DNA of 64,000 bases from a virus. The DNA is taken from positions 33,112 to 97,111 of IMG/VR virus record IMGVR_UViG_3300002144_000072; one strand, written 5' to 3'. Made by a program: the position numbers and the translations under genes. Of this stretch, positions 1 through 64,000 are shown piece by piece. How positions within the stretch are numbered: position 1 is the stretch's first letter; every line of letters starts with the position of its first letter. A model generated the notes under the pieces. It did not search any database. It was given only the letters and a program-made list of their open reading frames with translations, and had not been told where the DNA came from.

Positions 1-153
1 TCACAGAACTATGGTGCGTATCTGGCAAGTAAACGACCACGTCGCCCTTACCAAGGCAACAAGCCAAGGTTTGATAACAACAAGCCAAGGTTTGATAACA
101 ACAAGCCAAGGTTTGATAACAACAGTCCACGCTTTGAACGAGGTACTCGATAA
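1..153 (+). CDS. C-terminal end of an unrecognised protein with NKPRFDN repeats
   Basis: An open frame enters from the left edge and ends in TAA at 151-153, directly abutting the next ATG at 154. The visible 50 residues are basic and contain three perfect copies of the heptapeptide NKPRFDN followed by a decayed copy, NSPRFER, after an Arg/Pro-rich stretch (KRPRRPYQG). Arg/Phe/Asn-rich low-complexity tails like this are common in nucleic-acid-binding proteins, but this is only inference. The N-terminal part lies outside the window, so no family can be assigned. Confidence 0.7.
   Translation, partial: SQNYGAYLASKRPRRPYQGNKPRFDNNKPRFDNNKPRFDNNSPRFERGTR
58..141 (+). repeat. Coding tandem repeat, 21-bp unit, 3 perfect copies plus 1 degenerate
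   Basis: The unit AACAAGCCAAGGTTTGATAA+C occupies 58-78, 79-99 and 100-120 without a mismatch. A fourth, diverged copy lies at 121-141. The period is seven codons, so copy number can change without a frameshift. Perfect identity at synonymous positions suggests recent expansion. Confidence 0.95.
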
Positions 154-1224
154 ATGGCAAGAGTTTTCCTTATTGACCTAGAAGCAGTTGAAACTCGCTA
201 TACGGGCCAGTGGAAAACTCACTTGCCTTTACTTCTTGAAAGGAACAAACACGATGTTCATGTTATATCAGGGCCTACGGATATCCCTAGTGCGACTACG
301 CCTGGGGCTTTCCTTAACTTTGGCGGCACTAATATATATAAGGCTAGCCAAGTTGAGCAGATGGGTCGGCTTTTTTGCAACGGAGCCGTTCGCCCCGGCG
401 ATCATTTTATTTTTACTGATGCTTGGCACCCGGGTATTATCAACTTAAAGTACATGAGTGAATTGCTGGGCATTCCAGTAGTCACACACGGCTTATGGCA
501 TGCTGGTAGTTATGATCCACAAGACTTCTTAGGACGTCTTGTTGGAGATAAGCCTTGGGTTAGACATGCTGAGAAGAGTTTCTTTTACGCATTTGACCAC
601 AACTACTTTGCCACAGACTTTCACATTGAAATGTTTTGCGAAGAACTTTTAGGCTGTATTGTTGGCTTACGTGAGAATCACGCCAATAACAAAATTGTAC
701 GCACAGGTTGGCCTATGGAGTATATGCAGAATACACTAGCAATGTATAAGAACATGCCCAAGCGTGATCTTATTTTGTTTCCGCATCGTATTGCTCCAGA
801 GAAGCAGGTTGAAATCTTCCGTGACTTAAAAGAACACTTGCCGCAGTATGAGTTTGTTGTGTGCCAGGATCAACAGCTAACAAAGAATGAATATCATAAT
901 TTGTTAGGTGAAGCTAAACTTGTGTTCAGTGCTAACCTACAAGAAACACTGGGTATTAGTTGGTATGAAGGTGCAATAGTTGATGCTATTCCTATGGTGC
1001 CAGATAGACTAAGCTACAGCGAAATGGCGTTTGAGGCGTTTAAGTACCCTAGCGAATGGGCCGAATCGTTTGAGTCTTATATAAAGTATCGTCCGTTGGT
1101 AATCGAAAAGATCATCGACTATATGGAAAATTATAAAGATTACTTACCTCGCCTAAATAAACAAGTAAAGTTATTAACAGAAGATTATTTTAGTTGCAAT
1201 CAGCTGTTAAAGATGTTAAACTAA
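154..1224 (+). CDS. GT-B-type glycosyltransferase-like protein
   Basis: This 356-residue protein looks like a two-domain GT-B glycosyltransferase. The N-terminal half has a Rossmann-like alternation of strands and helices. The C-terminal half carries HRIAPEKQ (about residues 211-218), resembling the R/K donor-phosphate motif of GT4-type enzymes, and later ETLGISWYEGA (about 264-274), resembling the E-x7-E nucleotide-sugar motif. The acceptor is unknown. It lies among small early-type genes and next to folE, so phage DNA glucosylation or a modified base is one possibility and host glycans another. No signal peptide or membrane segment is seen. It starts directly after the upstream stop codon. 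Fold assignment is moderately sure; the family is not. Confidence 0.65.
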   Translation: MARVFLIDLEAVETRYTGQWKTHLPLLLERNKHDVHVISGPTDIPSATTPGAFLNFGGTNIYKASQVEQMGRLFCNGAVRPGDHFIFTDAWHPGIINLKYMSELLGIPVVTHGLWHAGSYDPQDFLGRLVGDKPWVRHAEKSFFYAFDHNYFATDFHIEMFCEELLGCIVGLRENHANNKIVRTGWPMEYMQNTLAMYKNMPKRDLILFPHRIAPEKQVEIFRDLKEHLPQYEFVVCQDQQLTKNEYHNLLGEAKLVFSANLQETLGISWYEGAIVDAIPMVPDRLSYSEMAFEAFKYPSEWAESFESYIKYRPLVIEKIIDYMENYKDYLPRLNKQVKLLTEDYFSCNQLLKMLN

Positions 1225-1262
1225 TTATAACAGGTCATCCTCGACCTTAACTCGGAGAAAAA

Positions 1263-1655
1263 ATGCAATTAGTCAAAATACTAGAAGACCTTACTTCTAA
1301 TCAAGACGAATACAATGAGCTGTATAATACCGATCATTTATTTGTTATCAAAGGAAAAGACCTCGACGATCACGGTCTAATTGATGTCATCAACGACATC
1401 GATCATCACGAGTGGTTTAGAAAACTGCGAGGTATGGGATTCGGTCCTGCAAAACTACACAACATCCATAACAATAAAGACTGGGTACACGGATACATTA
1501 TTGCTGTATCTAATCAAAATCTAACCAACTTTGAAAAGTTAGCTGTATTAGTTGGAATGAAACACGGGTATACATTTTCAAAAATAGACATCTTTCAATC
1601 TAAGAAAGAAAAAGTAGACACTCACTTTGATTCGCTATTTGAGGTAATTCAATGA
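1263..1655 (+). CDS. Unrecognised 130-aa protein
   Basis: No family is recognised. The protein is acidic and His/Asp-rich in its first half (for example DINDIDHHEWF), with no signal peptide or membrane helix. The ATG has a good ribosome-binding site (CGGAG, about six bases upstream). The end overlaps the folE start by four bases (ATGA), so translation of folE is probably coupled to this gene. A short inverted repeat, AGGTC-N6-GACCT at 1232-1247, lies in the leader. QueD was considered because of the neighbours, but its Cys/His zinc motif is not present. Confidence 0.75.
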   Translation: MQLVKILEDLTSNQDEYNELYNTDHLFVIKGKDLDDHGLIDVINDIDHHEWFRKLRGMGFGPAKLHNIHNNKDWVHGYIIAVSNQNLTNFEKLAVLVGMKHGYTFSKIDIFQSKKEKVDTHFDSLFEVIQ

Positions 1656-2398
1656 CAGATAAAAAAGAAACAGGACTAGACGCTATGGCAGGTGATGGTG
1701 GCTATAGTGAAGGATATCTAGGCGATAACATTCGTGCTAGAATGAAACGTGATAAAAAGCGTTTCTGGGCAGGCGACAACATCAGCGAGTATGTACATTT
1801 TACAGATTTTGATAGACTTGTTGACGAAGCTACCGTCGCCTTTGAAGGCGTACTTGATGCACTGTTAATCGATCGTGAGAATGATCCTAACTCGCAAGGT
1901 ACTGCACGTAGACTTGCCAAGATGTACTTTAACGAAATTATGGCAGGGCGTTATGAATCTGCACCAGACGCAACAGCGTTTCCAAATGACACCGAGGACA
2001 GATATGAAGGCATGTTGGTTGTACGTAGTGAGTTGCGTAGTATGTGTAGTCATCACCATCAGCCTGTCGCTGGGGTTGCCTACATTGGAATTATTGCTGC
2101 TCAAAAGTTAATTGGTCTTAGCAAATATACTCGCATTGCACAGTGGTGTGCTAGACGAGGTACACTACAAGAAGAACTCTGCAACGACATTGCTCGTGAG
2201 ATCAGTAAGGCAACTGATAGTGAAAATGTAGCAGTTTACATTCAAGCAGTACACGGATGTTGTGAGAATCGTGGAATTATGGCGCATAGTAGTCTAACAC
2301 AAACTACAGTATTGAAAGGTGCGTTCAATACAGATCAAAGCACAAAGAAAGAGTTCTTTGACAACATTAAACTACAACAGGAGTTTGCCTCAAGATGA
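1652..2398 (+). CDS. folE: GTP cyclohydrolase I
   Basis: It converts GTP to 7,8-dihydroneopterin triphosphate, the entry step of both folate and 7-deazaguanine (preQ0) synthesis. The zinc-site motif SMCSHHHQPV (Cys132, His134/135) and the second motif HGCCENRGIMAHSS (Cys203 by alignment with CxxxRG) are intact, as are LIGLSKYTRI (about 153-162) and the R-x-C region. At 248 residues it is slightly longer than the bacterial enzyme because of a polar N-terminal extension. In phages folE usually accompanies queD, queE and queC for deazaguanine DNA modification; here queE lies 2.8 kb downstream on the same strand. The gene overlaps both neighbours by four bases. Confidence 0.95.
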   Translation: MTDKKETGLDAMAGDGGYSEGYLGDNIRARMKRDKKRFWAGDNISEYVHFTDFDRLVDEATVAFEGVLDALLIDRENDPNSQGTARRLAKMYFNEIMAGRYESAPDATAFPNDTEDRYEGMLVVRSELRSMCSHHHQPVAGVAYIGIIAAQKLIGLSKYTRIAQWCARRGTLQEELCNDIAREISKATDSENVAVYIQAVHGCCENRGIMAHSSLTQTTVLKGAFNTDQSTKKEFFDNIKLQQEFASR

Positions 2399-2820
2399 GT
2401 ACTTGGTTTGCGCCGCTTAAAGATAATCTAATGGTACAACAGCAGATCGACGGCGCATGGCAACACATGGTTGGTGTGATTATGTTAAATCAAACAGGAA
2501 GGAAGGCAGTGAAACTAACACTGCCCGAATTCTTATATTGGTTTCCTATGCCACAAAATCTGCTAGATGCTGACGAAGAGTTTGTTAAGAGTATTATCGC
2601 CCCGTTAGGAATGGTGAATGTTCGCTATACTCGTTTGTTTAGAATGACCCAAGACTTCTTGACATGGGACAGAAATGATGCTACAATATTGTATGGCATT
2701 GGAAAGTATGGTTCTGATAGTTATGAAATCTTTTTTAAGAACAACTATAATGTAGAACCTACTGACAAAGAACTAAAACGTTATTTAGAAGAAGAGGTGT
2801 ATTATATCTATGCTGCTTAA
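2395..2820 (+). CDS. Unrecognised 141-aa protein
   Basis: No family is recognised. The protein is rich in aromatic residues and acidic at its C-terminus (EEEVYYIYAA). It has no membrane segment or known motif. Its start overlaps the folE stop (ATGA) and its end overlaps the next gene by eleven bases, so it is translated as part of the same tight cluster. The conserved gene packing makes it very likely real; its function is unknown. Confidence 0.75.
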   Translation: MSTWFAPLKDNLMVQQQIDGAWQHMVGVIMLNQTGRKAVKLTLPEFLYWFPMPQNLLDADEEFVKSIIAPLGMVNVRYTRLFRMTQDFLTWDRNDATILYGIGKYGSDSYEIFFKNNYNVEPTDKELKRYLEEEVYYIYAA

Positions 2821-3274
2821 ACTTTTAGAAAGAGTCGGTCGAAAGCGTATCATCTACGACCGTGTGCATAATGAACCTTACTTAGAACGCTACTACCTCT
2901 TTCTTAAAGAGCGTAAGAGTTTTCCTTTTAACGTATTCTTACACAAGTTCTTAAAAGGTGATCCGGACGATGTTCACGATCATCCTTGGCCTTATGCTAC
3001 ACTAATATTACGTGGGGGCTACTGGGAATACACTCCAGTGTTTACAGACGATGGCACAATGGTCGGGGAAGAAAAACACTGGCGTGGCCCTGGACATTTT
3101 AGAACGTGCCAACCAAACAGCTATCATAGAATTGAATTAGAACCAGGTATCACTGCTTGGACACTGTTCATGCCTGGTCCTCACAAACGTGAGTGGGGAT
3201 TTTTAGTTAAGGATAAATGGGTACACAATGAACAGTATCTAGAAGGAAGAAGAATACATGGCAATGAATCATGA
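2810..3274 (+). CDS. Cupin-fold protein
   Basis: The 154-residue sequence reads as a single small beta-barrel of the cupin/RmlC type. It contains DDVHDHPWPYATLILRGGY (about residues 59-77), matching cupin motif 1 (G..H.H......G.), and a later PNSYHRIEL (about 103-111), supplying another histidine as in motif 2. The histidines could bind a metal. Related short cupins are common in aquatic T4-like phages, with no established role. It overlaps both neighbouring genes. Confidence 0.7.
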   Translation: MLLKLLERVGRKRIIYDRVHNEPYLERYYLFLKERKSFPFNVFLHKFLKGDPDDVHDHPWPYATLILRGGYWEYTPVFTDDGTMVGEEKHWRGPGHFRTCQPNSYHRIELEPGITAWTLFMPGPHKREWGFLVKDKWVHNEQYLEGRRIHGNES

Positions 3275-3446
3275 TGCAAAATCTAAAGACGCAGAAACAG
3301 AACGACTGATGGCTGAATTTTTAGCCAAGGGCGGTGCGGTCACTAAAGGCAAAACTAAGCCCATGGCAAATGAATTAGGCATTAGCAACTACACTTGGAA
3401 TAATAAACTTACTAAAGCGGAGAAATCCGCAAAGGATGGAAAATGA
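3258..3446 (+). CDS. Small basic protein, possible DNA-binding
   Basis: This 62-residue, Lys-rich protein has a central AVTKGKTKPMANELGISNYT segment that reads like a short helix-turn-helix (helix, turn at LGIS, helix). This is a visual impression, not a family match. The start has an AGGAAGAAG ribosome-binding site inside the preceding cupin gene. Its stop overlaps the ATG of the phosphoribosyltransferase gene. A regulatory or nucleoid-type role is possible but unproven. Confidence 0.6.
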   Translation: MAMNHDAKSKDAETERLMAEFLAKGGAVTKGKTKPMANELGISNYTWNNKLTKAEKSAKDGK

Positions 3447-4000
3447 TTAAAAAACATTATTACAGCTGGCAAGACGTAGAAACAATGTGTACTGATATAT
3501 CGTTGCAGATGTATCAAGACAACTGGCGTCCTAATTATATTGTAGGTATTACTCGTGGTGGTAATGTTCCTGCTACTATTCTCAGCAATATGCTCGGCGT
3601 TCGATGCGAAGCACTTAAAGTTAGCCTACGTGACGACGAACAAGGGCCAGAAAGCAATTTATGGATGGCCGAAGATGCATTTGGATATAACGATCCTCCC
3701 AAGAATGGCATCACAGGATCACGTTGGGATATTTCGCTGCGTAAGAATATTCTTATTGTAGATGATATTAACGATAGCGGTGCTACATTTAACTGGATTA
3801 AAGAAGATTGGCAGGGTAGTTGTTTGCCCGACGAAGCAGCTTGGAACACTGTTTGGGGCAACAATGTTCGGTTTGCAGTATTAACTGAAAACGGATCTAG
3901 TTCTTTTGATGATGTTTCGTACTATTCACACGCTGTAAACAAGTTAGAAGAAGATACTTGGTTAGTTTACCCGTGGGAGAAGGTAGGTCAATATGATTGA
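3443..4000 (+). CDS. Type I phosphoribosyltransferase
   Basis: The protein (185 aa) has the PRPP-binding signature NILIVDDINDSGATF (about residues 101-115), with the two adjacent Asp residues and the DSGAT loop. It also has an N-terminal IVGITRGGNVPAT segment typical of the PRTase fold's PPi-loop region. It probably uses PRPP and a purine or related base; the hood region is too divergent to name the base. Proximity to folE and queE allows a link with nucleotide or deazapurine metabolism. It starts inside the previous stop (ATGA). Confidence 0.85.
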   Translation: MIKKHYYSWQDVETMCTDISLQMYQDNWRPNYIVGITRGGNVPATILSNMLGVRCEALKVSLRDDEQGPESNLWMAEDAFGYNDPPKNGITGSRWDISLRKNILIVDDINDSGATFNWIKEDWQGSCLPDEAAWNTVWGNNVRFAVLTENGSSSFDDVSYYSHAVNKLEEDTWLVYPWEKVGQYD

Positions 4001-4226
4001 TACACGCATTGATGTGTACTGCACAGATAAAAATAAAAATGTTGACGGATATATTATAAATGTCAATAGGGGAAAGTTTCTAGAAATTGCCATTAACACT
4101 GTGAAAGTTAAGATGGCATTTGAAGCTAAACATGCTCACTATGTAGGCAATATGGCTGGCTACGAGTTTATCGTAAAGGACCGTGACTTGCCAGACGAAC
4201 AACGAGAATATGCGAGAAAGCGATGA
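3993..4226 (+). CDS. Unrecognised 77-aa protein
   Basis: No family is recognised. It is a small, charged, probably soluble protein with beta-strand-like alternation in its first half and a basic tail (REYARKR). It overlaps the preceding gene by eight bases and the HIT-family gene by four (ATGA), which is the main evidence that it is translated. Confidence 0.65.
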   Translation: MIDTRIDVYCTDKNKNVDGYIINVNRGKFLEIAINTVKVKMAFEAKHAHYVGNMAGYEFIVKDRDLPDEQREYARKR

Positions 4227-4612
4227 AAAAAGTTATTTTTTCAGAAGTAATGGACAAGGAAGATAGCAACGGTGCTCCTTGGACAGAATTAGAGTACGAC
4301 GACTTTCATGTTGCTGTGTACAAAGACAGCTATCCGGTCACAGAAGGTCACAGACTGTTTGTACCTAAGTATAATAATGTTGATGTTCTAAAAGATGCGT
4401 TTAACGATGCAGTTGATCGAGGTCTTAAAGGAATGTTAGACGGAGAGTGGGACGGCTTTAATATCGGTCTCAACGTTGGCGAAGTTGCAGGACAAACTTG
4501 CTCTTGGCCACATGTTCACTTAATTCCAAGAAGGAAAGGTGACATGGAAGACCCTCGTGGCGGGGTACGTCACGTTATACCAGAAAGAGGAAATTATAAA
4601 TTATGGAAATGA
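4223..4612 (+). CDS. HIT-family nucleotide hydrolase/transferase
   Basis: This 129-residue protein carries the HIT signature GQTCSWPHVHLIPR (about residues 90-103). In the usual H-x-H-x-H triad the first histidine is replaced by Trp95, while His97 (the nucleophile position) and His99 are kept. The segment after it (RKGDMEDPRGGVRHVIP) matches a common bacterial HIT variant. Such proteins cleave AMP or nucleoside phosphoramidates and dinucleoside polyphosphates; the phage substrate is unknown. It overlaps both neighbours. Confidence 0.85.
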   Translation: MKKVIFSEVMDKEDSNGAPWTELEYDDFHVAVYKDSYPVTEGHRLFVPKYNNVDVLKDAFNDAVDRGLKGMLDGEWDGFNIGLNVGEVAGQTCSWPHVHLIPRRKGDMEDPRGGVRHVIPERGNYKLWK

Positions 4613-4812
4613 GAGAAACTCTATTACAAGCTGTGCGTAATCATGCGTGGGGTCTTATTGAAAAACATCGTGCTAACGTAGAAGTATATCTTGCTAATCC
4701 CGTTGGTATTGGCGAGCATTCTGATATTATTGAAGCCATCGAACACGAGCTTAAAGCTATAGCCGATTATCACGATCAGATCGAAGTACTTGATAAATTT
4801 TTTAAAGACTAA
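4603..4812 (+). CDS. Unrecognised 69-aa helical protein
   Basis: No family is recognised. The sequence is almost wholly helical in appearance, with heptad-like spacing of Leu/Ile/Val (for example EAIEHELKAIADYHDQIEVL), so a short coiled coil is plausible. It begins inside the HIT gene and ends just before the next ATG at 4813. An in-frame ATG at 4609 is an alternative start. Confidence 0.65.
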   Translation: MEMRETLLQAVRNHAWGLIEKHRANVEVYLANPVGIGEHSDIIEAIEHELKAIADYHDQIEVLDKFFKD

Positions 4813-5004
4813 ATGAATACAGTACATATTCGCTGGACTTCTAGTATAAACTGGAACGAATTGTGTATTAGGGTATTAGAACATTACGGACTTCCAGGCG
4901 GCAAGTATACTACTAAACTAGATACTAATTGGATGGAATTTATTTTTAAAGATGAAAAGGATGCTTTTTTATGCAAGATAATGCTCAGCGAACATGGACA
5001 ATAA
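4813..5004 (+). CDS. Unrecognised 63-aa protein
   Basis: The ATG follows the preceding TAA with no gap, suggesting termination-reinitiation rather than an independent start, since no strong ribosome-binding site is seen. The protein contains YGLPGGKYTTKLDTNWMEF and a KDEKDAFLCKIML tail. The family is not recognised. The end overlaps the AbrB-like gene by 34 bases. Confidence 0.65.
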   Translation: MNTVHIRWTSSINWNELCIRVLEHYGLPGGKYTTKLDTNWMEFIFKDEKDAFLCKIMLSEHGQ

Positions 5005-5171
5005 AACTCGAGGAAGATCCAGATACCGGTGATTTGGTTCTTCCATTTCCTCCAGACCTGCTAGCACAAGTAGGTTGGGATTTTGGAGATACCCTAATTT
5101 GGGATGAAGGTAAAGACGGCACATTTATATTGTCAAAAAAGGTTGACAACGATTCAGAAAAGAGTGTATAA
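4971..5171 (+). CDS. AbrB/MazE-like swapped-hairpin protein
   Basis: The 66-residue protein has the pattern of a SpoVT-AbrB domain: a strand with a D-x-x-TGD turn (EEDPDTGDLVLPFPPDLL), then GWDFGDTLIWDEGKDGTFIL, close to the usual 'lxxGDxlxwxxxxdGxxxl' ending. These domains bind DNA as dimers, in regulators or antitoxins. No toxin partner is adjacent, so a transcriptional role is more likely. The coding end contains the sigma70-type promoter of queE, so this gene and the queE promoter overlap. Confidence 0.65.
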   Translation: MQDNAQRTWTIKLEEDPDTGDLVLPFPPDLLAQVGWDFGDTLIWDEGKDGTFILSKKVDNDSEKSV

Positions 5172-5172
5172 T
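5143..5172 (+). promoter_or_regulatory. Consensus sigma70 promoter in front of queE
   Basis: A TTGACA -35 box (5143-5148) and a TATAAT -10 box (5167-5172) are separated by 18 bases; both hexamers are perfect. The expected start of transcription, six to seven bases after the -10 box, falls on or next to the queE ATG at 5179. The message would therefore be leaderless or nearly so. Confidence 0.75.
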
Positions 5173-5178
5173 AATAAC

Positions 5179-6024
5179 ATGAGCAAATTAAAAATAGCAG
5201 AGCTGTTCTACAGCATTCAAGGTGAAGGACGCTACATGGGCGTTCCTTCTGTTTTCCTACGTGTCTTCGGATGCAATTTTAAATGTGCTGGATTCGGCAT
5301 GCCTCGAGGAGAACTTTCAAACGAACTTGAGGCAATAGTATCTCGTGTTGCAGACTTTAAAGATTATAAAGAACTGCCACTAGTAAGTACAGGATGTGAC
5401 AGCTATGCTAGTTGGGATCCTCGTTTTAAACATTTAAGTCCAATGCTTACTAGTGAAGCTATTGTAGATCGTATTATGGAAATTCTTCCGCAAGATCACT
5501 GGAAGGACGAGCACCTGGTTATTACAGGCGGTGAGCCTTTACTAGGATGGCAACGTGCTTATCCAGATTTACTAAACAATCCTAAGATGCGTGACTTGAA
5601 AGAGATTACATTTGAAACAAATGGTACTCAGAAACTTACTCCGGAATTTAAAGGCTGGTTAGCTAAGTGGAACAGTACAGTTGGACATGAAGTCACATTT
5701 AGTGTAAGTGCTAAACTTCCATGTAGTGGCGAGAAGTGGGAAGAAGCGATCCTTCCAGAAGTTGTTTGTGAGTACGAAGAAGTAGGTACAGCATACTTGA
5801 AGTTTGTTATTGCTACAGAACAAGACTTTGCTGATGCAGAACGTGCTGTTGAGGAATATCGTGCAGCAGGATTTAAAGGACACGTTTACTTAATGCCAGT
5901 GGGTGGTGTAGAAAGCGTCTATGCATTAAACAATAAGAATGTAGCATTGTTAGCAATGAAGCATGGTTTGCGATATAGTGATAGATTGCAGGTACCCTTA
6001 TTTAAAAACGAATGGGGTACTTAA
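5179..6024 (+). CDS. queE: 7-carboxy-7-deazaguanine synthase (radical SAM), atypical cluster motif
   Basis: It converts 6-carboxy-tetrahydropterin to 7-carboxy-7-deazaguanine using SAM and a 4Fe-4S cluster. The N-terminus (ELFYSIQGEGRYMGVPS) and TGGEPLLGW are diagnostic for QueE. The cluster motif is unusual: GCNFKC (Cys32, Cys36) is followed not by a Cys two residues later but by an insertion, and the usual WCDT-type segment appears as TGCDSYASW with Cys73, giving CX3CX36C. The start is set by the conserved N-terminus; an open frame extends upstream but is not needed. No Shine-Dalgarno sequence is near the ATG. Length is 281 aa against about 210-240 for many bacterial forms. Its stop overlaps the next start. 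Confidence 0.9.
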   Translation: MSKLKIAELFYSIQGEGRYMGVPSVFLRVFGCNFKCAGFGMPRGELSNELEAIVSRVADFKDYKELPLVSTGCDSYASWDPRFKHLSPMLTSEAIVDRIMEILPQDHWKDEHLVITGGEPLLGWQRAYPDLLNNPKMRDLKEITFETNGTQKLTPEFKGWLAKWNSTVGHEVTFSVSAKLPCSGEKWEEAILPEVVCEYEEVGTAYLKFVIATEQDFADAERAVEEYRAAGFKGHVYLMPVGGVESVYALNNKNVALLAMKHGLRYSDRLQVPLFKNEWGT

Positions 6025-6656
6025 TGAACGAAGATATTATAATACATAACGAAAACGAATATTGGAAGGCAGTTTATAAAAAACAAATAAAATTTGTATC
6101 TAAAAAAGATCCTACAGTAATACCATGGGAAATAAAAACATTTGATCCCAATTTAAAAGAAATTTTAGATTATTATAAATTAGATACGGGAAAACTTCTA
6201 GAATTAGGATGCGGGCGAGGAGACGATTGTAAATATCTTGCTGATAGAGGGTTCGATGTTACAGGCATAGATGTTTCTCCCGATGTGATACAGATTGCTA
6301 AAAATAATTCAACTAATGTTAAATTTATAGAAGGTGATATTTTTACAGAAGTATTTAATACACAATTTGATATTATATTTGACAGAGGTTTCTTACATAA
6401 CTACGAAAATCAATTGTTTGAAATATTTGAAATATGTAGCAATGTAATAAAACAAGGCGGAAAGTTCATTATTATTTCAGGTAATGCTAATCAACCGCCG
6501 ATCGATAGCTGTACACCGCCTCCAATAAATATAGGTCAAATAGAATATCATTCGTTTCCATGGTTTAAAATACTCTACGCTAAAGAAATAACATTTTACA
6601 CAGATGAAAATTATTTGAATTGCCTAGGTTATATATTTGTATTAGAAAAAAAATAA
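6024..6656 (+). CDS. SAM-dependent methyltransferase, class I
   Basis: The 210-residue protein has motif I LLELGCGRGDDCKYL (about residues 56-70), motif II VTGIDVSPDVI (about 78-88) and motif III-like FDIIFDRGFLHNY, as in small-molecule methyltransferases of the TPMT/TehB type. The N-terminal W...Y and PW residues are also typical of that group. The substrate is unknown. The chosen ATG (6024) overlaps the queE stop as TAATG. The coding sequence is clearly more AT-rich than its neighbours (many AAA/AAT/ATA codons), which suggests a recent arrival. Confidence 0.8.
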   Translation: MNEDIIIHNENEYWKAVYKKQIKFVSKKDPTVIPWEIKTFDPNLKEILDYYKLDTGKLLELGCGRGDDCKYLADRGFDVTGIDVSPDVIQIAKNNSTNVKFIEGDIFTEVFNTQFDIIFDRGFLHNYENQLFEIFEICSNVIKQGGKFIIISGNANQPPIDSCTPPPINIGQIEYHSFPWFKILYAKEITFYTDENYLNCLGYIFVLEKK

Positions 6657-6665
6657 GGAAACTTA

Positions 6666-7106
6666 ATGCGTAAGTGGATTGAAAAATTATTTGGTATTGA
6701 TAAAGTTCGAGCAGAAGTAGAACGTTCAATAGTAATAGCGGCTGAAGCGACTGAAAGAGCAAAACTATCAACAGCGGAGGCGGATCGTGCTAAGGAAGCA
6801 GAAGAACTAGCAAAGCTAGATCCAAAAGCTCGTGCTACACGTAAAAAAGAAGCGTGGGTTGGTGTTGTTAATACTCACGTAAACAAAGAAAATGTTAGAA
6901 ACGGCTTCTTTGAACTTGACTGGAACCCACAGTTTGTGCTACAATTAAGGCAAGAAGGATACGGCGAAGAAGGCGATCTAGAGGAAGAAATTGTAGATCG
7001 TTGGTTCCGTGAACTCTGTGCTAACGTAGTTGTTGACGGCGACTTTGGTGGTCCGATTAAGACTGGTTCACTTGACATTAACGAAATTAAAAAGAAGAAC
7101 ACATGA
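6666..7106 (+). CDS. Unrecognised protein with N-terminal coiled coil
   Basis: This 146-aa protein has a hydrophobic, basic start (MRKWIEKLFGI), then about 55 residues of Ala/Glu/Lys-rich helix (AEATERAKLSTAEADRAKEA) that looks like a coiled coil. A compact acidic C-terminal part follows (from about residue 60, WVGVVNTHVNKENVRNGFFE). The family is not recognised. It ends with an ATGA overlap into the nuclease gene, so the two may be translationally coupled. Confidence 0.7.
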   Translation: MRKWIEKLFGIDKVRAEVERSIVIAAEATERAKLSTAEADRAKEAEELAKLDPKARATRKKEAWVGVVNTHVNKENVRNGFFELDWNPQFVLQLRQEGYGEEGDLEEEIVDRWFRELCANVVVDGDFGGPIKTGSLDINEIKKKNT

Positions 7107-8089
7107 CATATATTTTAGTTGATACGGCAAATACATTCTTCCGTGCAAGGCACGTTATTAACGGCGATGCTGATATCAAACTAGGCATGGCTTTTCATAT
7201 TACACTCAACAGTGTAAAGAAGGCTTGGCAAGACTTTAACGGCAGTCACGTTATCTTCTGTTTAGAAGGGCGTAGCTGGCGCAAAGATTACTATGCTCCT
7301 TACAAAGCTCAACGTGCAGCCGCCCGTGCTGCGCATACAGAAAAAGAAGCAGACGAAGAAAAAATCTTCTGGGAAGCATTTGACACGTTTAAAGACTTTA
7401 TTGCAGATAAAACAAACTGTACAGTTTTGCAAAATTCTCGCTTAGAAGCAGACGACTTAATTGCTGGCTGGATTCAGAGTCATCCTAATGACGATCATGT
7501 TATTATCAGCACAGACACAGATTTCGTACAGCTAATTGCACCTAATGTGAAACAGTACAACGGTGTAATGGAAACTACTATTACACACGAAGGTATCTTT
7601 GATGCAAAAGGTAAACGTGTGATCGATAAGAAAACACAAGAGCCTAAAGCAATCCCAAATCCAGAATGGCTGTTGTTTGAAAAATGTATGCGTGGCGACA
7701 CGAGCGATAATGTGTTTAGTGCATATCCCGGTGTTCGCACTAAAGGCACTAGCAAGAAAGTTGGCCTTACTGAAGCATTTGAAGATCGTAATACTAAAGG
7801 CTTCAACTGGAATAACTTAATGTTGCAACGGTGGACTGATCATAACGGGCTTGAACATCGAGTATTAGAAGATTACGAACGTAATCGTCGTTTGATTGAT
7901 CTTGCACATCAGCCCGAGGACGTTAAACAAATCATGTTTGAAACAATTGCACATGCTACTGGCGCTAATAAAAATATTAGTCAGGTTGGTATTAGACTTA
8001 TTAAATTCTGTAATCTATACGATCTTAAAAAGATTTCGGATCAAGCACAGGCTTATGCAGAACCACTTAATGCGAGGTACACACAATGA
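7103..8089 (+). CDS. rnh: T4 RNase H-like 5'-3' nuclease (FEN/PIN fold)
   Basis: It is predicted to remove RNA primers and 5' flaps during phage DNA replication. Acidic metal-binding motifs of the FEN family are visible in order: YILVDTAN (Asp7), the R-K-x-Y-Y-A-P-Y-K region (about residues 59-68), LEADDLIAG (about 114-122) and STDTDFVQLI (about 134-143), then MRGDTSDNVFSAYPGV as the helix-hairpin/metal region. At 328 aa it is close to T4 Rnh (305 aa). It overlaps both neighbours by four bases. Confidence 0.85.
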   Translation: MTYILVDTANTFFRARHVINGDADIKLGMAFHITLNSVKKAWQDFNGSHVIFCLEGRSWRKDYYAPYKAQRAAARAAHTEKEADEEKIFWEAFDTFKDFIADKTNCTVLQNSRLEADDLIAGWIQSHPNDDHVIISTDTDFVQLIAPNVKQYNGVMETTITHEGIFDAKGKRVIDKKTQEPKAIPNPEWLLFEKCMRGDTSDNVFSAYPGVRTKGTSKKVGLTEAFEDRNTKGFNWNNLMLQRWTDHNGLEHRVLEDYERNRRLIDLAHQPEDVKQIMFETIAHATGANKNISQVGIRLIKFCNLYDLKKISDQAQAYAEPLNARYTQ

Positions 8090-8562
8090 CAGACTTTTTA
8101 GCTAAACCAATTATTGCAGATAAATTCTGGATTATTGAACAAGACGGAATTAAAATTGCTACACTAAGAAAGAACGAAGATAATCGTTTTGTAATGAGCA
8201 ATGAAGATGGTGTTAAAATTTACGATACTAAAGAAAGCCTAACTCGAGAGTTTGGTAAAACATTTTTCACTGTTAAGATTGTTAAAGAAGCAAATACTGC
8301 ACTACCTAACGAAGTTCACGGTTATCCTACAAGTACCGAACCGCATAACGCTATGTTTGATATTCGCAAGAAGCTTCCACTGTTTACAAAGAGCAGTGAT
8401 TCAAAAAGTTTATACTGCGCTGGATATTATACAATTAAGTTTGATAAAGGTTGGGTAAAGAGTTTTTGTCCTAAAAAGATTACACTCGAACGATATCCGT
8501 TTAAAGGCCCTTTTAAAACTGACATTGAGATGAAACAGGTACTAGCAAATGTCTCAAAATAA
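8086..8562 (+). CDS. Unrecognised 158-aa protein
   Basis: No family is named. It begins with ADKFWIIEQDGIKIATLRKN and ends with a Gly/Lys/Phe-rich part that includes SLYCAGYYTIKFDKGW, a pattern of beta hairpins. Similar proteins are, from memory, frequent near the replication genes of aquatic T4-like phages, without known role. The start overlaps the nuclease stop (ATGA). Confidence 0.7.
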   Translation: MTDFLAKPIIADKFWIIEQDGIKIATLRKNEDNRFVMSNEDGVKIYDTKESLTREFGKTFFTVKIVKEANTALPNEVHGYPTSTEPHNAMFDIRKKLPLFTKSSDSKSLYCAGYYTIKFDKGWVKSFCPKKITLERYPFKGPFKTDIEMKQVLANVSK

Positions 8563-8797
8563 TTTGCCTGCTACATTACCTACAGTTGAAAAACTAATTC
8601 AACGTATTTCTATTGCCGACAGAAGTCAACAGAAAGAAATACGCATTACTATACAAGAAGCTAGAGATCTAACTGCTGAACTAGCTATCTTAACTGCTAG
8701 ACTAGGCCGTACTGTAGGTGAAATACATCAATACCTAGCAGAGATTAAAGAATCTACTACCAATATCGACGTTAAATTCGACGGCGGGAACTTCTAA
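8549..8797 (+). CDS. Unrecognised 82-aa helical protein
   Basis: The protein is mainly two amphipathic helices (TVEKLIQRISIADRSQQKEI and a following LTAELAILTARLGRTVGEIH segment), so oligomerisation by helix packing is likely. No family is recognised. It overlaps the preceding gene by 14 bases. It is the last gene before a late-type promoter at 8802. Confidence 0.7.
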   Translation: MSQNNLPATLPTVEKLIQRISIADRSQQKEIRITIQEARDLTAELAILTARLGRTVGEIHQYLAEIKESTTNIDVKFDGGNF

Positions 8798-8801
8798 ATC
8801 A

Positions 8802-8840
8802 TATAAATATATACGTGGTTAATTAGGAAACACGTATATA
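8802..8840 (+). promoter_or_regulatory. Late-type promoter box plus a start-site hairpin
   Basis: A perfect T4 late-promoter box, TATAAATA, lies at 8802-8809; the expected transcript start is near 8815. Overlapping it, TATATACGTG (8808-8817) and CACGTATATA (8831-8840) form a perfect 10-bp inverted repeat. The 13-base loop holds the likely ribosome-binding site AGGAAA, and the right arm ends on the A of the ATG. At DNA level it could be an operator; in RNA starting upstream, a translational hairpin. Confidence 0.6.
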
Positions 8841-9124
8841 TGAGCAGACCGAAACCAAAAATTATTTTAGAGCACGCCAATAAAGATACCTATAAGATAG
8901 AACAAATCTTAGAGTCCGATGCTATCTGGGCTGTGTTTTATAAAGGTCAACCGTTTAATCTAAAGAGCGGTAGTCTAATTGCTAGCTATCCCGGGCCAAA
9001 GTATAAAAAAGTATCTTTTTCAAATCCCGGACATGCACACAATTTAGCTAAAAAGTTAAATCAGTTGTTTAAGTGTACCGACTTCTCTGTGTTTAAACTA
9101 ACAAATGGCGAAGAGATTCAATGA
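8840..9124 (+). CDS. Unrecognised 94-aa protein
   Basis: No family is recognised. The protein is basic, with a KPKIILEHANKDTYKIEQIL start and a GHAHNLAKKLNQLFKC segment in the second half. The start is set by AGGAAA, ten bases upstream and inside the loop of a perfect inverted repeat. It follows a TATAAATA box and is likely a late or middle gene. Its stop overlaps the next ATG. Confidence 0.7.
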   Translation: MSRPKPKIILEHANKDTYKIEQILESDAIWAVFYKGQPFNLKSGSLIASYPGPKYKKVSFSNPGHAHNLAKKLNQLFKCTDFSVFKLTNGEEIQ

Positions 9125-9525
9125 CCAATGCAAAGGATGCTTACACTAAAGTATTCTTGCGAGCAGCAAACTTAGAAACAGATCAAGAAACACTAAACAA
9201 GTATAACGTAGTTTGGTGGTGGAACTTTAGACAAAAAGAAACAGGCGGGCTACGCCTTACTGAACACGCATTGCAATTCATAGAAGAACATGCTAAAATA
9301 AAAACATACAAAGTAGAATTTCCAAAAGATTTTGCAATAACTCCACAAGTTTTGATATGGTTAGATCAGTTTATTGATTCACCATTCTTTATAACCAAGA
9401 AGTATATCATTGTAATGAAAGAAAAAGCAGCATTTGAACTTTATCTATTTTCAGGCGATATAAGGAAAATAGGGTATAACAAAGCATTATCTAAAAGATT
9501 AAGCCAAGAATCACTCCCAGAATAA
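9121..9525 (+). CDS. Unrecognised 134-aa protein
   Basis: No family is recognised. The N-terminal part has a Trp cluster (NVVWWWNFRQKETGGLRLTE), followed by alternating hydrophobic strands. There is no membrane helix long enough to be convincing. The ATG overlaps the preceding stop (ATGA). It ends just before another TATAAATA box. Confidence 0.7.
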   Translation: MTNAKDAYTKVFLRAANLETDQETLNKYNVVWWWNFRQKETGGLRLTEHALQFIEEHAKIKTYKVEFPKDFAITPQVLIWLDQFIDSPFFITKKYIIVMKEKAAFELYLFSGDIRKIGYNKALSKRLSQESLPE

Positions 9526-9533
9526 ACTACATA

Positions 9534-9541
9534 TATAAATA
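9534..9541 (+). promoter_or_regulatory. Late-type promoter box, leaderless spacing
   Basis: This is a perfect TATAAATA. T4 late promoters place this box at -13 to -6, which would put the transcript start at about 9547, the A of the next gene's first ATG. No ribosome-binding site lies between the box and that ATG. Confidence 0.55.
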
Positions 9542-9546
9542 TTTTC

Positions 9547-9822
9547 ATGATGTTCGATCTAAACCCAATAGACGTTTTAAAACAACGAAAACTAAGTACT
9601 ACTCCTCCGCACTTTAAAAAAGCTGAAGTGCCAGAGTCTACTATTTTCGACAGCAGCATTGACGACTGGATTAGGAATAAATTAAAAGGTAGATATTATC
9701 TTTTAAGACAACCTGGTATAGATCGTACAGGTCGTGTGCGATCAGCTACAGTTGTCGGGTTTGAAGATTCAAAAGAACTAACATACTTTATGCTAGCATG
9801 TCCATTATTAAGGAGAAACTAA
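9547..9822 (+). CDS. Unrecognised 91-aa protein
   Basis: No family is recognised. It has a Pro-containing N-terminus and a DDWIRNKLKGRYYLLRQPGI centre. Two tandem ATGs (9547, 9550) are possible starts, both immediately after a TATAAATA box and without a Shine-Dalgarno sequence, so the message may be leaderless. The stop overlaps the next ATG as TAATG. Confidence 0.65.
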   Translation: MMFDLNPIDVLKQRKLSTTPPHFKKAEVPESTIFDSSIDDWIRNKLKGRYYLLRQPGIDRTGRVRSATVVGFEDSKELTYFMLACPLLRRN

Positions 9823-10067
9823 TGACTGAAGAAATTAAAGAAACAGAAATTGCTGAACAAGCAGCACCCGAATCTACTCAGGCAACAAATGCTGCGCCGC
9901 AGCCAGGTCCTGCAGATTTAAATATCAGCGATTTAACTGCTCTAAAGAGCATTATCGAAGTTGCAACATCACGTGGAGCGTTTAAAGCAGCCGAATACGA
10001 AGCAGTTGGTAAGACATTCAACAAACTAAGTGCTTTCTTAGAAGCTGTCGCTAAAAAGGAGGGCTAA
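9822..10067 (+). CDS. Unrecognised 81-aa acidic protein
   Basis: The first 40 residues are Glu/Ala/Pro/Thr-rich and look disordered. The rest (from DLTALKSIIEVATSRGAFKA) is helical, ending in AVAKKEG. A strong AGGAG lies at the correct distance from the ATG at 9822, which favours this start over one 24 bases upstream. Proteins of this kind occur as small conserved unknowns in T4-like phages; the function is not known. Confidence 0.7.
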   Translation: MTEEIKETEIAEQAAPESTQATNAAPQPGPADLNISDLTALKSIIEVATSRGAFKAAEYEAVGKTFNKLSAFLEAVAKKEG

Positions 10068-10070
10068 ATC

Positions 10071-10724
10071 ATGGCCGGAACATTAAAACACATTGGTAGA
10101 ATTAACAACACAGGCGTAAAAGTATTGGTTGTTTTTAGAACACTACCGGGCGAATCGAATATGGCATTGGTATTACCAGTTCACAACTTGCCAGACGTAT
10201 ATCATGATTCTATCATGACTACAGTAGAAAGTGATCAATCACAAGAAGCGTTTGAATTTGGTGAGATTATGTTCATCAGACCGTTTCCAGATGGACGACC
10301 TATGCTTCAAGCAATGCAAGCAGATGGAAGATTGCAGAAAGTTGCAACTGATGCTATCACAATGACTCCAACTACTAACGATACTATTTTACTATCTCAG
10401 TTAAACGTGCTTATTGCTGAACAGAAGAATTGCACAGTTGATGATCTTACTACATTTGTTAAAGGTGCTCCTAAGAAAGATCCAAATGCCCCTGTAGTTG
10501 CTAATGCAGAAGCACAACCGTTAGTTGATCCAGATGTTCCTGCACCAGTAAGAGCACAAGCATCAAGTGCAGAAGCATTATCTGATAAGGATATTGCTAA
10601 ATCGTATCGCAGTCAAGCTGATGCTATGTACAAAGAAGCAGCACGTTTACGTAAAGAAGCAGACCTTTTAGATCCTGCAGTTAAGAAAGCATCTAAAAAA
10701 GTAGAAGAACCTGCTGATGCCTAA
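10071..10724 (+). CDS. Unrecognised 217-aa protein with Ala/Pro linker and C-terminal helix
   Basis: The N-terminal 130 residues look like a compact beta-rich domain (start GTLKHIGRINNTGVKVLVVF). A 40-residue Ala/Pro/Val/Asp-rich linker follows, then a charged helix (MYKEAARLRKEADLLDPAVK) suited to a coiled coil. The family is not recognised. GGAGGG in front of the ATG is a strong ribosome-binding site. Tight pairing with the previous gene suggests they act together. Confidence 0.75.
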   Translation: MAGTLKHIGRINNTGVKVLVVFRTLPGESNMALVLPVHNLPDVYHDSIMTTVESDQSQEAFEFGEIMFIRPFPDGRPMLQAMQADGRLQKVATDAITMTPTTNDTILLSQLNVLIAEQKNCTVDDLTTFVKGAPKKDPNAPVVANAEAQPLVDPDVPAPVRAQASSAEALSDKDIAKSYRSQADAMYKEAARLRKEADLLDPAVKKASKKVEEPADA

Positions 10725-11022
10725 TCCACTGTTTAAACCTCCGCGTCATCTTGTAAAAGAATGGCCGGAGGTTTTTGATGATCTCTATATGAATACCATG
10801 CCTGTAGCATATCTAGACTTTATACATCTAGTATTTGAAGACGGCAGGGTGTGGGAGATTGATATTAAAACAGAACTAACTAAGAAAGATCCAGAATCTA
10901 TCGCAGATACACTGCTTAACACACTAACAGAATATAAAGACGAAATAGTTAAAATAGATTTTAAAGTTAATATAAATCGTCTTAAATCTGATATTAAAGA
11001 TTCAACAGATACTATTTTTTAA
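10717..11022 (+). CDS. Unrecognised 101-aa protein
   Basis: No family is recognised. It contains LDFIHLVFEDGRVWEIDIKT, which reads as a beta hairpin, and a Lys/Asp-rich C-terminus. It is the last gene of the plus-strand block, and its last 21 bases overlap the end of the convergent SGNH-like gene on the other strand. Confidence 0.65.
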   Translation: MPNPLFKPPRHLVKEWPEVFDDLYMNTMPVAYLDFIHLVFEDGRVWEIDIKTELTKKDPESIADTLLNTLTEYKDEIVKIDFKVNINRLKSDIKDSTDTIF

Positions 11023-11760
11023 TTTTGAATAAATGATTTCTGCATTGTGGTTGTTAGATTCAGCACCACAATGCATTAAATCTCTTGCTGTATTTGTAAA
11101 ATATAGTTTGTCAACCTCGCAATATTGTACAGTATCGTCAAACCAAGACGCATTAAAAGATTTAGCATCTTTCCACATATACTGTATTTGCTGAGAATCC
11201 AATATTCCCTTTATCAGAGAATTATGAATAGTTTTCATGTGGCCTTTCCAATAGTCATCACTTTCTGACCACAATCCTTTAAACTCCATATGTGTTTCAT
11301 TGAATGTGACTAGCCTATTGATATTAGAAAATACATTTACAACAGCCCATGGTGTTGGATAATTTTTCTTAAGAAGAAAGTTATTATACAATGCAAAATC
11401 AATACCTGCCGCAGGTACTCCTAAGTTGATAACAGGACGACCTGATAATTTTTCTAAGTAGTGACTTATAGTTTCGTCTTCAGCAACGCCAACTCCTGCT
11501 ACCATTGAACATCCTATAATAACAATAGACTCTTTCCAATAGATATCAGCAAACTCTCTAGTTCGATATCCAAGAGAATTCACTTTATATTCAATCTTTT
11601 TAGTTCTATAATGCCATGTGTCTGGTTGACTGATCAAGTTTCTAGCTAGAGCAGCTTCATCATCTGTTCCAGAGAATCGATTGTTGCCAAGTGTTAACCA
11701 ATTTACTTTAAACAGATTATCTTCGGAAAAGTAGCCTGGCATGTGCGATCTAGAGTTCAT
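11002..11760 (-). CDS. SGNH-hydrolase-like protein
   Basis: The 252-aa protein shows the SGNH/GDSL pattern: IIGCSMVAGVGV (about residues 79-90; the usual GDS is GCS), then INLGVPAAGIDF supplying the block II Gly, and near the C-terminus ...NNHNAEIIYSKL, where a His after a polar run could be the catalytic His. SGNH enzymes remove or move acyl groups, often on glycans. It sits in a glycosyltransferase cassette, so a role as glycan esterase or acetyl transferase is a reasonable inference. It overlaps the next cassette gene by four bases. Confidence 0.65.
   Translation of the reverse strand: MNSRSHMPGYFSEDNLFKVNWLTLGNNRFSGTDDEAALARNLISQPDTWHYRTKKIEYKVNSLGYRTREFADIYWKESIVIIGCSMVAGVGVAEDETISHYLEKLSGRPVINLGVPAAGIDFALYNNFLLKKNYPTPWAVVNVFSNINRLVTFNETHMEFKGLWSESDDYWKGHMKTIHNSLIKGILDSQQIQYMWKDAKSFNASWFDDTVQYCEVDKLYFTNTARDLMHCGAESNNHNAEIIYSKLKNSIC
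11041..11075. repeat. Perfect 10-bp inverted repeat at a convergent gene junction
   Basis: TGCATTGTGG (11041-11050) and CCACAATGCA (11066-11075) flank a 15-base loop, just past the end of the plus-strand block and inside the 3' end of the minus-strand gene. It could act as a two-way terminator or as protection of mRNA ends, but no run of T follows directly on either strand, so termination is unproven. Confidence 0.45.
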
Positions 11761-12773
11761 TTGTGTATATCCTTGATGTGCTTGTGCAATTCGCTAGCAA
11801 ATAAGTCGTGAGCTTTTGCACTAGGGTGACAACATACTGTTATCCAATTATTTTCTGTTCCTACTCCATTAAAATCCCAGAACCCAACGTTAGATATATT
11901 CTCTTGTTTTAAACACAGGTCTATAAATGTAGGACACTGTTGTGGAAGAAACATACTATCCCATGGCCATTGATCTACCATCATTTCTAAGTGTTTAACT
12001 TGATCTTTCGATACATCGGCCTTGTTAGAAATAAGAGTTTGATCTATATCACGTTCAAAGCCTTGTTTTAAAAATGCTTTGAAATAATCACGAGTATACG
12101 TTTTATCAAATGCTGGAGTTATCACAAGTTTAGCGTTATGTACTTTACACCAGTTGATTAATTCTTGGACATGCAATAGCTGTTCTATTGCAGCTGATTT
12201 AGTAGAGTAAACTGCCTCTCCGTATCCTTGCCATAACATCCTACGAGGTGTATTCTCTAGTTGATCTTTCCAGTGAGGCCACATACATTGAAACTGATTA
12301 AAATCATTAAATTGATCCGATACTAAATCAAACCTCTCTTGGCCGCTGGGGACATACAACACCATCAATTCTTCTATATCTCCCCAATTTAACTGCGGCC
12401 ATGTATACAAACTTTTAATAGTTGCTCGATTGCCCCTACCTGCTCTACCTAGATTAATTGGAGTATATTCTCCGTCAAAATATTTTTTACAAAGAACATT
12501 CACAAATGCATTGTTGTGTTGCATGTGTGTCCAATTTATTTTATTATGTTCTATATACAGTTCAGGATATTGTTTTACAATATCAATCATATCGCTACGA
12601 CTAAGATTAGGTTCCATAGGAACTCCTGTACGCTCCATTGTCCACTCTAACCTATCATATAATTCCTGATCAATTGCGCCTTGACCTTCGACAAACGAAC
12701 ACCCGAGACTTATAATAGCTTTCTTAGTTCTTTTTAAACTTTGATTTATTTCTTTAATTTGGTTGTAATACAT
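11757..12773 (-). CDS. SGNH-like protein, second copy type
   Basis: This 338-aa protein has an N-terminal AIISLGCSFVEGQGA (about residues 19-33) matching SGNH block I with GCS, then INLGRAGRGN (block II/III-like Gly and Asn), and a C-terminal CCHPSAKAHDLFASEL with the expected His near the end. It is longer than the neighbour at 11002 and not a close copy. A hydrolase or acyl transferase acting on sugars is likely from context. Both ends overlap neighbouring genes, indicating one transcription unit. Confidence 0.65.
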   Translation of the reverse strand: MYYNQIKEINQSLKRTKKAIISLGCSFVEGQGAIDQELYDRLEWTMERTGVPMEPNLSRSDMIDIVKQYPELYIEHNKINWTHMQHNNAFVNVLCKKYFDGEYTPINLGRAGRGNRATIKSLYTWPQLNWGDIEELMVLYVPSGQERFDLVSDQFNDFNQFQCMWPHWKDQLENTPRRMLWQGYGEAVYSTKSAAIEQLLHVQELINWCKVHNAKLVITPAFDKTYTRDYFKAFLKQGFERDIDQTLISNKADVSKDQVKHLEMMVDQWPWDSMFLPQQCPTFIDLCLKQENISNVGFWDFNGVGTENNWITVCCHPSAKAHDLFASELHKHIKDIHK

Positions 12774-14046
12774 ATTCTCGTACCTTTGAAACTGAGCTAG
12801 GCTGCTTTATTGAATTATTTTTTAAAACTTCAAAGTTGTAATCTAAGATAGCTCTCATCGATTCGAACCATTCTATTTTTTTACTGTGAGACATATTTTT
12901 TATTATTTGTATCTGTTTAATGATAGCGTCTAATCGTTCCCAAGAATCTAACTCGTCATATGATTCGTCAATAACACCATCAAAAGTTTTGTATCCTAGT
13001 TCTCGAATATATCTCAGACTATGTTTATTACCGTATAATATAAAAGGGTGTCTAGCAGCGATCGGTTTAAATGTTTTCTCACTTATAAAGCATGTGCGTT
13101 CTGCAAAAGATGCTTCACTTACTATACTCACCCAAGAATTACGTGTTTCTATATGATATAAATCTCTTACAAACGAGTCGGCTGATGTGCCTTTGAAATC
13201 TTGTTTTAATGTATCATCCATATTAGATCTAGGAAACATAGGCAACAACTTAACCATTTGCTCGTAATCTTCATCAGTTATTGATTTTTCTTCATAGTAT
13301 GAATTATTTTTAAAAAAACTATTCATACTATTAATACCATCTGAAAGTAAATTGTTTTTCCATAATGCATGAAATAACCAGATCCTGTGAGGCCTTGCAC
13401 GTTTTTGAAAACAGTTATATGTTAATAAGGTTGACTCATTAGCTGTCTTATAACGTATATGTTCACTAACTGTTGGCAATATCTTTAGTTGCTGTGTGAC
13501 CGAATCATAGGTAAATCTTTCAAACTGTATATGGGGTATAACACACATACGTTCTGATGTATTATTACGTTTGCACCAATCTGCATATTGTGTTTCTACT
13601 GACAAGTTTCCAGTGACATATATTATCTGACTAACAGGAATTTTATAAACTGTACAACAATAATGAAACCAATAAAACAACCATTCTTCATGGTACCCTT
13701 CGTGACTTTGATCTAAAAGTAAGTATGCTTTCTTTGACTGTAAATCAGTTAGTAGTTCTTGATCTATATAAAAGAATACACTATTTCTATTAGACGTCAT
13801 ATAATTTTTTTCTAGTTCTGCATGGCCTGCCCAATCCCAGGGCGAATGCGTCACTCCAGATGGAACAATATAACTTTTGTACTTTGTTCTGTTATTGAAT
13901 GAATCAAATGTTGCAGACTTTGAAAAACTATATCTTAAAGTTGATACAAGAGGACTAGCAGTAAATCGATTGATTCCAGACGAATTAACATCATCACAAT
14001 TAGAAAAATTTGTTAATTCTTTTTTATTTTGAAATAGAAAAATCAT
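12754..14046 (-). CDS. Glycosyltransferase-like protein (GT10-like C-terminus)
   Basis: The 430-residue protein has a C-terminal region FISEKTFKPIAARHPFILYG (about residues 318-337), followed by a Gly-rich Y-I-R-E-L-G-Y-K-T-F segment. This resembles the donor-binding part of GT10 fucosyltransferase-like proteins, where 'EKxxxxxxxxxxPI' is characteristic. The N-terminal half is divergent. The acceptor is unknown. It overlaps the radical SAM gene by four bases and the SGNH gene by 20, so all three are probably co-translated. Confidence 0.6.
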   Translation of the reverse strand: MIFLFQNKKELTNFSNCDDVNSSGINRFTASPLVSTLRYSFSKSATFDSFNNRTKYKSYIVPSGVTHSPWDWAGHAELEKNYMTSNRNSVFFYIDQELLTDLQSKKAYLLLDQSHEGYHEEWLFYWFHYCCTVYKIPVSQIIYVTGNLSVETQYADWCKRNNTSERMCVIPHIQFERFTYDSVTQQLKILPTVSEHIRYKTANESTLLTYNCFQKRARPHRIWLFHALWKNNLLSDGINSMNSFFKNNSYYEEKSITDEDYEQMVKLLPMFPRSNMDDTLKQDFKGTSADSFVRDLYHIETRNSWVSIVSEASFAERTCFISEKTFKPIAARHPFILYGNKHSLRYIRELGYKTFDGVIDESYDELDSWERLDAIIKQIQIIKNMSHSKKIEWFESMRAILDYNFEVLKNNSIKQPSSVSKVREYVLQPN

Positions 14047-15416
14047 AGCATCTCACTGTTGCAGCTTTCAAAGAAATTTGCTAGTCTTGGAAAAGTCTTA
14101 GAGAAATCGGTATTACGACGGCGGTCATGTTCAGTGAACCAATTAAAGAAGTCTAGTTTGCCTTCTTTAATCTTCTCTGGGGCATAGATAGCTGATTCCA
14201 TGTATTTAACGACTCTTTCAAATTTAGCATACTCTAAGTCGTTGAATTTAAAGCGGTTTTTATCGTCTAAATTGGCTAGAATGAAGTCTAGGTGACTTTG
14301 CATGTATGGCATAAACTCCTCTTTAGGCAATATATTCATATCATATTGCAACGGTTCTTTTAGGAACGGTGTATCAAAGCGTACACGCTGCCATTTGCTT
14401 TGCGTAGATCCATTGTACTTCTCACGCCATTCTAAAATCTTTTCTAGCAGACTTTGAAAGTTTGTCACTGATAGTATGTTAAACGTTATCATGAATGTAA
14501 TAGGTAGAGATGTTCTTGTTAGATATGTATCTAAATTCTGTTCCCATACATTCAAGTCTAGGCCAGTACGTATGTACTCTGCTGCTGGACCCCATGTATC
14601 AATGCTCGTGAAAACTTTAAAGTCTTTGATCTTTCCGTTGTTAACTAGATTGTTTACCTTTTCAACCAATCGTTCTACTAGTACTGGCTTAACTCCGAAA
14701 TTAGTATTGATATTAAGTTCTAAGTTAGGCAGAGGATTCTGTTCAAGATCTTCTAATAGCTTCCATGTTGATTTTTGAAGCAACGGTTCGCCTCCGGTGA
14801 TACGAAGGATGGTTAAAGTTTTCTTTACTTCGGGCCACCAACGCCACCAGGCATCAACATAAGGGTTGTTATCTTCTTCATAAATCTTAAACCAGTCAAT
14901 GTCGTTGCGGTGATTCTTAACCATGTCGTAGGGGCCGTGATCTTTAATCTCTTTGTAGTACGAGCTACTGTGCTTAGGATGGCAGTACCCGCATTTAAAA
15001 TTACATTCGTTGCCAAAGCTAACTTCAATGTATTGCGGGTTTATATTCTGATCCCAGTCACCGTCTCGAATTTGTTCAAATCTTTCTGGAGTATAAATTG
15101 TACTATTGCGTTCCTTGCGATCACTAACGTAGCTATCGCCCATTGCTTCGATTTTCCAGCAGTAGTTGCAACCAGCGGGCTTACCACCGTTGAGCATTTC
15201 TAGTCGTTCAAGTTTTTTCTGTTCAGTATTATGTAGCGCACTAGGATCAATAAAGATTTCCTGCATAGGAATCTTGTGCGGGGCGGGATGATAACAACTA
15301 TGTGTTTCTCCTGTACCTAAGTAAATTGTCGTGTGATGCCATTTAGCCATACAGAACGTAGGCGAAACTTCATTCATAATAGGAATGAACTTTTTAATTC
15401 TTTCTAAGTCGTCCAT
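14043..15416 (-). CDS. Radical SAM enzyme with N-terminal twitch-type cysteine region
   Basis: The core motif CNFKCGYC (Cys138, Cys142, Cys145) and LRITGGEPLLQ place this 457-aa protein in the radical SAM superfamily. In front of the core are four further cysteines, FCMAKWHH (Cys22), THSCYHP (Cys41) and GCNYCW (Cys83, Cys86), arranged like an auxiliary-cluster (twitch/SPASM) module but at the N-terminus. The order matches the group known as twitch domain-containing radical SAM proteins. The reaction is unknown; its place among glycosyltransferases suggests a sugar or a glycosylated virion protein as substrate. It overlaps both neighbours. Confidence 0.85.
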   Translation of the reverse strand: MDDLERIKKFIPIMNEVSPTFCMAKWHHTTIYLGTGETHSCYHPAPHKIPMQEIFIDPSALHNTEQKKLERLEMLNGGKPAGCNYCWKIEAMGDSYVSDRKERNSTIYTPERFEQIRDGDWDQNINPQYIEVSFGNECNFKCGYCHPKHSSSYYKEIKDHGPYDMVKNHRNDIDWFKIYEEDNNPYVDAWWRWWPEVKKTLTILRITGGEPLLQKSTWKLLEDLEQNPLPNLELNINTNFGVKPVLVERLVEKVNNLVNNGKIKDFKVFTSIDTWGPAAEYIRTGLDLNVWEQNLDTYLTRTSLPITFMITFNILSVTNFQSLLEKILEWREKYNGSTQSKWQRVRFDTPFLKEPLQYDMNILPKEEFMPYMQSHLDFILANLDDKNRFKFNDLEYAKFERVVKYMESAIYAPEKIKEGKLDFFNWFTEHDRRRNTDFSKTFPRLANFFESCNSEML

Positions 15417-16446
15417 CGAACTGTTCCTTTAACCAAGCAAAGTCGTTGATTTTTTTAAGTGTTTCTAAATCTGTCTTGTGTTTAATACCGTATTCTTTTC
15501 CAGCATTGGCACCATCGATTGCATTTTCGTCACTTGAGTCTTCACACCATACTTTTAATCTATACTGCGTTTCTTCGTCTTGTTGTCGCTCAATCACACG
15601 ACTAGCTAGCTTGGCACATTCTCTAAATGCACTTTTCCAAGTATTAAACGGATCAGTATTAAATCCGTTTATGTTAGATACTGATTGCATAGGCCTAAAC
15701 CATTTACTAATACTTGTAGTCATATCTGGTTTAGATAAATCCATGTCTATAGTTAGTTGTCTAGGTAATAGTTTAACTCCACCATTACCATATTCTAAAC
15801 CGTTAACCGGGTTTCTACTTTGCCATACATGCACTGTTTGCTTTGCATTAAAGTCATAGTGCGGAATGTAGTGATCAAACTTAAACGTATTCTCAATAAT
15901 CGCATCTGCATCAACTACATAAAACATGTCAGTAGTAGCTGTCTTTGCTGCTTCAATGTGTGCTTGATGTATACCTTTAATATCTTTAATCCAGAAGATT
16001 TTATTTCCTCTTAATCTAGGAACCAGATCTGCAAATCGTTCAACTGCAAACGGTTCGTGATAGGATATAAACACAACATCAGACATCTGCGGTATGCTGG
16101 CTTGATATTCTATTTCTTTCTTTTTAGTAAAAAATCTATAATCCCATTCACGTTGTAGTATACGTGCGGCTTTAGGAAATATACAAATACCATCATAATA
16201 ATCACCATTTTTAAAAACATGAATGTATTCTTCGTCCCATTTAGGAATACGATAATCTAAATTAAAAACTTCTTTAAGATTAACATAATCCCACACTACC
16301 CAGAAAAATTTAGTAAATGCCTTAGATTTAACTTCTTCAAATGTTTTTATATTTTCAAGTTTCTGTGCATTAGGAAACCGATGTTTGAATCTTTCCCAAG
16401 CATCGTTATCTACTGATCCTTTTCCGACATAAAAAATATCATACAT
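15394..16446 (-). CDS. GT-A-type glycosyltransferase
   Basis: The 350-aa protein has a variable N-terminal 120 residues, then a GT-A-like core starting at DVVFISYHEP and containing the metal-binding YVVDADAI (about residues 176-183) and the conserved NGLEYGNGGVK. The last two segments are nearly identical to those of the adjacent gene (16439-17332), so the two are paralogues, this one with an added N-terminal domain. The donor sugar is unknown. It overlaps its neighbours by 23 and 8 bases. Confidence 0.75.
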   Translation of the reverse strand: MYDIFYVGKGSVDNDAWERFKHRFPNAQKLENIKTFEEVKSKAFTKFFWVVWDYVNLKEVFNLDYRIPKWDEEYIHVFKNGDYYDGICIFPKAARILQREWDYRFFTKKKEIEYQASIPQMSDVVFISYHEPFAVERFADLVPRLRGNKIFWIKDIKGIHQAHIEAAKTATTDMFYVVDADAIIENTFKFDHYIPHYDFNAKQTVHVWQSRNPVNGLEYGNGGVKLLPRQLTIDMDLSKPDMTTSISKWFRPMQSVSNINGFNTDPFNTWKSAFRECAKLASRVIERQQDEETQYRLKVWCEDSSDENAIDGANAGKEYGIKHKTDLETLKKINDFAWLKEQFDGRLRKN

Positions 16447-17332
16447 TATCGGGCATCCGATAATACGTTAAGCCTAGATTAATTGTTTCGTCATACAGAT
16501 CTAAAATATATTTGCTCTGTTGTGAATCAAAGTTAGGCCAGTCTAGTCCAAGTTGCTGTTTAAGTTGTACGCCTAACGCTCGTGCATCAGCTTCGGGATT
16601 AGTATGATTAACTTTTTCTTCGTAGATGTCTCTTAATATTTCAAAGTCTCTAACGTCAATGTAATTCCAATCTGTACAATTAGTCATGTACGTTCCCATA
16701 CGGGCGCCAAGGATTGCATACACTCCGTTTTCTTCATGCATGCCTACAGTTGACCACATACGTAATCTATGGATATTGTGCCACCATATACTCTCTTTAA
16801 TTTCCTGAGGTGGAACTTTAACTCCGTCAAGTAGAGTCATTTTAACACCTTCACGGAATCCAGCACGCCAGGCTTGGAACGGACTTCCTGTAATAATACT
16901 TTCGCTATAAACTCTAGGAAAGTTTTTATAGCCATCTTCCCAACAGAAGTCTACTTGACCTCTATCACTGTCCGAATTTTCGTGTGTACGCATATCGAGT
17001 ACAAAATCTTTCTTCCAGATTTTCACGCCGCCGTTGCCATATCGCAATCCGTTAATAGTATTGCGGCCGCACCATCCATAGACTTGTATCTTAGGATCGC
17101 TCATGTCTAATTCTAGATTAAAGAAAGCAGGATCAACAATGTTATCAGCGTCAACAGTAATAAACCATTCAGTATCGCTGAGTTCAGCTGCGGCTTTGTG
17201 TGCATGATCACTGCCTTTGACGCCGTGAACTCGTTTTGCCCATGGTACTTTATTACACAAGTCAGCATAATGCAGATCAGCATTAGGCTCATCATAACTT
17301 AAAAATATAACGTCAAATTCTACTGTTTTCAT
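16439..17332 (-). CDS. GT-A-type glycosyltransferase, paralogue of the neighbour
   Basis: This 297-aa protein begins directly with the core: FDVIFLSYDEPNADLHYADL, then FITVDADNIVD (DxD, about residues 58-68) and NGLRYGNGGVKIW. It lacks the N-terminal extension of its paralogue at 15394. Both likely use a nucleotide-sugar and a divalent metal in the cytoplasm. Tandem placement with retained motifs points to duplication followed by change of specificity. Confidence 0.75.
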   Translation of the reverse strand: MKTVEFDVIFLSYDEPNADLHYADLCNKVPWAKRVHGVKGSDHAHKAAAELSDTEWFITVDADNIVDPAFFNLELDMSDPKIQVYGWCGRNTINGLRYGNGGVKIWKKDFVLDMRTHENSDSDRGQVDFCWEDGYKNFPRVYSESIITGSPFQAWRAGFREGVKMTLLDGVKVPPQEIKESIWWHNIHRLRMWSTVGMHEENGVYAILGARMGTYMTNCTDWNYIDVRDFEILRDIYEEKVNHTNPEADARALGVQLKQQLGLDWPNFDSQQSKYILDLYDETINLGLTYYRMPDNV

Positions 17333-17946
17333 TTATACTCTATTACATAATTTTTAAATAAGCGTCTAGTATACACACTGAAATTTTCATAATCAATATC
17401 TTTTAATGTTTTAGTTTTACCTACTAGTTCATTAATTTTAACAGAAAACATCTCAAAGATCAAGTTCGGATCGTTGTATTCGGTAATTAAAAAATTCATT
17501 TCAGTGTCACCATCCCAAACAATTTTTCTTTTTTTGATATCACCTTTTACTTTTTTAGTTCCGCCTAGTTCTGCTGACAATTGAATTTTTAGAGTTTTAT
17601 TTTTTGATGAGTATGCCAAATAAACATCAGGTTTTATAATATCCGAAAATTCAATTGACGAGATTCTATGTAAAACATCATCAATTTTAAAAATGCTTTT
17701 TGTTTCAGCTATTTCTAAACTACTCGAATCTATGTCAACAAAGCATTTATGAATCATAATTTCGCTGTTGATAATAGATTCTGCAGTTTCTGTATCTAAA
17801 GAAATCTTATTTTTCTCTGTTGTAAAAGCATGATCCGGGCCAACTGATTTTACTGCGCCTGTTTCAGGATCAAACACTGCAACATACTTGGTTGGCTCAG
17901 GAATATAATTAGCTAACCATTCGTCAAAGTCTATCATTTTTTCCAT
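17329..17946 (-). CDS. Unrecognised 205-aa protein in the glycan cassette
   Basis: No family is recognised. The protein begins with IDFDEWLANYIPEPTKYVAV and is rich in beta-forming residues throughout, with no DxD, SGNH or cysteine motif. Codon use is AT-rich. It overlaps the transferases on both sides (4 and 13 bases), so it is expressed with them. It could be a structural protein that is decorated by the cassette, but this is only inference from position. Confidence 0.65.
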   Translation of the reverse strand: MEKMIDFDEWLANYIPEPTKYVAVFDPETGAVKSVGPDHAFTTEKNKISLDTETAESIINSEIMIHKCFVDIDSSSLEIAETKSIFKIDDVLHRISSIEFSDIIKPDVYLAYSSKNKTLKIQLSAELGGTKKVKGDIKKRKIVWDGDTEMNFLITEYNDPNLIFEMFSVKINELVGKTKTLKDIDYENFSVYTRRLFKNYVIEYK

Positions 17947-18773
17947 GCTATTTCCTCTAACACACTTATAACTTCATCTGTAATTTTATCTTTTTCTACA
18001 TAATGAACGATGTCGTGCTGTTGATAATTTCCAATTTTCAATTGTCCGCCCTTACCAAAATAAAATCCAACATGGTCGCTCCACTTAGTGGCAGGCCAGG
18101 GCCAATTTTGTACTAGCGGTTTCATATGTACTACTCTAGGAAATTCTAAAGGATATGCAATATCATCTTGAATATCTAGAATTTTTGCCGATAAACTAAA
18201 TGCTTCGTCTGTTCCTATAACTTTAGGCTTGCCTGCTGACAAAAACATATTAGAGAATTCAATAGGGTTTTTAATAATTTCTCTGCCAAGATTAAAAAAC
18301 TCTTTTACTAGCTTGCTATCTTTCTTAAAAAATGTATAAAATGAATATAGATTAGGCAACTCGTTTCTGACGAATGTTTTTCTATAATCAGTGCCTGTAA
18401 TTAGCTCACCCCTGTAAGTGTACGCTTTGTTAGCAACGTACAATTCACTATTCTCAATAAAATATTCTGCCCAGTGGCTATAATCTCTTGTAAACAACAT
18501 ATCAACATCTAGACATACTGTATGCTCAAAAGGTGTTAGTTCATCCATCCAACTACGACCATCCCAGAATGTTTCTTGATCCCATTCAATAACATGATCA
18601 AATACCCAAGGACTCTTTAACTTAGCTAGCTTGTCTTTGCTATCAATTACCAATGCAACTTTGTCGTAGCCTTCTCTTTGTGTATTCTTAATACTTAATG
18701 CTAATGCATACGCTAATTGTAGATAATCTACAGACTTGTGTTCGGCAACAATTAAAAGATATCCAAAGTTCAT
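17934..18773 (-). CDS. GT8-like glycosyltransferase
   Basis: The 279-residue protein has a GT-A layout: a first strand GYLLIVAEHKSVDYLQLAYA, then TVCLDVDMLFTRDY (DxD, about residues 86-99) and a C-terminal HMKPLVQNWPWP segment as seen in GT8-type transferases, where a His near the C-terminus assists metal binding. The substrate is unknown. It is related in layout to the gene at 18770 and overlaps it by four bases. Confidence 0.65.
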   Translation of the reverse strand: MNFGYLLIVAEHKSVDYLQLAYALALSIKNTQREGYDKVALVIDSKDKLAKLKSPWVFDHVIEWDQETFWDGRSWMDELTPFEHTVCLDVDMLFTRDYSHWAEYFIENSELYVANKAYTYRGELITGTDYRKTFVRNELPNLYSFYTFFKKDSKLVKEFFNLGREIIKNPIEFSNMFLSAGKPKVIGTDEAFSLSAKILDIQDDIAYPLEFPRVVHMKPLVQNWPWPATKWSDHVGFYFGKGGQLKIGNYQQHDIVHYVEKDKITDEVISVLEEIAWKK

Positions 18774-19630
18774 ATTAGCTCCAGTAATTTATCTTTATTA
18801 CGAATAATACTTTGCTTATTCATTACATGAACATCAACTCCTGATAATGCTGCTGCACAATAATCAGATCCTAACCTGGAACTAACTAACACCGTTAGGC
18901 GATCTCCAATAACCTCATGTAGTACATCCTTATCTAATAAAGACAATACAGGGGGTAATATTCCATTTTCGTCTTCTTCAAATCCACCTAGTATATGTTT
19001 GGCTACACTAAATGCAATATCGTTTCTAAACTGTCTGCTGTCAAATCTAAAAATATCAGCATAGTACTGATAGTGGTCTTTAACAAAATTTACTGTGTCA
19101 AATAATAACTTAGCGTCACTTGTTTTACTAAACATAACTGTAGTGGCCCAGTAAAGTTTTACTCCAACTTCTGAAATATAAACATCGTTATATCCTAATC
19201 GTTCTTGACCATATATATCATTTATCGATTCGCCGATTAGTACGTCAGCATCAACATTCCAATATTCACTTAGTCTATTAGAAAAAATTAAAAAGTCACT
19301 GTCAATTAACAGTGTACGATCATACGGAGTTAGGTCCCATGCTGATCCCCTGTTTGAATTTATGAACGGCACAACCATATTAGATTCACCATCGTGTAAT
19401 CTTCGTTGATTGTCTGTTTGTGGACGATCTACAACTATGATGTTTTCAAATACAGCTGATGCTGTGTCTAACATATTAGATTCAGCTAACCAATCAACTG
19501 TCGATTGGTCAGTCACTAAAGATGCAGGTACCATTAACTGTTTTTTTGCAAGGCCGCCTGATATAATAGCCATCAGCGCATAATCAACTGTTCGATTGTT
19601 ATGAGCATAGATTAAAATTCCACGTGTCAT
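18770..19630 (-). CDS. GT-A/GT8-like glycosyltransferase
   Basis: This 286-aa protein starts with GILIYAHNNRTVDYALMAI and carries TLLIDSDFLIF (DxD-type, about residues 106-116), with the same overall order as the neighbour at 17934. Sequence similarity between the two is weak but the start and the acidic motif correspond. It is likely a nucleotide-sugar transferase. It overlaps both neighbours by four bases. Confidence 0.6.
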   Translation of the reverse strand: MTRGILIYAHNNRTVDYALMAIISGGLAKKQLMVPASLVTDQSTVDWLAESNMLDTASAVFENIIVVDRPQTDNQRRLHDGESNMVVPFINSNRGSAWDLTPYDRTLLIDSDFLIFSNRLSEYWNVDADVLIGESINDIYGQERLGYNDVYISEVGVKLYWATTVMFSKTSDAKLLFDTVNFVKDHYQYYADIFRFDSRQFRNDIAFSVAKHILGGFEEDENGILPPVLSLLDKDVLHEVIGDRLTVLVSSRLGSDYCAAALSGVDVHVMNKQSIIRNKDKLLELI

Positions 19631-19977
19631 TGTTCTAGCATCTTCTCTACAGAACGACTCTTCTTTAATTTTTGATAATGCTCGAAGTATTCATTTGTAG
19701 CTTCAAAATATCTACTAAACACTTCATCTTTAAACGCTTCTACATCTTCTATAAGAATAGGATTATCATTTACATCTAGCAGTACAACGCCGCTAGTGCG
19801 GCCTTTATTACACAACATTTCGACAAATGTTAAAAGAGTTTGGTCAATGTGAAACAAGCCGCCATTAAACCCGTAGGTTAATCTAGCTTCTGCTTTTTCT
19901 TTAAGAGTTTTACGTTGGATTGAAAATGTTTGCTTGTAATTAGCAAACTCCAGAGCTCGTTTGAGTTGCTCTTGCAT
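19627..19977 (-). CDS. Unrecognised 116-aa protein, first gene of the glycan cassette
   Basis: The N-terminal 40 residues are basic and helical; the middle contains RLTYGFNGGLFHIDQTLLTF, and a charged helix ends the protein. No family name can be given, though similar small proteins occur beside fibre genes in aquatic T4-like phages. The ATG has a strong AAGGAG. A weak late-type box (AATAAACA) lies 24 bases upstream, so this gene may open the transcription unit. Confidence 0.65.
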   Translation of the reverse strand: MQEQLKRALEFANYKQTFSIQRKTLKEKAEARLTYGFNGGLFHIDQTLLTFVEMLCNKGRTSGVVLLDVNDNPILIEDVEAFKDEVFSRYFEATNEYFEHYQKLKKSRSVEKMLEQ

Positions 19978-20000
19978 GTTTTCTCCTTAATTAACTGCGC

Positions 20001-20008
20001 TGTTTATT
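20001..20008 (-). promoter_or_regulatory. Weak late-type promoter box
   Basis: On the minus strand the sequence reads AATAAACA, differing from the NATAAATA pattern seen elsewhere at one core base. The distance to the ATG at 19977 gives a leader of about 18 bases containing AAGGAG. It is the only gap in front of the glycan cassette. Confidence 0.3.
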
Positions 20009-20035
20009 TAGCGGCCAGCTGTTTCAAGGAAAAAT

Positions 20036-20926
20036 TTATCCGCCTATATTGGCTACAGTTAACGAAGTAGGAACATACTGTAGCCAGGTGCTCGAAGCAG
20101 GCAACAACGTTCCAGTTGGATATTTATAAGATGCTGATATTGTTAGTATACCGTCAACAGTATCTGGGCCAGCGCCCGTAGCAGTATGGCCATCTTGCAA
20201 ATCAACAAAAATTTCTAGGCTTGATGCAGTTGATCTAGCTGAAAGAGAATATGTGTTTGATCCGTACGGGCTGGAGGCAGAGGTTGAATAAAATGTTCTA
20301 TAATTACTATCTGTCCTATACCAATTAGTACCGTCTGTCGGTGATGTGCCTGCGCCTGGATTGTTGCCGCCAATGCCTTGTGTGCCCGCAGAACTTAATA
20401 GCGACGACCAACTTGTATTTTGAGATGTAGCAGTTCCACCAGCTCTAGCAGCACTTATTAATATTTGGCCGCCTGCATTGAAGAAGTATCTTGCAGCATT
20501 AGCATCTGCCCAAATAGCTGTCACTGTTGTCCTTAATTGCACCGACCAAGCACTAGTAAATGTTTTTGGAACGGCGGTGGCAACTCCAAATTGACCAGAT
20601 CCGACATTAAATCTGTTAGATGCAAGAGTCGCTGCTAACGTACTATAATAAGTGACTGGTTCGGTAGATGCATTAAATGCAACTGTTTGACCTTCGGTTT
20701 TACTAGGAACTGTTGCATAGCTACCATTCTGATGCAATGAAGCATTTAAAATGTCGTATCTTAAATTACTCCATTCGTTGACTGTGACTTTATTTCCTAT
20801 AGCAACACTTGCACTTATCGGAGTTTGTCCATACCCATAAGTTGCTGAGCCTGCACCGAGTACTTCAATGACAGCATTTCTAATGTTATTGTAGTCAGTG
20901 TACTTAATTGTGTCGTTAACGGCCAT
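20036..20926 (-). CDS. Virion structural protein, probably adsorption-related (copy A)
   Basis: The 296-aa protein has an N-terminal domain with IRNAVIEVLGAGSATYGYGQ, a Thr/Ser/Ala-rich middle, ARYFFNAGGQI at about residue 145, and a beta-rich C-terminus. It is clearly paralogous to the next gene (20963-21859), sharing the G-x-G-x-x-x-Y-G-Y-G-Q-T, NLRYD and ARYFFN segments. Its composition is typical of phage fibre or tail-tip proteins. A weak late-type box (ATTAAATA at 20952-20959) lies upstream, with an AGAAGAA ribosome-binding site. Confidence 0.6.
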   Translation of the reverse strand: MAVNDTIKYTDYNNIRNAVIEVLGAGSATYGYGQTPISASVAIGNKVTVNEWSNLRYDILNASLHQNGSYATVPSKTEGQTVAFNASTEPVTYYSTLAATLASNRFNVGSGQFGVATAVPKTFTSAWSVQLRTTVTAIWADANAARYFFNAGGQILISAARAGGTATSQNTSWSSLLSSAGTQGIGGNNPGAGTSPTDGTNWYRTDSNYRTFYSTSASSPYGSNTYSLSARSTASSLEIFVDLQDGHTATGAGPDTVDGILTISASYKYPTGTLLPASSTWLQYVPTSLTVANIGG

Positions 20927-20962
20927 GAATATATTCTTCTATATGAGTTTCTATTTAATATC

Positions 20963-21859
20963 TTACGATGCTATAATACTCGAAAGTGAGTACGAAGGAC
21001 TAGTTATAGCAAACGTTCCGCTAGGAAATAATGATCCAGCGGCTTTGACTTCGGCAACTGAAACTGTTAATGTTCCGTCTACACTATCGCCTGGGGGATC
21101 TATATGTGGATCAACATAGCTATCATTTAATGTAATCTTTATAGTCAACACTGTTGCTGTTCCAGATGAATTATCTGCAACATCAGTTTTAGCCTCTAGT
21201 ACGTAGTTGTTCGCAGAATAAGGCGTAGACAATGAGTTTTGATAATATGTTTGATATGCGTTAGTAAGTGTATAATAGTTAATAGCCGGATCAGTATTAG
21301 CTCCAAACGCTCTAGTTCCTACACTAGATAAAAATGTTTTCCACGCATTGACTTGTGCAGTTGTCGACCCCCCGGATATAATAGAATTAATCCTAACAGT
21401 GCCTCCACTATTAAAAAAGTATCTAGCTTCAGTAGGAGTGGAAAATGTCACAGTTAACTCAGATGTAGCTGTTAACGACCAAGTAGACGAATACGAAGTA
21501 GATGCTGCATTTGCAACAATAGATTGATTATTTGCTAGTACAAACCTGTTTGCAATAGCCTGATCTAATAAAGTGTCATAGTTGCTATTAGGTGATGATC
21601 CGCCATAGCCTATTGGATCTCCAACATTAACAGTGACAATAGCTGGCATAACTCCGTCTTGATGATATCGAATACTAGTGACATCATATCTCAATAGATC
21701 CCATTGAGCTTTAGTGATATTATTACCTGTAAAAACGTCAGCTGATTGTACGGTTTGACCATAACCTCGGGTGCCAGTACCTGTTCCTAACAAAGACTGA
21801 GCTTTATCCTGAATAGTAATATAGTCGGCTGCTGTTATTTGAGATCCTGAAGACGCCAT
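20963..21859 (-). CDS. Virion structural protein, probably adsorption-related (copy B)
   Basis: At 298 aa this protein aligns over its whole length with the downstream copy A: IQDKAQSLLGTGTGTRGYGQ, WDLLRYDV and ARYFFNSGG correspond. The C-terminal third is more diverged, as expected if it is the contact face. It sits immediately downstream of a long fibre gene, with nine bases between them and an AAGGAT ribosome-binding site. No exact function is known. Confidence 0.6.
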   Translation of the reverse strand: MASSGSQITAADYITIQDKAQSLLGTGTGTRGYGQTVQSADVFTGNNITKAQWDLLRYDVTSIRYHQDGVMPAIVTVNVGDPIGYGGSSPNSNYDTLLDQAIANRFVLANNQSIVANAASTSYSSTWSLTATSELTVTFSTPTEARYFFNSGGTVRINSIISGGSTTAQVNAWKTFLSSVGTRAFGANTDPAINYYTLTNAYQTYYQNSLSTPYSANNYVLEAKTDVADNSSGTATVLTIKITLNDSYVDPHIDPPGDSVDGTLTVSVAEVKAAGSLFPSGTFAITSPSYSLSSIIAS

Positions 21860-21868
21860 TTGTTATCC

Positions 21869-23671
21869 TTAAACTTTAAGTACACACTCAACTAACTTTT
21901 CAGCGTCGTCTGCGTTTGATTCTAATGCAACACCAACCATTGCAGTTGTTGCTACTGTTGTGCATACGCCGTCGATCCAAGCATACACAACTTGACCTTT
22001 TTTAACAGCACCTTTAACACGCACAGGAACACGACCTGTAAGTGCAATATATTGCCCTTCGGCATCACTATTCATCATAATTGCTGGGTTTGTTGAAACA
22101 ACACCAATACAATGATTACTTGCAGTTGCTGGCTCTACTTCATGCTCTTCACACGTACATACTGCCACTGCTGTACCTGGCACTAGTTCAATTGCTGTTG
22201 TGTATTTTTCTGCTAAGTCAGCATAGCGAGCTGCGGTTGCAGTTCCGTTGAATAAATTAGCAGTAATATTTCCACTAGAATCTCTAGCAGCAATACTATA
22301 TGCAGTTGCACTTAGTCTAGCCGTTCTGTATTTGGTACTCGTTGTACCATCATTCCACGTTGGGTCTGATAATGCATCAGTTTTATCTATAAATGTTCTA
22401 TCTACTTTGTCAGCAATACCAATAAATTGAGTTGCATATATGTTGCCAGTAGCATCACGCACCGGAATCGTAGCAACTGCTGACCCCGGAACTGCCACTG
22501 ACGGTTCTAAGTCGTTTAACTTACCAGAGTTTGTTGCTGTTGCTGCTGATCCTGTCACAGAACCAGTGAGTGTACCAACAATGTTTGCTCCGGCATACCC
22601 AATTTGCTTAGTTGTTCCGTCAATCATTATCTGACTGTCAGACGAATAAACATTACCGTAATGACTACCTGTAGTAGTACCAGTAGCATTGCCTGTTAGA
22701 TTACCAGTAAACACAGTAGAATAAACGTTGCTCCACTTAGATAGTGACGATCCTAATGTATAAGCATTGTTATCTGCTGGTACTACTCCTGTAGAGGTAA
22801 TAACTGCAATGTCTCGCTCGTCTGTTGTTTCTGCAACAGAAATTCTAAATGTAATCGAATTGCCTAATCGGTTCTCGAAAATAGCTTCGTCACCATTTTC
22901 AATACGGATTCGTATGTCGTTGCCGTCACCAATTTGTATGCCCGTATCTGCAAACGATACTTCTTCAGTGAACGCATTGTCGCCCTTTCTCAAGAACTGG
23001 TCAGCGCCAACACCTCCTAGTTGAATTGCATTTTGTGTTGTGCCCCACATGATGTAATCATCAGTAGAAACACCTGTTTGAGATTTAGCAAGGGTAAACC
23101 CTTTCTTAATAACTGAAAAGTCTTCAATTGTATTCTGTGCATTATCAAGTGTAAATGCAGTTTTGCTAAAGATACCAATTACTTTGCTATCTGCAATAAT
23201 TTTTAAAATAGTGTGAGGGCCAACTGTGGTCGACACTGTACCTTTTACAGTATCCGGGCTCACCGTCGATGTGCCTAGATCCGGGCTCGAAACTGGACCA
23301 ACAAGAGTAAAGTCTACACCGTTCCATGCATATAACTGTTTTGCAGAACTATCCCACCAAAAATCACCTGACGCTAATCCGCTTGGAGCAGTAGCACTAA
23401 CTTCAGCGCCGCCGGCTAGTTTAAATCTAGAACCGTTATAAAATTTTAGCTTTTGATTTGCAGAATCGTACCATATCTGACCAGTCACAACCTTGGGTGG
23501 TGCTGTAGTATTTGAAAAAGATTCTAGTAAGTGCAAGAAATTTTCGTTCTGTACTTCGCCATAACCGGCGTAGTTTTTACCCACAAATCTAAGATCTGTT
23601 GTAGTATCAATAGTGCCATCCGCTACTGATACTAGGAATGTTCCGTTAAATTTATCTACTTGATATGCCAT
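21869..23671 (-). CDS. Tail-fibre-like protein, paralogue 1
   Basis: The 600-aa protein has the shared N-terminal domain of this array (start MAYQVDKFNGTFLVSVADG, then VGKNYAGYGEVQNENF and GQIWYDSAN within the first 75 residues). A Gly/Thr-rich shaft follows, with LTGNATG-type repeats. The C-terminal domain begins near YADLAEKYTTAIELVPGTA and ends with GRVPVRVKGAVKKGQVV, a tip type common on phage fibres. The shared N-terminus probably attaches to the baseplate and the tip varies. An AATAAATA late-type box lies 22 bases upstream. Confidence 0.75.
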   Translation of the reverse strand: MAYQVDKFNGTFLVSVADGTIDTTTDLRFVGKNYAGYGEVQNENFLHLLESFSNTTAPPKVVTGQIWYDSANQKLKFYNGSRFKLAGGAEVSATAPSGLASGDFWWDSSAKQLYAWNGVDFTLVGPVSSPDLGTSTVSPDTVKGTVSTTVGPHTILKIIADSKVIGIFSKTAFTLDNAQNTIEDFSVIKKGFTLAKSQTGVSTDDYIMWGTTQNAIQLGGVGADQFLRKGDNAFTEEVSFADTGIQIGDGNDIRIRIENGDEAIFENRLGNSITFRISVAETTDERDIAVITSTGVVPADNNAYTLGSSLSKWSNVYSTVFTGNLTGNATGTTTGSHYGNVYSSDSQIMIDGTTKQIGYAGANIVGTLTGSVTGSAATATNSGKLNDLEPSVAVPGSAVATIPVRDATGNIYATQFIGIADKVDRTFIDKTDALSDPTWNDGTTSTKYRTARLSATAYSIAARDSSGNITANLFNGTATAARYADLAEKYTTAIELVPGTAVAVCTCEEHEVEPATASNHCIGVVSTNPAIMMNSDAEGQYIALTGRVPVRVKGAVKKGQVVYAWIDGVCTTVATTAMVGVALESNADDAEKLVECVLKV

Positions 23672-23693
23672 TCTGTTAGCCCCTAATGTCTAT

Positions 23694-23701
23694 TATTTAT
23701 T
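23694..23701 (-). promoter_or_regulatory. Late-type promoter box
   Basis: The minus strand reads AATAAATA, one base from TATAAATA. It would start transcription near 23688, giving a leader of about 17 bases before the fibre gene at 23671, with TAGGGG as ribosome-binding site. Confidence 0.5.
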
Positions 23702-23704
23702 GTA

Positions 23705-24061
23705 TTAAACTATACGAGCAGCAGCGTCTTCTCGCTGTTGTTCGAGTGTTAAATATTCTTCTTCTGTTAAACTAGTTGTAATACCCAATGCTTTTTGTCT
23801 AATATGACGTAGCACTTTCCAGTCTGTACTGTTTAAATATTCTCGTTCTGTGCCGTTTGCTAGCTCAGTTTCTTTCTGTGCAGTTATTTCAGACGACATC
23901 AGTAAAACACTATTTGATGCAACATCAAAATAGTGCGTTTGACCTTCTATACTAGTATACTCTTCATCAGTGATCGGTGAAACTGTCACTGTTGCAGGAA
24001 CCGACGGTTCGTAGTTTAATATACTAATTACTGTGTTATTTTCTATACATACGTAGTGCAT
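23705..24061 (-). CDS. Tail-fibre-assembly-like protein
   Basis: The 118-aa protein has a beta-rich first half and a helical C-terminus, NSTDWKVLRHIRQKALG followed by TSLTEEEYLTLEQQREDAA. It resembles the C-terminus of small phage tail proteins and fibre-assembly chaperones, where 'DWKVLRHxxQ' is a recurring motif. The start at 24061 is chosen because GGAG lies eight bases in front; a TTG further upstream would overlap the preceding gene. Its place between two fibre genes supports a role in fibre folding. Confidence 0.65.
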   Translation of the reverse strand: MHYVCIENNTVISILNYEPSVPATVTVSPITDEEYTSIEGQTHYFDVASNSVLLMSSEITAQKETELANGTEREYLNSTDWKVLRHIRQKALGITTSLTEEEYLTLEQQREDAAARIV

Positions 24062-24063
24062 TA

Positions 24064-26337
24064 TTAGCTCCAAATTGCCATGTAGTTTGCCGCTGGTGTA
24101 GAGCGTTGTTCGGTGTTCTGTACATAAACTCTAACCCTATCTGCTAGTTGACTCCAGGTACAACGTAGCGAGTCGTTGCCATCAACTCCGCCTGCATAAT
24201 GTATCACTGCAATCGACGGAACAAATGCTACTAGGTTGCCCATTGTTTTGCCGGCCGGTGGAAAAACGTCAAAATAGTTAGCACCGTTATTAAACGAGCC
24301 AACTTGATTAGTGAATCCTGTTGTGCTGTAAACAGTATTGCCGTATGTAAATGTATACTGTGGTAGTCGACCGTCAACATATGTTTTAGTAGCAGCATGG
24401 TTAGCAGCAGTAGGTGCTCCAACTAGTGTTAAATACCCTGACATTGTTCCGCCAGCTAACGGAACTTTTGTAGTGTCAGATGCTGTCACAGTTATGTCAG
24501 CACTTCCGTTAAAGCTAACTCCGTTGATACTTCTAGCAGTTTGTAATGTTGTTGCTGTTGTAGCATTACCACTAACATTACCAGTTAAACTTGCAGTGAT
24601 AGTACCTGCTACAAAATTACCACTACTGTCTCTAGCAACTACTTTACTTGCTGTGTTTGCTGAAGTAGCATCAACTGAAATTGTGACTCCGACTGTTGAA
24701 CTAAACGAATCAACACTACCGCTAGTAGAAGTGTTAATCATATTAACATAACTACCCTTGGTTAACTGTTCAAGTGTTAACGATTCCCAAGATGGGCCAC
24801 TAGCCCTTGCTCGTAGTACATAGTTGTCTGCTCCTAATCCTAGCATCGATGTTGTACCGGCTGCTGTCTGATAAGGTATTGCACCTAGGCCGCCGCCTAC
24901 AATGTTAGTTGCAGTTGTTGCCAGTGTCGATGTATCAGCATTTCCAACTAAGCTGTTAGCATAGATGTTGTTAAACTTATATCCTACGATACCTAAGTTT
25001 GTTGTATTGTCTCCAATAATTGCAGGAGCACTTGGGCCGCCTAACGATAAGGAAGTTGCAGAATCTACAAACGAAATATCAGGACCAGTTGACCCCATAT
25101 CAAAATTCAATGTACCGGTTTGCGATCTAATAGTAGGAATTGACGAATCAACTTGTAATCTAAGTTGTCCTGAGCTACCTATGCTAATTCCGCTGTCTGC
25201 AACTGATACATCAATTAATGTACCTACTCGTTGTAAACTAGATACTGTGACTGTAGAATTGAGTGTTGTTCCGGTAATTGTGCTTGCTGCTGCTGGAACT
25301 GTTATATCACTAGTTCCGTTAAAACTTACCCCATTGATAGATCTAGTTGTTTCTAGTTGTGATGCACTAAATGCATTTCCACTTAGTGTTGCGCCAACAA
25401 AGTTAGTAGCCCGTACTTCATTAAATGTAGATACGCCGCTGTCTGCTGTCACATTCCCTGATAAGTTTCCTGAGAATGATGCAGTAATTAATCCTGCAGA
25501 AAAGCCGCCTTGAGCATTACGTGCAACGAGCTTGCCTATTACATTCGAGGATGTAGCATCAACTGACCACGTTTGTTGAGTAGTACCATCAAAATTACTT
25601 CCAGTAATATAATCACCCTTTATAAGTGAATTAGTTGTGGATGCTCTAATTGTTATATTTTGTTGACCATCAAATGCAACATTGTTGATAAACCGGCTAT
25701 TTGTTAATTTTTCAGCGCTAGCTGCACTACCAGTCACATCGCCGTTAATCTTTTTACCGTCAGCAAGGTTAATACCTGCAATTAAATTATTACTAATACC
25801 TAAAATTGAAAATGCAGGATTGATTGTAAATGCTTCTGCTGTTATAACAGCAACCGCAGTATCGTTGGTTTCTATAATTATAACTGGCTTAGGATTTCCT
25901 AGATAGTCATCAACTGATGCTGACCTAGCTCTAGTATTACCGAATCCGTCAACTGCTTCTGGACCAATAAATCTCCACTCAGTTCCTGTCCACACATTTA
26001 GTGTATTAACAGGAGTCTTCAACCATAATGCGCCCGGTTTTGGATCTGTTAACGGTATATCAGATAATGCTGCGGATCCAACAATCGCCCAACTAGTACC
26101 ATCATATACATTAAGCACTCCGTTGGCTGAATCAAACCATAGCTGACCTTGCATCGGCCGGGACGGAGCAGATTCGTTAGCGAAGTTTTCTAATAGGTAT
26201 ACAAAATTTTCATTTTGCGTTTCGCCGTATCCTACATAGTTTCTGCCTACAAGGCCGAGACTAGTTGAGGTATTAATAGTTCCATCTTCAAGAACTATTA
26301 ATTGTTCTCCGCTGTATTTGTTAATTATATAGGCCAT
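24064..26337 (-). CDS. Tail-fibre-like protein, paralogue 2
   Basis: The 757-aa protein opens with the shared attachment domain (YIINKYSGEQLIVLEDGTIN, VGRNYVGYGETQNENF, GQLWFDSAN). The shaft contains internal repeats of the type RSINGVSFNGTSDITV (three clear copies, each preceded by a Thr/Ala-rich spacer) and ends with GGTMSGYLTLVGAPTAANHA, a shaft-to-tip linker known from many fibres. The C-terminal 110 residues form a distinct tip (PQYTFTYGNTVYSTTGF...). This domain order is diagnostic of trimeric phage fibres. Confidence 0.8.
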   Translation of the reverse strand: MAYIINKYSGEQLIVLEDGTINTSTSLGLVGRNYVGYGETQNENFVYLLENFANESAPSRPMQGQLWFDSANGVLNVYDGTSWAIVGSAALSDIPLTDPKPGALWLKTPVNTLNVWTGTEWRFIGPEAVDGFGNTRARSASVDDYLGNPKPVIIIETNDTAVAVITAEAFTINPAFSILGISNNLIAGINLADGKKINGDVTGSAASAEKLTNSRFINNVAFDGQQNITIRASTTNSLIKGDYITGSNFDGTTQQTWSVDATSSNVIGKLVARNAQGGFSAGLITASFSGNLSGNVTADSGVSTFNEVRATNFVGATLSGNAFSASQLETTRSINGVSFNGTSDITVPAAASTITGTTLNSTVTVSSLQRVGTLIDVSVADSGISIGSSGQLRLQVDSSIPTIRSQTGTLNFDMGSTGPDISFVDSATSLSLGGPSAPAIIGDNTTNLGIVGYKFNNIYANSLVGNADTSTLATTATNIVGGGLGAIPYQTAAGTTSMLGLGADNYVLRARASGPSWESLTLEQLTKGSYVNMINTSTSGSVDSFSSTVGVTISVDATSANTASKVVARDSSGNFVAGTITASLTGNVSGNATTATTLQTARSINGVSFNGSADITVTASDTTKVPLAGGTMSGYLTLVGAPTAANHAATKTYVDGRLPQYTFTYGNTVYSTTGFTNQVGSFNNGANYFDVFPPAGKTMGNLVAFVPSIAVIHYAGGVDGNDSLRCTWSQLADRVRVYVQNTEQRSTPAANYMAIWS

Positions 26338-26357
26338 CTATGCCGCTCCTGAATTCA

Positions 26358-28187
26358 TTATGCTGGTAAAATTATATCGCTATCATGTTGCCAATATCTA
26401 GATCCTGCAAGACCTGCTATTGAAAACTGTTTAACAATTCTCGTGGTCGATACCGACTGCCCTGGAATAGTAGCTGTTGGGAACGAGATATTAGTGACTG
26501 CCGGAGCAGTTGCGCCGCCTAGGTTTGTTAAGAACTGTGCCGTTGACTGTGATGGAGGTAAAGAGTTAATAGCTAAGTTTACGCTTGAATTACTAATCAA
26601 ATTACACAACACTCTTGCAACAGTTCCTGTTCTAAACTCTGTAGGGGGAGCAAGATTATTTAAAATATTTGCAATAATGTATGTGTTTGGTTTACCGTCT
26701 GATAAATCAATACTGAATACTAAAGGTCTGCTTTCTATACGATTGTCAGTATATTCTTTTGTTGCTGCATCTTGTTCAGCTGCAGGATCTGCAAGACCTG
26801 TAATTTTCGGACTACCAATTAGTGCAACATTGCCAGCACCGTCTGGTGCTAACTCAATGTCTAAATCGCTAGACAATGTAGAAATCCTGTTATCTGCTAA
26901 TCTCAAATAAGCAGGATCTAAGGCACCACCTGGGCCAACGTTAACCACAGTTTGCTTACCAAAAGACGTCACACCCGGAATACTAGTAATTGCAGAACCT
27001 AAACTATTTCCGTTAATAACTAATGTATCTCCGATATATAGTGCTTTTCCCGATGCTAAATTTATTGTTTCTGAAATATCTAGCCAATTGTCTGATGTAG
27101 AATAAGCAATTGTTTTATCAGTGGCGCCTTTGATTGTAAGGCCTGCGCCGTTTGCGGTGTCATCAGTTGGAGATGCTACGTTAGCAATAATGATATTAGT
27201 ATCTTCAACAGTTAGTGTTTCGGTATTAAGTACCGTCTGTGTTCCCTCAACAGTTAAGTTGCCTATAACTGTTAAATCGCCGCCGATAGTGGTCACACTA
27301 TCAGTAAAGCCATCATATATATCAACTGTTCTATTAACTGCACTAATAGAAATAGCATCTTCTTGATCGATACCTTTTCTAACGTTTAGTACTAATTTTT
27401 TATCAGTTGATGCATTAGACATGTAAACATCACCTGCCGTCACATACAAGTTTAACTGACCTGCACTACCTACAACTAGACCAAGGTCTGTAGTAATACG
27501 TAGTTGGCCCTCAAGAGCATTTGACGTATCTCTTCGAATATAAATTGTTGCTGCGGCGCCACCTAACTGCTCTGCATTGGTACAGGTCACATCAAACTTA
27601 ATTCCTGCTAATGTACCAGCATTAAATCCTGGTCCAATGCTTCCACTGTATCCAATGATGTCATTTTTAGGTGTAAAACTATCTTTAGCAAATATTCCTA
27701 GTAGGATACCGTTATTATAAAGATATGTGACTACTCGAGTTTGGTTAAGTGTATCAAGAATACTATCTACCTTTAGTCCGCTTAATCCTTGTGTATTTGA
27801 ATAAGCAGGACCAATCAAGATCGGAGTAGTACCGTCAAAGAAATATAGCTGGCCGCCTACGTCGTCCCACCACAAATCTCCAATTGCCAATGTACTAGGC
27901 TGTGTGTTTGAAATTGTAGCAGAACTTACAGGAATAAAACTACTGCCGTTATAGACCTTTAGTTTTAACTCGCTGGTATCATACCAAATTTGACCTTTGA
28001 TAGGATGTGTCGGAGCTGACGTACTAGAAAAGTTTTCTAGTAGCTTGATTAAATTCTCATTAAATGCTTCGCCGAATCCGCTGTAATTTTTACCAATAAG
28101 AGTAAGGTCAGTGGATAAATTATCTACTTGACCGTCTGCTACCGTTGCTACAATAGTTCCGTCTGTCTTGTTTATTTGATATGCCAT
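26358..28187 (-). CDS. Tail-fibre-like protein, paralogue 3
   Basis: The 609-aa protein again has the shared N-terminus (YQINKTDGTIVATVADGQVD, IGKNYSGFGEAFNENL, GQIWYDTSE). In the shaft it has GDLTVIGNLTVEGTQTVLN and AAEQDAATKEYTDNRI, the latter a very common fibre heptad-like linker. The C-terminal about 110 residues form a tip different from those of the other three paralogues. Twenty bases separate it from paralogue 2, so the genes form one unit. Confidence 0.8.
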   Translation of the reverse strand: MAYQINKTDGTIVATVADGQVDNLSTDLTLIGKNYSGFGEAFNENLIKLLENFSSTSAPTHPIKGQIWYDTSELKLKVYNGSSFIPVSSATISNTQPSTLAIGDLWWDDVGGQLYFFDGTTPILIGPAYSNTQGLSGLKVDSILDTLNQTRVVTYLYNNGILLGIFAKDSFTPKNDIIGYSGSIGPGFNAGTLAGIKFDVTCTNAEQLGGAAATIYIRRDTSNALEGQLRITTDLGLVVGSAGQLNLYVTAGDVYMSNASTDKKLVLNVRKGIDQEDAISISAVNRTVDIYDGFTDSVTTIGGDLTVIGNLTVEGTQTVLNTETLTVEDTNIIIANVASPTDDTANGAGLTIKGATDKTIAYSTSDNWLDISETINLASGKALYIGDTLVINGNSLGSAITSIPGVTSFGKQTVVNVGPGGALDPAYLRLADNRISTLSSDLDIELAPDGAGNVALIGSPKITGLADPAAEQDAATKEYTDNRIESRPLVFSIDLSDGKPNTYIIANILNNLAPPTEFRTGTVARVLCNLISNSSVNLAINSLPPSQSTAQFLTNLGGATAPAVTNISFPTATIPGQSVSTTRIVKQFSIAGLAGSRYWQHDSDIILPA

Positions 28188-28203
28188 ATTTCCATCGACC
28201 TAA

Positions 28204-30315
28204 TTAGAATGCGGGTGGTCCAGATCTAATGATATAATTAATCGTTAGATATGGGTTCATAATACCAACAGCAGTGCTTAATGTTGTTCCTGAAGGCTTT
28301 TTAATTCCTCCAGAATCTTTCAGATACTGTGCCTGACCCGGAGCAGTAGGACCTAGTCCTGTCACTGCGTCTGGATCAATTGTTGTTGTGACTGCTACTG
28401 CTGCGTAGTCTTGTCTTGCAGAACTTAATGAGTGACTATGTTCTGGAAGATTTGCTAGTGTTAGTGTAGTCGAGCTCTGTCCTGCATCACCACCTAGTGT
28501 TTGGGCTTTGATGTCTGGAACTCGACTTGCCGTGCCGCCACCGGCATCGACATAGCCACCTGATGCAATAGGAACAGTTCCAGCATTATCCATGTTATCA
28601 CGTCCCAGTGGAAATCTTCCTCTAAGATCTGGTAATCTAAACGTACCTACACCTACAAGTGCAGTTATTCCGTTGTATGCTGTTCCGATTGTATCATATA
28701 AAGAGGAATACTTTGTTCTTTCTACTTCGGATCCGTCGCAGAATAAAAACCCGTAAGGTGCAGATGATCCTGCATACGGAAGTATAGCTCCCATTGGAAT
28801 TCCTAAGTCTCCAACAAATGTGTCTCTTGTTTGTTTTAATAGACCTGAGGAAGTTGACGCCGCTTCGCTAGCTCTATAAGTTAGAATAAAGTCTGAAGTT
28901 TTAGATACGTTAGGAAACGGAGTGTCTTTTCCAGAAATAATATTAGCTGTAAGAGACGTGTTGAATACTTTTGTATAGCTACCTACTTGTCCGTCAAACT
29001 GTACTGCAGGAGAAATAACATCTCCTGATAGCTGAAAACTTGTGACATTGCGTAAGCTAGTAGCTGTATTAGAATTTCCGCTGATGTTGCCTTCTAGCAC
29101 ACCTTGAATAGTGTCAGCAATAATAGTTTTTGCTCTAACAGTATCCCAGCGTTTTAAACTTGTTCCTAGATCATAAGTGTCGGTAGTTTTAGGCTGAATG
29201 TTGTTGACCTGCAATGTACCAGTTATGTCGGCGCCGTCACCAACTAATAGATTCTTTGTTATCGATGCGCCACCTGCTGTTCGAATACTACCGTTATTAA
29301 GATTAGTGCTAGAAGTGGTACTAGTGACAATAACTGCACCAGTTAATGTAATATTACCATCTATGTCTAATGTTTCAGTTGGATCTGCTTTGTTGATACC
29401 AATTCTATTATCAACAACTTTCAAAACAGTTGACGGAATGCCATTTCTGTTTGTCTGAATATCAATCGAACTACCTGCTGCAGAGTTGTAAATTTTAGCA
29501 GCAGTAGTTGTATTAGAAATATTAAATGTTCCGTCAACTCCTAGGGTAATACCATTGTTATTCCTAACGTTAAATCCGTAGTCAGTTGTATTGATAACAT
29601 CGGATCTTAAAAATTTACCGGCAGCAACAGCAACACCTGCAACATTCAGTGCGTCTGAATTTTTTGCTGTGCCATATAGTGTTGGCAAAAAGCCGCCAAC
29701 AAATTCTGCAATTTCAGTACCAGTTGCTGGGGATGAAACGTTAATGCCGGATCTAATGATATCAAATCCGGAAATTAAAACTTTAGGCGTAAAGCTGTCT
29801 TTTGAGAAAACAATTATAGGAATGTCTGCAATATAAAATGTTAAAATATATTTTGTTAAGTTGTCAGAGTCAGCAATGCTTTCGACCACTGGGCCGTATC
29901 GCAGACCGTCAACTGAACTTTCACTCGGACCAACTAATAACCATCGAGTTCCGGTAAAAATACGCAGTTGTTGATTAGTAGTATCAACCCATAACTCTCC
30001 AACTTTACTATCAGACACTGCTGGTTCTGATGGGCCTTTTTGGATACCCGATGCTGCTTTCCATGCAGTATTGTCCCATAGCATTAGTACGCCGTTCGTA
30101 CTGTCATACCAGATTTGACCTTCGATAGGATTAATTGGTTGAGTTGAGCTAGCAAAATTTTCCAATAATGCTAAAAAGTTTTCTGCAATAATTTGACCAT
30201 AACCTGTGACATTTCTGCCAGGAAATGTTAAACTTGTATCTGTACTCGAAGTATTATCAAATACAGTAATTGGAGTTTTATTATCGCTGTCTGTAAAATT
30301 AACGGTATATGGCAT
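28204..30315 (-). CDS. Tail-fibre-like protein, paralogue 4, with tail-collar domain
   Basis: This 703-aa protein has a modified shared N-terminus (FPGRNVTGYGQIIAENFLAL, GQIWYDSTN), a shaft with INKADPTETLDIDGNITLTG, and a C-terminal phage tail-collar domain beginning MGAILPYAGSSAPYGFLFC (about residue 510), with FRLPDLRGRFPLGRDNM further on. In T4 gp12 and many fibres this collar domain precedes a metal-binding receptor tip. It is the first fibre gene transcribed after the small structural gene at 30319. Confidence 0.85.
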   Translation of the reverse strand: MPYTVNFTDSDNKTPITVFDNTSSTDTSLTFPGRNVTGYGQIIAENFLALLENFASSTQPINPIEGQIWYDSTNGVLMLWDNTAWKAASGIQKGPSEPAVSDSKVGELWVDTTNQQLRIFTGTRWLLVGPSESSVDGLRYGPVVESIADSDNLTKYILTFYIADIPIIVFSKDSFTPKVLISGFDIIRSGINVSSPATGTEIAEFVGGFLPTLYGTAKNSDALNVAGVAVAAGKFLRSDVINTTDYGFNVRNNNGITLGVDGTFNISNTTTAAKIYNSAAGSSIDIQTNRNGIPSTVLKVVDNRIGINKADPTETLDIDGNITLTGAVIVTSTTSSTNLNNGSIRTAGGASITKNLLVGDGADITGTLQVNNIQPKTTDTYDLGTSLKRWDTVRAKTIIADTIQGVLEGNISGNSNTATSLRNVTSFQLSGDVISPAVQFDGQVGSYTKVFNTSLTANIISGKDTPFPNVSKTSDFILTYRASEAASTSSGLLKQTRDTFVGDLGIPMGAILPYAGSSAPYGFLFCDGSEVERTKYSSLYDTIGTAYNGITALVGVGTFRLPDLRGRFPLGRDNMDNAGTVPIASGGYVDAGGGTASRVPDIKAQTLGGDAGQSSTTLTLANLPEHSHSLSSARQDYAAVAVTTTIDPDAVTGLGPTAPGQAQYLKDSGGIKKPSGTTLSTAVGIMNPYLTINYIIRSGPPAF

Positions 30316-30318
30316 CTA

Positions 30319-30993
30319 TTAAACCTCCGTGAAACCAGTTAAGCTCTGTACACGGATTGTGTAATCGATCTGTAGTAATCTGTTCAATGACTTTTGCACA
30401 GGGTGGAAAATAACGTGAGTTAATAGTTTGCCTGTTCCATTGGGATTATAACCTACTAAGCCTAATTCATCAAAAACAAAGTTTCCATTCATATCGACAG
30501 AGTTGTCAAACGCCTGTTGATCAAGTGGCTCACCGTAATCTAACAAACAACTAATTAAGATGTCACTATATGTTGCACCACTAATATGACGTATTTCCAT
30601 TTTATTTCGAATAGGATCTACGTTTTCAATTGCGTTTTGATCTACAACTTTTGTATATGTTTGATTATATAAACTAGAATTTATACCCACGGTGTTTGGA
30701 GTTAGATATGTAATTAATCCAGTAGGATCAACAATTGTACCTCCTGTACCAAACGCCATTTGATAAACAGTGCCTTGCCCTTGATTACTCAAGCTCTGCA
30801 CCATTGCTACGCTCATGTTTTCATAATGAATTGCATTACGTTTGTCGATGTAAATTTCTTTAGATTCCGGATCAAATATTTTAATATGCCCTTCGAAGTG
30901 GAATCCACCAACTTCGTTTGGACGTTTTTCCGGACTCTGGGATGTGTTTTCTGTGTTTTGCGGCATTTTAGTCTCTTTTGATTCCATCATCAT
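30319..30993 (-). CDS. Virion structural protein beside the baseplate block
   Basis: The 224-aa protein (215 if translation begins at the ATG at 30966) has a polar N-terminal tail, then VGGFHFEGHIKIFDPESKEI and a beta-rich body ending in LQIDYTIRVQSLTGF. It resembles a conserved virion protein of aquatic T4-like phages, possibly a baseplate-to-fibre connector, but no T4 gene can be assigned. Start choice is uncertain: three tandem ATGs at 30987-30993 lack a ribosome-binding site, while 30966 has AGAG and lies downstream of an AATAAATA box. Confidence 0.6.
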   Translation of the reverse strand: MMMESKETKMPQNTENTSQSPEKRPNEVGGFHFEGHIKIFDPESKEIYIDKRNAIHYENMSVAMVQSLSNQGQGTVYQMAFGTGGTIVDPTGLITYLTPNTVGINSSLYNQTYTKVVDQNAIENVDPIRNKMEIRHISGATYSDILISCLLDYGEPLDQQAFDNSVDMNGNFVFDELGLVGYNPNGTGKLLTHVIFHPVQKSLNRLLQIDYTIRVQSLTGFTEV

Positions 30994-30994
30994 G

Positions 30995-31002
30995 TATTTA
31001 TT
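30995..31002 (-). promoter_or_regulatory. Late-type promoter box at the end of the giant gene
   Basis: AATAAATA on the minus strand overlaps the stop codon of the giant baseplate gene (30998-31000). Transcription would begin near 30989, within the tandem ATGs of the next gene, which favours ATG 30966 as the functional start when this promoter is used. Confidence 0.4.
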
Positions 31003-34000
31003 CAGGTATGCTCGTGCTCTTTTGCGCAATGAATTTTGCGATCGGAGAACCGTTTTCAAGCAGTGTGACACCGTTAGATGCGGTTGTTTCGCCTCTATCA
31101 TACCATGTCTTTCCTTGTCTTCTAATTAAAGTAATACGTGTTCCTGCTGGTAATATATTAGTTAAACGTATATATGCAGCACTACCGTCCACGGAAAATT
31201 CTGCTTCTACTTGAGTATCTGCATCTGGACTGTACGCACCGTTATTCTCTACCCATATAGACTGTGGATCCTTTTTCAATCTACGGCCTGCAGCAAAAAT
31301 CTCAAGTTCGTCGCAAGGACCGTAAGTACTAGGTATAGTATCTCGGTACCATGTACTACTTCTTGATCCTTTAGAAGGTGCAAACGACAAAGGTCCTATT
31401 ATTAATGTGCTACCATCACTGTAAAAGTCAAATCTATCCTGTGTCTCATTGTAAGGAATAGTTTCTTGGTATCCAACATCAACTACTGCTGATCCGGAAG
31501 CATATGCTTCTTTAATCGGAGTACCTTGGGTTCCTCTTCTTAATTGGCTAAGAACGTTTCCAGTCTTTTGCATGTATTCGATTCTTTCATTATCAATATG
31601 AATAGCACCTGGTACGTTTCTGCTAGGAATAGGATCAGCTAATGTGCTGGAATCATCAACAGTTATAGTAGTATCATAATAGTTTAGAGCATTAGCTAAT
31701 TTAACTTCACCTTTTGCAAATCGCTTAAAGTGATATATGTTTAACATGTCTTTGCTAATTTCATAAGCACTAGGTAATCGATATATTTCTGTAGCGAAAC
31801 TAATAGTTCTGATGTTATCATCTACTGTAGAATCAACATTAAGATATACAACACCTCTCGGCAATGAAAGATAATAATCTTGTTCCTGTGTTAATCTCAC
31901 TCCGTTTTTATACACCCATACATAGCTAGGAGAAATCGGAGTTCTAGCTAATTGATATTGTACTTTACCGCCTGCTTTTTCGTCTGATATAATATCCATT
32001 GACGGATACTCAGAGAACCATGTCACATCAATTCTAACATTATCGGTTTCGTCAACTGAAGATATATTAACATCGCCATCAATCACTATGTTGTTGCCAA
32101 CAATTGAATATTCAGCTCTTAGATCATTTTCAATTTTAACAATATCGCCGATAGTTAAATTACTAAGAGTTAACACTTTAGTTGGGCCTTCAAATGTGTA
32201 GTCAGTGATAAATGCTTTTAATTCGTTGTTAACAAATACATTAATATTGCTAGGTAGAATAGATCCACCAGGTTCAAACGGATCTGTTCCTAATGTAAAC
32301 GCATTTGTAGTGCCGTTGTATACTGCATAAGTAGTATCTGCACCTTTTAATACTAAACCGTTAACTTCGACTATCATAGAGTTTGCTGCTGATCCTCTTG
32401 ATAAGTCAACGAAACTATCTAAGTCAAAACTTCTAGTGCTACCTTCAAAGTAAACAGTTTGTGTGTTAACTTTTACTATAGAAATACCACTAGAGTCAAC
32501 ATCACTTGATGCTTCTAAACAAACAATCTTAATAATGTCGCCATTATTTGGGTAGAATCCGAATTCTACCAATGTTCTACCAATTGCATCTACTACATCG
32601 GTGCTGTTTCTAAATCCTGTATCAACATATTCTCCGTTTACTGTCACAAATATACTTGATGTATAATCATAATTTGCATTAGTTAAGAATAAATTTGTTG
32701 CGCCGTCGGCGACAAATTGTTGATAATCGAGAATCTTAAGGCCGCCGATACCTAGTGATAGGATCTCTACTATTGTTCCAACACTAGGTGCTGTGGTAAA
32801 TTCTACATTATAATTTTCTAAGTCTAAGGTATAATTAACACTAAGATCTTGTTTGATTTTATCAATGTACACAAAGACTGCATTGCTTTCAATAACCGCT
32901 TGACCTATTGTATACTCCGTTGTAGTTCCGTCGCCTTCAGAAATTTTAGACTGTAATGCAGCAGATCCAGAAGGTGTATTATTATACACTTTGATAGAAA
33001 CACTATCAAGGACTTGACCTGGAATATTTTCTTCTGGGGCTGGTACTTGGTCTGGGTCAATAAACTTTCCGCCAAGTATTGCTATTTCTTCTGCTAGTGT
33101 TCCTGTTGCAGTCACATATGCATTACTGATTGCTGACAACGAGCCGCCACTGATTGCAGTATCTAACAAGTTGTCATCAGTGATTGTCACTGCTCCGTCG
33201 CTTTCAATAGGACGGAATATTAATGTATCGCCATCGATAGTTCCTATAAAGGAACCAATATCAATAGTTGCATTTAATCCGTCACCTACAAATGTTGGCA
33301 TTTCTGCATTAGGATTTGTAATCAACGATGAATTGTCATCTACTGCAGGAGAGCCGCCAACTAATAAGTCGACAACATAACCCGATACGCCTGCTAGTGC
33401 TGGATTATCTTGTGCTGGTGTATTACCATCGCCAAATATACTGTTAATAGTTGCCAATGAAGGCTTACTAATAACTGGTGCAATGTAAGTATTAAACAAT
33501 GCATAACCCAATGGGTTATTAGCAAGAATACCTGATTGTGTACGCATACTGTCACTCCACTCAGGAGCAAGACTATCGCCGTCCCATAAGCCGGTGTATT
33601 CAAACATACTAAAGTTTAACAAGTACAAGTATTCTTTTGCAATTACAGGAAATAGTTCTGGGTCTGTTTTCCAAGTTGCATCAACATAACCGCTGGGGTC
33701 AAATACACCTGCATCGTATGCTTCTTCAATTGCAGCGAACAAGTCGCCTGACTGCCAATCTGCACTAAACTCTGGATACATTTTTAAATCAAATGCAGGT
33801 AAGCCGTGCATGTGTAGTGTATGGAAGACGTGTTCAATTACTTCTTGTGCATCAATTTCGCCTATACCGTAGCCGTCGCCGGTTGAATTTAAATACCAAA
33901 CCATATCGTTAGCAACGTGTGTATCAAACAATGGAGATAAGTTCCAGCTTTCAATACCTTCATCAGTTAAGAAGTTAGGAGTATAATCGCTGCCTGCTCC

Positions 34001-37000
34001 TCGAGCAACTCGTTGTAGCGTTGGGAATCCTGCGTGATAACTGTCGCCGGCATCGCCGCTTAGATCTTTGATAAACTGTCTTTGTATTGCTTGGTTGATG
34101 CCTGCACCAGTTGGATCAGTAAACAGTTCAAACATACGTGCTACTTTTTCTAACCACGCATCTGGAACCGCTGCTTGGCCGCCAACTGCACCAGCACCCA
34201 TAATTCTTACGCCGTTAGTTGTAACTTCACGCTTGAAGAAATCACTGCCGTTGCCAACAACATCGATAATTGCACCGTTGTTATATTCTGGATCTGCTGG
34301 TTGTCCTTCAACTGCCGGTTGCGTTTGAATGTAATAAGGATCGTCAATCCTTGTAGTTGCAATAGATCCCGAACGTTTAATATAAATGTTAATTTCTTGA
34401 CCTTCTGTAGGAACATATGGCAATGTAATAGTTCCTGTGCTACCGTCGCATACAACATAGTAGTCGGAACTAGCTTCGACACTATCCCAGTTATCAGTGA
34501 ACCAAGGTAGAGCGTCCCAGCCTCCGGTGACGTCAAATGTTGTACCTTGTATTTGCACGCCGCCAAAGTCAATACCAGTCATTAATTGATTAAGTTCTTT
34601 ACCAATCATACCCGAAATCGGAGCGTAGAATTTATCAATTCTGTTTACAGCATTGAATAGCTCGACATTCTTTTCATATGATACAACAATAACATCGTTT
34701 ACAGCTGGAGATGTATTAAAACGGATTCGTCCTCTTAGTAGAGAATAACTATCTGTATTAGAATAATACAAACTTAATGTATAGTCGCTGTTAAGGACTA
34801 ATTGATTATTTTTGTATATCGTAATATCGTTCTTGTTTCTAGTAGGTGCATAATTTAAATTGAACACCGAAGTATCACCAGTTGCTATAAATGTCTGCTC
34901 TTGTACATATGCTGCATAATCGCCATCTTTAGCTACTCGATCAAACTTAATCGACATGTCAAATGTTCTTACTTTGGTATTGCCTATTATAGCAATTGCT
35001 GTTGCAGTAATTGCTCCTGCGCTTCCTACTAACAAAACAGTAGGAGCTCTAGTATATCCAGACCCTGGATTAGTTATAGTGATACCAGAAACAGTTCCGT
35101 TGGAAATATAAGCCTGTGCAGTTGCTCCTGTACCGTTGCCTTCAATTAACACCTTGGGAACTAATGTGTACCCAGCACCTGCGTTAGAAACTTGTATATC
35201 AACTATTTCATATCCATTATTGTCCGCCCACCATTTCCACGGATAGTTAGTTAACTCATTTCTATTAGCAGTAATAGGTAATACTACACCGTCGACTACC
35301 GAATATGTAGGTGGTAGATCAAAGTCAGCGATTGCAGAGTTAGCTGTTTCAATGTTATCGTATCTGCTTACATACTCTCGAACAGTAGTTCTGTAAGGTT
35401 TAACTTCATTGATAAACTCTTGATAACTTTGAAGATTATCATTTTTATAGTTTATACGTTGTTCAAATGCCCCAACATTATGTGTTGCATTTAAAAAGCT
35501 AGTCTTAAACATCCAATCAACATAGCTTTGTTCAGAAAGGACGTGTCTCATTGATGCAAAGAATAGTTTGTTCCATTCTACACTGTAGTCACCTTTGAAT
35601 ATGTCTTCTTTAACTGCTTTTAATATATTTCTTAACTCTATAGAATTTCCTATATCATACTCAGTAGTGTCAAAAGATTGGGTGTTATCAAATCCAATTC
35701 CATAGACTGTAGTATCGTATGTTGCCGCAGATATCTGGATGGTTCCATTTTGTCTACCAACTAGTAGGAATCTATCTAAGAAAGTTGAGCCTGTATCAGA
35801 AGTCTTTTCAAATACGGCCCAGCCGCCGGCACCGTATTCTTTGATCTGTATTAAATCGCCAACTAGAATTATACTTCTTTCTTCATCAAATATACTCAAT
35901 AACTCTTTAGTAATTCTAGTCTTAATACCGTATCCGGTTGCCCACCAGTCTTGGTAGCTCCAGTATTTTGTAGTGTCGTATGCCTGCGATTGGCTTCTAA
36001 AGAATACTTTACGAGAATCATCCCAGGAATATATACTCCAGAAATTATTAATTGTAGAATCGCTGTTAACAAGCACTGAGAAATAACGTACATTAGCTGT
36101 TAGTGTGCTATACTTTTTGCCTCTATTAGTCACTACTACTGTTATAATTCTACCTTGTCCATCAATATGACATGCAGCAGTAGCATTAATCCCGTCACCT
36201 ACTATAGTGATAGGAGGGCCTACATATACACCAGGGGTCTCTTGATCAAACAATTCCTTTGGTTTATATCCAAATCCCGGATCAATAATATCGATCGTAT
36301 CTAATTCGCCGTCTACGATGTTAGCTGACAACACTGCTCTTTTAGTTCTAATAGTACCAACATTTTGCAAATCAATTTCAGTATCAACTGCAACATCATA
36401 TAAATTTAAAACCTGTGCAGGTGCAATTTCTTTTGAATTTAAGTTATTAAAATCTATTAGTGTTGCAAACGGCTGCTCTAGCAAAGTTGTATTGATACGA
36501 GTGACTGCTATTTTTAATGCCTCTGGTCTGTTGATAAACATACCTTGACGGGGTCTAAAAGAAATACCGTATTTCTGTTTAGCAGGAAGTTTTGTATCTG
36601 GAACCCGGTTGCCTGTAAGGTCAGTTCCTACTAGACTATCAATCCACTTGTTTTCTAATTTCTTAGAAGGAAGACTATCTGCAACGTCTTCTGTTAATAG
36701 TTGATATTCTCTGTGAACTGGATTTAATCTTTCTAAAGAATTATTATATTTAAAATTCAATAGTGCAGTATCAGACAACATCACTGATTCAAAATTATAT
36801 GTATAGAATTTATCCGAATCAACTAACGCAATAAATGCAAGACCCGTACTGTTGGGATTCAAAATCATAGTAGCAACCGCAGAGGCAGACATCGTTCTGT
36901 CATTTCTGTTTGTCGGAGTAGTTGATTTTGATCTAACCCAGAAGTAATATGTTGTTTCAGAAATAGCACCAGTTAGTGCATTAAATGTACTTCTAACACT

Positions 37001-40000
37001 AAACACATCATCGTTTGGATATAACGGCTGACCTGATATTCCAAGGGCTAGCCCTTCGTTTGTATCTGCAACTGCTGACCACTCACTAGGTAGTAATGGA
37101 GTTCCGACCCATTCGTAAACATCAATTGATCCACCTTCTGCTAATTGATTCCAGTTGCCTGTTCTGTATGCAGTATCAGACTGCTCTGCATAGATCCACT
37201 TAGCATTGCCAACGTTCCACCATAGTTTACCTACATTACGGTCTAACCAGTTTATAGTAGGGTCTACGACTACTGCATCTGTACCGATTGTGTACACTGC
37301 AGGATCGTACGGAGTTTTAAATGCTAATTCTCTTTCTGCTAAATTAATAATTTTTCCTTTAGCAGGATCTACATAATCAATGTCTTGTATTTTTTCATTT
37401 AATACATTATCATATAATTCAATACTTCTAATTTTTCTTAGATCAACAACAGGCTGTTGCTGTGTTAACACAGTCCATGAATCTGCAGACTCGTTCTTTG
37501 AGAACATTCTTACTTTACCAACATATGGACCTTCAAATGATATCAAACCAGACACATGTAATACTGGTGGTCTGTAGTATGGTGATCCAACAACTATCTT
37601 AGATCCTACACAGTCAACACTGAAGCCAAAACTTTCGTTAGCTGATAATGTATCTTGTAGTTTTTCTGTTAATAAGAAACGTTCACCCTTTTTATCAAAT
37701 ACGTATACACCACCAGTAAACCCTTGTTCAGCGAAGAAAGAAGTTCTACCGAAGTCAAACGTAGTATCTGATAACATGTCAAAATAGGTAGGAGTTTTAT
37801 TGTAAGTATTCTTAGCACCTACTACTACTTTAGCTCCATCTGGACTAACTGATACCCCATATCCAAAATATTCGTTAGGATAAATTTCAAAACTATCTAA
37901 TTTTTGCTTAACTCTATATTCTGTGCTGGCAACGTCAAGTCCTAGTACATATACAGATCCTTGATCTTGAAAGTTGATATCTGCTTTTGGGCTAGACACA
38001 ACTAGCACAGTGCCAGTTAAATCCATATCCATTGAGAATCCAAATTGATCGCCTGTGCTTATAACTAGTCCAGAATCAATATCTGTGAATGAAGAGATAG
38101 ATGCTGCATTGATCATTTGTGTTAGTTCATATGAGCCAAACGTAGTTCGCTTATAGACAAACACCTTTCCTGATGATTGGGTAGTGCTGTCGCCGACTAC
38201 TTGCCAATTTTCGCTGCCTGCTGGCTCTTCGTTATAACTTCTGTACGTAGAATCAGCACCAATGTAAACATCGCCTAATTTATAATATTGGTGAGGATCA
38301 GATGTTGATGGATCGGAATATCTTACTACTTCACCTTCTACATATTCAACATCCGCTCTCCATAGACCTCGATAATTAGCAAAGAATTGACCGTCGGCGT
38401 TAGGAGCACCGACTACTAGTATACTAGCATCGCTGGTCATCACTAGACTGAAACCATAGTTGTCGCCGGGTTTAACAAGTTCTGCCATTTGTGTAGTCGA
38501 CAATAGTCCAGTATACGCAAACTCTAAGGTAGACCCGTCATTCTCAACTGATATGCTAGTAGGCAGCGAACTATGTGTTGAAATATCACTAACTTTTAAC
38601 CAGTTCTGTGAGTTAATCTCTAAAGTGCTGCCGTCCCCTGCTTGACCTTCTTGAGCTTGCCAGAGATTACCCTTGACTCCTTCAGCTATAGGATCTTGTG
38701 ATGCTTGCCAGACAATATCGCCGGCATAGTAAATTTCCAACGGATCGTATATGCCACGATATGCAGCGTTCTCTAAATTGCTAACAGTTGTACCGTTGAA
38801 GTCAAACAAGTAAACTCGTCCAGTATCGTTATATGATCCTACTGCACTAACTGCTAAACAATAATTTGTGCCATCATAGCTAATCGCTACTTCAGAACCA
38901 AACTGCTCGTTGTCAGCTGGTCTTGGGCTAGAGAACGATTGAACATGCGTGTAGCGTCCGCTGTTAAATTCGTAAACAGACACCATACCTTGATTATAAA
39001 ACCCTTGATCTGATATGGTTGATGTTGTGACCGGGATCAACGATGTTAACGCCCAATCGTCTGTGTTAACTGCTAGTGTAGAGCTACCGTCACCAATAAC
39101 GGTGTTAGCGTTAATAGCTTTCCATAATCTTGCTCCGTATAGTACAATGTCGTCTTGGAAATACGCAACATCAGTTGCCCACTCGCCTCGATAATTTGTT
39201 CTCACGCCGCTGGCCTCAGGGGAGCCAACTACTAAGTATCTACCGTCTGCACTTTTTGCTAGTTTGTTTCCAAATGACCCTAGTGCTATTTCATAAAATC
39301 CTGTGGGTGGTGATATAATCTGTTTCAGTTTTAAATTGTTGTCATCTTCCACATAAACCATTACCAACCCAGATCCAGGAATACTGCTGATAATCTGTTT
39401 ATTAATATTGTCATAAATTACTTTCTTACCAGCATTTACTGGTGTAGTAGTTCCGTAATCCGTTAATGATTTAGGAGAATATAATTTATTTTTTTCAACA
39501 ACTTCCCATAGTGCATCGCCATTGTTATCGATAAACAATCTAGATTTGTCATCTAATAAAGCAGCATTGCTGTCGTCGATAGATTGATAATTGTTAAATC
39601 TTGATTCTTCTAATATAGTAATTCTAACTGTGCTGCTTAAATCTAGTTCGGGATCTGCTACATCAGCTACAACTTCCACGGAGATAGTATTATTTGTAAT
39701 TTCTATAATTTTATAAAAACCAGTTAGATTTAAAATATCTCGGAAACCTACATATTGATCTACTACTAAACTATGGGGTCTGTTTAGTGTCAATGATACT
39801 GTAGTATCATCATATCTCAACACAGATTGTACACCCAAAATAGCATCTTCGTTGGCTCTGAATACTGTCCACGAGTCTTTATAGAATGTTATCCAGATGT
39901 GATCATTCTCATATACTGTGGTAATATCAAGTGTAATAATATCTTCAATAGTAGCTATTGTATGTTCGTATTGACTTAAAGACACATAACCAGCAGTAGA

Positions 40001-43000
40001 TGTTGGATCTACTTCAACTGACGTTGGATTTATATCAACTGAAAAAGGAATCGGAGCAATAGTAAACTTTTCAGATGTAATGTGATAAGTGTTTCCACTA
40101 TCTTCATGATTGTCAAACTCTTCTATTAAAAATAACTGCGGGTTTAGATTAAACTTATTTTTATCAAGCTCAACTTCTATTTCGGTAATTTGATCAACGC
40201 CGCCCATTTGTCCAGATAAAAATGCCCACTCTTCGTTTAGCTCGATACTATCAGAGCCAGAGCGACTTAGTTTACCAAATATTTTAGTAATAGCATTTGA
40301 CGTACCCTTTTCACGAATGAATCCTTGGTACAGCTGGAACTGAGTCACTGAGTCATCTGATAGATTTTGTAAATAATTTCGCTGTTGATAACCAATGGTA
40401 TGTCTTGCTAGATCTCGCTGTGCAAGATCAAGTCCTTCGGACGATACTTCGAAATAATCTGCAAAACTGTTTATTCTATAATCGAAGTTAGGAATTAATT
40501 GCTTAACTGGCGTAGAATCTAATTTAGTCCAATACGTTGCATTAAATGTTTCTGTGCCTAGTTGATTAACAAGGCTTGTCCAGTTATACGATCTATAAGA
40601 AACAATGTCACCTAGATTATAATCAGTCCATGGTAGCCATGATGTTATGTTTACATTATCAAACATAAACCCAGGACTTGTGTAATCACCATCCCAGTCA
40701 GTTGTGCGGAATCCCTGTACTTTAATTCTTCCTTGACGATACCCAGTTGTCTTATCGTAGATAATATCATTGAATACTGTTCTGTCATCAAAAATAGCAA
40801 CGTGTTCTTTTAATACATAATACAATTTTAAGTAAAAGATACCATCTGTTGTATTCACAGGCTGTACAGTTATATTCTGGAAACTTCTTTTTACATTAAC
40901 GTTCTTAGGATTTAGTGGTTTGCCATCACCTTTTAATAGTTGATAATCGTAGAATCCATCTAAAATATTATCTGCTACTCCAACAGGAATAGTTATATCA
41001 ATGTTCTCTGCTCCTGGACTAATAGAAATTAACGATCCAATTTCCCAATTATGTTTAGTCCAGAACATAAATTCTTTTGCTGACGATAACCAGTCTTGAG
41101 AAACTTTATTTTCTGAATCGTAGTTATTAAATGAGAATCCTATGCTCTTAAGATATGATTCGTATCCTAAAAGAAAATCAACAACTTGCTGTATAGAAGT
41201 AAACTTAGTTCCGTAGCTCAAACGTCTTACAGCTAATGTGTTAAAGTTTCTTCTTCTAAGTGCTTCAACTGCTCCTCGCTTAGGTAAGCTGCCTAGTTTT
41301 TGCCAAGAATTAGCATCAAACGATCCACCACTGTCGTGAGTTTTTAAAGCTCTGTAAAAGTTATTCTGGTATCTTATTATAGTACCGTTTGTATAACTCT
41401 TATCAGTTATCCAATCTAAGAAAGTTTCACTCAATCCACCAACTGTGATAACAGGATCACGTTGATTGGGCATTGCAAGATGGTAGTTAAAGTACGGCTG
41501 AATATCATCATACCCTGTAATTACCCAACCGCCTTCTGTCTTTTCAAGGATAATGCCGCTGTATGCAACGCTTGCAATAGGTGCGCTGATATTAAAAATA
41601 ATATCATAATTTTCATTTGGAATATACACATTACTAGATGTTGCGCTAGGATTTTTAGAATCTAATAAGAATTTTTGTTGTGTTTGATCAACAAATCCGG
41701 ACATTCTATGAGATAGTGCAACATCAAGATTGCCTATCTTATCCCATAATGTTTGAGGATTTAATCCTCTAGATGCTGTATAACTTATTAGATATTTTAC
41801 AAGTCCAGATGATAAATCAGTGACAGCATTATTAGTGATGTCACTCAGAACACTAAATGTTAAAGTATCTTTATGAACGCTCTGTCCGAGGTTGTTAAGG
41901 ACTATCTTAGATCTATCAAAACTGTCAGCAATGAACTCAAACGGTTTCATCAAGCACATTGCCAGAGCAACAGCAAATGGCCATTCGGAACTTGCTCTCC
42001 ATGCATACTCAGCTGGCCCAATGTCGCCAAGTACAAATGATCCAGTATTATTAATCAACGAAAAGTCTTGTGCTAACCCAGAATCTAGCGGGCTTAACAA
42101 CTGGCCGTCACCATTAACTGGTATATGTCTCAACAAGGTGGGTCTCTTATATCGGTCGTATCGGCCTGCACGAGATCCCTGACGGATAAATCCGTTTGCT
42201 AGATCTTCCCATAGTATTAAGTTTCCGCTAGTATACGGAGCTGATCCGTATACAGTTTGCCACCATGTTGGCTCTTCAGAGAATCCTAACATTTCCCACG
42301 GGCAACGATGTGGACGATCAGTATCATAGAAATATTGATACACACCTCTCCAGTAGCCTGGAAGACTTTGTGTTTTAGTCGGATCAGACATTTTAGAATA
42401 GGTATAGGTAAAACTATTCTGACTGTCAAAATAACTGTTAATAGTATAACTGATGTTGGTATTCTGAATCCATTTTAAAAATTCTTGACTGACAATTGTA
42501 TCTAATTGAGATTTTTTGTAAAGTCCGACACCATTATATCCAGCTACCATACTGTCAACATCAAAAATCTTTTCGTTGTACTGTATTCTAATATTATTAT
42601 AAATTCTATATTCTAATTCTAATAGTAAGCTATCACGGAAATCTCCGTAGGTTGCTGTAATGCTACCGTCGTGACCTTGTAGTACCTCTCTAGGGTCTGC
42701 ATAGGTATCGTCAATAAAAATCATCGGAGTAAATTTTTTGTATAATCCCATTACCGTCGGCGTTGGAGGAATATGATTTACTGCTGTAGATGAATATTCT
42801 CTAATCTCTACAATATCATTTCTGGACAAGTCTACTAATAATTGAATAAATCCAAATGTAGAATTAAATGTATAATCTCGAGTGTTTAGTAATTGTGTGC
42901 CATTTAGGTAGACGTATACTGCTGTTCTGTTAAGAGTTATTAAATCAAATTTTGCTGACAAGGCAAATACCTTAATGCCAGCATCGTCAACAGTGTAATT

Positions 43001-45790
43001 AATAGAAGTATATGCTCCTGACCCTATCATTCCAGAGTCAGCAAATGGACTTGTTGAATCTTTAGTTTTAGTTAAACTATTAATAATATCATCAACAAAG
43101 TCTACTGTATTGCTATTGTATTCAATCTCTATAGCCCTTGCTAAGAAATTATTTTTAAAATCTGTGTAAGACTTTTTAGCATACTGAATTGATTTAACAA
43201 TATTGTGTGTTTTATCACACAATGCCATCATCACCACAGGCACTAGACCTGCATGTTTTAAAAATCTTCTAGCATATTTCTGATAGTTTGCAATATCACG
43301 TAGATTTGAATTTCCAGGAATCGGGCCACTAATATTAGAATCAAATTCTAATGCAGAAGATACGTGATCAATAGCTTGGCCTAATGTAAAACTAGTTAAC
43401 TCGTCGTTAAGTGGATTTCTTTCTAAGCCTGATGGTATTTCGTAATACCCTTGGTCAGGTCCAACATCTGAAATTATTTTTAAAGAAACAACATCTTTTG
43501 CTGCTAATGTTGTAGAAAAAGTAAACGTTCCGAGATCTCGAGTCCAGGTTCCAGTATAAAGAATTCCGTTTAGATAAACATTGATATTAGGAACTGACGT
43601 TGTCTCGTCCCAAGCAATTGTATTAAATGTTAATTCTGATGTAGCATCTACTACAATCTGGCTATCGAAAATAGGCTGTTGATATTCTGTGCCAGAATCT
43701 ATCCATCCATTTTCATAGGTATTGAACACATTAAACTTATAAAAACCTGTTGATAACTTTTTAGATTTTGGTTCTCTGTTAACAGTGTAAGCAAAAGATT
43801 CATTGTCCCATTTCCAATCAAATTGTATGTCGCCTACGTTGTTAATATTTAGGTAGCTTAACGGAAATCCTAATTCAGTATCAACTCTACCATTACCAAC
43901 TTTATAGTTAAAAAGCGGAGTACCTGTAAATGTGCTAGTTGGGTACGAATCTCCATTAGAGAAACTAACATTGTTAGCGTCAAATGCGTCAAACATTGGA
44001 GCTTGATTAACTGATGTTTTTTCCTGACTAGAAATCCACTGTGTACCGTCAAAATGGACCATCTTGCCGCTGTTGGCGCTACCTCTTCTAACTAGTACAC
44101 CTTGTCCTATTAGGGATACAGTATCGATAGATTCTTTTAAATGTATTTGTTTTTTTCCGTTATGGATAATAAATGATACTTCGTAAATTTTATTATTTGA
44201 TAGTGTATCAGTATCCGCTACAAACAGAACCCTAGCGCCTTCGAACAAAAACTCGCCGTCGACGTTATAACCTGTACTGCCTTCAATAATTGAAAATATA
44301 TCAGTTGTGTAATCATCAATGTAGTCAACTGTTTGTTTAGCTACTGAGCCGTGATTGAACAGTTGCAAATTAGCTCTAAATTCAATAATGGGACGTTTAG
44401 CTCTAGCAGTCTCAGTCGCAGTAAAATCTTGTCCTCTTGATGAGTATGCTTTTTCTAAAACACTTCTATGAAACCATCTATTGTATCGACTCCAGGGATT
44501 AGAATCTACGCTGTTTCTTGCGATGGTAATATAATCCTTGTATGTAGGATAAGCAGTGGCATCATCAAATGGCTGAGTATCAAATCCGTTGTTATCAAAT
44601 AATACCTCAGGAACATCTGTTGTTAATACAGGAACAATAAGAGAATTAAAATCAACTAGAGTAATCGCTTCGCCAACACCTTCAATAAGCCAGCTTCCAG
44701 ATGCATACTTGGACGGGTTAACGTTTCCAAGAAATTCTACAATCATACCGTTTGAAAACTCTACACTATTACTTGAAGTGTATGTAGACTTTCCAACAAT
44801 TTCGTTGTCAACGTTGATGTAGGTATTTTCTTCAATGTCTGCAATCAAAAATCTGCCAAATGCATCTGGAGTAATTAATCCTTGGTAGAATAAATTACTA
44901 GGAGCATCGTATGGAACTACAAAAGTGACTGTCCCGTTTTCTGTGCCGTTGTTAGTAATACCTTTATTATATTCTAAAGCGTCACCTGCAGATGCAGGTT
45001 CTAGATATTCCCAGTCTAAACTATCTATTGTTATAGAGCTACCGTCACCTGGGTTAATGTTTTGCTTTGCTCTCCATAGCTTGTTATCATATACAGCAAG
45101 GTCACCTGCTGAATATCCATAGAAGGGTTTGAATATCAATGAACCGGTGTCGTAATTGGTTCTGATTGAAAAGCCTTCGCCTGGGGCATTAACTTTAAAC
45201 TTGTAAGTTTGTCCTCTATATAGAGTAATAGTAGGATTGTTTGTATAAGCATCGGGTGTAAAGACAAACGAATTACCAGTTGTACCAAGTACAACTTTAT
45301 AAGTGCTGATTACATTTGCGGTTTGTCCGTACACAACAGTAGTAGGAGGACCGCTCGGTTGCCAGTAATATTCTCTATAGTTAACAAACTTGTCCCAATC
45401 AACTGGAGGATTCCAAGCATAGTGAGACTGGCTGGTTATTTTATCGTCACGTTCGTCTGTATTTCCAAAAAATGCTAGTTGGTTTTTAAAGTCTAGATAA
45501 TCGTAAAAGTTTTCTACAGTGTCGTTGTTTTTATACACAACTCCCGGTTCTAGCTGATATCTACTTCTTAATGTGTTGTCAGTGTCAACATATATTTCAG
45601 AGCCATTATATGTTTTTCCGTGTCGTCTACCTATATAACCAACAACCTTGTCTAACACACCAGGTTGAACTAGTGGGTCAAGTACTCCTGATAAAAATTT
45701 GTCGTTAGTATCAGTTTGGAATACTACCGGGAGAAGTTCTACTGTTCTTCTAATAGGTAGTCCGCTTTTTGGGAATGTTTTATCTGCCAT
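30998..45790 (-). CDS. Giant (about 4,930 aa) modular baseplate/virion protein in the gene-7 position
   Basis: One uninterrupted frame of 14.8 kb. It follows gene 6 as T4 gene 7 does, but T4 gp7 has only 1,032 residues. Visible parts in order: an N-terminal phage-specific region (start MADKTFPKSGLPIRRTVEL); CBM-like modules with W...Y..GD.V.Y....W spacing near residues 230, 1460, 1717, 2203, 2343 and 2470; FG-GAP-like beta-propeller blades near 2172, 2293, 2442, 2580, 2637 and 2717 (for example FGFSMDMDLTGTVLVVSSP); GxGY repeats near 3330 and 3540-3580; a His-cluster domain at about 3870-4120 with EHVFHTLHMHG; then beta domains to the C-terminus. The ATG at 45790 has GAGAACC in front and overlaps the gp6 stop. 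It is likely a baseplate wedge plus host-surface-binding arm; enzymatic activity is unproven. Confidence 0.8.
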   Translation of the reverse strand: MADKTFPKSGLPIRRTVELLPVVFQTDTNDKFLSGVLDPLVQPGVLDKVVGYIGRRHGKTYNGSEIYVDTDNTLRSRYQLEPGVVYKNNDTVENFYDYLDFKNQLAFFGNTDERDDKITSQSHYAWNPPVDWDKFVNYREYYWQPSGPPTTVVYGQTANVISTYKVVLGTTGNSFVFTPDAYTNNPTITLYRGQTYKFKVNAPGEGFSIRTNYDTGSLIFKPFYGYSAGDLAVYDNKLWRAKQNINPGDGSSITIDSLDWEYLEPASAGDALEYNKGITNNGTENGTVTFVVPYDAPSNLFYQGLITPDAFGRFLIADIEENTYINVDNEIVGKSTYTSSNSVEFSNGMIVEFLGNVNPSKYASGSWLIEGVGEAITLVDFNSLIVPVLTTDVPEVLFDNNGFDTQPFDDATAYPTYKDYITIARNSVDSNPWSRYNRWFHRSVLEKAYSSRGQDFTATETARAKRPIIEFRANLQLFNHGSVAKQTVDYIDDYTTDIFSIIEGSTGYNVDGEFLFEGARVLFVADTDTLSNNKIYEVSFIIHNGKKQIHLKESIDTVSLIGQGVLVRRGSANSGKMVHFDGTQWISSQEKTSVNQAPMFDAFDANNVSFSNGDSYPTSTFTGTPLFNYKVGNGRVDTELGFPLSYLNINNVGDIQFDWKWDNESFAYTVNREPKSKKLSTGFYKFNVFNTYENGWIDSGTEYQQPIFDSQIVVDATSELTFNTIAWDETTSVPNINVYLNGILYTGTWTRDLGTFTFSTTLAAKDVVSLKIISDVGPDQGYYEIPSGLERNPLNDELTSFTLGQAIDHVSSALEFDSNISGPIPGNSNLRDIANYQKYARRFLKHAGLVPVVMMALCDKTHNIVKSIQYAKKSYTDFKNNFLARAIEIEYNSNTVDFVDDIINSLTKTKDSTSPFADSGMIGSGAYTSINYTVDDAGIKVFALSAKFDLITLNRTAVYVYLNGTQLLNTRDYTFNSTFGFIQLLVDLSRNDIVEIREYSSTAVNHIPPTPTVMGLYKKFTPMIFIDDTYADPREVLQGHDGSITATYGDFRDSLLLELEYRIYNNIRIQYNEKIFDVDSMVAGYNGVGLYKKSQLDTIVSQEFLKWIQNTNISYTINSYFDSQNSFTYTYSKMSDPTKTQSLPGYWRGVYQYFYDTDRPHRCPWEMLGFSEEPTWWQTVYGSAPYTSGNLILWEDLANGFIRQGSRAGRYDRYKRPTLLRHIPVNGDGQLLSPLDSGLAQDFSLINNTGSFVLGDIGPAEYAWRASSEWPFAVALAMCLMKPFEFIADSFDRSKIVLNNLGQSVHKDTLTFSVLSDITNNAVTDLSSGLVKYLISYTASRGLNPQTLWDKIGNLDVALSHRMSGFVDQTQQKFLLDSKNPSATSSNVYIPNENYDIIFNISAPIASVAYSGIILEKTEGGWVITGYDDIQPYFNYHLAMPNQRDPVITVGGLSETFLDWITDKSYTNGTIIRYQNNFYRALKTHDSGGSFDANSWQKLGSLPKRGAVEALRRRNFNTLAVRRLSYGTKFTSIQQVVDFLLGYESYLKSIGFSFNNYDSENKVSQDWLSSAKEFMFWTKHNWEIGSLISISPGAENIDITIPVGVADNILDGFYDYQLLKGDGKPLNPKNVNVKRSFQNITVQPVNTTDGIFYLKLYYVLKEHVAIFDDRTVFNDIIYDKTTGYRQGRIKVQGFRTTDWDGDYTSPGFMFDNVNITSWLPWTDYNLGDIVSYRSYNWTSLVNQLGTETFNATYWTKLDSTPVKQLIPNFDYRINSFADYFEVSSEGLDLAQRDLARHTIGYQQRNYLQNLSDDSVTQFQLYQGFIREKGTSNAITKIFGKLSRSGSDSIELNEEWAFLSGQMGGVDQITEIEVELDKNKFNLNPQLFLIEEFDNHEDSGNTYHITSEKFTIAPIPFSVDINPTSVEVDPTSTAGYVSLSQYEHTIATIEDIITLDITTVYENDHIWITFYKDSWTVFRANEDAILGVQSVLRYDDTTVSLTLNRPHSLVVDQYVGFRDILNLTGFYKIIEITNNTISVEVVADVADPELDLSSTVRITILEESRFNNYQSIDDSNAALLDDKSRLFIDNNGDALWEVVEKNKLYSPKSLTDYGTTTPVNAGKKVIYDNINKQIISSIPGSGLVMVYVEDDNNLKLKQIISPPTGFYEIALGSFGNKLAKSADGRYLVVGSPEASGVRTNYRGEWATDVAYFQDDIVLYGARLWKAINANTVIGDGSSTLAVNTDDWALTSLIPVTTSTISDQGFYNQGMVSVYEFNSGRYTHVQSFSSPRPADNEQFGSEVAISYDGTNYCLAVSAVGSYNDTGRVYLFDFNGTTVSNLENAAYRGIYDPLEIYYAGDIVWQASQDPIAEGVKGNLWQAQEGQAGDGSTLEINSQNWLKVSDISTHSSLPTSISVENDGSTLEFAYTGLLSTTQMAELVKPGDNYGFSLVMTSDASILVVGAPNADGQFFANYRGLWRADVEYVEGEVVRYSDPSTSDPHQYYKLGDVYIGADSTYRSYNEEPAGSENWQVVGDSTTQSSGKVFVYKRTTFGSYELTQMINAASISSFTDIDSGLVISTGDQFGFSMDMDLTGTVLVVSSPKADINFQDQGSVYVLGLDVASTEYRVKQKLDSFEIYPNEYFGYGVSVSPDGAKVVVGAKNTYNKTPTYFDMLSDTTFDFGRTSFFAEQGFTGGVYVFDKKGERFLLTEKLQDTLSANESFGFSVDCVGSKIVVGSPYYRPPVLHVSGLISFEGPYVGKVRMFSKNESADSWTVLTQQQPVVDLRKIRSIELYDNVLNEKIQDIDYVDPAKGKIINLAERELAFKTPYDPAVYTIGTDAVVVDPTINWLDRNVGKLWWNVGNAKWIYAEQSDTAYRTGNWNQLAEGGSIDVYEWVGTPLLPSEWSAVADTNEGLALGISGQPLYPNDDVFSVRSTFNALTGAISETTYYFWVRSKSTTPTNRNDRTMSASAVATMILNPNSTGLAFIALVDSDKFYTYNFESVMLSDTALLNFKYNNSLERLNPVHREYQLLTEDVADSLPSKKLENKWIDSLVGTDLTGNRVPDTKLPAKQKYGISFRPRQGMFINRPEALKIAVTRINTTLLEQPFATLIDFNNLNSKEIAPAQVLNLYDVAVDTEIDLQNVGTIRTKRAVLSANIVDGELDTIDIIDPGFGYKPKELFDQETPGVYVGPPITIVGDGINATAACHIDGQGRIITVVVTNRGKKYSTLTANVRYFSVLVNSDSTINNFWSIYSWDDSRKVFFRSQSQAYDTTKYWSYQDWWATGYGIKTRITKELLSIFDEERSIILVGDLIQIKEYGAGGWAVFEKTSDTGSTFLDRFLLVGRQNGTIQISAATYDTTVYGIGFDNTQSFDTTEYDIGNSIELRNILKAVKEDIFKGDYSVEWNKLFFASMRHVLSEQSYVDWMFKTSFLNATHNVGAFEQRINYKNDNLQSYQEFINEVKPYRTTVREYVSRYDNIETANSAIADFDLPPTYSVVDGVVLPITANRNELTNYPWKWWADNNGYEIVDIQVSNAGAGYTLVPKVLIEGNGTGATAQAYISNGTVSGITITNPGSGYTRAPTVLLVGSAGAITATAIAIIGNTKVRTFDMSIKFDRVAKDGDYAAYVQEQTFIATGDTSVFNLNYAPTRNKNDITIYKNNQLVLNSDYTLSLYYSNTDSYSLLRGRIRFNTSPAVNDVIVVSYEKNVELFNAVNRIDKFYAPISGMIGKELNQLMTGIDFGGVQIQGTTFDVTGGWDALPWFTDNWDSVEASSDYYVVCDGSTGTITLPYVPTEGQEINIYIKRSGSIATTRIDDPYYIQTQPAVEGQPADPEYNNGAIIDVVGNGSDFFKREVTTNGVRIMGAGAVGGQAAVPDAWLEKVARMFELFTDPTGAGINQAIQRQFIKDLSGDAGDSYHAGFPTLQRVARGAGSDYTPNFLTDEGIESWNLSPLFDTHVANDMVWYLNSTGDGYGIGEIDAQEVIEHVFHTLHMHGLPAFDLKMYPEFSADWQSGDLFAAIEEAYDAGVFDPSGYVDATWKTDPELFPVIAKEYLYLLNFSMFEYTGLWDGDSLAPEWSDSMRTQSGILANNPLGYALFNTYIAPVISKPSLATINSIFGDGNTPAQDNPALAGVSGYVVDLLVGGSPAVDDNSSLITNPNAEMPTFVGDGLNATIDIGSFIGTIDGDTLIFRPIESDGAVTITDDNLLDTAISGGSLSAISNAYVTATGTLAEEIAILGGKFIDPDQVPAPEENIPGQVLDSVSIKVYNNTPSGSAALQSKISEGDGTTTEYTIGQAVIESNAVFVYIDKIKQDLSVNYTLDLENYNVEFTTAPSVGTIVEILSLGIGGLKILDYQQFVADGATNLFLTNANYDYTSSIFVTVNGEYVDTGFRNSTDVVDAIGRTLVEFGFYPNNGDIIKIVCLEASSDVDSSGISIVKVNTQTVYFEGSTRSFDLDSFVDLSRGSAANSMIVEVNGLVLKGADTTYAVYNGTTNAFTLGTDPFEPGGSILPSNINVFVNNELKAFITDYTFEGPTKVLTLSNLTIGDIVKIENDLRAEYSIVGNNIVIDGDVNISSVDETDNVRIDVTWFSEYPSMDIISDEKAGGKVQYQLARTPISPSYVWVYKNGVRLTQEQDYYLSLPRGVVYLNVDSTVDDNIRTISFATEIYRLPSAYEISKDMLNIYHFKRFAKGEVKLANALNYYDTTITVDDSSTLADPIPSRNVPGAIHIDNERIEYMQKTGNVLSQLRRGTQGTPIKEAYASGSAVVDVGYQETIPYNETQDRFDFYSDGSTLIIGPLSFAPSKGSRSSTWYRDTIPSTYGPCDELEIFAAGRRLKKDPQSIWVENNGAYSPDADTQVEAEFSVDGSAAYIRLTNILPAGTRITLIRRQGKTWYDRGETTASNGVTLLENGSPIAKFIAQKSTSIPE

Positions 45791-45795
45791 GGTTC

Positions 45796-48700
45796 TCAAT
45801 ACGTTGTTGTGACAATACTGTCAATAGTTGCGCCGATTTCAGATGCTGTGATAGCTGTGACTACCATAACATCGTCAACAGTAGCACCGTTAACTAAAAT
45901 TTCATCTGCTCTACTTTGTATTTCAAACAGACTGCCGAATACTTGCCCTGCTTGCTTAGGAACAATAACTATGTTCGAAAGATCGGGAGAAAGTGAATTT
46001 AATATATACGTTGTTAGTTCACTCATATAAAATCTATCGCCGAAATCCCAATTGTTAATATCAAAAAATGTATTAATAGCAGCAATAACTCTGACTTTTA
46101 TGTCATTATCATTTACTGTTCTATTAGGATTTTTAACTATCTTAAATGTTGCCTGTAATTTGTTATCTGCTTTACTTCCAAATAGCACTTTATATCTTGC
46201 AGGGTGATAAACTATATCATCACTGATAGACTTAATTGCTGATAAACCTGCGCCAAAGGTTGTTCTTAGACCGTCACTAGTTAGTGGAACTGGTTCTGTA
46301 GTTGTTCCGCCACCTAAGTATTGCCTGTAATCAGTGTCATATGATCTCGTTAACATGTACACATCAATAATATTAGATGTCGACGGATCTATTCTTCTAT
46401 CAACACTGGCATTATGTATGTACTGGAATTTTATATTTCTTCGGCCAATTGCGGCTTTATATGCAGTATTGATATCCAACGTGTTAGTTGTACGATTTAC
46501 TTGTTTAACAACATCTTCATTAATATCATAGAAGTAAATCAACTGTCCATCGGGGTATGTTGTAGTATCTGTAAAAGTTATCGCAGACTGCTTTTCTCTA
46601 ATTAATACAGCGTTATTTGAGTTATCAATTAATGTATAATTTTTAGTACCATATGCGTCTACTGCTTCTAAGAAGAATAGATAGTTTAAATCTTGATCGA
46701 TTCCTACAATCTTTTCAAATGCTTCTGGGTCGTCAATAACACCGTCGTCATCTGAATCACTGAAAGATAATTTAATTTCAGATGTGCTTTCGTAGCCGTC
46801 ATCAAATTTAATAGTGTCACTGATTGTGAAAGGAACGTCTTCTTTTAATTCTGTGATAAAGTCACTGCCTGGGTTTATTCCTAGGACCTTAACTTGATCC
46901 TTAACTACTTGGCCTAACTGATCGTTATAGCGTTTTTCGTTAGAATCAAAATAAAATCTATTCTGTTGAATACTACCAAACACATACGCTAACTTTCTAA
47001 TTCTCACAGTATAACTGTCGGGACCTTTTACAAATGCCACCGTCCACGATCCATCTGCACTAGTGTTTGTTATGTCGCCTGCTTTACCTAATGTAAAGTC
47101 ACCTACTAGATTTAGATTCGATCCGGTAATAATTTTCCAGGTAGAATCTACCATGCTATATCGTAGACCAAAGTTTAAACTCTGGAAAGACTGATTTACA
47201 ATTTCTGCTTCAAGTGCTGTAGACAGATCGTTAATAAATCTAGGAACAATTCTAGATGCAATAGCACCGCTTGGAATTATATCGCTAAACGTAATAGGGC
47301 CTAGGCCGCTAGTTAACACACCGCGGCCAGCATTAGTTCCATCTCCAGTGACTTTAACTACCTTAGTCCACAAGTAGCTTCTCTGATCAGGATCAGTTGA
47401 GTTTGTTAGTACTAGCGCACCCTTCTTAAAAGAATACCCAGTTGGGGGGACAAATTTAATTAATGCATCTGTAAACAAATACTTTAAACTGTTTGTTGAA
47501 TAAGATCCAACTTTTAACAACGAGTTATCTACAATATTTTTAAAATATCCTGTAGATGTTGATGTTGTAATAGCCTGCCATACTGTGTTAGAATCAGTAA
47601 ACAATATCTGATCAAACTTTGTAAAATAAAAATTGTACACTTCAGGATCAGTAAATGCAGGCTCAATTGTTTGGCGGATAAAATTAATAATATCCACTCG
47701 GCTATTAAACTTAAACGAGTAAGTATCTTCTGCTTCTTCTTTATAAATGTATCCATCATCACAGAAAACGTTGATACTACTGTATTTTCCAGAGGCATCG
47801 ATGATATCAAAATTTCTAGAGATGCCACTGGATGTTCTATTGATTGCTTTTATTTTAATAATATTTTGAGAAGTTGCTAGAGGAGCCAAGTTATAGTCTT
47901 CTGCGGTAATCATACGATTTTGTGTATAATATACAGCAGGTGCATTTGTTCTAATGCTATCAATATCCTCAGATGCTGCAGAGTTAGCAACTGTTGATTG
48001 TAGTGCTAGGCCAACTGTTAGTGTATGTGAAACACCTTGCTTATTCAGATAGTTAACACTGATGTTTATACCACGTAGTTCATTAGGATAAATCACATAT
48101 GATAATCCGTTGCTGGTTCTGTAATAAACTCTAAACGATCCTTGCGGGAGGTTGCCATAAACTCCATCGGAAAACACTAGATCAAGACTATCACTTTCTT
48201 TAGTGTTAACTGCATAGATGTTTCTAATATTTTGATTTACACTATTGTAGGCAATGTTGCTGCCTACTAGATTAGAAACCTTAGACCATTCAGTATTTTG
48301 TGATCCGTTTGAAGTTAGTGAGAATAACCATAAGTCGCTGTTGTTAATATTAGTAGAGTTTAGAGAAATAGTTTCGTTTGTAGTAGGGATGTCAATCGAA
48401 AAATCTGCTAATTCTAAACTACCTTGTTTAAACATTAAAAAGAAACCAGTGTTAGCACTGCCGGAGCCGGCGCCGTCGTTTCGATATACAAAACCTAATT
48501 GGTTTCCTGGAACTGGTGGTTCTTCATATATGCTTTCACTATTAGCAAATGCCGTTGAGACTATTTCAAAATTCATTGATCGTGCAGCAACATTCTTTGT
48601 AAAACTATAAATCGGAACGTCTGTAGACGATGTTCTAAATCTATACTGAGAAGTTGCAATACCTTGAATAGTTGCAGATCCTTGATCTCTACCAAACTCT

Positions 48701-49203
48701 GTGTTATCTGCCATTGACGCATTCATAACTGTAATAAATTGCTCTACCCAATTAGTATTAGTGGGATCGTTCCATGTGATAGTTTGGTTAGCAAGATTTT
48801 TACCATTGCTGTCTAACAGATCTTCGGTTGTCGATACTGATGTAAATTTTAATAGACCGCTTGATGCAATATTACGCTTAGAGTTATAAGAAAGCATACG
48901 AGCAATTCTCAGCACACTTTCTTTAGTTTCTGCTAATTCGATAAAGTTTTCGCGGCTGGCTAAATCAATCCTAAATGCTAAACTTTGTCCTAAAAACGCA
49001 ACAGCATCAATAAGAGCTAGATATTCACTGGATTCGATATAATCGTTAAAATCTTCGGGATAGTTTTCACGCAGATAAGCAATGATTACCCTGCGTAGAT
49101 TCTCAAAGTCGTATGACTTGAAATCTGCATTCCTGAAGGTCTGATAAATTCTTGTCCAATCTTGGTTTAGAATTAAATTATTTTGTCTGCTTGTTGTAGT
49201 CAT
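45796..49203 (-). CDS. 6: Baseplate wedge protein gp6-like
   Basis: The 1,135-aa protein matches the T4 gp6 type in its N-terminal region: NLILNQDWTRIYQTF, IIAYLRENYPEDFNDYIESS and ALIDAVAFLGQSLAFRIDLA, the helical wedge-core signature shared with baseplate J-type proteins, then RENFIELAETKESVLRIARM. It is longer than T4 gp6 (660 aa) because of inserted beta-rich domains in the middle. gp6 dimers form the ring that joins the wedges of the baseplate. It lies directly downstream of gene 25 and upstream of the giant gene, keeping the 25-6-7 order. Confidence 0.85.
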   Translation of the reverse strand: MTTTSRQNNLILNQDWTRIYQTFRNADFKSYDFENLRRVIIAYLRENYPEDFNDYIESSEYLALIDAVAFLGQSLAFRIDLASRENFIELAETKESVLRIARMLSYNSKRNIASSGLLKFTSVSTTEDLLDSNGKNLANQTITWNDPTNTNWVEQFITVMNASMADNTEFGRDQGSATIQGIATSQYRFRTSSTDVPIYSFTKNVAARSMNFEIVSTAFANSESIYEEPPVPGNQLGFVYRNDGAGSGSANTGFFLMFKQGSLELADFSIDIPTTNETISLNSTNINNSDLWLFSLTSNGSQNTEWSKVSNLVGSNIAYNSVNQNIRNIYAVNTKESDSLDLVFSDGVYGNLPQGSFRVYYRTSNGLSYVIYPNELRGINISVNYLNKQGVSHTLTVGLALQSTVANSAASEDIDSIRTNAPAVYYTQNRMITAEDYNLAPLATSQNIIKIKAINRTSSGISRNFDIIDASGKYSSINVFCDDGYIYKEEAEDTYSFKFNSRVDIINFIRQTIEPAFTDPEVYNFYFTKFDQILFTDSNTVWQAITTSTSTGYFKNIVDNSLLKVGSYSTNSLKYLFTDALIKFVPPTGYSFKKGALVLTNSTDPDQRSYLWTKVVKVTGDGTNAGRGVLTSGLGPITFSDIIPSGAIASRIVPRFINDLSTALEAEIVNQSFQSLNFGLRYSMVDSTWKIITGSNLNLVGDFTLGKAGDITNTSADGSWTVAFVKGPDSYTVRIRKLAYVFGSIQQNRFYFDSNEKRYNDQLGQVVKDQVKVLGINPGSDFITELKEDVPFTISDTIKFDDGYESTSEIKLSFSDSDDDGVIDDPEAFEKIVGIDQDLNYLFFLEAVDAYGTKNYTLIDNSNNAVLIREKQSAITFTDTTTYPDGQLIYFYDINEDVVKQVNRTTNTLDINTAYKAAIGRRNIKFQYIHNASVDRRIDPSTSNIIDVYMLTRSYDTDYRQYLGGGTTTEPVPLTSDGLRTTFGAGLSAIKSISDDIVYHPARYKVLFGSKADNKLQATFKIVKNPNRTVNDNDIKVRVIAAINTFFDINNWDFGDRFYMSELTTYILNSLSPDLSNIVIVPKQAGQVFGSLFEIQSRADEILVNGATVDDVMVVTAITASEIGATIDSIVTTTY

Positions 49204-49221
49204 GTCCTATCCCTATACCAA

Positions 49222-49241
49222 TATTTATCTAAAAATTTATA
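49222..49241 (-). promoter_or_regulatory. Two candidate late-type promoter boxes before gene 6
   Basis: On the minus strand TATAAATT (49234-49241) and GATAAATA (49222-49229) each differ from TATAAATA at one base. The first would give a 25-base leader and the second a 13-base leader before the ATG at 49203, with GGGATAGGA as ribosome-binding site. They fill the 41-base gap between genes 25 and 6. Confidence 0.45.
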
Positions 49242-49244
49242 TGG

Positions 49245-49682
49245 TCAGTTTATGATAGAGTTTGTTCTATCAAAATTAAATGTCATTCGTTCGTTAATAT
49301 TAAACGGTAGATACAGTATATCCGCTTGTATTCTAATGCCTTGATCTGTAGTGTCTATTAGTATATCCTGTACTGCTATTCTAGGATCGTAATTGATAAT
49401 ATCTTCAACATCTTTTGAAATAATTTCTTTAACATTTTCCGTAAACGGTTCAAATAGTATGTCCCAAATTACAGTTCCGAACTCTGGATTTTCTAACTTC
49501 TCTCCTTTACGTATGTAAAAGTGATTGATAATATCTTGCTTTACAAGGTCTATATCGTATATTTTATAGTTAGATATCGAACTTACAGAACTAAATCCTT
49601 TGTAAGTAAACGATCGTGTATTGTCTATAACTTGTGCCGATGTAGTCGACACTACCTTGTTATTATAAAGTTTTTTTGCCAT
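49245..49682 (-). CDS. 25: Baseplate wedge protein gp25
   Basis: The 145-aa protein has the gp25/GPW signature: IYDIDLVKQDIINHFYIRKG, then EKLENPEFGTVIWDILFEPF, with the E-P-x-x-G-T core and the following helix ISKDVEDIINYDPRI. gp25 is the most conserved wedge component of contractile tails and seeds sheath assembly. Length is close to T4 gp25 (132 aa). Twelve bases separate it from the spike gene upstream. Confidence 0.93.
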   Translation of the reverse strand: MAKKLYNNKVVSTTSAQVIDNTRSFTYKGFSSVSSISNYKIYDIDLVKQDIINHFYIRKGEKLENPEFGTVIWDILFEPFTENVKEIISKDVEDIINYDPRIAVQDILIDTTDQGIRIQADILYLPFNINERMTFNFDRTNSIIN

Positions 49683-49694
49683 AATGTTTATCCT

Positions 49695-52052
49695 TTACGC
49701 AAGTGTCACAGCGCCGGACATAACGTCGGCAATCTTAACTTGACCTGATTTAACAGTTTTTGGAACACCCTTAGTCATCTGTAGAGGAACAAAGTGTCCG
49801 CAATCGTTTGCTCCTGCATTGTTGTGCAGACCGTTCTGCGCAAAGAATCGCTGGCCAAATCCAGTATACACACCAGTCTTATTCATAGAATCCCACTTGT
49901 TATCTTTGTAGAAAAGAATGTCTGCGGCAGCACCGTAGTTGTGCCAACTACTGCCTGCCGGTGCTGCTTGGGGACCAGTGCCAGCTTTGTACGCAGCATA
50001 CAATGCATTACTGCGTTCAAACGAACGTAGACATTCAGATACACTGCAATCCCAACCTTGTGAAAAATATTCAGTGATAAATGCCTTAATACATTTAGCA
50101 AATACAATCCGTACAGCCGGTTCAAGTGTCATTAATCTAGTAGCTGTTTGCTTCGAATATTTGCTAGGAGCAAAATAATCCTCCGCCAATTGTACGCCAC
50201 CTGTAGCAATTGTAGGAGTGACTGCAGGTGTTGCTGCGGCTGCTCCTGTAGTTGGTGCATATTCGTTTATCTCCGAAACGTGGGCAGCAGTCTCAGTTAT
50301 TTGACTAGCTTCGGTTGCTGCTGTGTATTCTGCAGGCAATGCTCCGGACGTTTCTCTATCTGTAAATTCCGGAGTAAGGAATGTAGGCAACTGATTCTCG
50401 TGCAGTTGCCAAGGCTCGTGCATCGGAATACGTTTCATTATAGAAGTAATAGCGCCTGACTGATATTTTGTAGTAGGCCAATTTATCGGATTAGTCACTG
50501 GGTTAGAATGTGTACTCAACGGCGGAGCTTCTACTGCTGTACCTGCTTGTGTTGCACTTGCTGCGGCAGCAGCATCTGGACCGTTAATATCTACCCTAGA
50601 ACCTTTCATTACAATTGCGCCCGATGCACCAATATCTAGTGTAGCAGATCCTAGCTTGATCGATGTTCCTACGTTGATATCTAAATTTGTAGAACTTGTA
50701 AGTTTTATATCACTACCTGAAAATATATCAGTGGCGCCTAAAGTAGTAATTTTAGTATCCGTACCAACTCCTATGTCTAACGAGTTTCCAATAGTAGCAG
50801 TTGTCTTAGTTCCTACTTTAAGGTCCAAAGATTCTGCTACAAACACTTTCATATCAAGGCCAGCTCTTAAATGTATGTTTTGATTAAAATCACCATTCAG
50901 CCGTCCATTGGCTTTGATATTAACATTGCGGCCTGCTTCAAAGTTAAAGTCTCTATCTGCATAAAAATTAAAGTCGTTTTCAGTGTGTACAGAAATAGAG
51001 TCCTTGGCATAGATATCAATCTTTCCATTGCTGGATAATTCTATCCAAGCAGTACCTCTAGCATTACCAATGTAGATAAGGTCTTCGGCATTATGCATTA
51101 ACAATTGATGCCCTGTTCTGGTTCGAATTCTAAAGTGCTCGCCGTATGGAATTTCAGCTTGGCCAGTGCCTTTGCCTTCTAACAAGTCAACATAGTTTAC
51201 CGGACCATCTGATGCTGATGTAGCTCTATGATAACGATCATCACCGTCATCCATAACAAATTGTGTACCACCTAATCGACTAACTGGAACTGGTTCAGAC
51301 TGACTTTCTGCTGTGCCAATCTTAGCTTTCTTAGCACCGTTTCTACGATCAAGTGGACCAGGAGTAGAAATACCAAATACCATACTTGGTAATTCGCGCC
51401 TAGGAGATGAACTCGATACACCGCGAATATCATCCTCTAATAGCCCTTGTTCTAAGAATCTATCTGCAATAGGATGAATAACTTTTTTAATCTTATTAGG
51501 ATCGCCTGCTTGTTCTGTGCCATTTATGCGTTTGTTGATTTCGGCAACAGGCATGTTCAACGGCTTGCCTGTTAAATCTTTTAAAGGCCCGTATCTTGCT
51601 TTATCAGTAGGATCCATTGTGTACTGATCGCTGCCTGCAATAGCAGGAGTCATGTTGTTAACATATCTTCCGGGCACACATGCAAACCAATAGCCCTGGG
51701 CAGGATCACCGTTTACAAATAAAACAAGAACGTTAACACCAATGTCAGGTGGCACCATCCACATACCGTAGGATTTCTGTGTGTCATTAAATCCATCAAT
51801 TGTAGACTTTGATCCATCGTTCTTCCCCATGAATTCAAATGGAGTATACCCAAAGAAAGGCGATGCATACTTTACAATATAAGTTTGGCTATCTTCACCT
51901 GTTGCATTTGCTTGGGTTTTTAATAGTGTGACCTCAAGCGACCCCATAAACGAAGTGTCAAGGTGTGTGATAACTCTAGCAAGATATATGCCATCGGTTA
52001 GGCCGCCACTGCGTCCTTCTCCTTCTGCTGATGATCTAGTTTCTTGTGCCAT
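49695..52052 (-). CDS. 5: Baseplate spike/hub protein, gp5-type, with C-terminal M15 peptidase domain
   Basis: The 785-aa protein has an OB-fold N-terminal domain (MGSLEVTLLKT, WMVPPDIGVNVLVLFVNGDP at about residues 95-114), then a triple-stranded beta-helix of short repeats (LDINVGTSIKLGSATLDIGA, about 360-490) as in T4 gp5/VgrG. An Ala/Pro/Thr-rich linker leads to a C-terminal peptidase: SSWHNYGAAADILFY (about 699-713, the SxHxxGxAxD motif) and NDCGHFVPL (about 749-757). This matches the D-Ala-D-Ala/endolysin M15 family. T4 gp5 instead carries an internal lysozyme. The enzyme would open the peptidoglycan during injection. Confidence 0.85.
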   Translation of the reverse strand: MAQETRSSAEGEGRSGGLTDGIYLARVITHLDTSFMGSLEVTLLKTQANATGEDSQTYIVKYASPFFGYTPFEFMGKNDGSKSTIDGFNDTQKSYGMWMVPPDIGVNVLVLFVNGDPAQGYWFACVPGRYVNNMTPAIAGSDQYTMDPTDKARYGPLKDLTGKPLNMPVAEINKRINGTEQAGDPNKIKKVIHPIADRFLEQGLLEDDIRGVSSSSPRRELPSMVFGISTPGPLDRRNGAKKAKIGTAESQSEPVPVSRLGGTQFVMDDGDDRYHRATSASDGPVNYVDLLEGKGTGQAEIPYGEHFRIRTRTGHQLLMHNAEDLIYIGNARGTAWIELSSNGKIDIYAKDSISVHTENDFNFYADRDFNFEAGRNVNIKANGRLNGDFNQNIHLRAGLDMKVFVAESLDLKVGTKTTATIGNSLDIGVGTDTKITTLGATDIFSGSDIKLTSSTNLDINVGTSIKLGSATLDIGASGAIVMKGSRVDINGPDAAAAASATQAGTAVEAPPLSTHSNPVTNPINWPTTKYQSGAITSIMKRIPMHEPWQLHENQLPTFLTPEFTDRETSGALPAEYTAATEASQITETAAHVSEINEYAPTTGAAAATPAVTPTIATGGVQLAEDYFAPSKYSKQTATRLMTLEPAVRIVFAKCIKAFITEYFSQGWDCSVSECLRSFERSNALYAAYKAGTGPQAAPAGSSWHNYGAAADILFYKDNKWDSMNKTGVYTGFGQRFFAQNGLHNNAGANDCGHFVPLQMTKGVPKTVKSGQVKIADVMSGAVTLA

Positions 52053-52080
52053 TAATTTACCTTATTGTTGTACAATGTTG

Positions 52081-54786
52081 TTATCCTCGTAATCCTGGTG
52101 GTTTCCAATTTCCAGTGTTTGCTTCTGTGCCGTCACTGAAATTTACAGTTTGATCGGGGCCCCGTGCAATTGCGGCGGTTGTAGCATTATTAGTAGTTGC
52201 ACTAGTAAACGGTACTGGCACTGGTGCTACTGCTGGTGCTACTGCTGCTGGTAAGTTTGAAGTTGGTGCTGCCACTGGTGTATTCGAATCTCTATAATAT
52301 CTATATCTGCCAGTTATTGGTTGAGAAGTATTTGAAGTTGTAGTAGTTCCGCCTGTAGTAGCACCCTTTGTTGACGGCGTGACTGCTGCACTTGCTGATC
52401 CTGGAACTACTGTGCGAGCGCCGCCTGTGCTTTCGACAACTGTTGTTGACGTAGCTTCTGGCTCTCCGACTTCCGTCACTCTATTATCTGTTGGAGACAC
52501 TGGCATTGGTGTTCCTTTTTCAAGTACAGCATTAGTTTCAACTTCCGGACCTTGTGGACCAGGCATCCTTAAACATTTCAATTTTTGTGTCCACTGCCCG
52601 TCTTTAAATATATTGTCACAAGCGTTCACACGATATATACCACCAAACGGACTTTCTTTTCCTGAAGTTGAAAAGTCGTACAATCCAGTTTTTTCATTAA
52701 TGTCAATAGGAGTTTGGAATGACAGGTACACATAGATATTGCCACTTTCGTAATTCATTGTGCCGTCTTCTGTTATTTGATCTTCGGGACCAGCATTTGC
52801 AAAATAGTTTCCTACGCCACTATCAACTAACCAATACGGATCTCCTAATATTTCTAGATCAACACTTACCATGTCTGCACTACTTCCGCTGATGAATGCA
52901 TTTTGAAAAGTTTCTGCAATGTTCTGCTCTGTAGTTTTATCGCTTGATCCGCCCTTATAGCCCATTAACAATTTAGGGTCTCTTGCAGTTCTTGCCCGAC
53001 CCATCTGTGCTGCTTGTGCTGCTGGCGCTTTACCTTCGCCTGTTTTTGTTGTATTGTTTTGTCTTTCGCCTATACCTTGCTGATCTTTGTTGCCTGTTGT
53101 AGATCCTTGGTTTTCCGGTGCTGGGTTTCCAGCAGTATAAAACAAGTTATTAATAGCAATCTCAAACTTTATAATGTCTGCATTTTGCCCAGTGTATATA
53201 TAATTGTAATCTTTAGCAATCAACTTCATTAATTCGTTATATCCGACTGGAGCTGAAGTGACGTTAGAGAATATCGATTGATGTACAAAATAAGGAACTA
53301 CTCGATAGGTTATCTTTTTAGCATAATCTGCAACTAGCGCATCATACTCTAATAATTCAATCTGTACATCTAACTTAAACCATTTAATATATCCAGGGCC
53401 GAATGGCTTCTCTGTAATTGCTTTTTTAGCATAATCAGAGCTAAGAATTACTTGATTGATCATCGAAGTCAACGACTGGCCTTGCCCAAATTGAAATGCT
53501 CTATTCTTAGGGTCTATTGTAATTCCGTCTCTTTTAAGAACGCCTGTCTTGGTATCCCACACATCACTTGATCGCTGAAATAACGGGTTGCCGCCGCTTA
53601 GAACATCAAATCCTAAGCTAGCTATAGCAAGATCATTTTTTTCAGGTTCAGCAGAGGTCACTGTAGTTCCTGGGGCAATTGTTATAGGATATTTTAGATT
53701 TGGTTTTTCTGTTGCCTTATTAGTCTTTGGCGGAGTTCCACCTGCAGAATACCAATCGCTGGCAGTTTTAGGAAACTGAATTTCATATTGATCAGGAATA
53801 GAGATTCGTTTTTCTTTTACTAACTTAGCTTCGTTTTTATTAAGTGCAGATGCAAGACTGTTTTCGCTGCCGTTTAACAAATCATAAACATCGCCCTTGC
53901 CAGCCTTCGTTCCAGATATTTTTATATCTGTATATGTGACATTCATTGCATCTGAGAAGCCTTGCTGGTTATAAGGTATAGCTTCTACTTTATATGTACT
54001 TCCGCCTTCATTTACCGTAAACTTCATAGAAGTTATCTTCATTACAAAAAACTTAGGCTTTACCGATGATATGTTTTGACCTAACTCATTGTATCCTTGG
54101 ATGTCCATCCGTAATACATATGGTGCATTGTCTAGATAACTAAGGTATTTTGCTTTCACTGCGGCATTTTGCATACTTTGTAAAAGCAATCCCATAGAAT
54201 ACGGTTCAAAGATTTCAAAACTAAATTTAAATGCATTACTGTTTCCAGTCTGTGTAGAAGCAGAAATTAGACATCTCATTTGAAAGTCATTAACATAATA
54301 CTCTGGGGTACCAAAAAAAGTTTTAACACGCTGATCGTCAAAGCGGCCGCCTGATGCAAAAATTATATTAGGCAACGAATTAGGCGTCTCCCTGTAAGAT
54401 TTAGGTTTATTAAATTGCTGAGGAGTTAAGCATGCCAGAGTCCATAATATATTAACAGAGGAAAACTTCTCCATAACGTTAGGTGAAAGGCCAGGTAATG
54501 TCTTACGACTATAACTTGCTGTTGTTTTTGTATCTTCAACAATAGTTGAATTGCCAGACTTGTCTAGTTTGTCAGTTGCCTTGGGCAGAAACTTAGCTGT
54601 TATCCTAGACACTTCGCCTACATTCATGTAAGTGTTTGTGGGGTTAGAAATCGCTAGCGTGCCGTCAGGCTTTTTTGCTATTAAGTCAGTTATTGGACTT
54701 AGTGCCCTAGTTGCAAGGTTAGCAACGTTAGTATTTCCAATACTATTATATAGTTGCGGTACGATATTTTTTAAAAAGTCTGCCAC
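52081..54786 (-). CDS. Large hub-region virion structural protein
   Basis: The 901-aa protein starts MADFLKNIVPQLYNSIGNT and contains conserved-looking segments FEIFEPYSMGLLLQSMQNAA, KPKFFVMKITSMKFTVNEGG and, near the C-terminus, YRVNACDNIFKDGQWTQKLK. The last segment reads like the end of a hub domain of the gp27/late-control-D type. A disordered Ala/Thr/Pro-rich tail of about 130 residues follows. Its place between the gp53 and gp5 genes supports a hub function, possibly replacing T4 gp27. This is inferred from order and length, not from a clear match. Confidence 0.6.
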   Translation of the reverse strand: MADFLKNIVPQLYNSIGNTNVANLATRALSPITDLIAKKPDGTLAISNPTNTYMNVGEVSRITAKFLPKATDKLDKSGNSTIVEDTKTTASYSRKTLPGLSPNVMEKFSSVNILWTLACLTPQQFNKPKSYRETPNSLPNIIFASGGRFDDQRVKTFFGTPEYYVNDFQMRCLISASTQTGNSNAFKFSFEIFEPYSMGLLLQSMQNAAVKAKYLSYLDNAPYVLRMDIQGYNELGQNISSVKPKFFVMKITSMKFTVNEGGSTYKVEAIPYNQQGFSDAMNVTYTDIKISGTKAGKGDVYDLLNGSENSLASALNKNEAKLVKEKRISIPDQYEIQFPKTASDWYSAGGTPPKTNKATEKPNLKYPITIAPGTTVTSAEPEKNDLAIASLGFDVLSGGNPLFQRSSDVWDTKTGVLKRDGITIDPKNRAFQFGQGQSLTSMINQVILSSDYAKKAITEKPFGPGYIKWFKLDVQIELLEYDALVADYAKKITYRVVPYFVHQSIFSNVTSAPVGYNELMKLIAKDYNYIYTGQNADIIKFEIAINNLFYTAGNPAPENQGSTTGNKDQQGIGERQNNTTKTGEGKAPAAQAAQMGRARTARDPKLLMGYKGGSSDKTTEQNIAETFQNAFISGSSADMVSVDLEILGDPYWLVDSGVGNYFANAGPEDQITEDGTMNYESGNIYVYLSFQTPIDINEKTGLYDFSTSGKESPFGGIYRVNACDNIFKDGQWTQKLKCLRMPGPQGPEVETNAVLEKGTPMPVSPTDNRVTEVGEPEATSTTVVESTGGARTVVPGSASAAVTPSTKGATTGGTTTTSNTSQPITGRYRYYRDSNTPVAAPTSNLPAAVAPAVAPVPVPFTSATTNNATTAAIARGPDQTVNFSDGTEANTGNWKPPGLRG

Positions 54787-54787
54787 A

Positions 54788-55087
54788 TTATACTCCTAGA
54801 AACTTCTGCAAATTGCTTTTCTTAGGTAGGTAAATTCTAGTTCCGGGAGTAAAATCATAGATGGGATCTCGGAGTACCGACATATTTCGTTGAACAAACA
54901 CCCACCATAGCTTAGGAGTTCCGTATAAGTCGTATGCTAATAAATCAGGACGATGTTTATATTGGTTCTCAATAATATATGTGAAGTCGTCATCCTCAGC
55001 TGGAATTGGCCGAATGTTTAATAATTCCAAGTATAACGAATTTTTTGTGGTAGTTGCCCACGGCGTAGAATTTCCGTAATTTGCCAT
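54788..55087 (-). CDS. 53: Baseplate wedge protein gp53
   Basis: The 99-aa protein has the gp53/LysM-like arrangement: YIIENQYKHRPDLLAYDLYG (about residues 38-57), LWWVFVQRNMSVLRDPIYDF (64-83) and G-T-R-I-Y-L-P near the end. gp53 sits on the baseplate wedges and closes the inner ring with gp6 and gp25. It is shorter than T4 gp53 (196 aa), keeping the LysM-like core. One base separates its start from the end of the gene transcribed before it. Confidence 0.85.
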   Translation of the reverse strand: MANYGNSTPWATTTKNSLYLELLNIRPIPAEDDDFTYIIENQYKHRPDLLAYDLYGTPKLWWVFVQRNMSVLRDPIYDFTPGTRIYLPKKSNLQKFLGV

Positions 55088-55088
55088 A

Positions 55089-56201
55089 TTAAATGTATCC
55101 CACTCCGCCTGATTCTGTCATCTTGCCAGCGGCATAGTTTTGCAGGTTAAACTTGCGCAATCTTTCTCTACTGTATACAGGGCTAACTGTGACTGATATT
55201 GTACTCATTACTGGTACCCAGGTGTTGGTGCCAAATGTATTGCAACGAACATAGTTCACATCGTCTTTTAAGTCTACACTAAAATTTTTAATGATAATTG
55301 GAACTTTGTCAAAGATGCTTGCGCCGTATCCTGTTAAATTACACACCAGTGGAGGATTGCCTGCGAATTCCCCTTGACCGTAAAACATTTTAGTTGCTGT
55401 TTTAAAGAATGTAGTTGCGGCAATCCAGTATGCTGCATCGGATTCTGTTTCGCAACTGAACTCGCCTGCAATTATAATATCTTCTACTGAACTTCCTTTG
55501 TAAGCATGAACTGTGTAATTACTATGAGTAGGATTTAAAGCAGTGTAGTCTGCTTTTGTACTAACTGTGATATTTGGCAAATACGGCCAAACAACACCGC
55601 CTGTGTCAGACAATCTTGCGAATAATGGATTTCCCTTAAACAAGTCCCACTGGCATGTAATTCGTACCCGCCAGTCATCTTTTGCCCCTGGTTGAAGCTT
55701 GATTGCTGAACCGGTTTGTTTTGTAAATTCTGCACCTGCTGGAAGATTTGCTCCACGTTTTAAGCTAAGGATATTGTTGAGCATACCTGCTGCTGTTGAT
55801 AATCCACCTGCAAGGCTCTTTATACCTGTGGCTAAACTACCTCCAGATATTTTAGATAGGGCGGCAATGTTCTCGCCAAGATTTCCAGCAACAGACACAG
55901 CACTGGCTGCGTTTTGTAAAGTACTAATAGCGCCACCAGCTAGGTTTTGAACGCCACCTACTGCATTTTGTATAGTGCTAGCCCCTGGCATTGACCCTAA
56001 TGCTCCAGTGGCTAACGACTGCGCTTGTGATGACAGAGCGTTTAGTCCTGACCCTAATTCTCCGGATTTTTGGCTAATTAATTGTTCTAATCTATCTTTA
56101 TTTGCCGAACTAACTGCATCTGATGCTTGGGTAAATGCTTCAGTCACAGTTTCAGAAGCTTTGCTTAATGCTGCTGTAATTGGGTTTATTGATAATGGCA
56201 T
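55089..56201 (-). CDS. Baseplate/tail-tube-end protein, possibly gp48-like
   Basis: The 370-aa protein has an Ala/Ser/Leu-rich helical first half (about residues 1-150) and a beta-rich second half with LNPTHSNYTVHAYKGSSVED, GEFSCETESDAAYWIAATTF, FFKTATKMFYGQ and VDLKDDVNYVRCN. The second half resembles tube-like domains of baseplate proteins in aquatic T4-like phages. T4 gp48, the tube cap, has a similar length (364 aa) and a tube domain, but the match is not certain. It is the first gene of the baseplate block, behind a late-type promoter and AAGGAA. Confidence 0.6.
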   Translation of the reverse strand: MPLSINPITAALSKASETVTEAFTQASDAVSSANKDRLEQLISQKSGELGSGLNALSSQAQSLATGALGSMPGASTIQNAVGGVQNLAGGAISTLQNAASAVSVAGNLGENIAALSKISGGSLATGIKSLAGGLSTAAGMLNNILSLKRGANLPAGAEFTKQTGSAIKLQPGAKDDWRVRITCQWDLFKGNPLFARLSDTGGVVWPYLPNITVSTKADYTALNPTHSNYTVHAYKGSSVEDIIIAGEFSCETESDAAYWIAATTFFKTATKMFYGQGEFAGNPPLVCNLTGYGASIFDKVPIIIKNFSVDLKDDVNYVRCNTFGTNTWVPVMSTISVTVSPVYSRERLRKFNLQNYAAGKMTESGGVGYI

Positions 56202-56238
56202 TTTGGTGAAATTCCTTAACTTATTTCGTCTTATAGTC

Positions 56239-56246
56239 TATTTATT
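56239..56246 (-). promoter_or_regulatory. Late-type promoter box for the baseplate block
   Basis: AATAAATA on the minus strand. The expected transcript start near 56233 gives a 32-base leader with AAGGAA in front of the ATG at 56201. It lies in the divergent gap shared with the gene-55 leader, and so is the likely entry point for the 25-kb baseplate transcript. Confidence 0.55.
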
Positions 56247-56294
56247 CTGTTAAAAATGTGCTATTATATTAGTATTAATGGAGAACCCTATCTA

Positions 56295-57170
56295 ATGATT
56301 GTACAAAAAGTAAAGTACCTTACTAACAAAGATCTGCTTAGAGAAATACATAAAAGCAAAAAATCGTTCAGTACATACACTGATATGGCTTACAGCGACT
56401 ACGACATTATTTTACCTAGTATAGATAAAATTAATATCAGGACCGTTGCTGAAGCAAAACGCAATCAGGCTAAACGCCTGTCACAAGAAGCTCATGCTGC
56501 GGCTGTTCTAGCAGGAGGCAAAAAACTTCCCTCAAAGGAATTTGAAATAGATTACAAAAAAATAGACAAGCACGATCTAGTGTTTCGAATTATGTCATTT
56601 GAACATGTGCCGCTTGCTCCAGGCCGCAAGAAAACTGTTAAAACTACTGCTGACAGTCACGAAAAAGTAAACTTTCCTCCATACCAACATTGGAAATTTG
56701 ACGACACTGATAATCTTATCTGCGTTGGAAAAAGTCATTGGAAGGGCGGACTAGGCAACGGACACTTTTGTAAAGACCACGGGCAAATGACAAATGATCT
56801 TGCTCGCATGTTTTTAAAGCTATGTGAACGATATGCTACTAGAGGCAACGTTCGAGGCTATACTTACAACGACGAAATGAAAGGTCAAGCGATCCTACAA
56901 CTAACACAAATAGGACTACAGTTTGACGAATCTAAAAGCGATAATCCCTTTGCCTATTATACTGCCGCTGTCACTAATAGCTTTGTGCGTATTATTAATA
57001 TTGAAAAGCGCAATCAAAATATCAGAGATGACATCTTAGAAATGAATGGAATGAATCCTAGTTGGACTAGACAGAATGCCAATAGTGGTGAACACATCGA
57101 ACGTGCGCAAAGCACCGTGACAGAAACAAATGCTCCTGTTCCTGAAACAAATGAAGAACCTAAAGATTGA
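56295..57170 (+). CDS. 55: Late-transcription sigma factor gp55
   Basis: The 291-aa protein is the phage sigma factor that guides host RNA polymerase to TATAAATA-type late promoters. The region GYTYNDEMKGQAILQLTQIG (about residues 206-225), with NPFAYYTAAVTNSFVRIINI and EKRNQNIRDDILEMNGMNPS after it, is the sigma region 2-like core that is strongly conserved in T4-like phages. It is longer than T4 gp55 (185 aa) at the N-terminus. The ATG at 56295 is favoured by GGAG and by homology. Its TGA lies inside the -35 box of the gene-47 promoter. Confidence 0.92.
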   Translation: MIVQKVKYLTNKDLLREIHKSKKSFSTYTDMAYSDYDIILPSIDKINIRTVAEAKRNQAKRLSQEAHAAAVLAGGKKLPSKEFEIDYKKIDKHDLVFRIMSFEHVPLAPGRKKTVKTTADSHEKVNFPPYQHWKFDDTDNLICVGKSHWKGGLGNGHFCKDHGQMTNDLARMFLKLCERYATRGNVRGYTYNDEMKGQAILQLTQIGLQFDESKSDNPFAYYTAAVTNSFVRIINIEKRNQNIRDDILEMNGMNPSWTRQNANSGEHIERAQSTVTETNAPVPETNEEPKD

Positions 57171-57195
57171 CATTTAACCACAGGGGTTGTATAAT
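57167..57195 (+). promoter_or_regulatory. Perfect sigma70 promoter in front of gene 47
   Basis: TTGACA (57167-57172), a 17-base spacer and TATAAT (57190-57195) match the consensus at all twelve positions with ideal spacing. Six bases separate the -10 box from the ATG at 57202, so transcription should start on the start codon itself. Confidence 0.8.
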
Positions 57196-57201
57196 TATAG
57201 T

Positions 57202-58212
57202 ATGAATCTATTTAAAAAAGCAGCATGTTTCACAGACATTCATTTCGGTATGAAGTCTGGTAGTCGTACACACAATCAAGATTGCGAAGATTTCGTTTCT
57301 TGGTTTTGTAAAACCGCAAAAGAGGAAGGTGCAGAAACTTGCATCTTTCTAGGAGACTGGCATCATAATCGCAGCACTACAGACGTTAGTACTATGAATT
57401 ACACTGTCAGCAACTTAGAGAAGCTGAGCAAAAGTTTTGAAAAAGTCTATTTTATTCTAGGCAATCACGATCTGTTCTACAAAGACAAGCGTGAGATCAA
57501 CTCTGTTGAGTTTATGCGCTTGTTCCCTAACATTATTCCTGTTAAAGAACGCTTCACACAAGGCGATGTGACTATCATGCCTTGGCTAGTAGGCGACGAG
57601 TGGAAAACTGTACCCGACATTAAAAGTCGATACATGTTTGCACACTTAGAACTACCTAGCTTTTATATGAACGCTATGGTACAGATGCCCGACCACGGTA
57701 CTATTCAAGCAGGACATTTTGCTAATCAAGAGTATGTGTTTACTGGACATTTCCACAAGCGTCAGAATAATAGAAACATCTGGTACATGGGCAATGCGTT
57801 TCCACATAACTATGCAGATGCATGGGACGACGACCGAGGTATGATGATACTAGACTGGGGCGGCAAGCCAGAGTTTCATACTTGGCCTGAACAGCCTACC
57901 TTTAGAACTTACAAACTAAGTCAGGTAATAGATAATCCCGACGGCTTGCTTCGTAAAAACATGCACTGCCGTGTCACTATTGACTTGCCTATTAGTTTTG
58001 AAGAAGCAAACTTCATCAAAGAAAACTTCATACCGCAGTACAATCTGCGAGAGCTTATGCTTATTCCTGAAAAGGTTGAAGTAGAATCAAACGCAGTTCC
58101 TATCGATATGACTTTTGAAAGTGTTGATACTATTGTTATGAATCAAATCAACGCCATTGATAGTGAGACTTACAATCGAGGCCTATTATTGGACATTTAT
58201 AGAAACCTATGA
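57202..58212 (+). CDS. 47: Recombination endonuclease subunit gp47 (Mre11-like)
   Basis: This 336-aa metallophosphoesterase has CFTDIHFG (Asp12, His14), FLGDWHHN (about residues 48-55), ILGNHDLFY (about 81-89) and FTGHFHKRQ (about 183-191), the full set of two-metal ligands. With gp46 it forms the SbcCD/Mre11-Rad50-type nuclease for end resection and recombination-dependent replication. The ATG at 57202 is used because the catalytic motif follows at the normal distance; it has no Shine-Dalgarno sequence and sits directly after a consensus promoter. It overlaps gene 46 as ATGA. Confidence 0.93.
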   Translation: MNLFKKAACFTDIHFGMKSGSRTHNQDCEDFVSWFCKTAKEEGAETCIFLGDWHHNRSTTDVSTMNYTVSNLEKLSKSFEKVYFILGNHDLFYKDKREINSVEFMRLFPNIIPVKERFTQGDVTIMPWLVGDEWKTVPDIKSRYMFAHLELPSFYMNAMVQMPDHGTIQAGHFANQEYVFTGHFHKRQNNRNIWYMGNAFPHNYADAWDDDRGMMILDWGGKPEFHTWPEQPTFRTYKLSQVIDNPDGLLRKNMHCRVTIDLPISFEEANFIKENFIPQYNLRELMLIPEKVEVESNAVPIDMTFESVDTIVMNQINAIDSETYNRGLLLDIYRNL

Positions 58213-59987
58213 TCAAGATTAAAAATTTAACAGTACGCAACTTTATGAGCGTGGGCAATCAGACCCAAGCTATCGACTTTGACAAAGGTCAACTAACTCT
58301 TGTGCTAGGTGAGAACTTAGACCTAGGCGGAGATGACAGCGGTGCTCGAAATGGTACAGGTAAGACAACTATTATTAATGGTCTTAGCTATGGTATCTAC
58401 GGCAATGCACTGACTAACATCAAGAAAGACAATCTTGTTAACAAGATTAACAACAAAGCTATGTTAGTCACTGTGACTTTTGAAAAACACGGAGTTGAGT
58501 ATCACATCGAACGTGGTCGTAAACCTAACTTTCTAAAGTTTAGCATCAACGGTCAAGAGCAAGCACAGCTTGACAAAGATGAAAGCCAAGGTGACAGCCG
58601 CGAAACTCAGAAATCAATTGAAGAATTGTTTGGTATGACTCACGATATGTTTAAACATCTTGTGGCGTTGAATACTTACACAGAACCGTTCCTTTCTATG
58701 AAGGCTGGAGATCAACGCAACATTATCGAACAGTTGCTAGGCATTACATTGCTTTCAGAAAAAGCAGAAGCGCTTAAAGAACAAATTAAGATTTCTAAAG
58801 ATGCTATTGCTACAGAAAATACTCGCATCGAAACTATTAAGTCATCTAACGATCGTATTCAACAGAGTATCGATGCGCTTGAACGCAAACAGCGCATGTG
58901 GGATGAAACAAAAGAAAAGAATATTGAAAACATTCTAAAAGGCATTGACACACTTAGCACAATTGATGCTGAGGCTGAAATTGCAGCACACAGAGAGATT
59001 GTAATTTATAATCAAAAGCGTAAAGATATTAACGAACTTACAGGCTGGGTTAATCGTTGCGATCTTGATCTTACTAAAGAAGAAAAAACATCCGAACGAT
59101 TAAAGAAAGAAGTTGCAGATCTAGAAGATCACAAGTGCTATGCTTGCGGTCAAGAGATGCACGACGAAAAACACGAAGAAGTGCTTTCTGCTAAAAAGAA
59201 AGCTCTACAAGAATCCGCATTGCAGTATCTAACAACACAGTCTCAAATGTTAGAACACACTGATGCTATTAAGGCGCTGGGCGAACTAAATGACTGCCCT
59301 AAAGTTCAGTACGACAGTTTAGAAGAAGCACTTAATCACAAGAATACAATTGATAGCTTGATCAAAGAGCTAGAGATTAAAGAGGTTGAACAAAATCCGT
59401 ACTTTGAGCAGATTGAAGAACTTAAACATAGTGCCGTACAGGAAATTAATTGGGAAGCAGTGAATGAGCTTATAAAGCTCAAAGACCATCAAGAGTTTTT
59501 GAATAAGCTGTTGACCAGTAAAGATAGTTTTGTACGCAAACGAATTATTGATCAGAACTTAGCTCACTTGAATCAACGTCTAACATACTATCTTGATAAA
59601 ATTGGCTTACCACATCTTGTAGAATTTCAAAACGACCTAAGTGTTATTATTACACAGCTAGGTCAAGATCTAGACTTTGATAACTTGAGTCGCGGTGAGC
59701 GCAATCGTTTGATTCTAAGCATGAGCTGGGCATTCCGCGATGTATGGGAAAACTTATATCACCCTATCAACTTACTGTTCATCGACGAGCTAGTTGACAG
59801 CGGCATGGATGCTAGTGGAGTTGAATCAAGTATTGCAGTACTTAAAAAGATGACTCGTGAACGGAATAAGAATGTATTCTTGATTTCGCACAGGGACGAT
59901 CTAACAAGCCGGGTAAATCATGTACTAAAAGTTATTAAAGAAAACGGATTTACTAGCTACAGCAACGATGTGGATATTATTGCCTAA
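58209..59987 (+). CDS. 46: Recombination endonuclease subunit gp46 (Rad50-like ATPase)
   Basis: The 592-aa SMC-type protein has Walker A GARNGTGKTTI (about residues 45-55), two long coiled-coil arms around a zinc hook CYACGQ (about 309-314), the ABC signature LSRGERNRL (about 491-499), Walker B LLFIDELVDSG (about 518-528) and an H-loop VFLISHRDD. All ATPase elements are intact. It pairs with gp47 in resection of DNA ends. Length is close to T4 gp46 (560 aa). Its stop directly abuts the next ATG. Confidence 0.95.
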   Translation: MIKIKNLTVRNFMSVGNQTQAIDFDKGQLTLVLGENLDLGGDDSGARNGTGKTTIINGLSYGIYGNALTNIKKDNLVNKINNKAMLVTVTFEKHGVEYHIERGRKPNFLKFSINGQEQAQLDKDESQGDSRETQKSIEELFGMTHDMFKHLVALNTYTEPFLSMKAGDQRNIIEQLLGITLLSEKAEALKEQIKISKDAIATENTRIETIKSSNDRIQQSIDALERKQRMWDETKEKNIENILKGIDTLSTIDAEAEIAAHREIVIYNQKRKDINELTGWVNRCDLDLTKEEKTSERLKKEVADLEDHKCYACGQEMHDEKHEEVLSAKKKALQESALQYLTTQSQMLEHTDAIKALGELNDCPKVQYDSLEEALNHKNTIDSLIKELEIKEVEQNPYFEQIEELKHSAVQEINWEAVNELIKLKDHQEFLNKLLTSKDSFVRKRIIDQNLAHLNQRLTYYLDKIGLPHLVEFQNDLSVIITQLGQDLDFDNLSRGERNRLILSMSWAFRDVWENLYHPINLLFIDELVDSGMDASGVESSIAVLKKMTRERNKNVFLISHRDDLTSRVNHVLKVIKENGFTSYSNDVDIIA

Positions 59988-60572
59988 ATGTTTAATACCG
60001 GTGTGCATATTAGAGACGATTTAGTTCCTAACAAAGTTCAGGATCAACTTTGTCTGTTATTTGAAGATACTAGTTTTCCATGGTTTTTGTGTGAGCATAA
60101 AAATTTAACGTCAACGCCGCGAGAATATAATGCTTACAAATCTATTACTAACAATATTTTTGAATATACGCAGTTTACACATCAATTTATATCTAATGAA
60201 AAAATAAATTCTAAATTTGTAGACTACCCGTTATCGTTATTTCAAACTGTATGTACTGCACTTAATTTTAATTCATCAATTATTAGAATTAAAGCAAATT
60301 TGTGTCCAAAAGTTAACTTTGAAAATATCGATGCACACCAGACTCCACATGTTGATACTAATAGTAATCATTGGGTTATGATATATTACGTAAACGATAG
60401 TGACGGCGATACATTTTTATTTGATAATAATGATGTATCTATTGTTAAACATCGGATATCACCAAAAAAAGGAAGAATATTAATGTTTAACGGTAATACC
60501 CTACATGCAGGAATGCATCCTAGGAATCATGATTACAGGATAGTTATTAATTTTAACTTTATTAAATTATGA
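59988..60572 (+). CDS. 2OG-Fe(II) oxygenase-like protein
   Basis: The 194-aa protein shows the double-stranded beta-helix metal site: TPHVDTN (His-x-Asp, about residues 120-126), a distal His in NTLHAGMHP (about 171-179), and an Arg in DYRIVINFNF (about 182-191) for the 2-oxoglutarate carboxylate. Prolyl-hydroxylase-like enzymes of this kind are frequent in aquatic phages; the target is unknown. It starts on the base after the gp46 stop. The sequence is much more AT-rich than genes 46 and 47, which suggests later insertion between core genes. Confidence 0.8.
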   Translation: MFNTGVHIRDDLVPNKVQDQLCLLFEDTSFPWFLCEHKNLTSTPREYNAYKSITNNIFEYTQFTHQFISNEKINSKFVDYPLSLFQTVCTALNFNSSIIRIKANLCPKVNFENIDAHQTPHVDTNSNHWVMIYYVNDSDGDTFLFDNNDVSIVKHRISPKKGRILMFNGNTLHAGMHPRNHDYRIVINFNFIKL

Positions 60573-60802
60573 GTACAGACAGCCACGATAACATGATTGC
60601 TGCCTTCCAGGCATATTTCAAGTGGCAGACTAATTTTGAATACGGGCACAGCGACGAGGCAGGAATTAAGGCACGGTATTGGCTATCAGAAATACGCAAT
60701 GAGGCAAGTAAACGGCGAGTAGAAATACAAGAAAAAAGGCAAGAACGAAACAAAACCAGAATCCGCAAGATAGGCAGGCCCCGCAAGATAACTAAAGAGT
60801 GA
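60569..60802 (+). CDS. Small basic protein with AT-hook-like tail
   Basis: This 77-aa protein has a helical N-terminal part (MIAAFQAYFKWQTNFEYGH) and a strongly basic second half of Arg/Lys/Glu helix ending in KIGRPRKITK, where GRPRK matches the core of an AT-hook. It may bind AT-rich DNA or RNA. Its start overlaps the oxygenase stop and its end overlaps the next start as GTGA. Confidence 0.65.
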   Translation: MSTDSHDNMIAAFQAYFKWQTNFEYGHSDEAGIKARYWLSEIRNEASKRRVEIQEKRQERNKTRIRKIGRPRKITKE

Positions 60803-61233
60803 CATGGACATACAAGACTCAACTCGTAGAACAAATTCCAGAGGGCTACATTGGCTTTGTATATCTAATCACGAATCTCACTACCGGGCAAAAGTACATA
60901 GGCAAAAAACTTGCACAATTCAAACGTACTAAACCACCTCTCAAAGGCAAAAAACTTAAACGTAGATCAACAGTTGAAAGCGATTGGCGTACATATTGGG
61001 GTTCCTCCGATAGACTTAACGCAGACATCGAATCACTAGGCCCGGAAAACTTCACAAGAGAAATTTTATATTACTGCACTTCTAAAGCAGAACTAAGCTA
61101 CATTGAGGCAAGAGAGCAGTTTGAACGCAAAGTACTCGAAACAAACGAGTATTATAATGGCATTATTAATGTCAGAGTTGGCGGATCAGACAAGCTAAGG
61201 CAAGCTCTACTAGAGCACAAAAAGGCCATTTAA
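60799..61233 (+). CDS. GIY-YIG nuclease-domain protein, SegE-like
   Basis: The 144-aa protein carries GFVYLITNLTTGQKYIGKKL (about residues 14-33), a GIY-YIG motif in which the first triad is GFV-Y, followed by RRSTVESDWRTYWGSS, where the Arg is in the expected place. It ends with a basic C-terminus. It resembles the SegE-like group of phage GIY-YIG proteins. The start is GTG overlapping the previous TGA. It may be a free-standing homing nuclease or a domesticated one; the structured non-coding region immediately after it is notable. Confidence 0.75.
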   Translation: MTWTYKTQLVEQIPEGYIGFVYLITNLTTGQKYIGKKLAQFKRTKPPLKGKKLKRRSTVESDWRTYWGSSDRLNADIESLGPENFTREILYYCTSKAELSYIEAREQFERKVLETNEYYNGIINVRVGGSDKLRQALLEHKKAI

Positions 61234-61244
61234 TCACCAAATAA

Positions 61245-61592
61245 GCCCGCACTGGCGACTGTTATAGTGCCCGCAATCCGTTCTGATGTGTGACGGTATG
61301 GAATTCCTCTGTTGGTGAAGGGGTTGTAAATCACTATCCTTAACAGGACGTTGATCGGATACGCCTACGTACAACCGGTTTGATTTGCAAGGAAAAAATT
61401 AAAAAGGCTAAATGATGGGAGAAAGACCCACGGTTATTATGCAAGACAGCATTTGTGTAATAATCCGCCGTTGTTAAAAGACAGAATGAGTAGGTACCGG
61501 ACAACCGCCTACGTTAAGCAACTTGCTTTATAGTTCAAATGCTGTGTGTACTGTGCGACTCGCATAATGCTTCTTAGCCCGCAAGGGCTAAG
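61245..61592 (+). ncRNA. Candidate structured RNA, multi-hairpin, class unknown
   Basis: No credible reading frame covers this stretch, but it holds many stems. GCACT (61249-61253) pairs with AGTGC (61266-61270). GGTTGTA (61322-61328) pairs with TACAACC (61370-61376) and encloses ATCC/GGAT plus TTAAC/GTTGA around a 5-base loop. TGGG/CCCA lies at 61416-61430. CGGTTATTA (61431-61439) pairs with 61458-61467 with one bulged T. GTAGG-tac-CGG-(ACAA)-CCG-CCTAC spans 61490-61512. CTTAGCCC-(GCAA)-GGGCTAAG at 61573-61592 has a GNRA loop on the plus strand. The motif CGCCTACGT occurs twice. Boundaries and class are not known. Confidence 0.5.
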
Positions 61593-61620
61593 TGTGACTG
61601 AACGATCTGCATAATACTTA

Positions 61621-61768
61621 AATTGCTTCGCAATTAATAATACTTCATAATAAAACACATTAAATACTTCTAGTAAGAAAAAAGTGCTTTGAGCGTTAGC
61701 GAAAAAGCAAATGAGCTTTAGCTCATTATTACAATAAATAAATTATAATACTATTCACAATGAATAGT
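61621..61768. repeat. Cluster of short perfect hairpins in a gene-free stretch
   Basis: Three perfect palindromic stem-loops follow each other: AATTGC-TTC-GCAATT (61621-61635), ATGAGC-TTTA-GCTCAT (61711-61726) and ACTATTCA-CAA-TGAATAGT (61750-61768). Between them GCTTT (61686-61690) can pair with AAAGC (61704-61708). Loops are three to four bases. The region is very AT-rich and no gene is seen between 61234 and 61832. They may be part of the same RNA, mRNA-end stabilisers or protein-binding sites. Confidence 0.6.
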
Positions 61769-61802
61769 TCAGAATACAACATTATCGAATCAGTGTGATA
61801 GT

Positions 61803-61810
61803 GATAAATA
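61803..61810 (+). promoter_or_regulatory. Late-type promoter box
   Basis: GATAAATA, one base from TATAAATA. The expected transcript start near 61816 gives a 17-base leader with AGGGA before the ATG at 61833. It fits late expression of the two capsid-type small proteins downstream. Confidence 0.55.
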
Positions 61811-61832
61811 TACTACAATTAGGGAACACGTC

Positions 61833-62477
61833 ATGAGAATCAATGATATTTTAACAGAAAGTCAACAACAAGAGCTCGAAGAAGGCCCATTGGGTGCTAT
61901 CGGACGAGGACTAGCCAAAGGAATTGGCGGAGTTGCTAAAGGCGTTGGTATGATCGGCGGCATTGCAGGTGGCGTTAAGAAAGCGTACCAAAAAGGTAAA
62001 GCTACTTCTACTGCAAATATCGCAGGAGATGTTCCAGCTGCTGCACCAGATCCAGCAATGCAAAAAGCATACGATGACGAATATGCTAAAGTGACTGCGC
62101 CTAAAAAAGCACCGGCACCAGCAGCAGCAGCACCAGCAGCGGCGGCACCAGCAGGCTCAATAGCAGGCGCAGCAGCAGGCGCAGCAGCACCACAACCAGC
62201 AGCAGCACCAGCAGCAAATCCTAAAGCAGATAGTGCATACGCACAAGTTAAAGCACAAGTTGGCCAACTTGACAAAAAAGGTAAGCAGCGCATTATGCAA
62301 ATGCTACAAAAGTCATTAGCAGCGCCGGCTCCTAAAAAAGCAGCACCAGCAGCAGCACCAGCAGCAGTACCAGCTGAACCACAAATGGCAGGATTCTACG
62401 ATAGTGTGCAAAGACACAAAGAGCGTATGATGACCGAAGCATTGATTGCAGGGACCGCTAGCTTGTACAGAAGATGA
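61833..62477 (+). CDS. Ala/Pro-rich protein with capsid-targeting-like N-terminus
   Basis: The 214-aa protein begins MRINDILTESQQQELEEGPL, then a Gly-rich helix (about residues 22-52), a long Ala/Pro-rich low-complexity linker (about 88-130) and a helical C-terminal part (VGQLDKKGKQRIMQMLQKSL). The start resembles the T4 capsid-targeting sequence (M-K-x-x-x-E-F-I-x-E), and both ILTE-S and LEE-GP fit the gp21 prohead-protease rule L/I-x-E before a small residue. It may therefore be an internal head or scaffold-core protein; this is inference. Repetitive GCA/CCA codons mark the linker. Confidence 0.65.
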   Translation: MRINDILTESQQQELEEGPLGAIGRGLAKGIGGVAKGVGMIGGIAGGVKKAYQKGKATSTANIAGDVPAAAPDPAMQKAYDDEYAKVTAPKKAPAPAAAAPAAAAPAGSIAGAAAGAAAPQPAAAPAANPKADSAYAQVKAQVGQLDKKGKQRIMQMLQKSLAAPAPKKAAPAAAPAAVPAEPQMAGFYDSVQRHKERMMTEALIAGTASLYRR

Positions 62478-62704
62478 GAATAAGTGATTTAATAGAAGAT
62501 AGGGCTCTTGAAGAAGGCCCTATGTGGGATAAAGTTAAAGGTTTCTTTAAAGGTAAACCAAAAGACACCACCGCAGTTAAGTCATCACCGTTTGATATTA
62601 TTCCTAGAAGAGATGCTAAAAACATGTTAGGTAAAATTATCAACGGAAAGCCGTTAGAATCTAACGAAATTCGTTTATTAAATCAAGTATACAACAAGCT
62701 CTAA
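62474..62704 (+). CDS. Small protein with the same N-terminal leader motif
   Basis: This 76-aa protein begins MRISDLIEDRALEEGPMWDK, matching its upstream neighbour in MRI-x-D-[IL] and LEEGP, followed by a basic segment (KGFFKGKPKD) and a helical C-terminus (LGKIINGKPLESNEIRLLNQ). The LEE-G site fits T4-type prohead-protease cleavage, which would release a basic 64-residue product. It overlaps the preceding gene by four bases and its stop overlaps the convergent stop of the gene-26 extension by two bases. Confidence 0.6.
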   Translation: MRISDLIEDRALEEGPMWDKVKGFFKGKPKDTTAVKSSPFDIIPRRDAKNMLGKIINGKPLESNEIRLLNQVYNKL

Positions 62705-62928
62705 AAGAAAGGCAGTCCTGTCTTTTTAGTTGTTTCTAAATTCTCTTTAATAATCTCGCCGACGATTTCTCTTTCGTCCCAACTCATATTCAATACTTCT
62801 TCATAAGAAAGGCCTCGCATGTACCAACATAGCTTGAGGCAATCTTTCTTAATTGCCTTACCTTCTTTATCTAATTTCTCAGACTCACGTAAAATCTCCG
62901 GTAAGGGCAGACTTAAGATTTTACGCCG
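62701..62928 (-). CDS. -1 frame extension of gene 26 (gp51-like or chaperone-type domain), no own start codon
   Basis: This 75-codon frame runs from the gene-26 slip site to a TAG at 62701-62703. It reads as a compact helical domain with KKDCLKLCWYMRGLSYEEVL and NMSWDEREIVGEIIKEN. It opens after a TGA about 20 codons upstream and has no ATG, GTG or TTG before the internal Met of WYMRGL, which has no ribosome-binding site. It is therefore most easily expressed by -1 frameshifting from gene 26, giving a 362-aa fusion. A short second protein after gp26 recalls T4 gene 51, but no sequence match to gp51 can be claimed. Confidence 0.6.
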   Translation of the reverse strand, partial: RRKILSLPLPEILRESEKLDKEGKAIKKDCLKLCWYMRGLSYEEVLNMSWDEREIVGEIIKENLETTKKTGLPFF

Positions 62929-63788
62929 AAAAAATTTGCTTGATCCATTGATACTGGCATAGTGAATGGTTTTTCACATTCAGAACATTGAACGTTTTGT
63001 TCTTTAAGTTCGATTTGACTTTTAATTGCATTAATATGGCTTGATATCTTTTCAAACAAATCTTTAGACGTATTGTGAATAAACTCTCTAATCATTGCTT
63101 TATCATCTACACTACCGTCTGGCGTATCAATTTTTGAAATACAATCAGCAACAATATCCACAGTTAGCTCTGTTAATTTGATAAAACTAGCGCCAAATTT
63201 GTCTAATTTAACCTCATCGGACAGTTCTTCGTCGTTGATAATTTGAAAAATACGTTGCTGTTCCATTGTCTTGATAGAAGTTTTAGTAATTTCTCTATAT
63301 GAATAAGGACGAATATGTACAACTAACGGATCAGCATCAACTATTTCGTTGTATTCAAAATTGTTAAACACTGAGAACCAGTCTGACAGATTTAATTCAT
63401 AAGAATTTTCCGCTTTGCAGTATGGACATTCACATCCTACCTCCATCTTTTCTCCGTAAGTAGCAATACGAATTGCAATTAGAGCAAAATCTAAATCAAT
63501 TGCAGGCATTTTCCACGGATCTATAATAGCAGGGATACAGCTTTTGATTAACTCGACAGTGCTTTGTCCTGATAACAATGCATCTGGAGTTTTAAACATT
63601 AACTCGTCTTTTGCTGTCATAGCAAATACTGGATATTGATTATCTGTACTAACATCTAAAGATCCAGGTGCGTAAAATTTTCCTTTAGACGGAAGTGATA
63701 CATAGATTTTAGGTTGTCTGTAGAACGCTGCTAGCGGGTTCTTCTTTGCCATCGTCACAGTTGGTGCTACATTTGGAATTTCGTTCAT
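62913..63788 (-). CDS. 26: Baseplate hub protein, gp26-type (T4_baseplate family)
   Basis: The 291-aa protein has the family's N-terminal block LPSKGKFYAPGSLDVSTD (about residues 32-49), FAMTAKDELMFKTPDALLSG (55-74) and IPAIIDPWKMPAIDLDFALI (85-104). It then has two cysteine pairs, CECPYC (119-124) and CSEC (about 273-276), that could form a zinc ribbon. It is longer than T4 gp26 (208 aa). The ATG at 63788 follows GGAG; an ATG ten codons upstream lacks one. It is behind a perfect late promoter and ends in a likely frameshift site. Confidence 0.8.
   Translation of the reverse strand: MNEIPNVAPTVTMAKKNPLAAFYRQPKIYVSLPSKGKFYAPGSLDVSTDNQYPVFAMTAKDELMFKTPDALLSGQSTVELIKSCIPAIIDPWKMPAIDLDFALIAIRIATYGEKMEVGCECPYCKAENSYELNLSDWFSVFNNFEYNEIVDADPLVVHIRPYSYREITKTSIKTMEQQRIFQIINDEELSDEVKLDKFGASFIKLTELTVDIVADCISKIDTPDGSVDDKAMIREFIHNTSKDLFEKISSHINAIKSQIELKEQNVQCSECEKPFTMPVSMDQANFFGVKS
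62928..62934 (-). promoter_or_regulatory. Candidate programmed -1 ribosomal frameshift site
   Basis: Read on the minus strand in the gene-26 frame, codons AAT TTT TTC contain the heptamer T TTT TTC, a classical X-XXY-YYZ slip sequence on which both Phe tRNAs can re-pair after a -1 shift; A AAT TTT, one codon earlier, is a second possibility. It lies five codons before the gene-26 stop and leads into the 75-codon open extension. Confidence 0.6.
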
Positions 63789-63797
63789 TTTATCTCC

Positions 63798-63829
63798 GAT
63801 AAATACAATAACGCTCAATACTATTTATA
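63798..63829. promoter_or_regulatory. Divergent late-type promoter pair
   Basis: A perfect TATAAATA lies on the minus strand at 63822-63829 and would start gene-26 mRNA near 63816 with a 28-base leader containing GGAG. On the plus strand GATAAATA (63798-63805) would start transcription near 63811 toward the gene at 63859. The minus-strand box is the stronger call. Confidence 0.55.
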
Positions 63830-63858
63830 TGCGCAGATAACCAGGAAAAAATTAAAAA

Positions 63859-64000
63859 ATGGCAGTTTTTATCGATATCCCCGGAGTCGGAACCGTAGAA
63901 GCCAAAAACGCTGCATCTGAAGCCACCTTACGAGAACTTGTAAGAGTCATGGGCGGCAAAACTGGTGGCGGTGGTGGCGGTGGTGGAGTTGTCTTTGCTG
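63859..64000 (+). CDS. N-terminal fragment of a tail protein, possibly tape measure/hub
   Basis: The first 47 residues are visible: MAVFIDIPGVGTVEAKNAAS, a helix ATLRELVRVMGG, and then a run of eight glycines before the right edge. AGGAAAA is the ribosome-binding site. In T4-like phages the tape-measure gene (29) lies in the same hub cluster as 26 and 51, and such a start followed by a Gly-rich linker is compatible with it. Too little is visible for a firm name. Confidence 0.4.
   Translation, partial: MAVFIDIPGVGTVEAKNAASEATLRELVRVMGGKTGGGGGGGGVVFA

Follow-up and report, generated by a model that had tools for sequence, protein, structure and literature searches.

The window analysed here, a stretch of 64,000 nucleotides, comes from a virus record of 97 kb whose end forms the right edge of the window. 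Close to this edge, a gp26-family gene lies on the minus strand between a small convergent ORF and the 5' part of a divergent gene, and several short elements are packed around its 3' end (Table 1). The gene product, the C-terminus of which reads ...QANFFGVKS*, matched PF12322 (T4_baseplate) with E=1.5e-15 and 57.9 bits, exceeding the curated cut-off of 24.5, and phrog_150 with E=5.7e-22. Homologues were found in 62 phage records, the named ones being mostly jumbo phages (Phosso, Atu_ph07, PA5oct, RaK2, 121Q, GAP32, CBB, BF, Munch, XaC1 and others). The window genome is that of a jumbo phage of the RaK2/121Q/Atu_ph07 superclade and not of a close T4 relative.

Table 1. Features at and around the 3' end of the gp26-family gene (positions in the window)
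Feature	Position	Strand	Remark
Zero-frame gp26-family gene for the putative short (G-like) tail assembly chaperone, 291 aa	63788..62913	minus	
Zero-frame stop codon TAA	62913..62915	minus	
Slippery heptamer T TTT TTC	62934..62928	minus	in phase (AAT TTT TTC)
Overlapping in-phase heptamer A AAT TTT	62937..62931	minus	invariant CAAATTTTTTC in relatives' alignment
75-codon extension in the -1 frame, putative helical domain of the T-like / gp51 C-terminal-like type	62704..62928	minus	
-1 frame stop codon TAG	62703..62701	minus	overlaps stop of convergent ORF
Hairpin 5' arm	62925-62915	minus	11 pairs
Hairpin 3' arm	62898-62888	minus	pairs with 62925-62915
Convergent ORF, 76 aa	62474..62704	plus	stop overlaps end of -1 frame
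Divergent neighbour gene, 5' part	63859..64000	plus	cut by record end

The divergent neighbour is likely the orthologue of a protein of at least 977 aa encoded at 2-2932 of the related locus L005, as judged from a similar N-terminus and from position. This L005 protein showed weak similarity to a tape measure family (phrog_5448, E=0.0011) and may be a tape measure protein. On the other side, the convergent ORF is adjoined by a 214-aa low-complexity protein rich in Ala, Pro and Lys (61833-62477, plus strand), and a similar Ala-rich protein stands beside gp26 in L005.

An earlier note on this DNA had proposed that the gp26 gene ends in a programmed -1 frameshift. As it had claimed, the heptamer T TTT TTC is in the correct frame and lies five codons before the TAA stop of the gene. 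It is the single in-frame instance among the 21,657 codons of the window ORFs of at least 100 aa. Inspection showed that a slip at the overlapping heptamer A AAT TTT would give the same fusion protein as a slip at T TTT TTC. An in-phase heptamer of the X XXY YYZ form, as expected of a -1 frameshift site, is thus placed before the zero-frame stop, and it is conserved in the homologues.

The -1 frame contains no ATG, GTG or TTG from its preceding stop codon, 13 codons upstream, to codon 38 (the two slip codons counted), so that 36 codons past the slip are without a start. The note's description of a start-less frame of 75 codons ending at the convergent gene was therefore accurate, and its product size of 362 aa agrees with the predicted fusion (287 + 75 = 362 aa). 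In pairwise comparisons of ten sequences, the mean pN/pS past the zero-frame stop was 0.20 in the -1 frame, which showed no stop codons, and 1.57 and 1.29 in the other two frames, while the gp26 body gave 0.29 in the same comparisons. For codons 8-37 of the -1 frame, which precede any possible start in the window, the value was 0.24. The -1 frame is under purifying selection, including the part preceding any start codon. Since codons 8-37 are selected and yet lie upstream of any possible start in the window, they could hardly be translated other than by slipping. The downstream frame is hence conserved as protein while it has no start of its own in the window, another mark of a -1 frameshift site. 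An AlphaFold model of the -1 domain consisted of helices (pLDDT 88), and a fold search with it returned no match at E<=0.001, the best-scoring entries being unnamed phage proteins.

The alignment of gp26-family loci that the earlier note had called for was made with 29 close relatives from IMG/VR, in 27 of which (63-74% aa identity) the gene end is intact, and with 14 named jumbo phages; slip site and overlapping frame were kept throughout (27/27 and 14/14). All 27 intact relatives carry CAAATTTTTTC and have an equally long -1 frame, which ends 212 nt after the stop codon begins. In the named jumbo loci the slip site reads TTTTTTC in 13 and TTTTTTT in the remaining one, XacN1, and the -1 frame behind it stays open for about 70-80 codons in all 14 (e.g. 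RaK2, 121Q, PA5oct). None of the 14 examined records annotates a joined CDS, and the CM1 record carries no annotation at all. In L038-L040 and other named jumbo records, short genes for a 'hypothetical protein' (phrog_18291) are annotated downstream of gp26; these are truncated calls of the -1 extension and start from an ATG that lies within the extension, about 14 codons from its beginning.

The arrangement extends further. In all 79 cyanophage-like IMG/VR loci, an in-phase TTTTTT precedes a C, G or A, and the -1 frame spans about 60 codons; in one locus it is cut by the contig end. Site and -1 frame were also found in S-CAM8, S-CAM9, Bakedbeans, DLP6, Cronobacter S13 and Aeromonas AS-szw, as well as in Rhizobium RL38J1, where the site has TTTTTTG. 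In T4 and phiAS4 gp26 the slip site is absent. The frame kept after loss of the heptamer, a pattern that the note had named as speaking against a frameshift, was met in some relatives, a few of them Ackermannviridae-like, in which the canonical heptamer is missing: Cba120 (L146), Kuja (L147), Vibrio D510 (L145) and Cygsa01 (L050). Their gp26 genes end with ATT TTC, CTT TTC or CTT TTT near the stop, and two of the four show a TAATG overlap; single-tRNA slippage or stop-start coupling is possible in these phages. Synechococcus phage S-SCSM1 is an oddity of another kind (L047, 3170-3375), in that its gp26 ends with T TTT TTC and the annotated gp51 domain stands in the +1 frame relative to gp26, a placement that differs from all other cyanophages seen and points either to an indel introduced in sequencing or to another way of expressing the domain.

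Beyond the heptamer, the window has a hairpin with a stem of 11 bp that begins 2-3 nt past the slip site. Across 14 distinct sequences, 96.8% of the stem cells were paired, compared with 28-52% in slid controls. Two stem pairs carry compensatory changes, one from A-U to G-C (four sequences) and the other from U-A to C-G (one sequence), and by inspection of the alignment these changes are mostly synonymous in the -1 frame. The minimum free energy of the window hairpin is -12.8 kcal/mol, with a modest z of -1.89 against shuffles. In the wider group, the 50 nt past the slip gave a mean folding z of -1.47 against shuffles and the control stretches gave -0.08, in a set of 45 sequences where related sequences were counted separately, which makes the p-value too favourable, and where two entries were mis-placed (that of the window, and that of L121 by one codon). 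Heptamers and their structures are usually 5-9 nt apart. A downstream structure is thus present in the window's clade, at a spacing of 2-3 nt that is short for a -1 frameshift site.

Since the heptamer, the start-less -1 frame and the downstream hairpin are all conserved, a programmed -1 frameshift is supported, and we infer, with a probability of about 0.93, that the locus makes a short and long pair of tail assembly chaperones in the manner of lambda G/GT. Most ribosomes would stop at the gp26 stop codon and release the short form of 291 aa. A minority would slip back one base on A-AAT-TTT-TTC, presumably helped by the hairpin 2-3 bases downstream, and produce the long form of 362 aa with its predicted small helical C-terminal domain. 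The gene anatomy read from the DNA provides two such forms with a shared N-terminal part, as in G/GT-type pairs. In lambda gpG/gpGT, the part common to both forms binds the tape measure protein, and tube subunits are recruited by the additional domain (PMC5009743). By analogy, the common part of the two window proteins would attach to the tape measure protein, and the domain added by the slip would bring in subunits of the tail tube. T4 would make the equivalent short and long forms from two separate paralogous genes, 26 and 51.

The relation to T4 was traced through gp51. Residues 1-201 of T4 gp51 matched PF12322 with E=3.9e-52; gp26 and gp51 matched each other in BLAST (E=2e-6), and cyanophage-type gp26 matched gp51 in hhalign (E=9e-10). 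The C-terminal part of gp51 matched phrog_634, and so did the -1 domains of cyanophages, Straboviridae and DLP6; the cyanophage-type -1 domain aligned with the gp51 C-terminus in hhalign at E=3e-8. By these sequence comparisons, T4 gp51 is a gp26-like domain joined to the -1 domain, and the same succession, a gp26-family domain followed by the phrog_634/gp51 C-terminal domain, was seen in cyanophages, in DLP6 and in two slip-using Straboviridae. For the jumbo phages, gp26 is clearly related to that of cyanophages (E=2e-16), while profile matches of the -1 domain were weak (hhalign E=1.5e-3 with the cyanophage domain, E=0.01 with gp51); it occupies the same place, behind the same slip, as the cyanophage domain. 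The gp51-like function that the note had assigned to the fusion thus gains support from the composition of gp51 out of PF12322 and phrog_634, but the match of the jumbo domain itself is mostly positional.

It could be argued that the frameshift is real and its product is a component of the baseplate hub or some other factor rather than a G/GT-type chaperone. The gp26 protein is annotated as baseplate hub, and T4 genetics placed gp26 there (PMC3004832). The gp26 model (pLDDT 82) had no match at E<=0.001 among the solved structures of the PDB, tail chaperones included, and the gp26 sequence had no match of note in the PDB. The missing fold match weighs little, since chaperone families are very diverse and fold is not strictly defining. 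Against this explanation, T4 gp51 does not occur in the finished virion and is named, like gp26, among the hub assembly chaperones (PMC3004832). Pairs of a short and a long form made by a -1 slip are the hallmark of tail assembly chaperones, and Vladimirov, Gautam and Davidson (2022), as cited in the PRFect paper (PMC10885494), reported those of T4-like phages as a short gene and a fused long gene. We consider a non-chaperone product rather unlikely. A search of the gp26 model against BFVD found gp26-like folds, with E from 3e-7 to 2e-4, in proteins of about 380-550 aa from jumbo phages such as phiRSL1, RSF1, RP12, Special G and Motura, and these predicted models suggest that related chaperones exist beyond the T4 group.

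According to another explanation, the downstream frame is no extension of gp26 but a small gene in its own right, which has its own start or is translated by re-initiation. Databases annotate it as a separate gene in several relatives; the ATG of 121Q gene 595 overlaps the gp26 stop, short separate ORFs are annotated in GAP32, CBB, XacN1 and SCTP-2, and Cygsa01 combines a TAATG overlap with the absence of the heptamer. The note's expectation that a start codon would be lacking holds for the window and fails in some relatives, where an early ATG lies near the beginning of the -1 frame; the heptamer is kept nonetheless. In most relatives the first start codon falls within the conserved domain, again with the heptamer kept, and in the window the selected codons 8-37 stand before any start. 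An own start codon was rejected for the window, where no ATG, GTG or TTG occurs before codon 38, and the separate-gene explanation as a whole is very improbable.

Transcriptional slippage at the T-run, which would yield mRNAs of altered length and let the fusion be read without a ribosomal slip, is hardly credible. The window and nearly all site-bearing relatives do have a run of six T, but six T are short for this process, for which runs of about nine are usual. The codon phase of the run is fixed and the next base is often C, as expected of tandem tRNA slippage, and a conserved structure follows the run. Although AT-rich phage DNA often contains small open frames, a chance frame or an assembly error has a practically negligible probability and was refuted, since the -1 frame is conserved, at a pN/pS of 0.20, in many phages and independent contigs. 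The sequencing error in the T-run which the note had allowed for is excluded because the same site and same-length frame recur in the 27 intact close relatives.

With a programmed -1 frameshift as the preferred reading, its history can be sketched. In a tree of 41 gp26/gp51 sequences, T4-type gp26 and gp51 formed sister groups with modest support (85/81) and stood beside the slip-using Straboviridae S13 and AS-szw. This topology, moderately supported, is consistent with the slip having been replaced by a duplication in the T4 lineage. We lean towards a scenario in which the cassette of T TTT TTC and a short helical domain is ancestral to the T4-related phages, from cyanophages to jumbo phages of 350-490 kb; the T4 lineage would have arrived at genes 26 and 51 by exchanging recoding for gene duplication, the jumbo branch would have kept the slip under selection, unannotated in the 14 examined records, and the window's clade would have added the covarying hairpin.

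The finding bears on a classic exception. A review of 2016 described the G-T frameshift as conserved in long-tailed phages, with T4 as the exception (PMC5009743); T4 now belongs to a family of which many members, jumbo and cyanophage relatives among them, appear to frameshift. Cyanophage ORFs named 'gp51 baseplate hub assembly catalyst' are explained as the -1 tail of gp26 and not as separate genes, by which the annotation of many genomes is corrected. Phages of E. coli, Klebsiella and Cronobacter are now available in which the ratio of short to long form, and the exchange of recoding for duplication, can be tested.

The note knew of no such site described for T4 gene 26, but sites of this kind are credited to earlier work. 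The work in question is that of Vladimirov, Gautam and Davidson (Virology 566:9-15), taken here through the papers citing it (PMC10885494, PMC12846349), one of which, a 2025 paper on phage Adele, credits it with poly-T slip signals in T4-like short-form genes (PMC12846349). As the citing papers do not name the genes, we infer that the short and long genes are gp26 and gp51. Novelty is limited accordingly, since that work is already credited with the tail chaperones of T4-like phages and with the poly-T slip signals in them.

Among known systems, lambda gpG/gpGT shares with the window a short chaperone to which a -1 slip near the 3' end adds a small C-terminal domain (PMC5009743); it differs in belonging to another protein family, with no sequence relation expected, and the gp26 family has zinc-finger-like Cys pairs. 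In Vandenendeviridae and Andersonviridae (phage Adele), the short form likewise has a T-rich -1 slip site close to its end, and the downstream frame was mis-annotated as a hypothetical gene, while the motif is GTTTTT instead of the T TTT TTC of the window (PMC12846349). The cyanophage 'gp51' ORFs (phrog_634) are the -1 domain itself, though annotated as independent short genes that start inside the domain. Closest are the T4-like gp26/gp51 chaperones: window gp26 and T4 gp51 both match PF12322 and phrog_150, a short and a long form are common to the two systems, and the Adele paper (PMC12846349) credits Vladimirov and colleagues with the poly-T slip signals of the short-form gene. T4 and its close relatives use two separate genes where the window phage has one gene with a slip. 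The window case is a solid further example of a trick that tail chaperones, T4-like ones among them, are already known to use.
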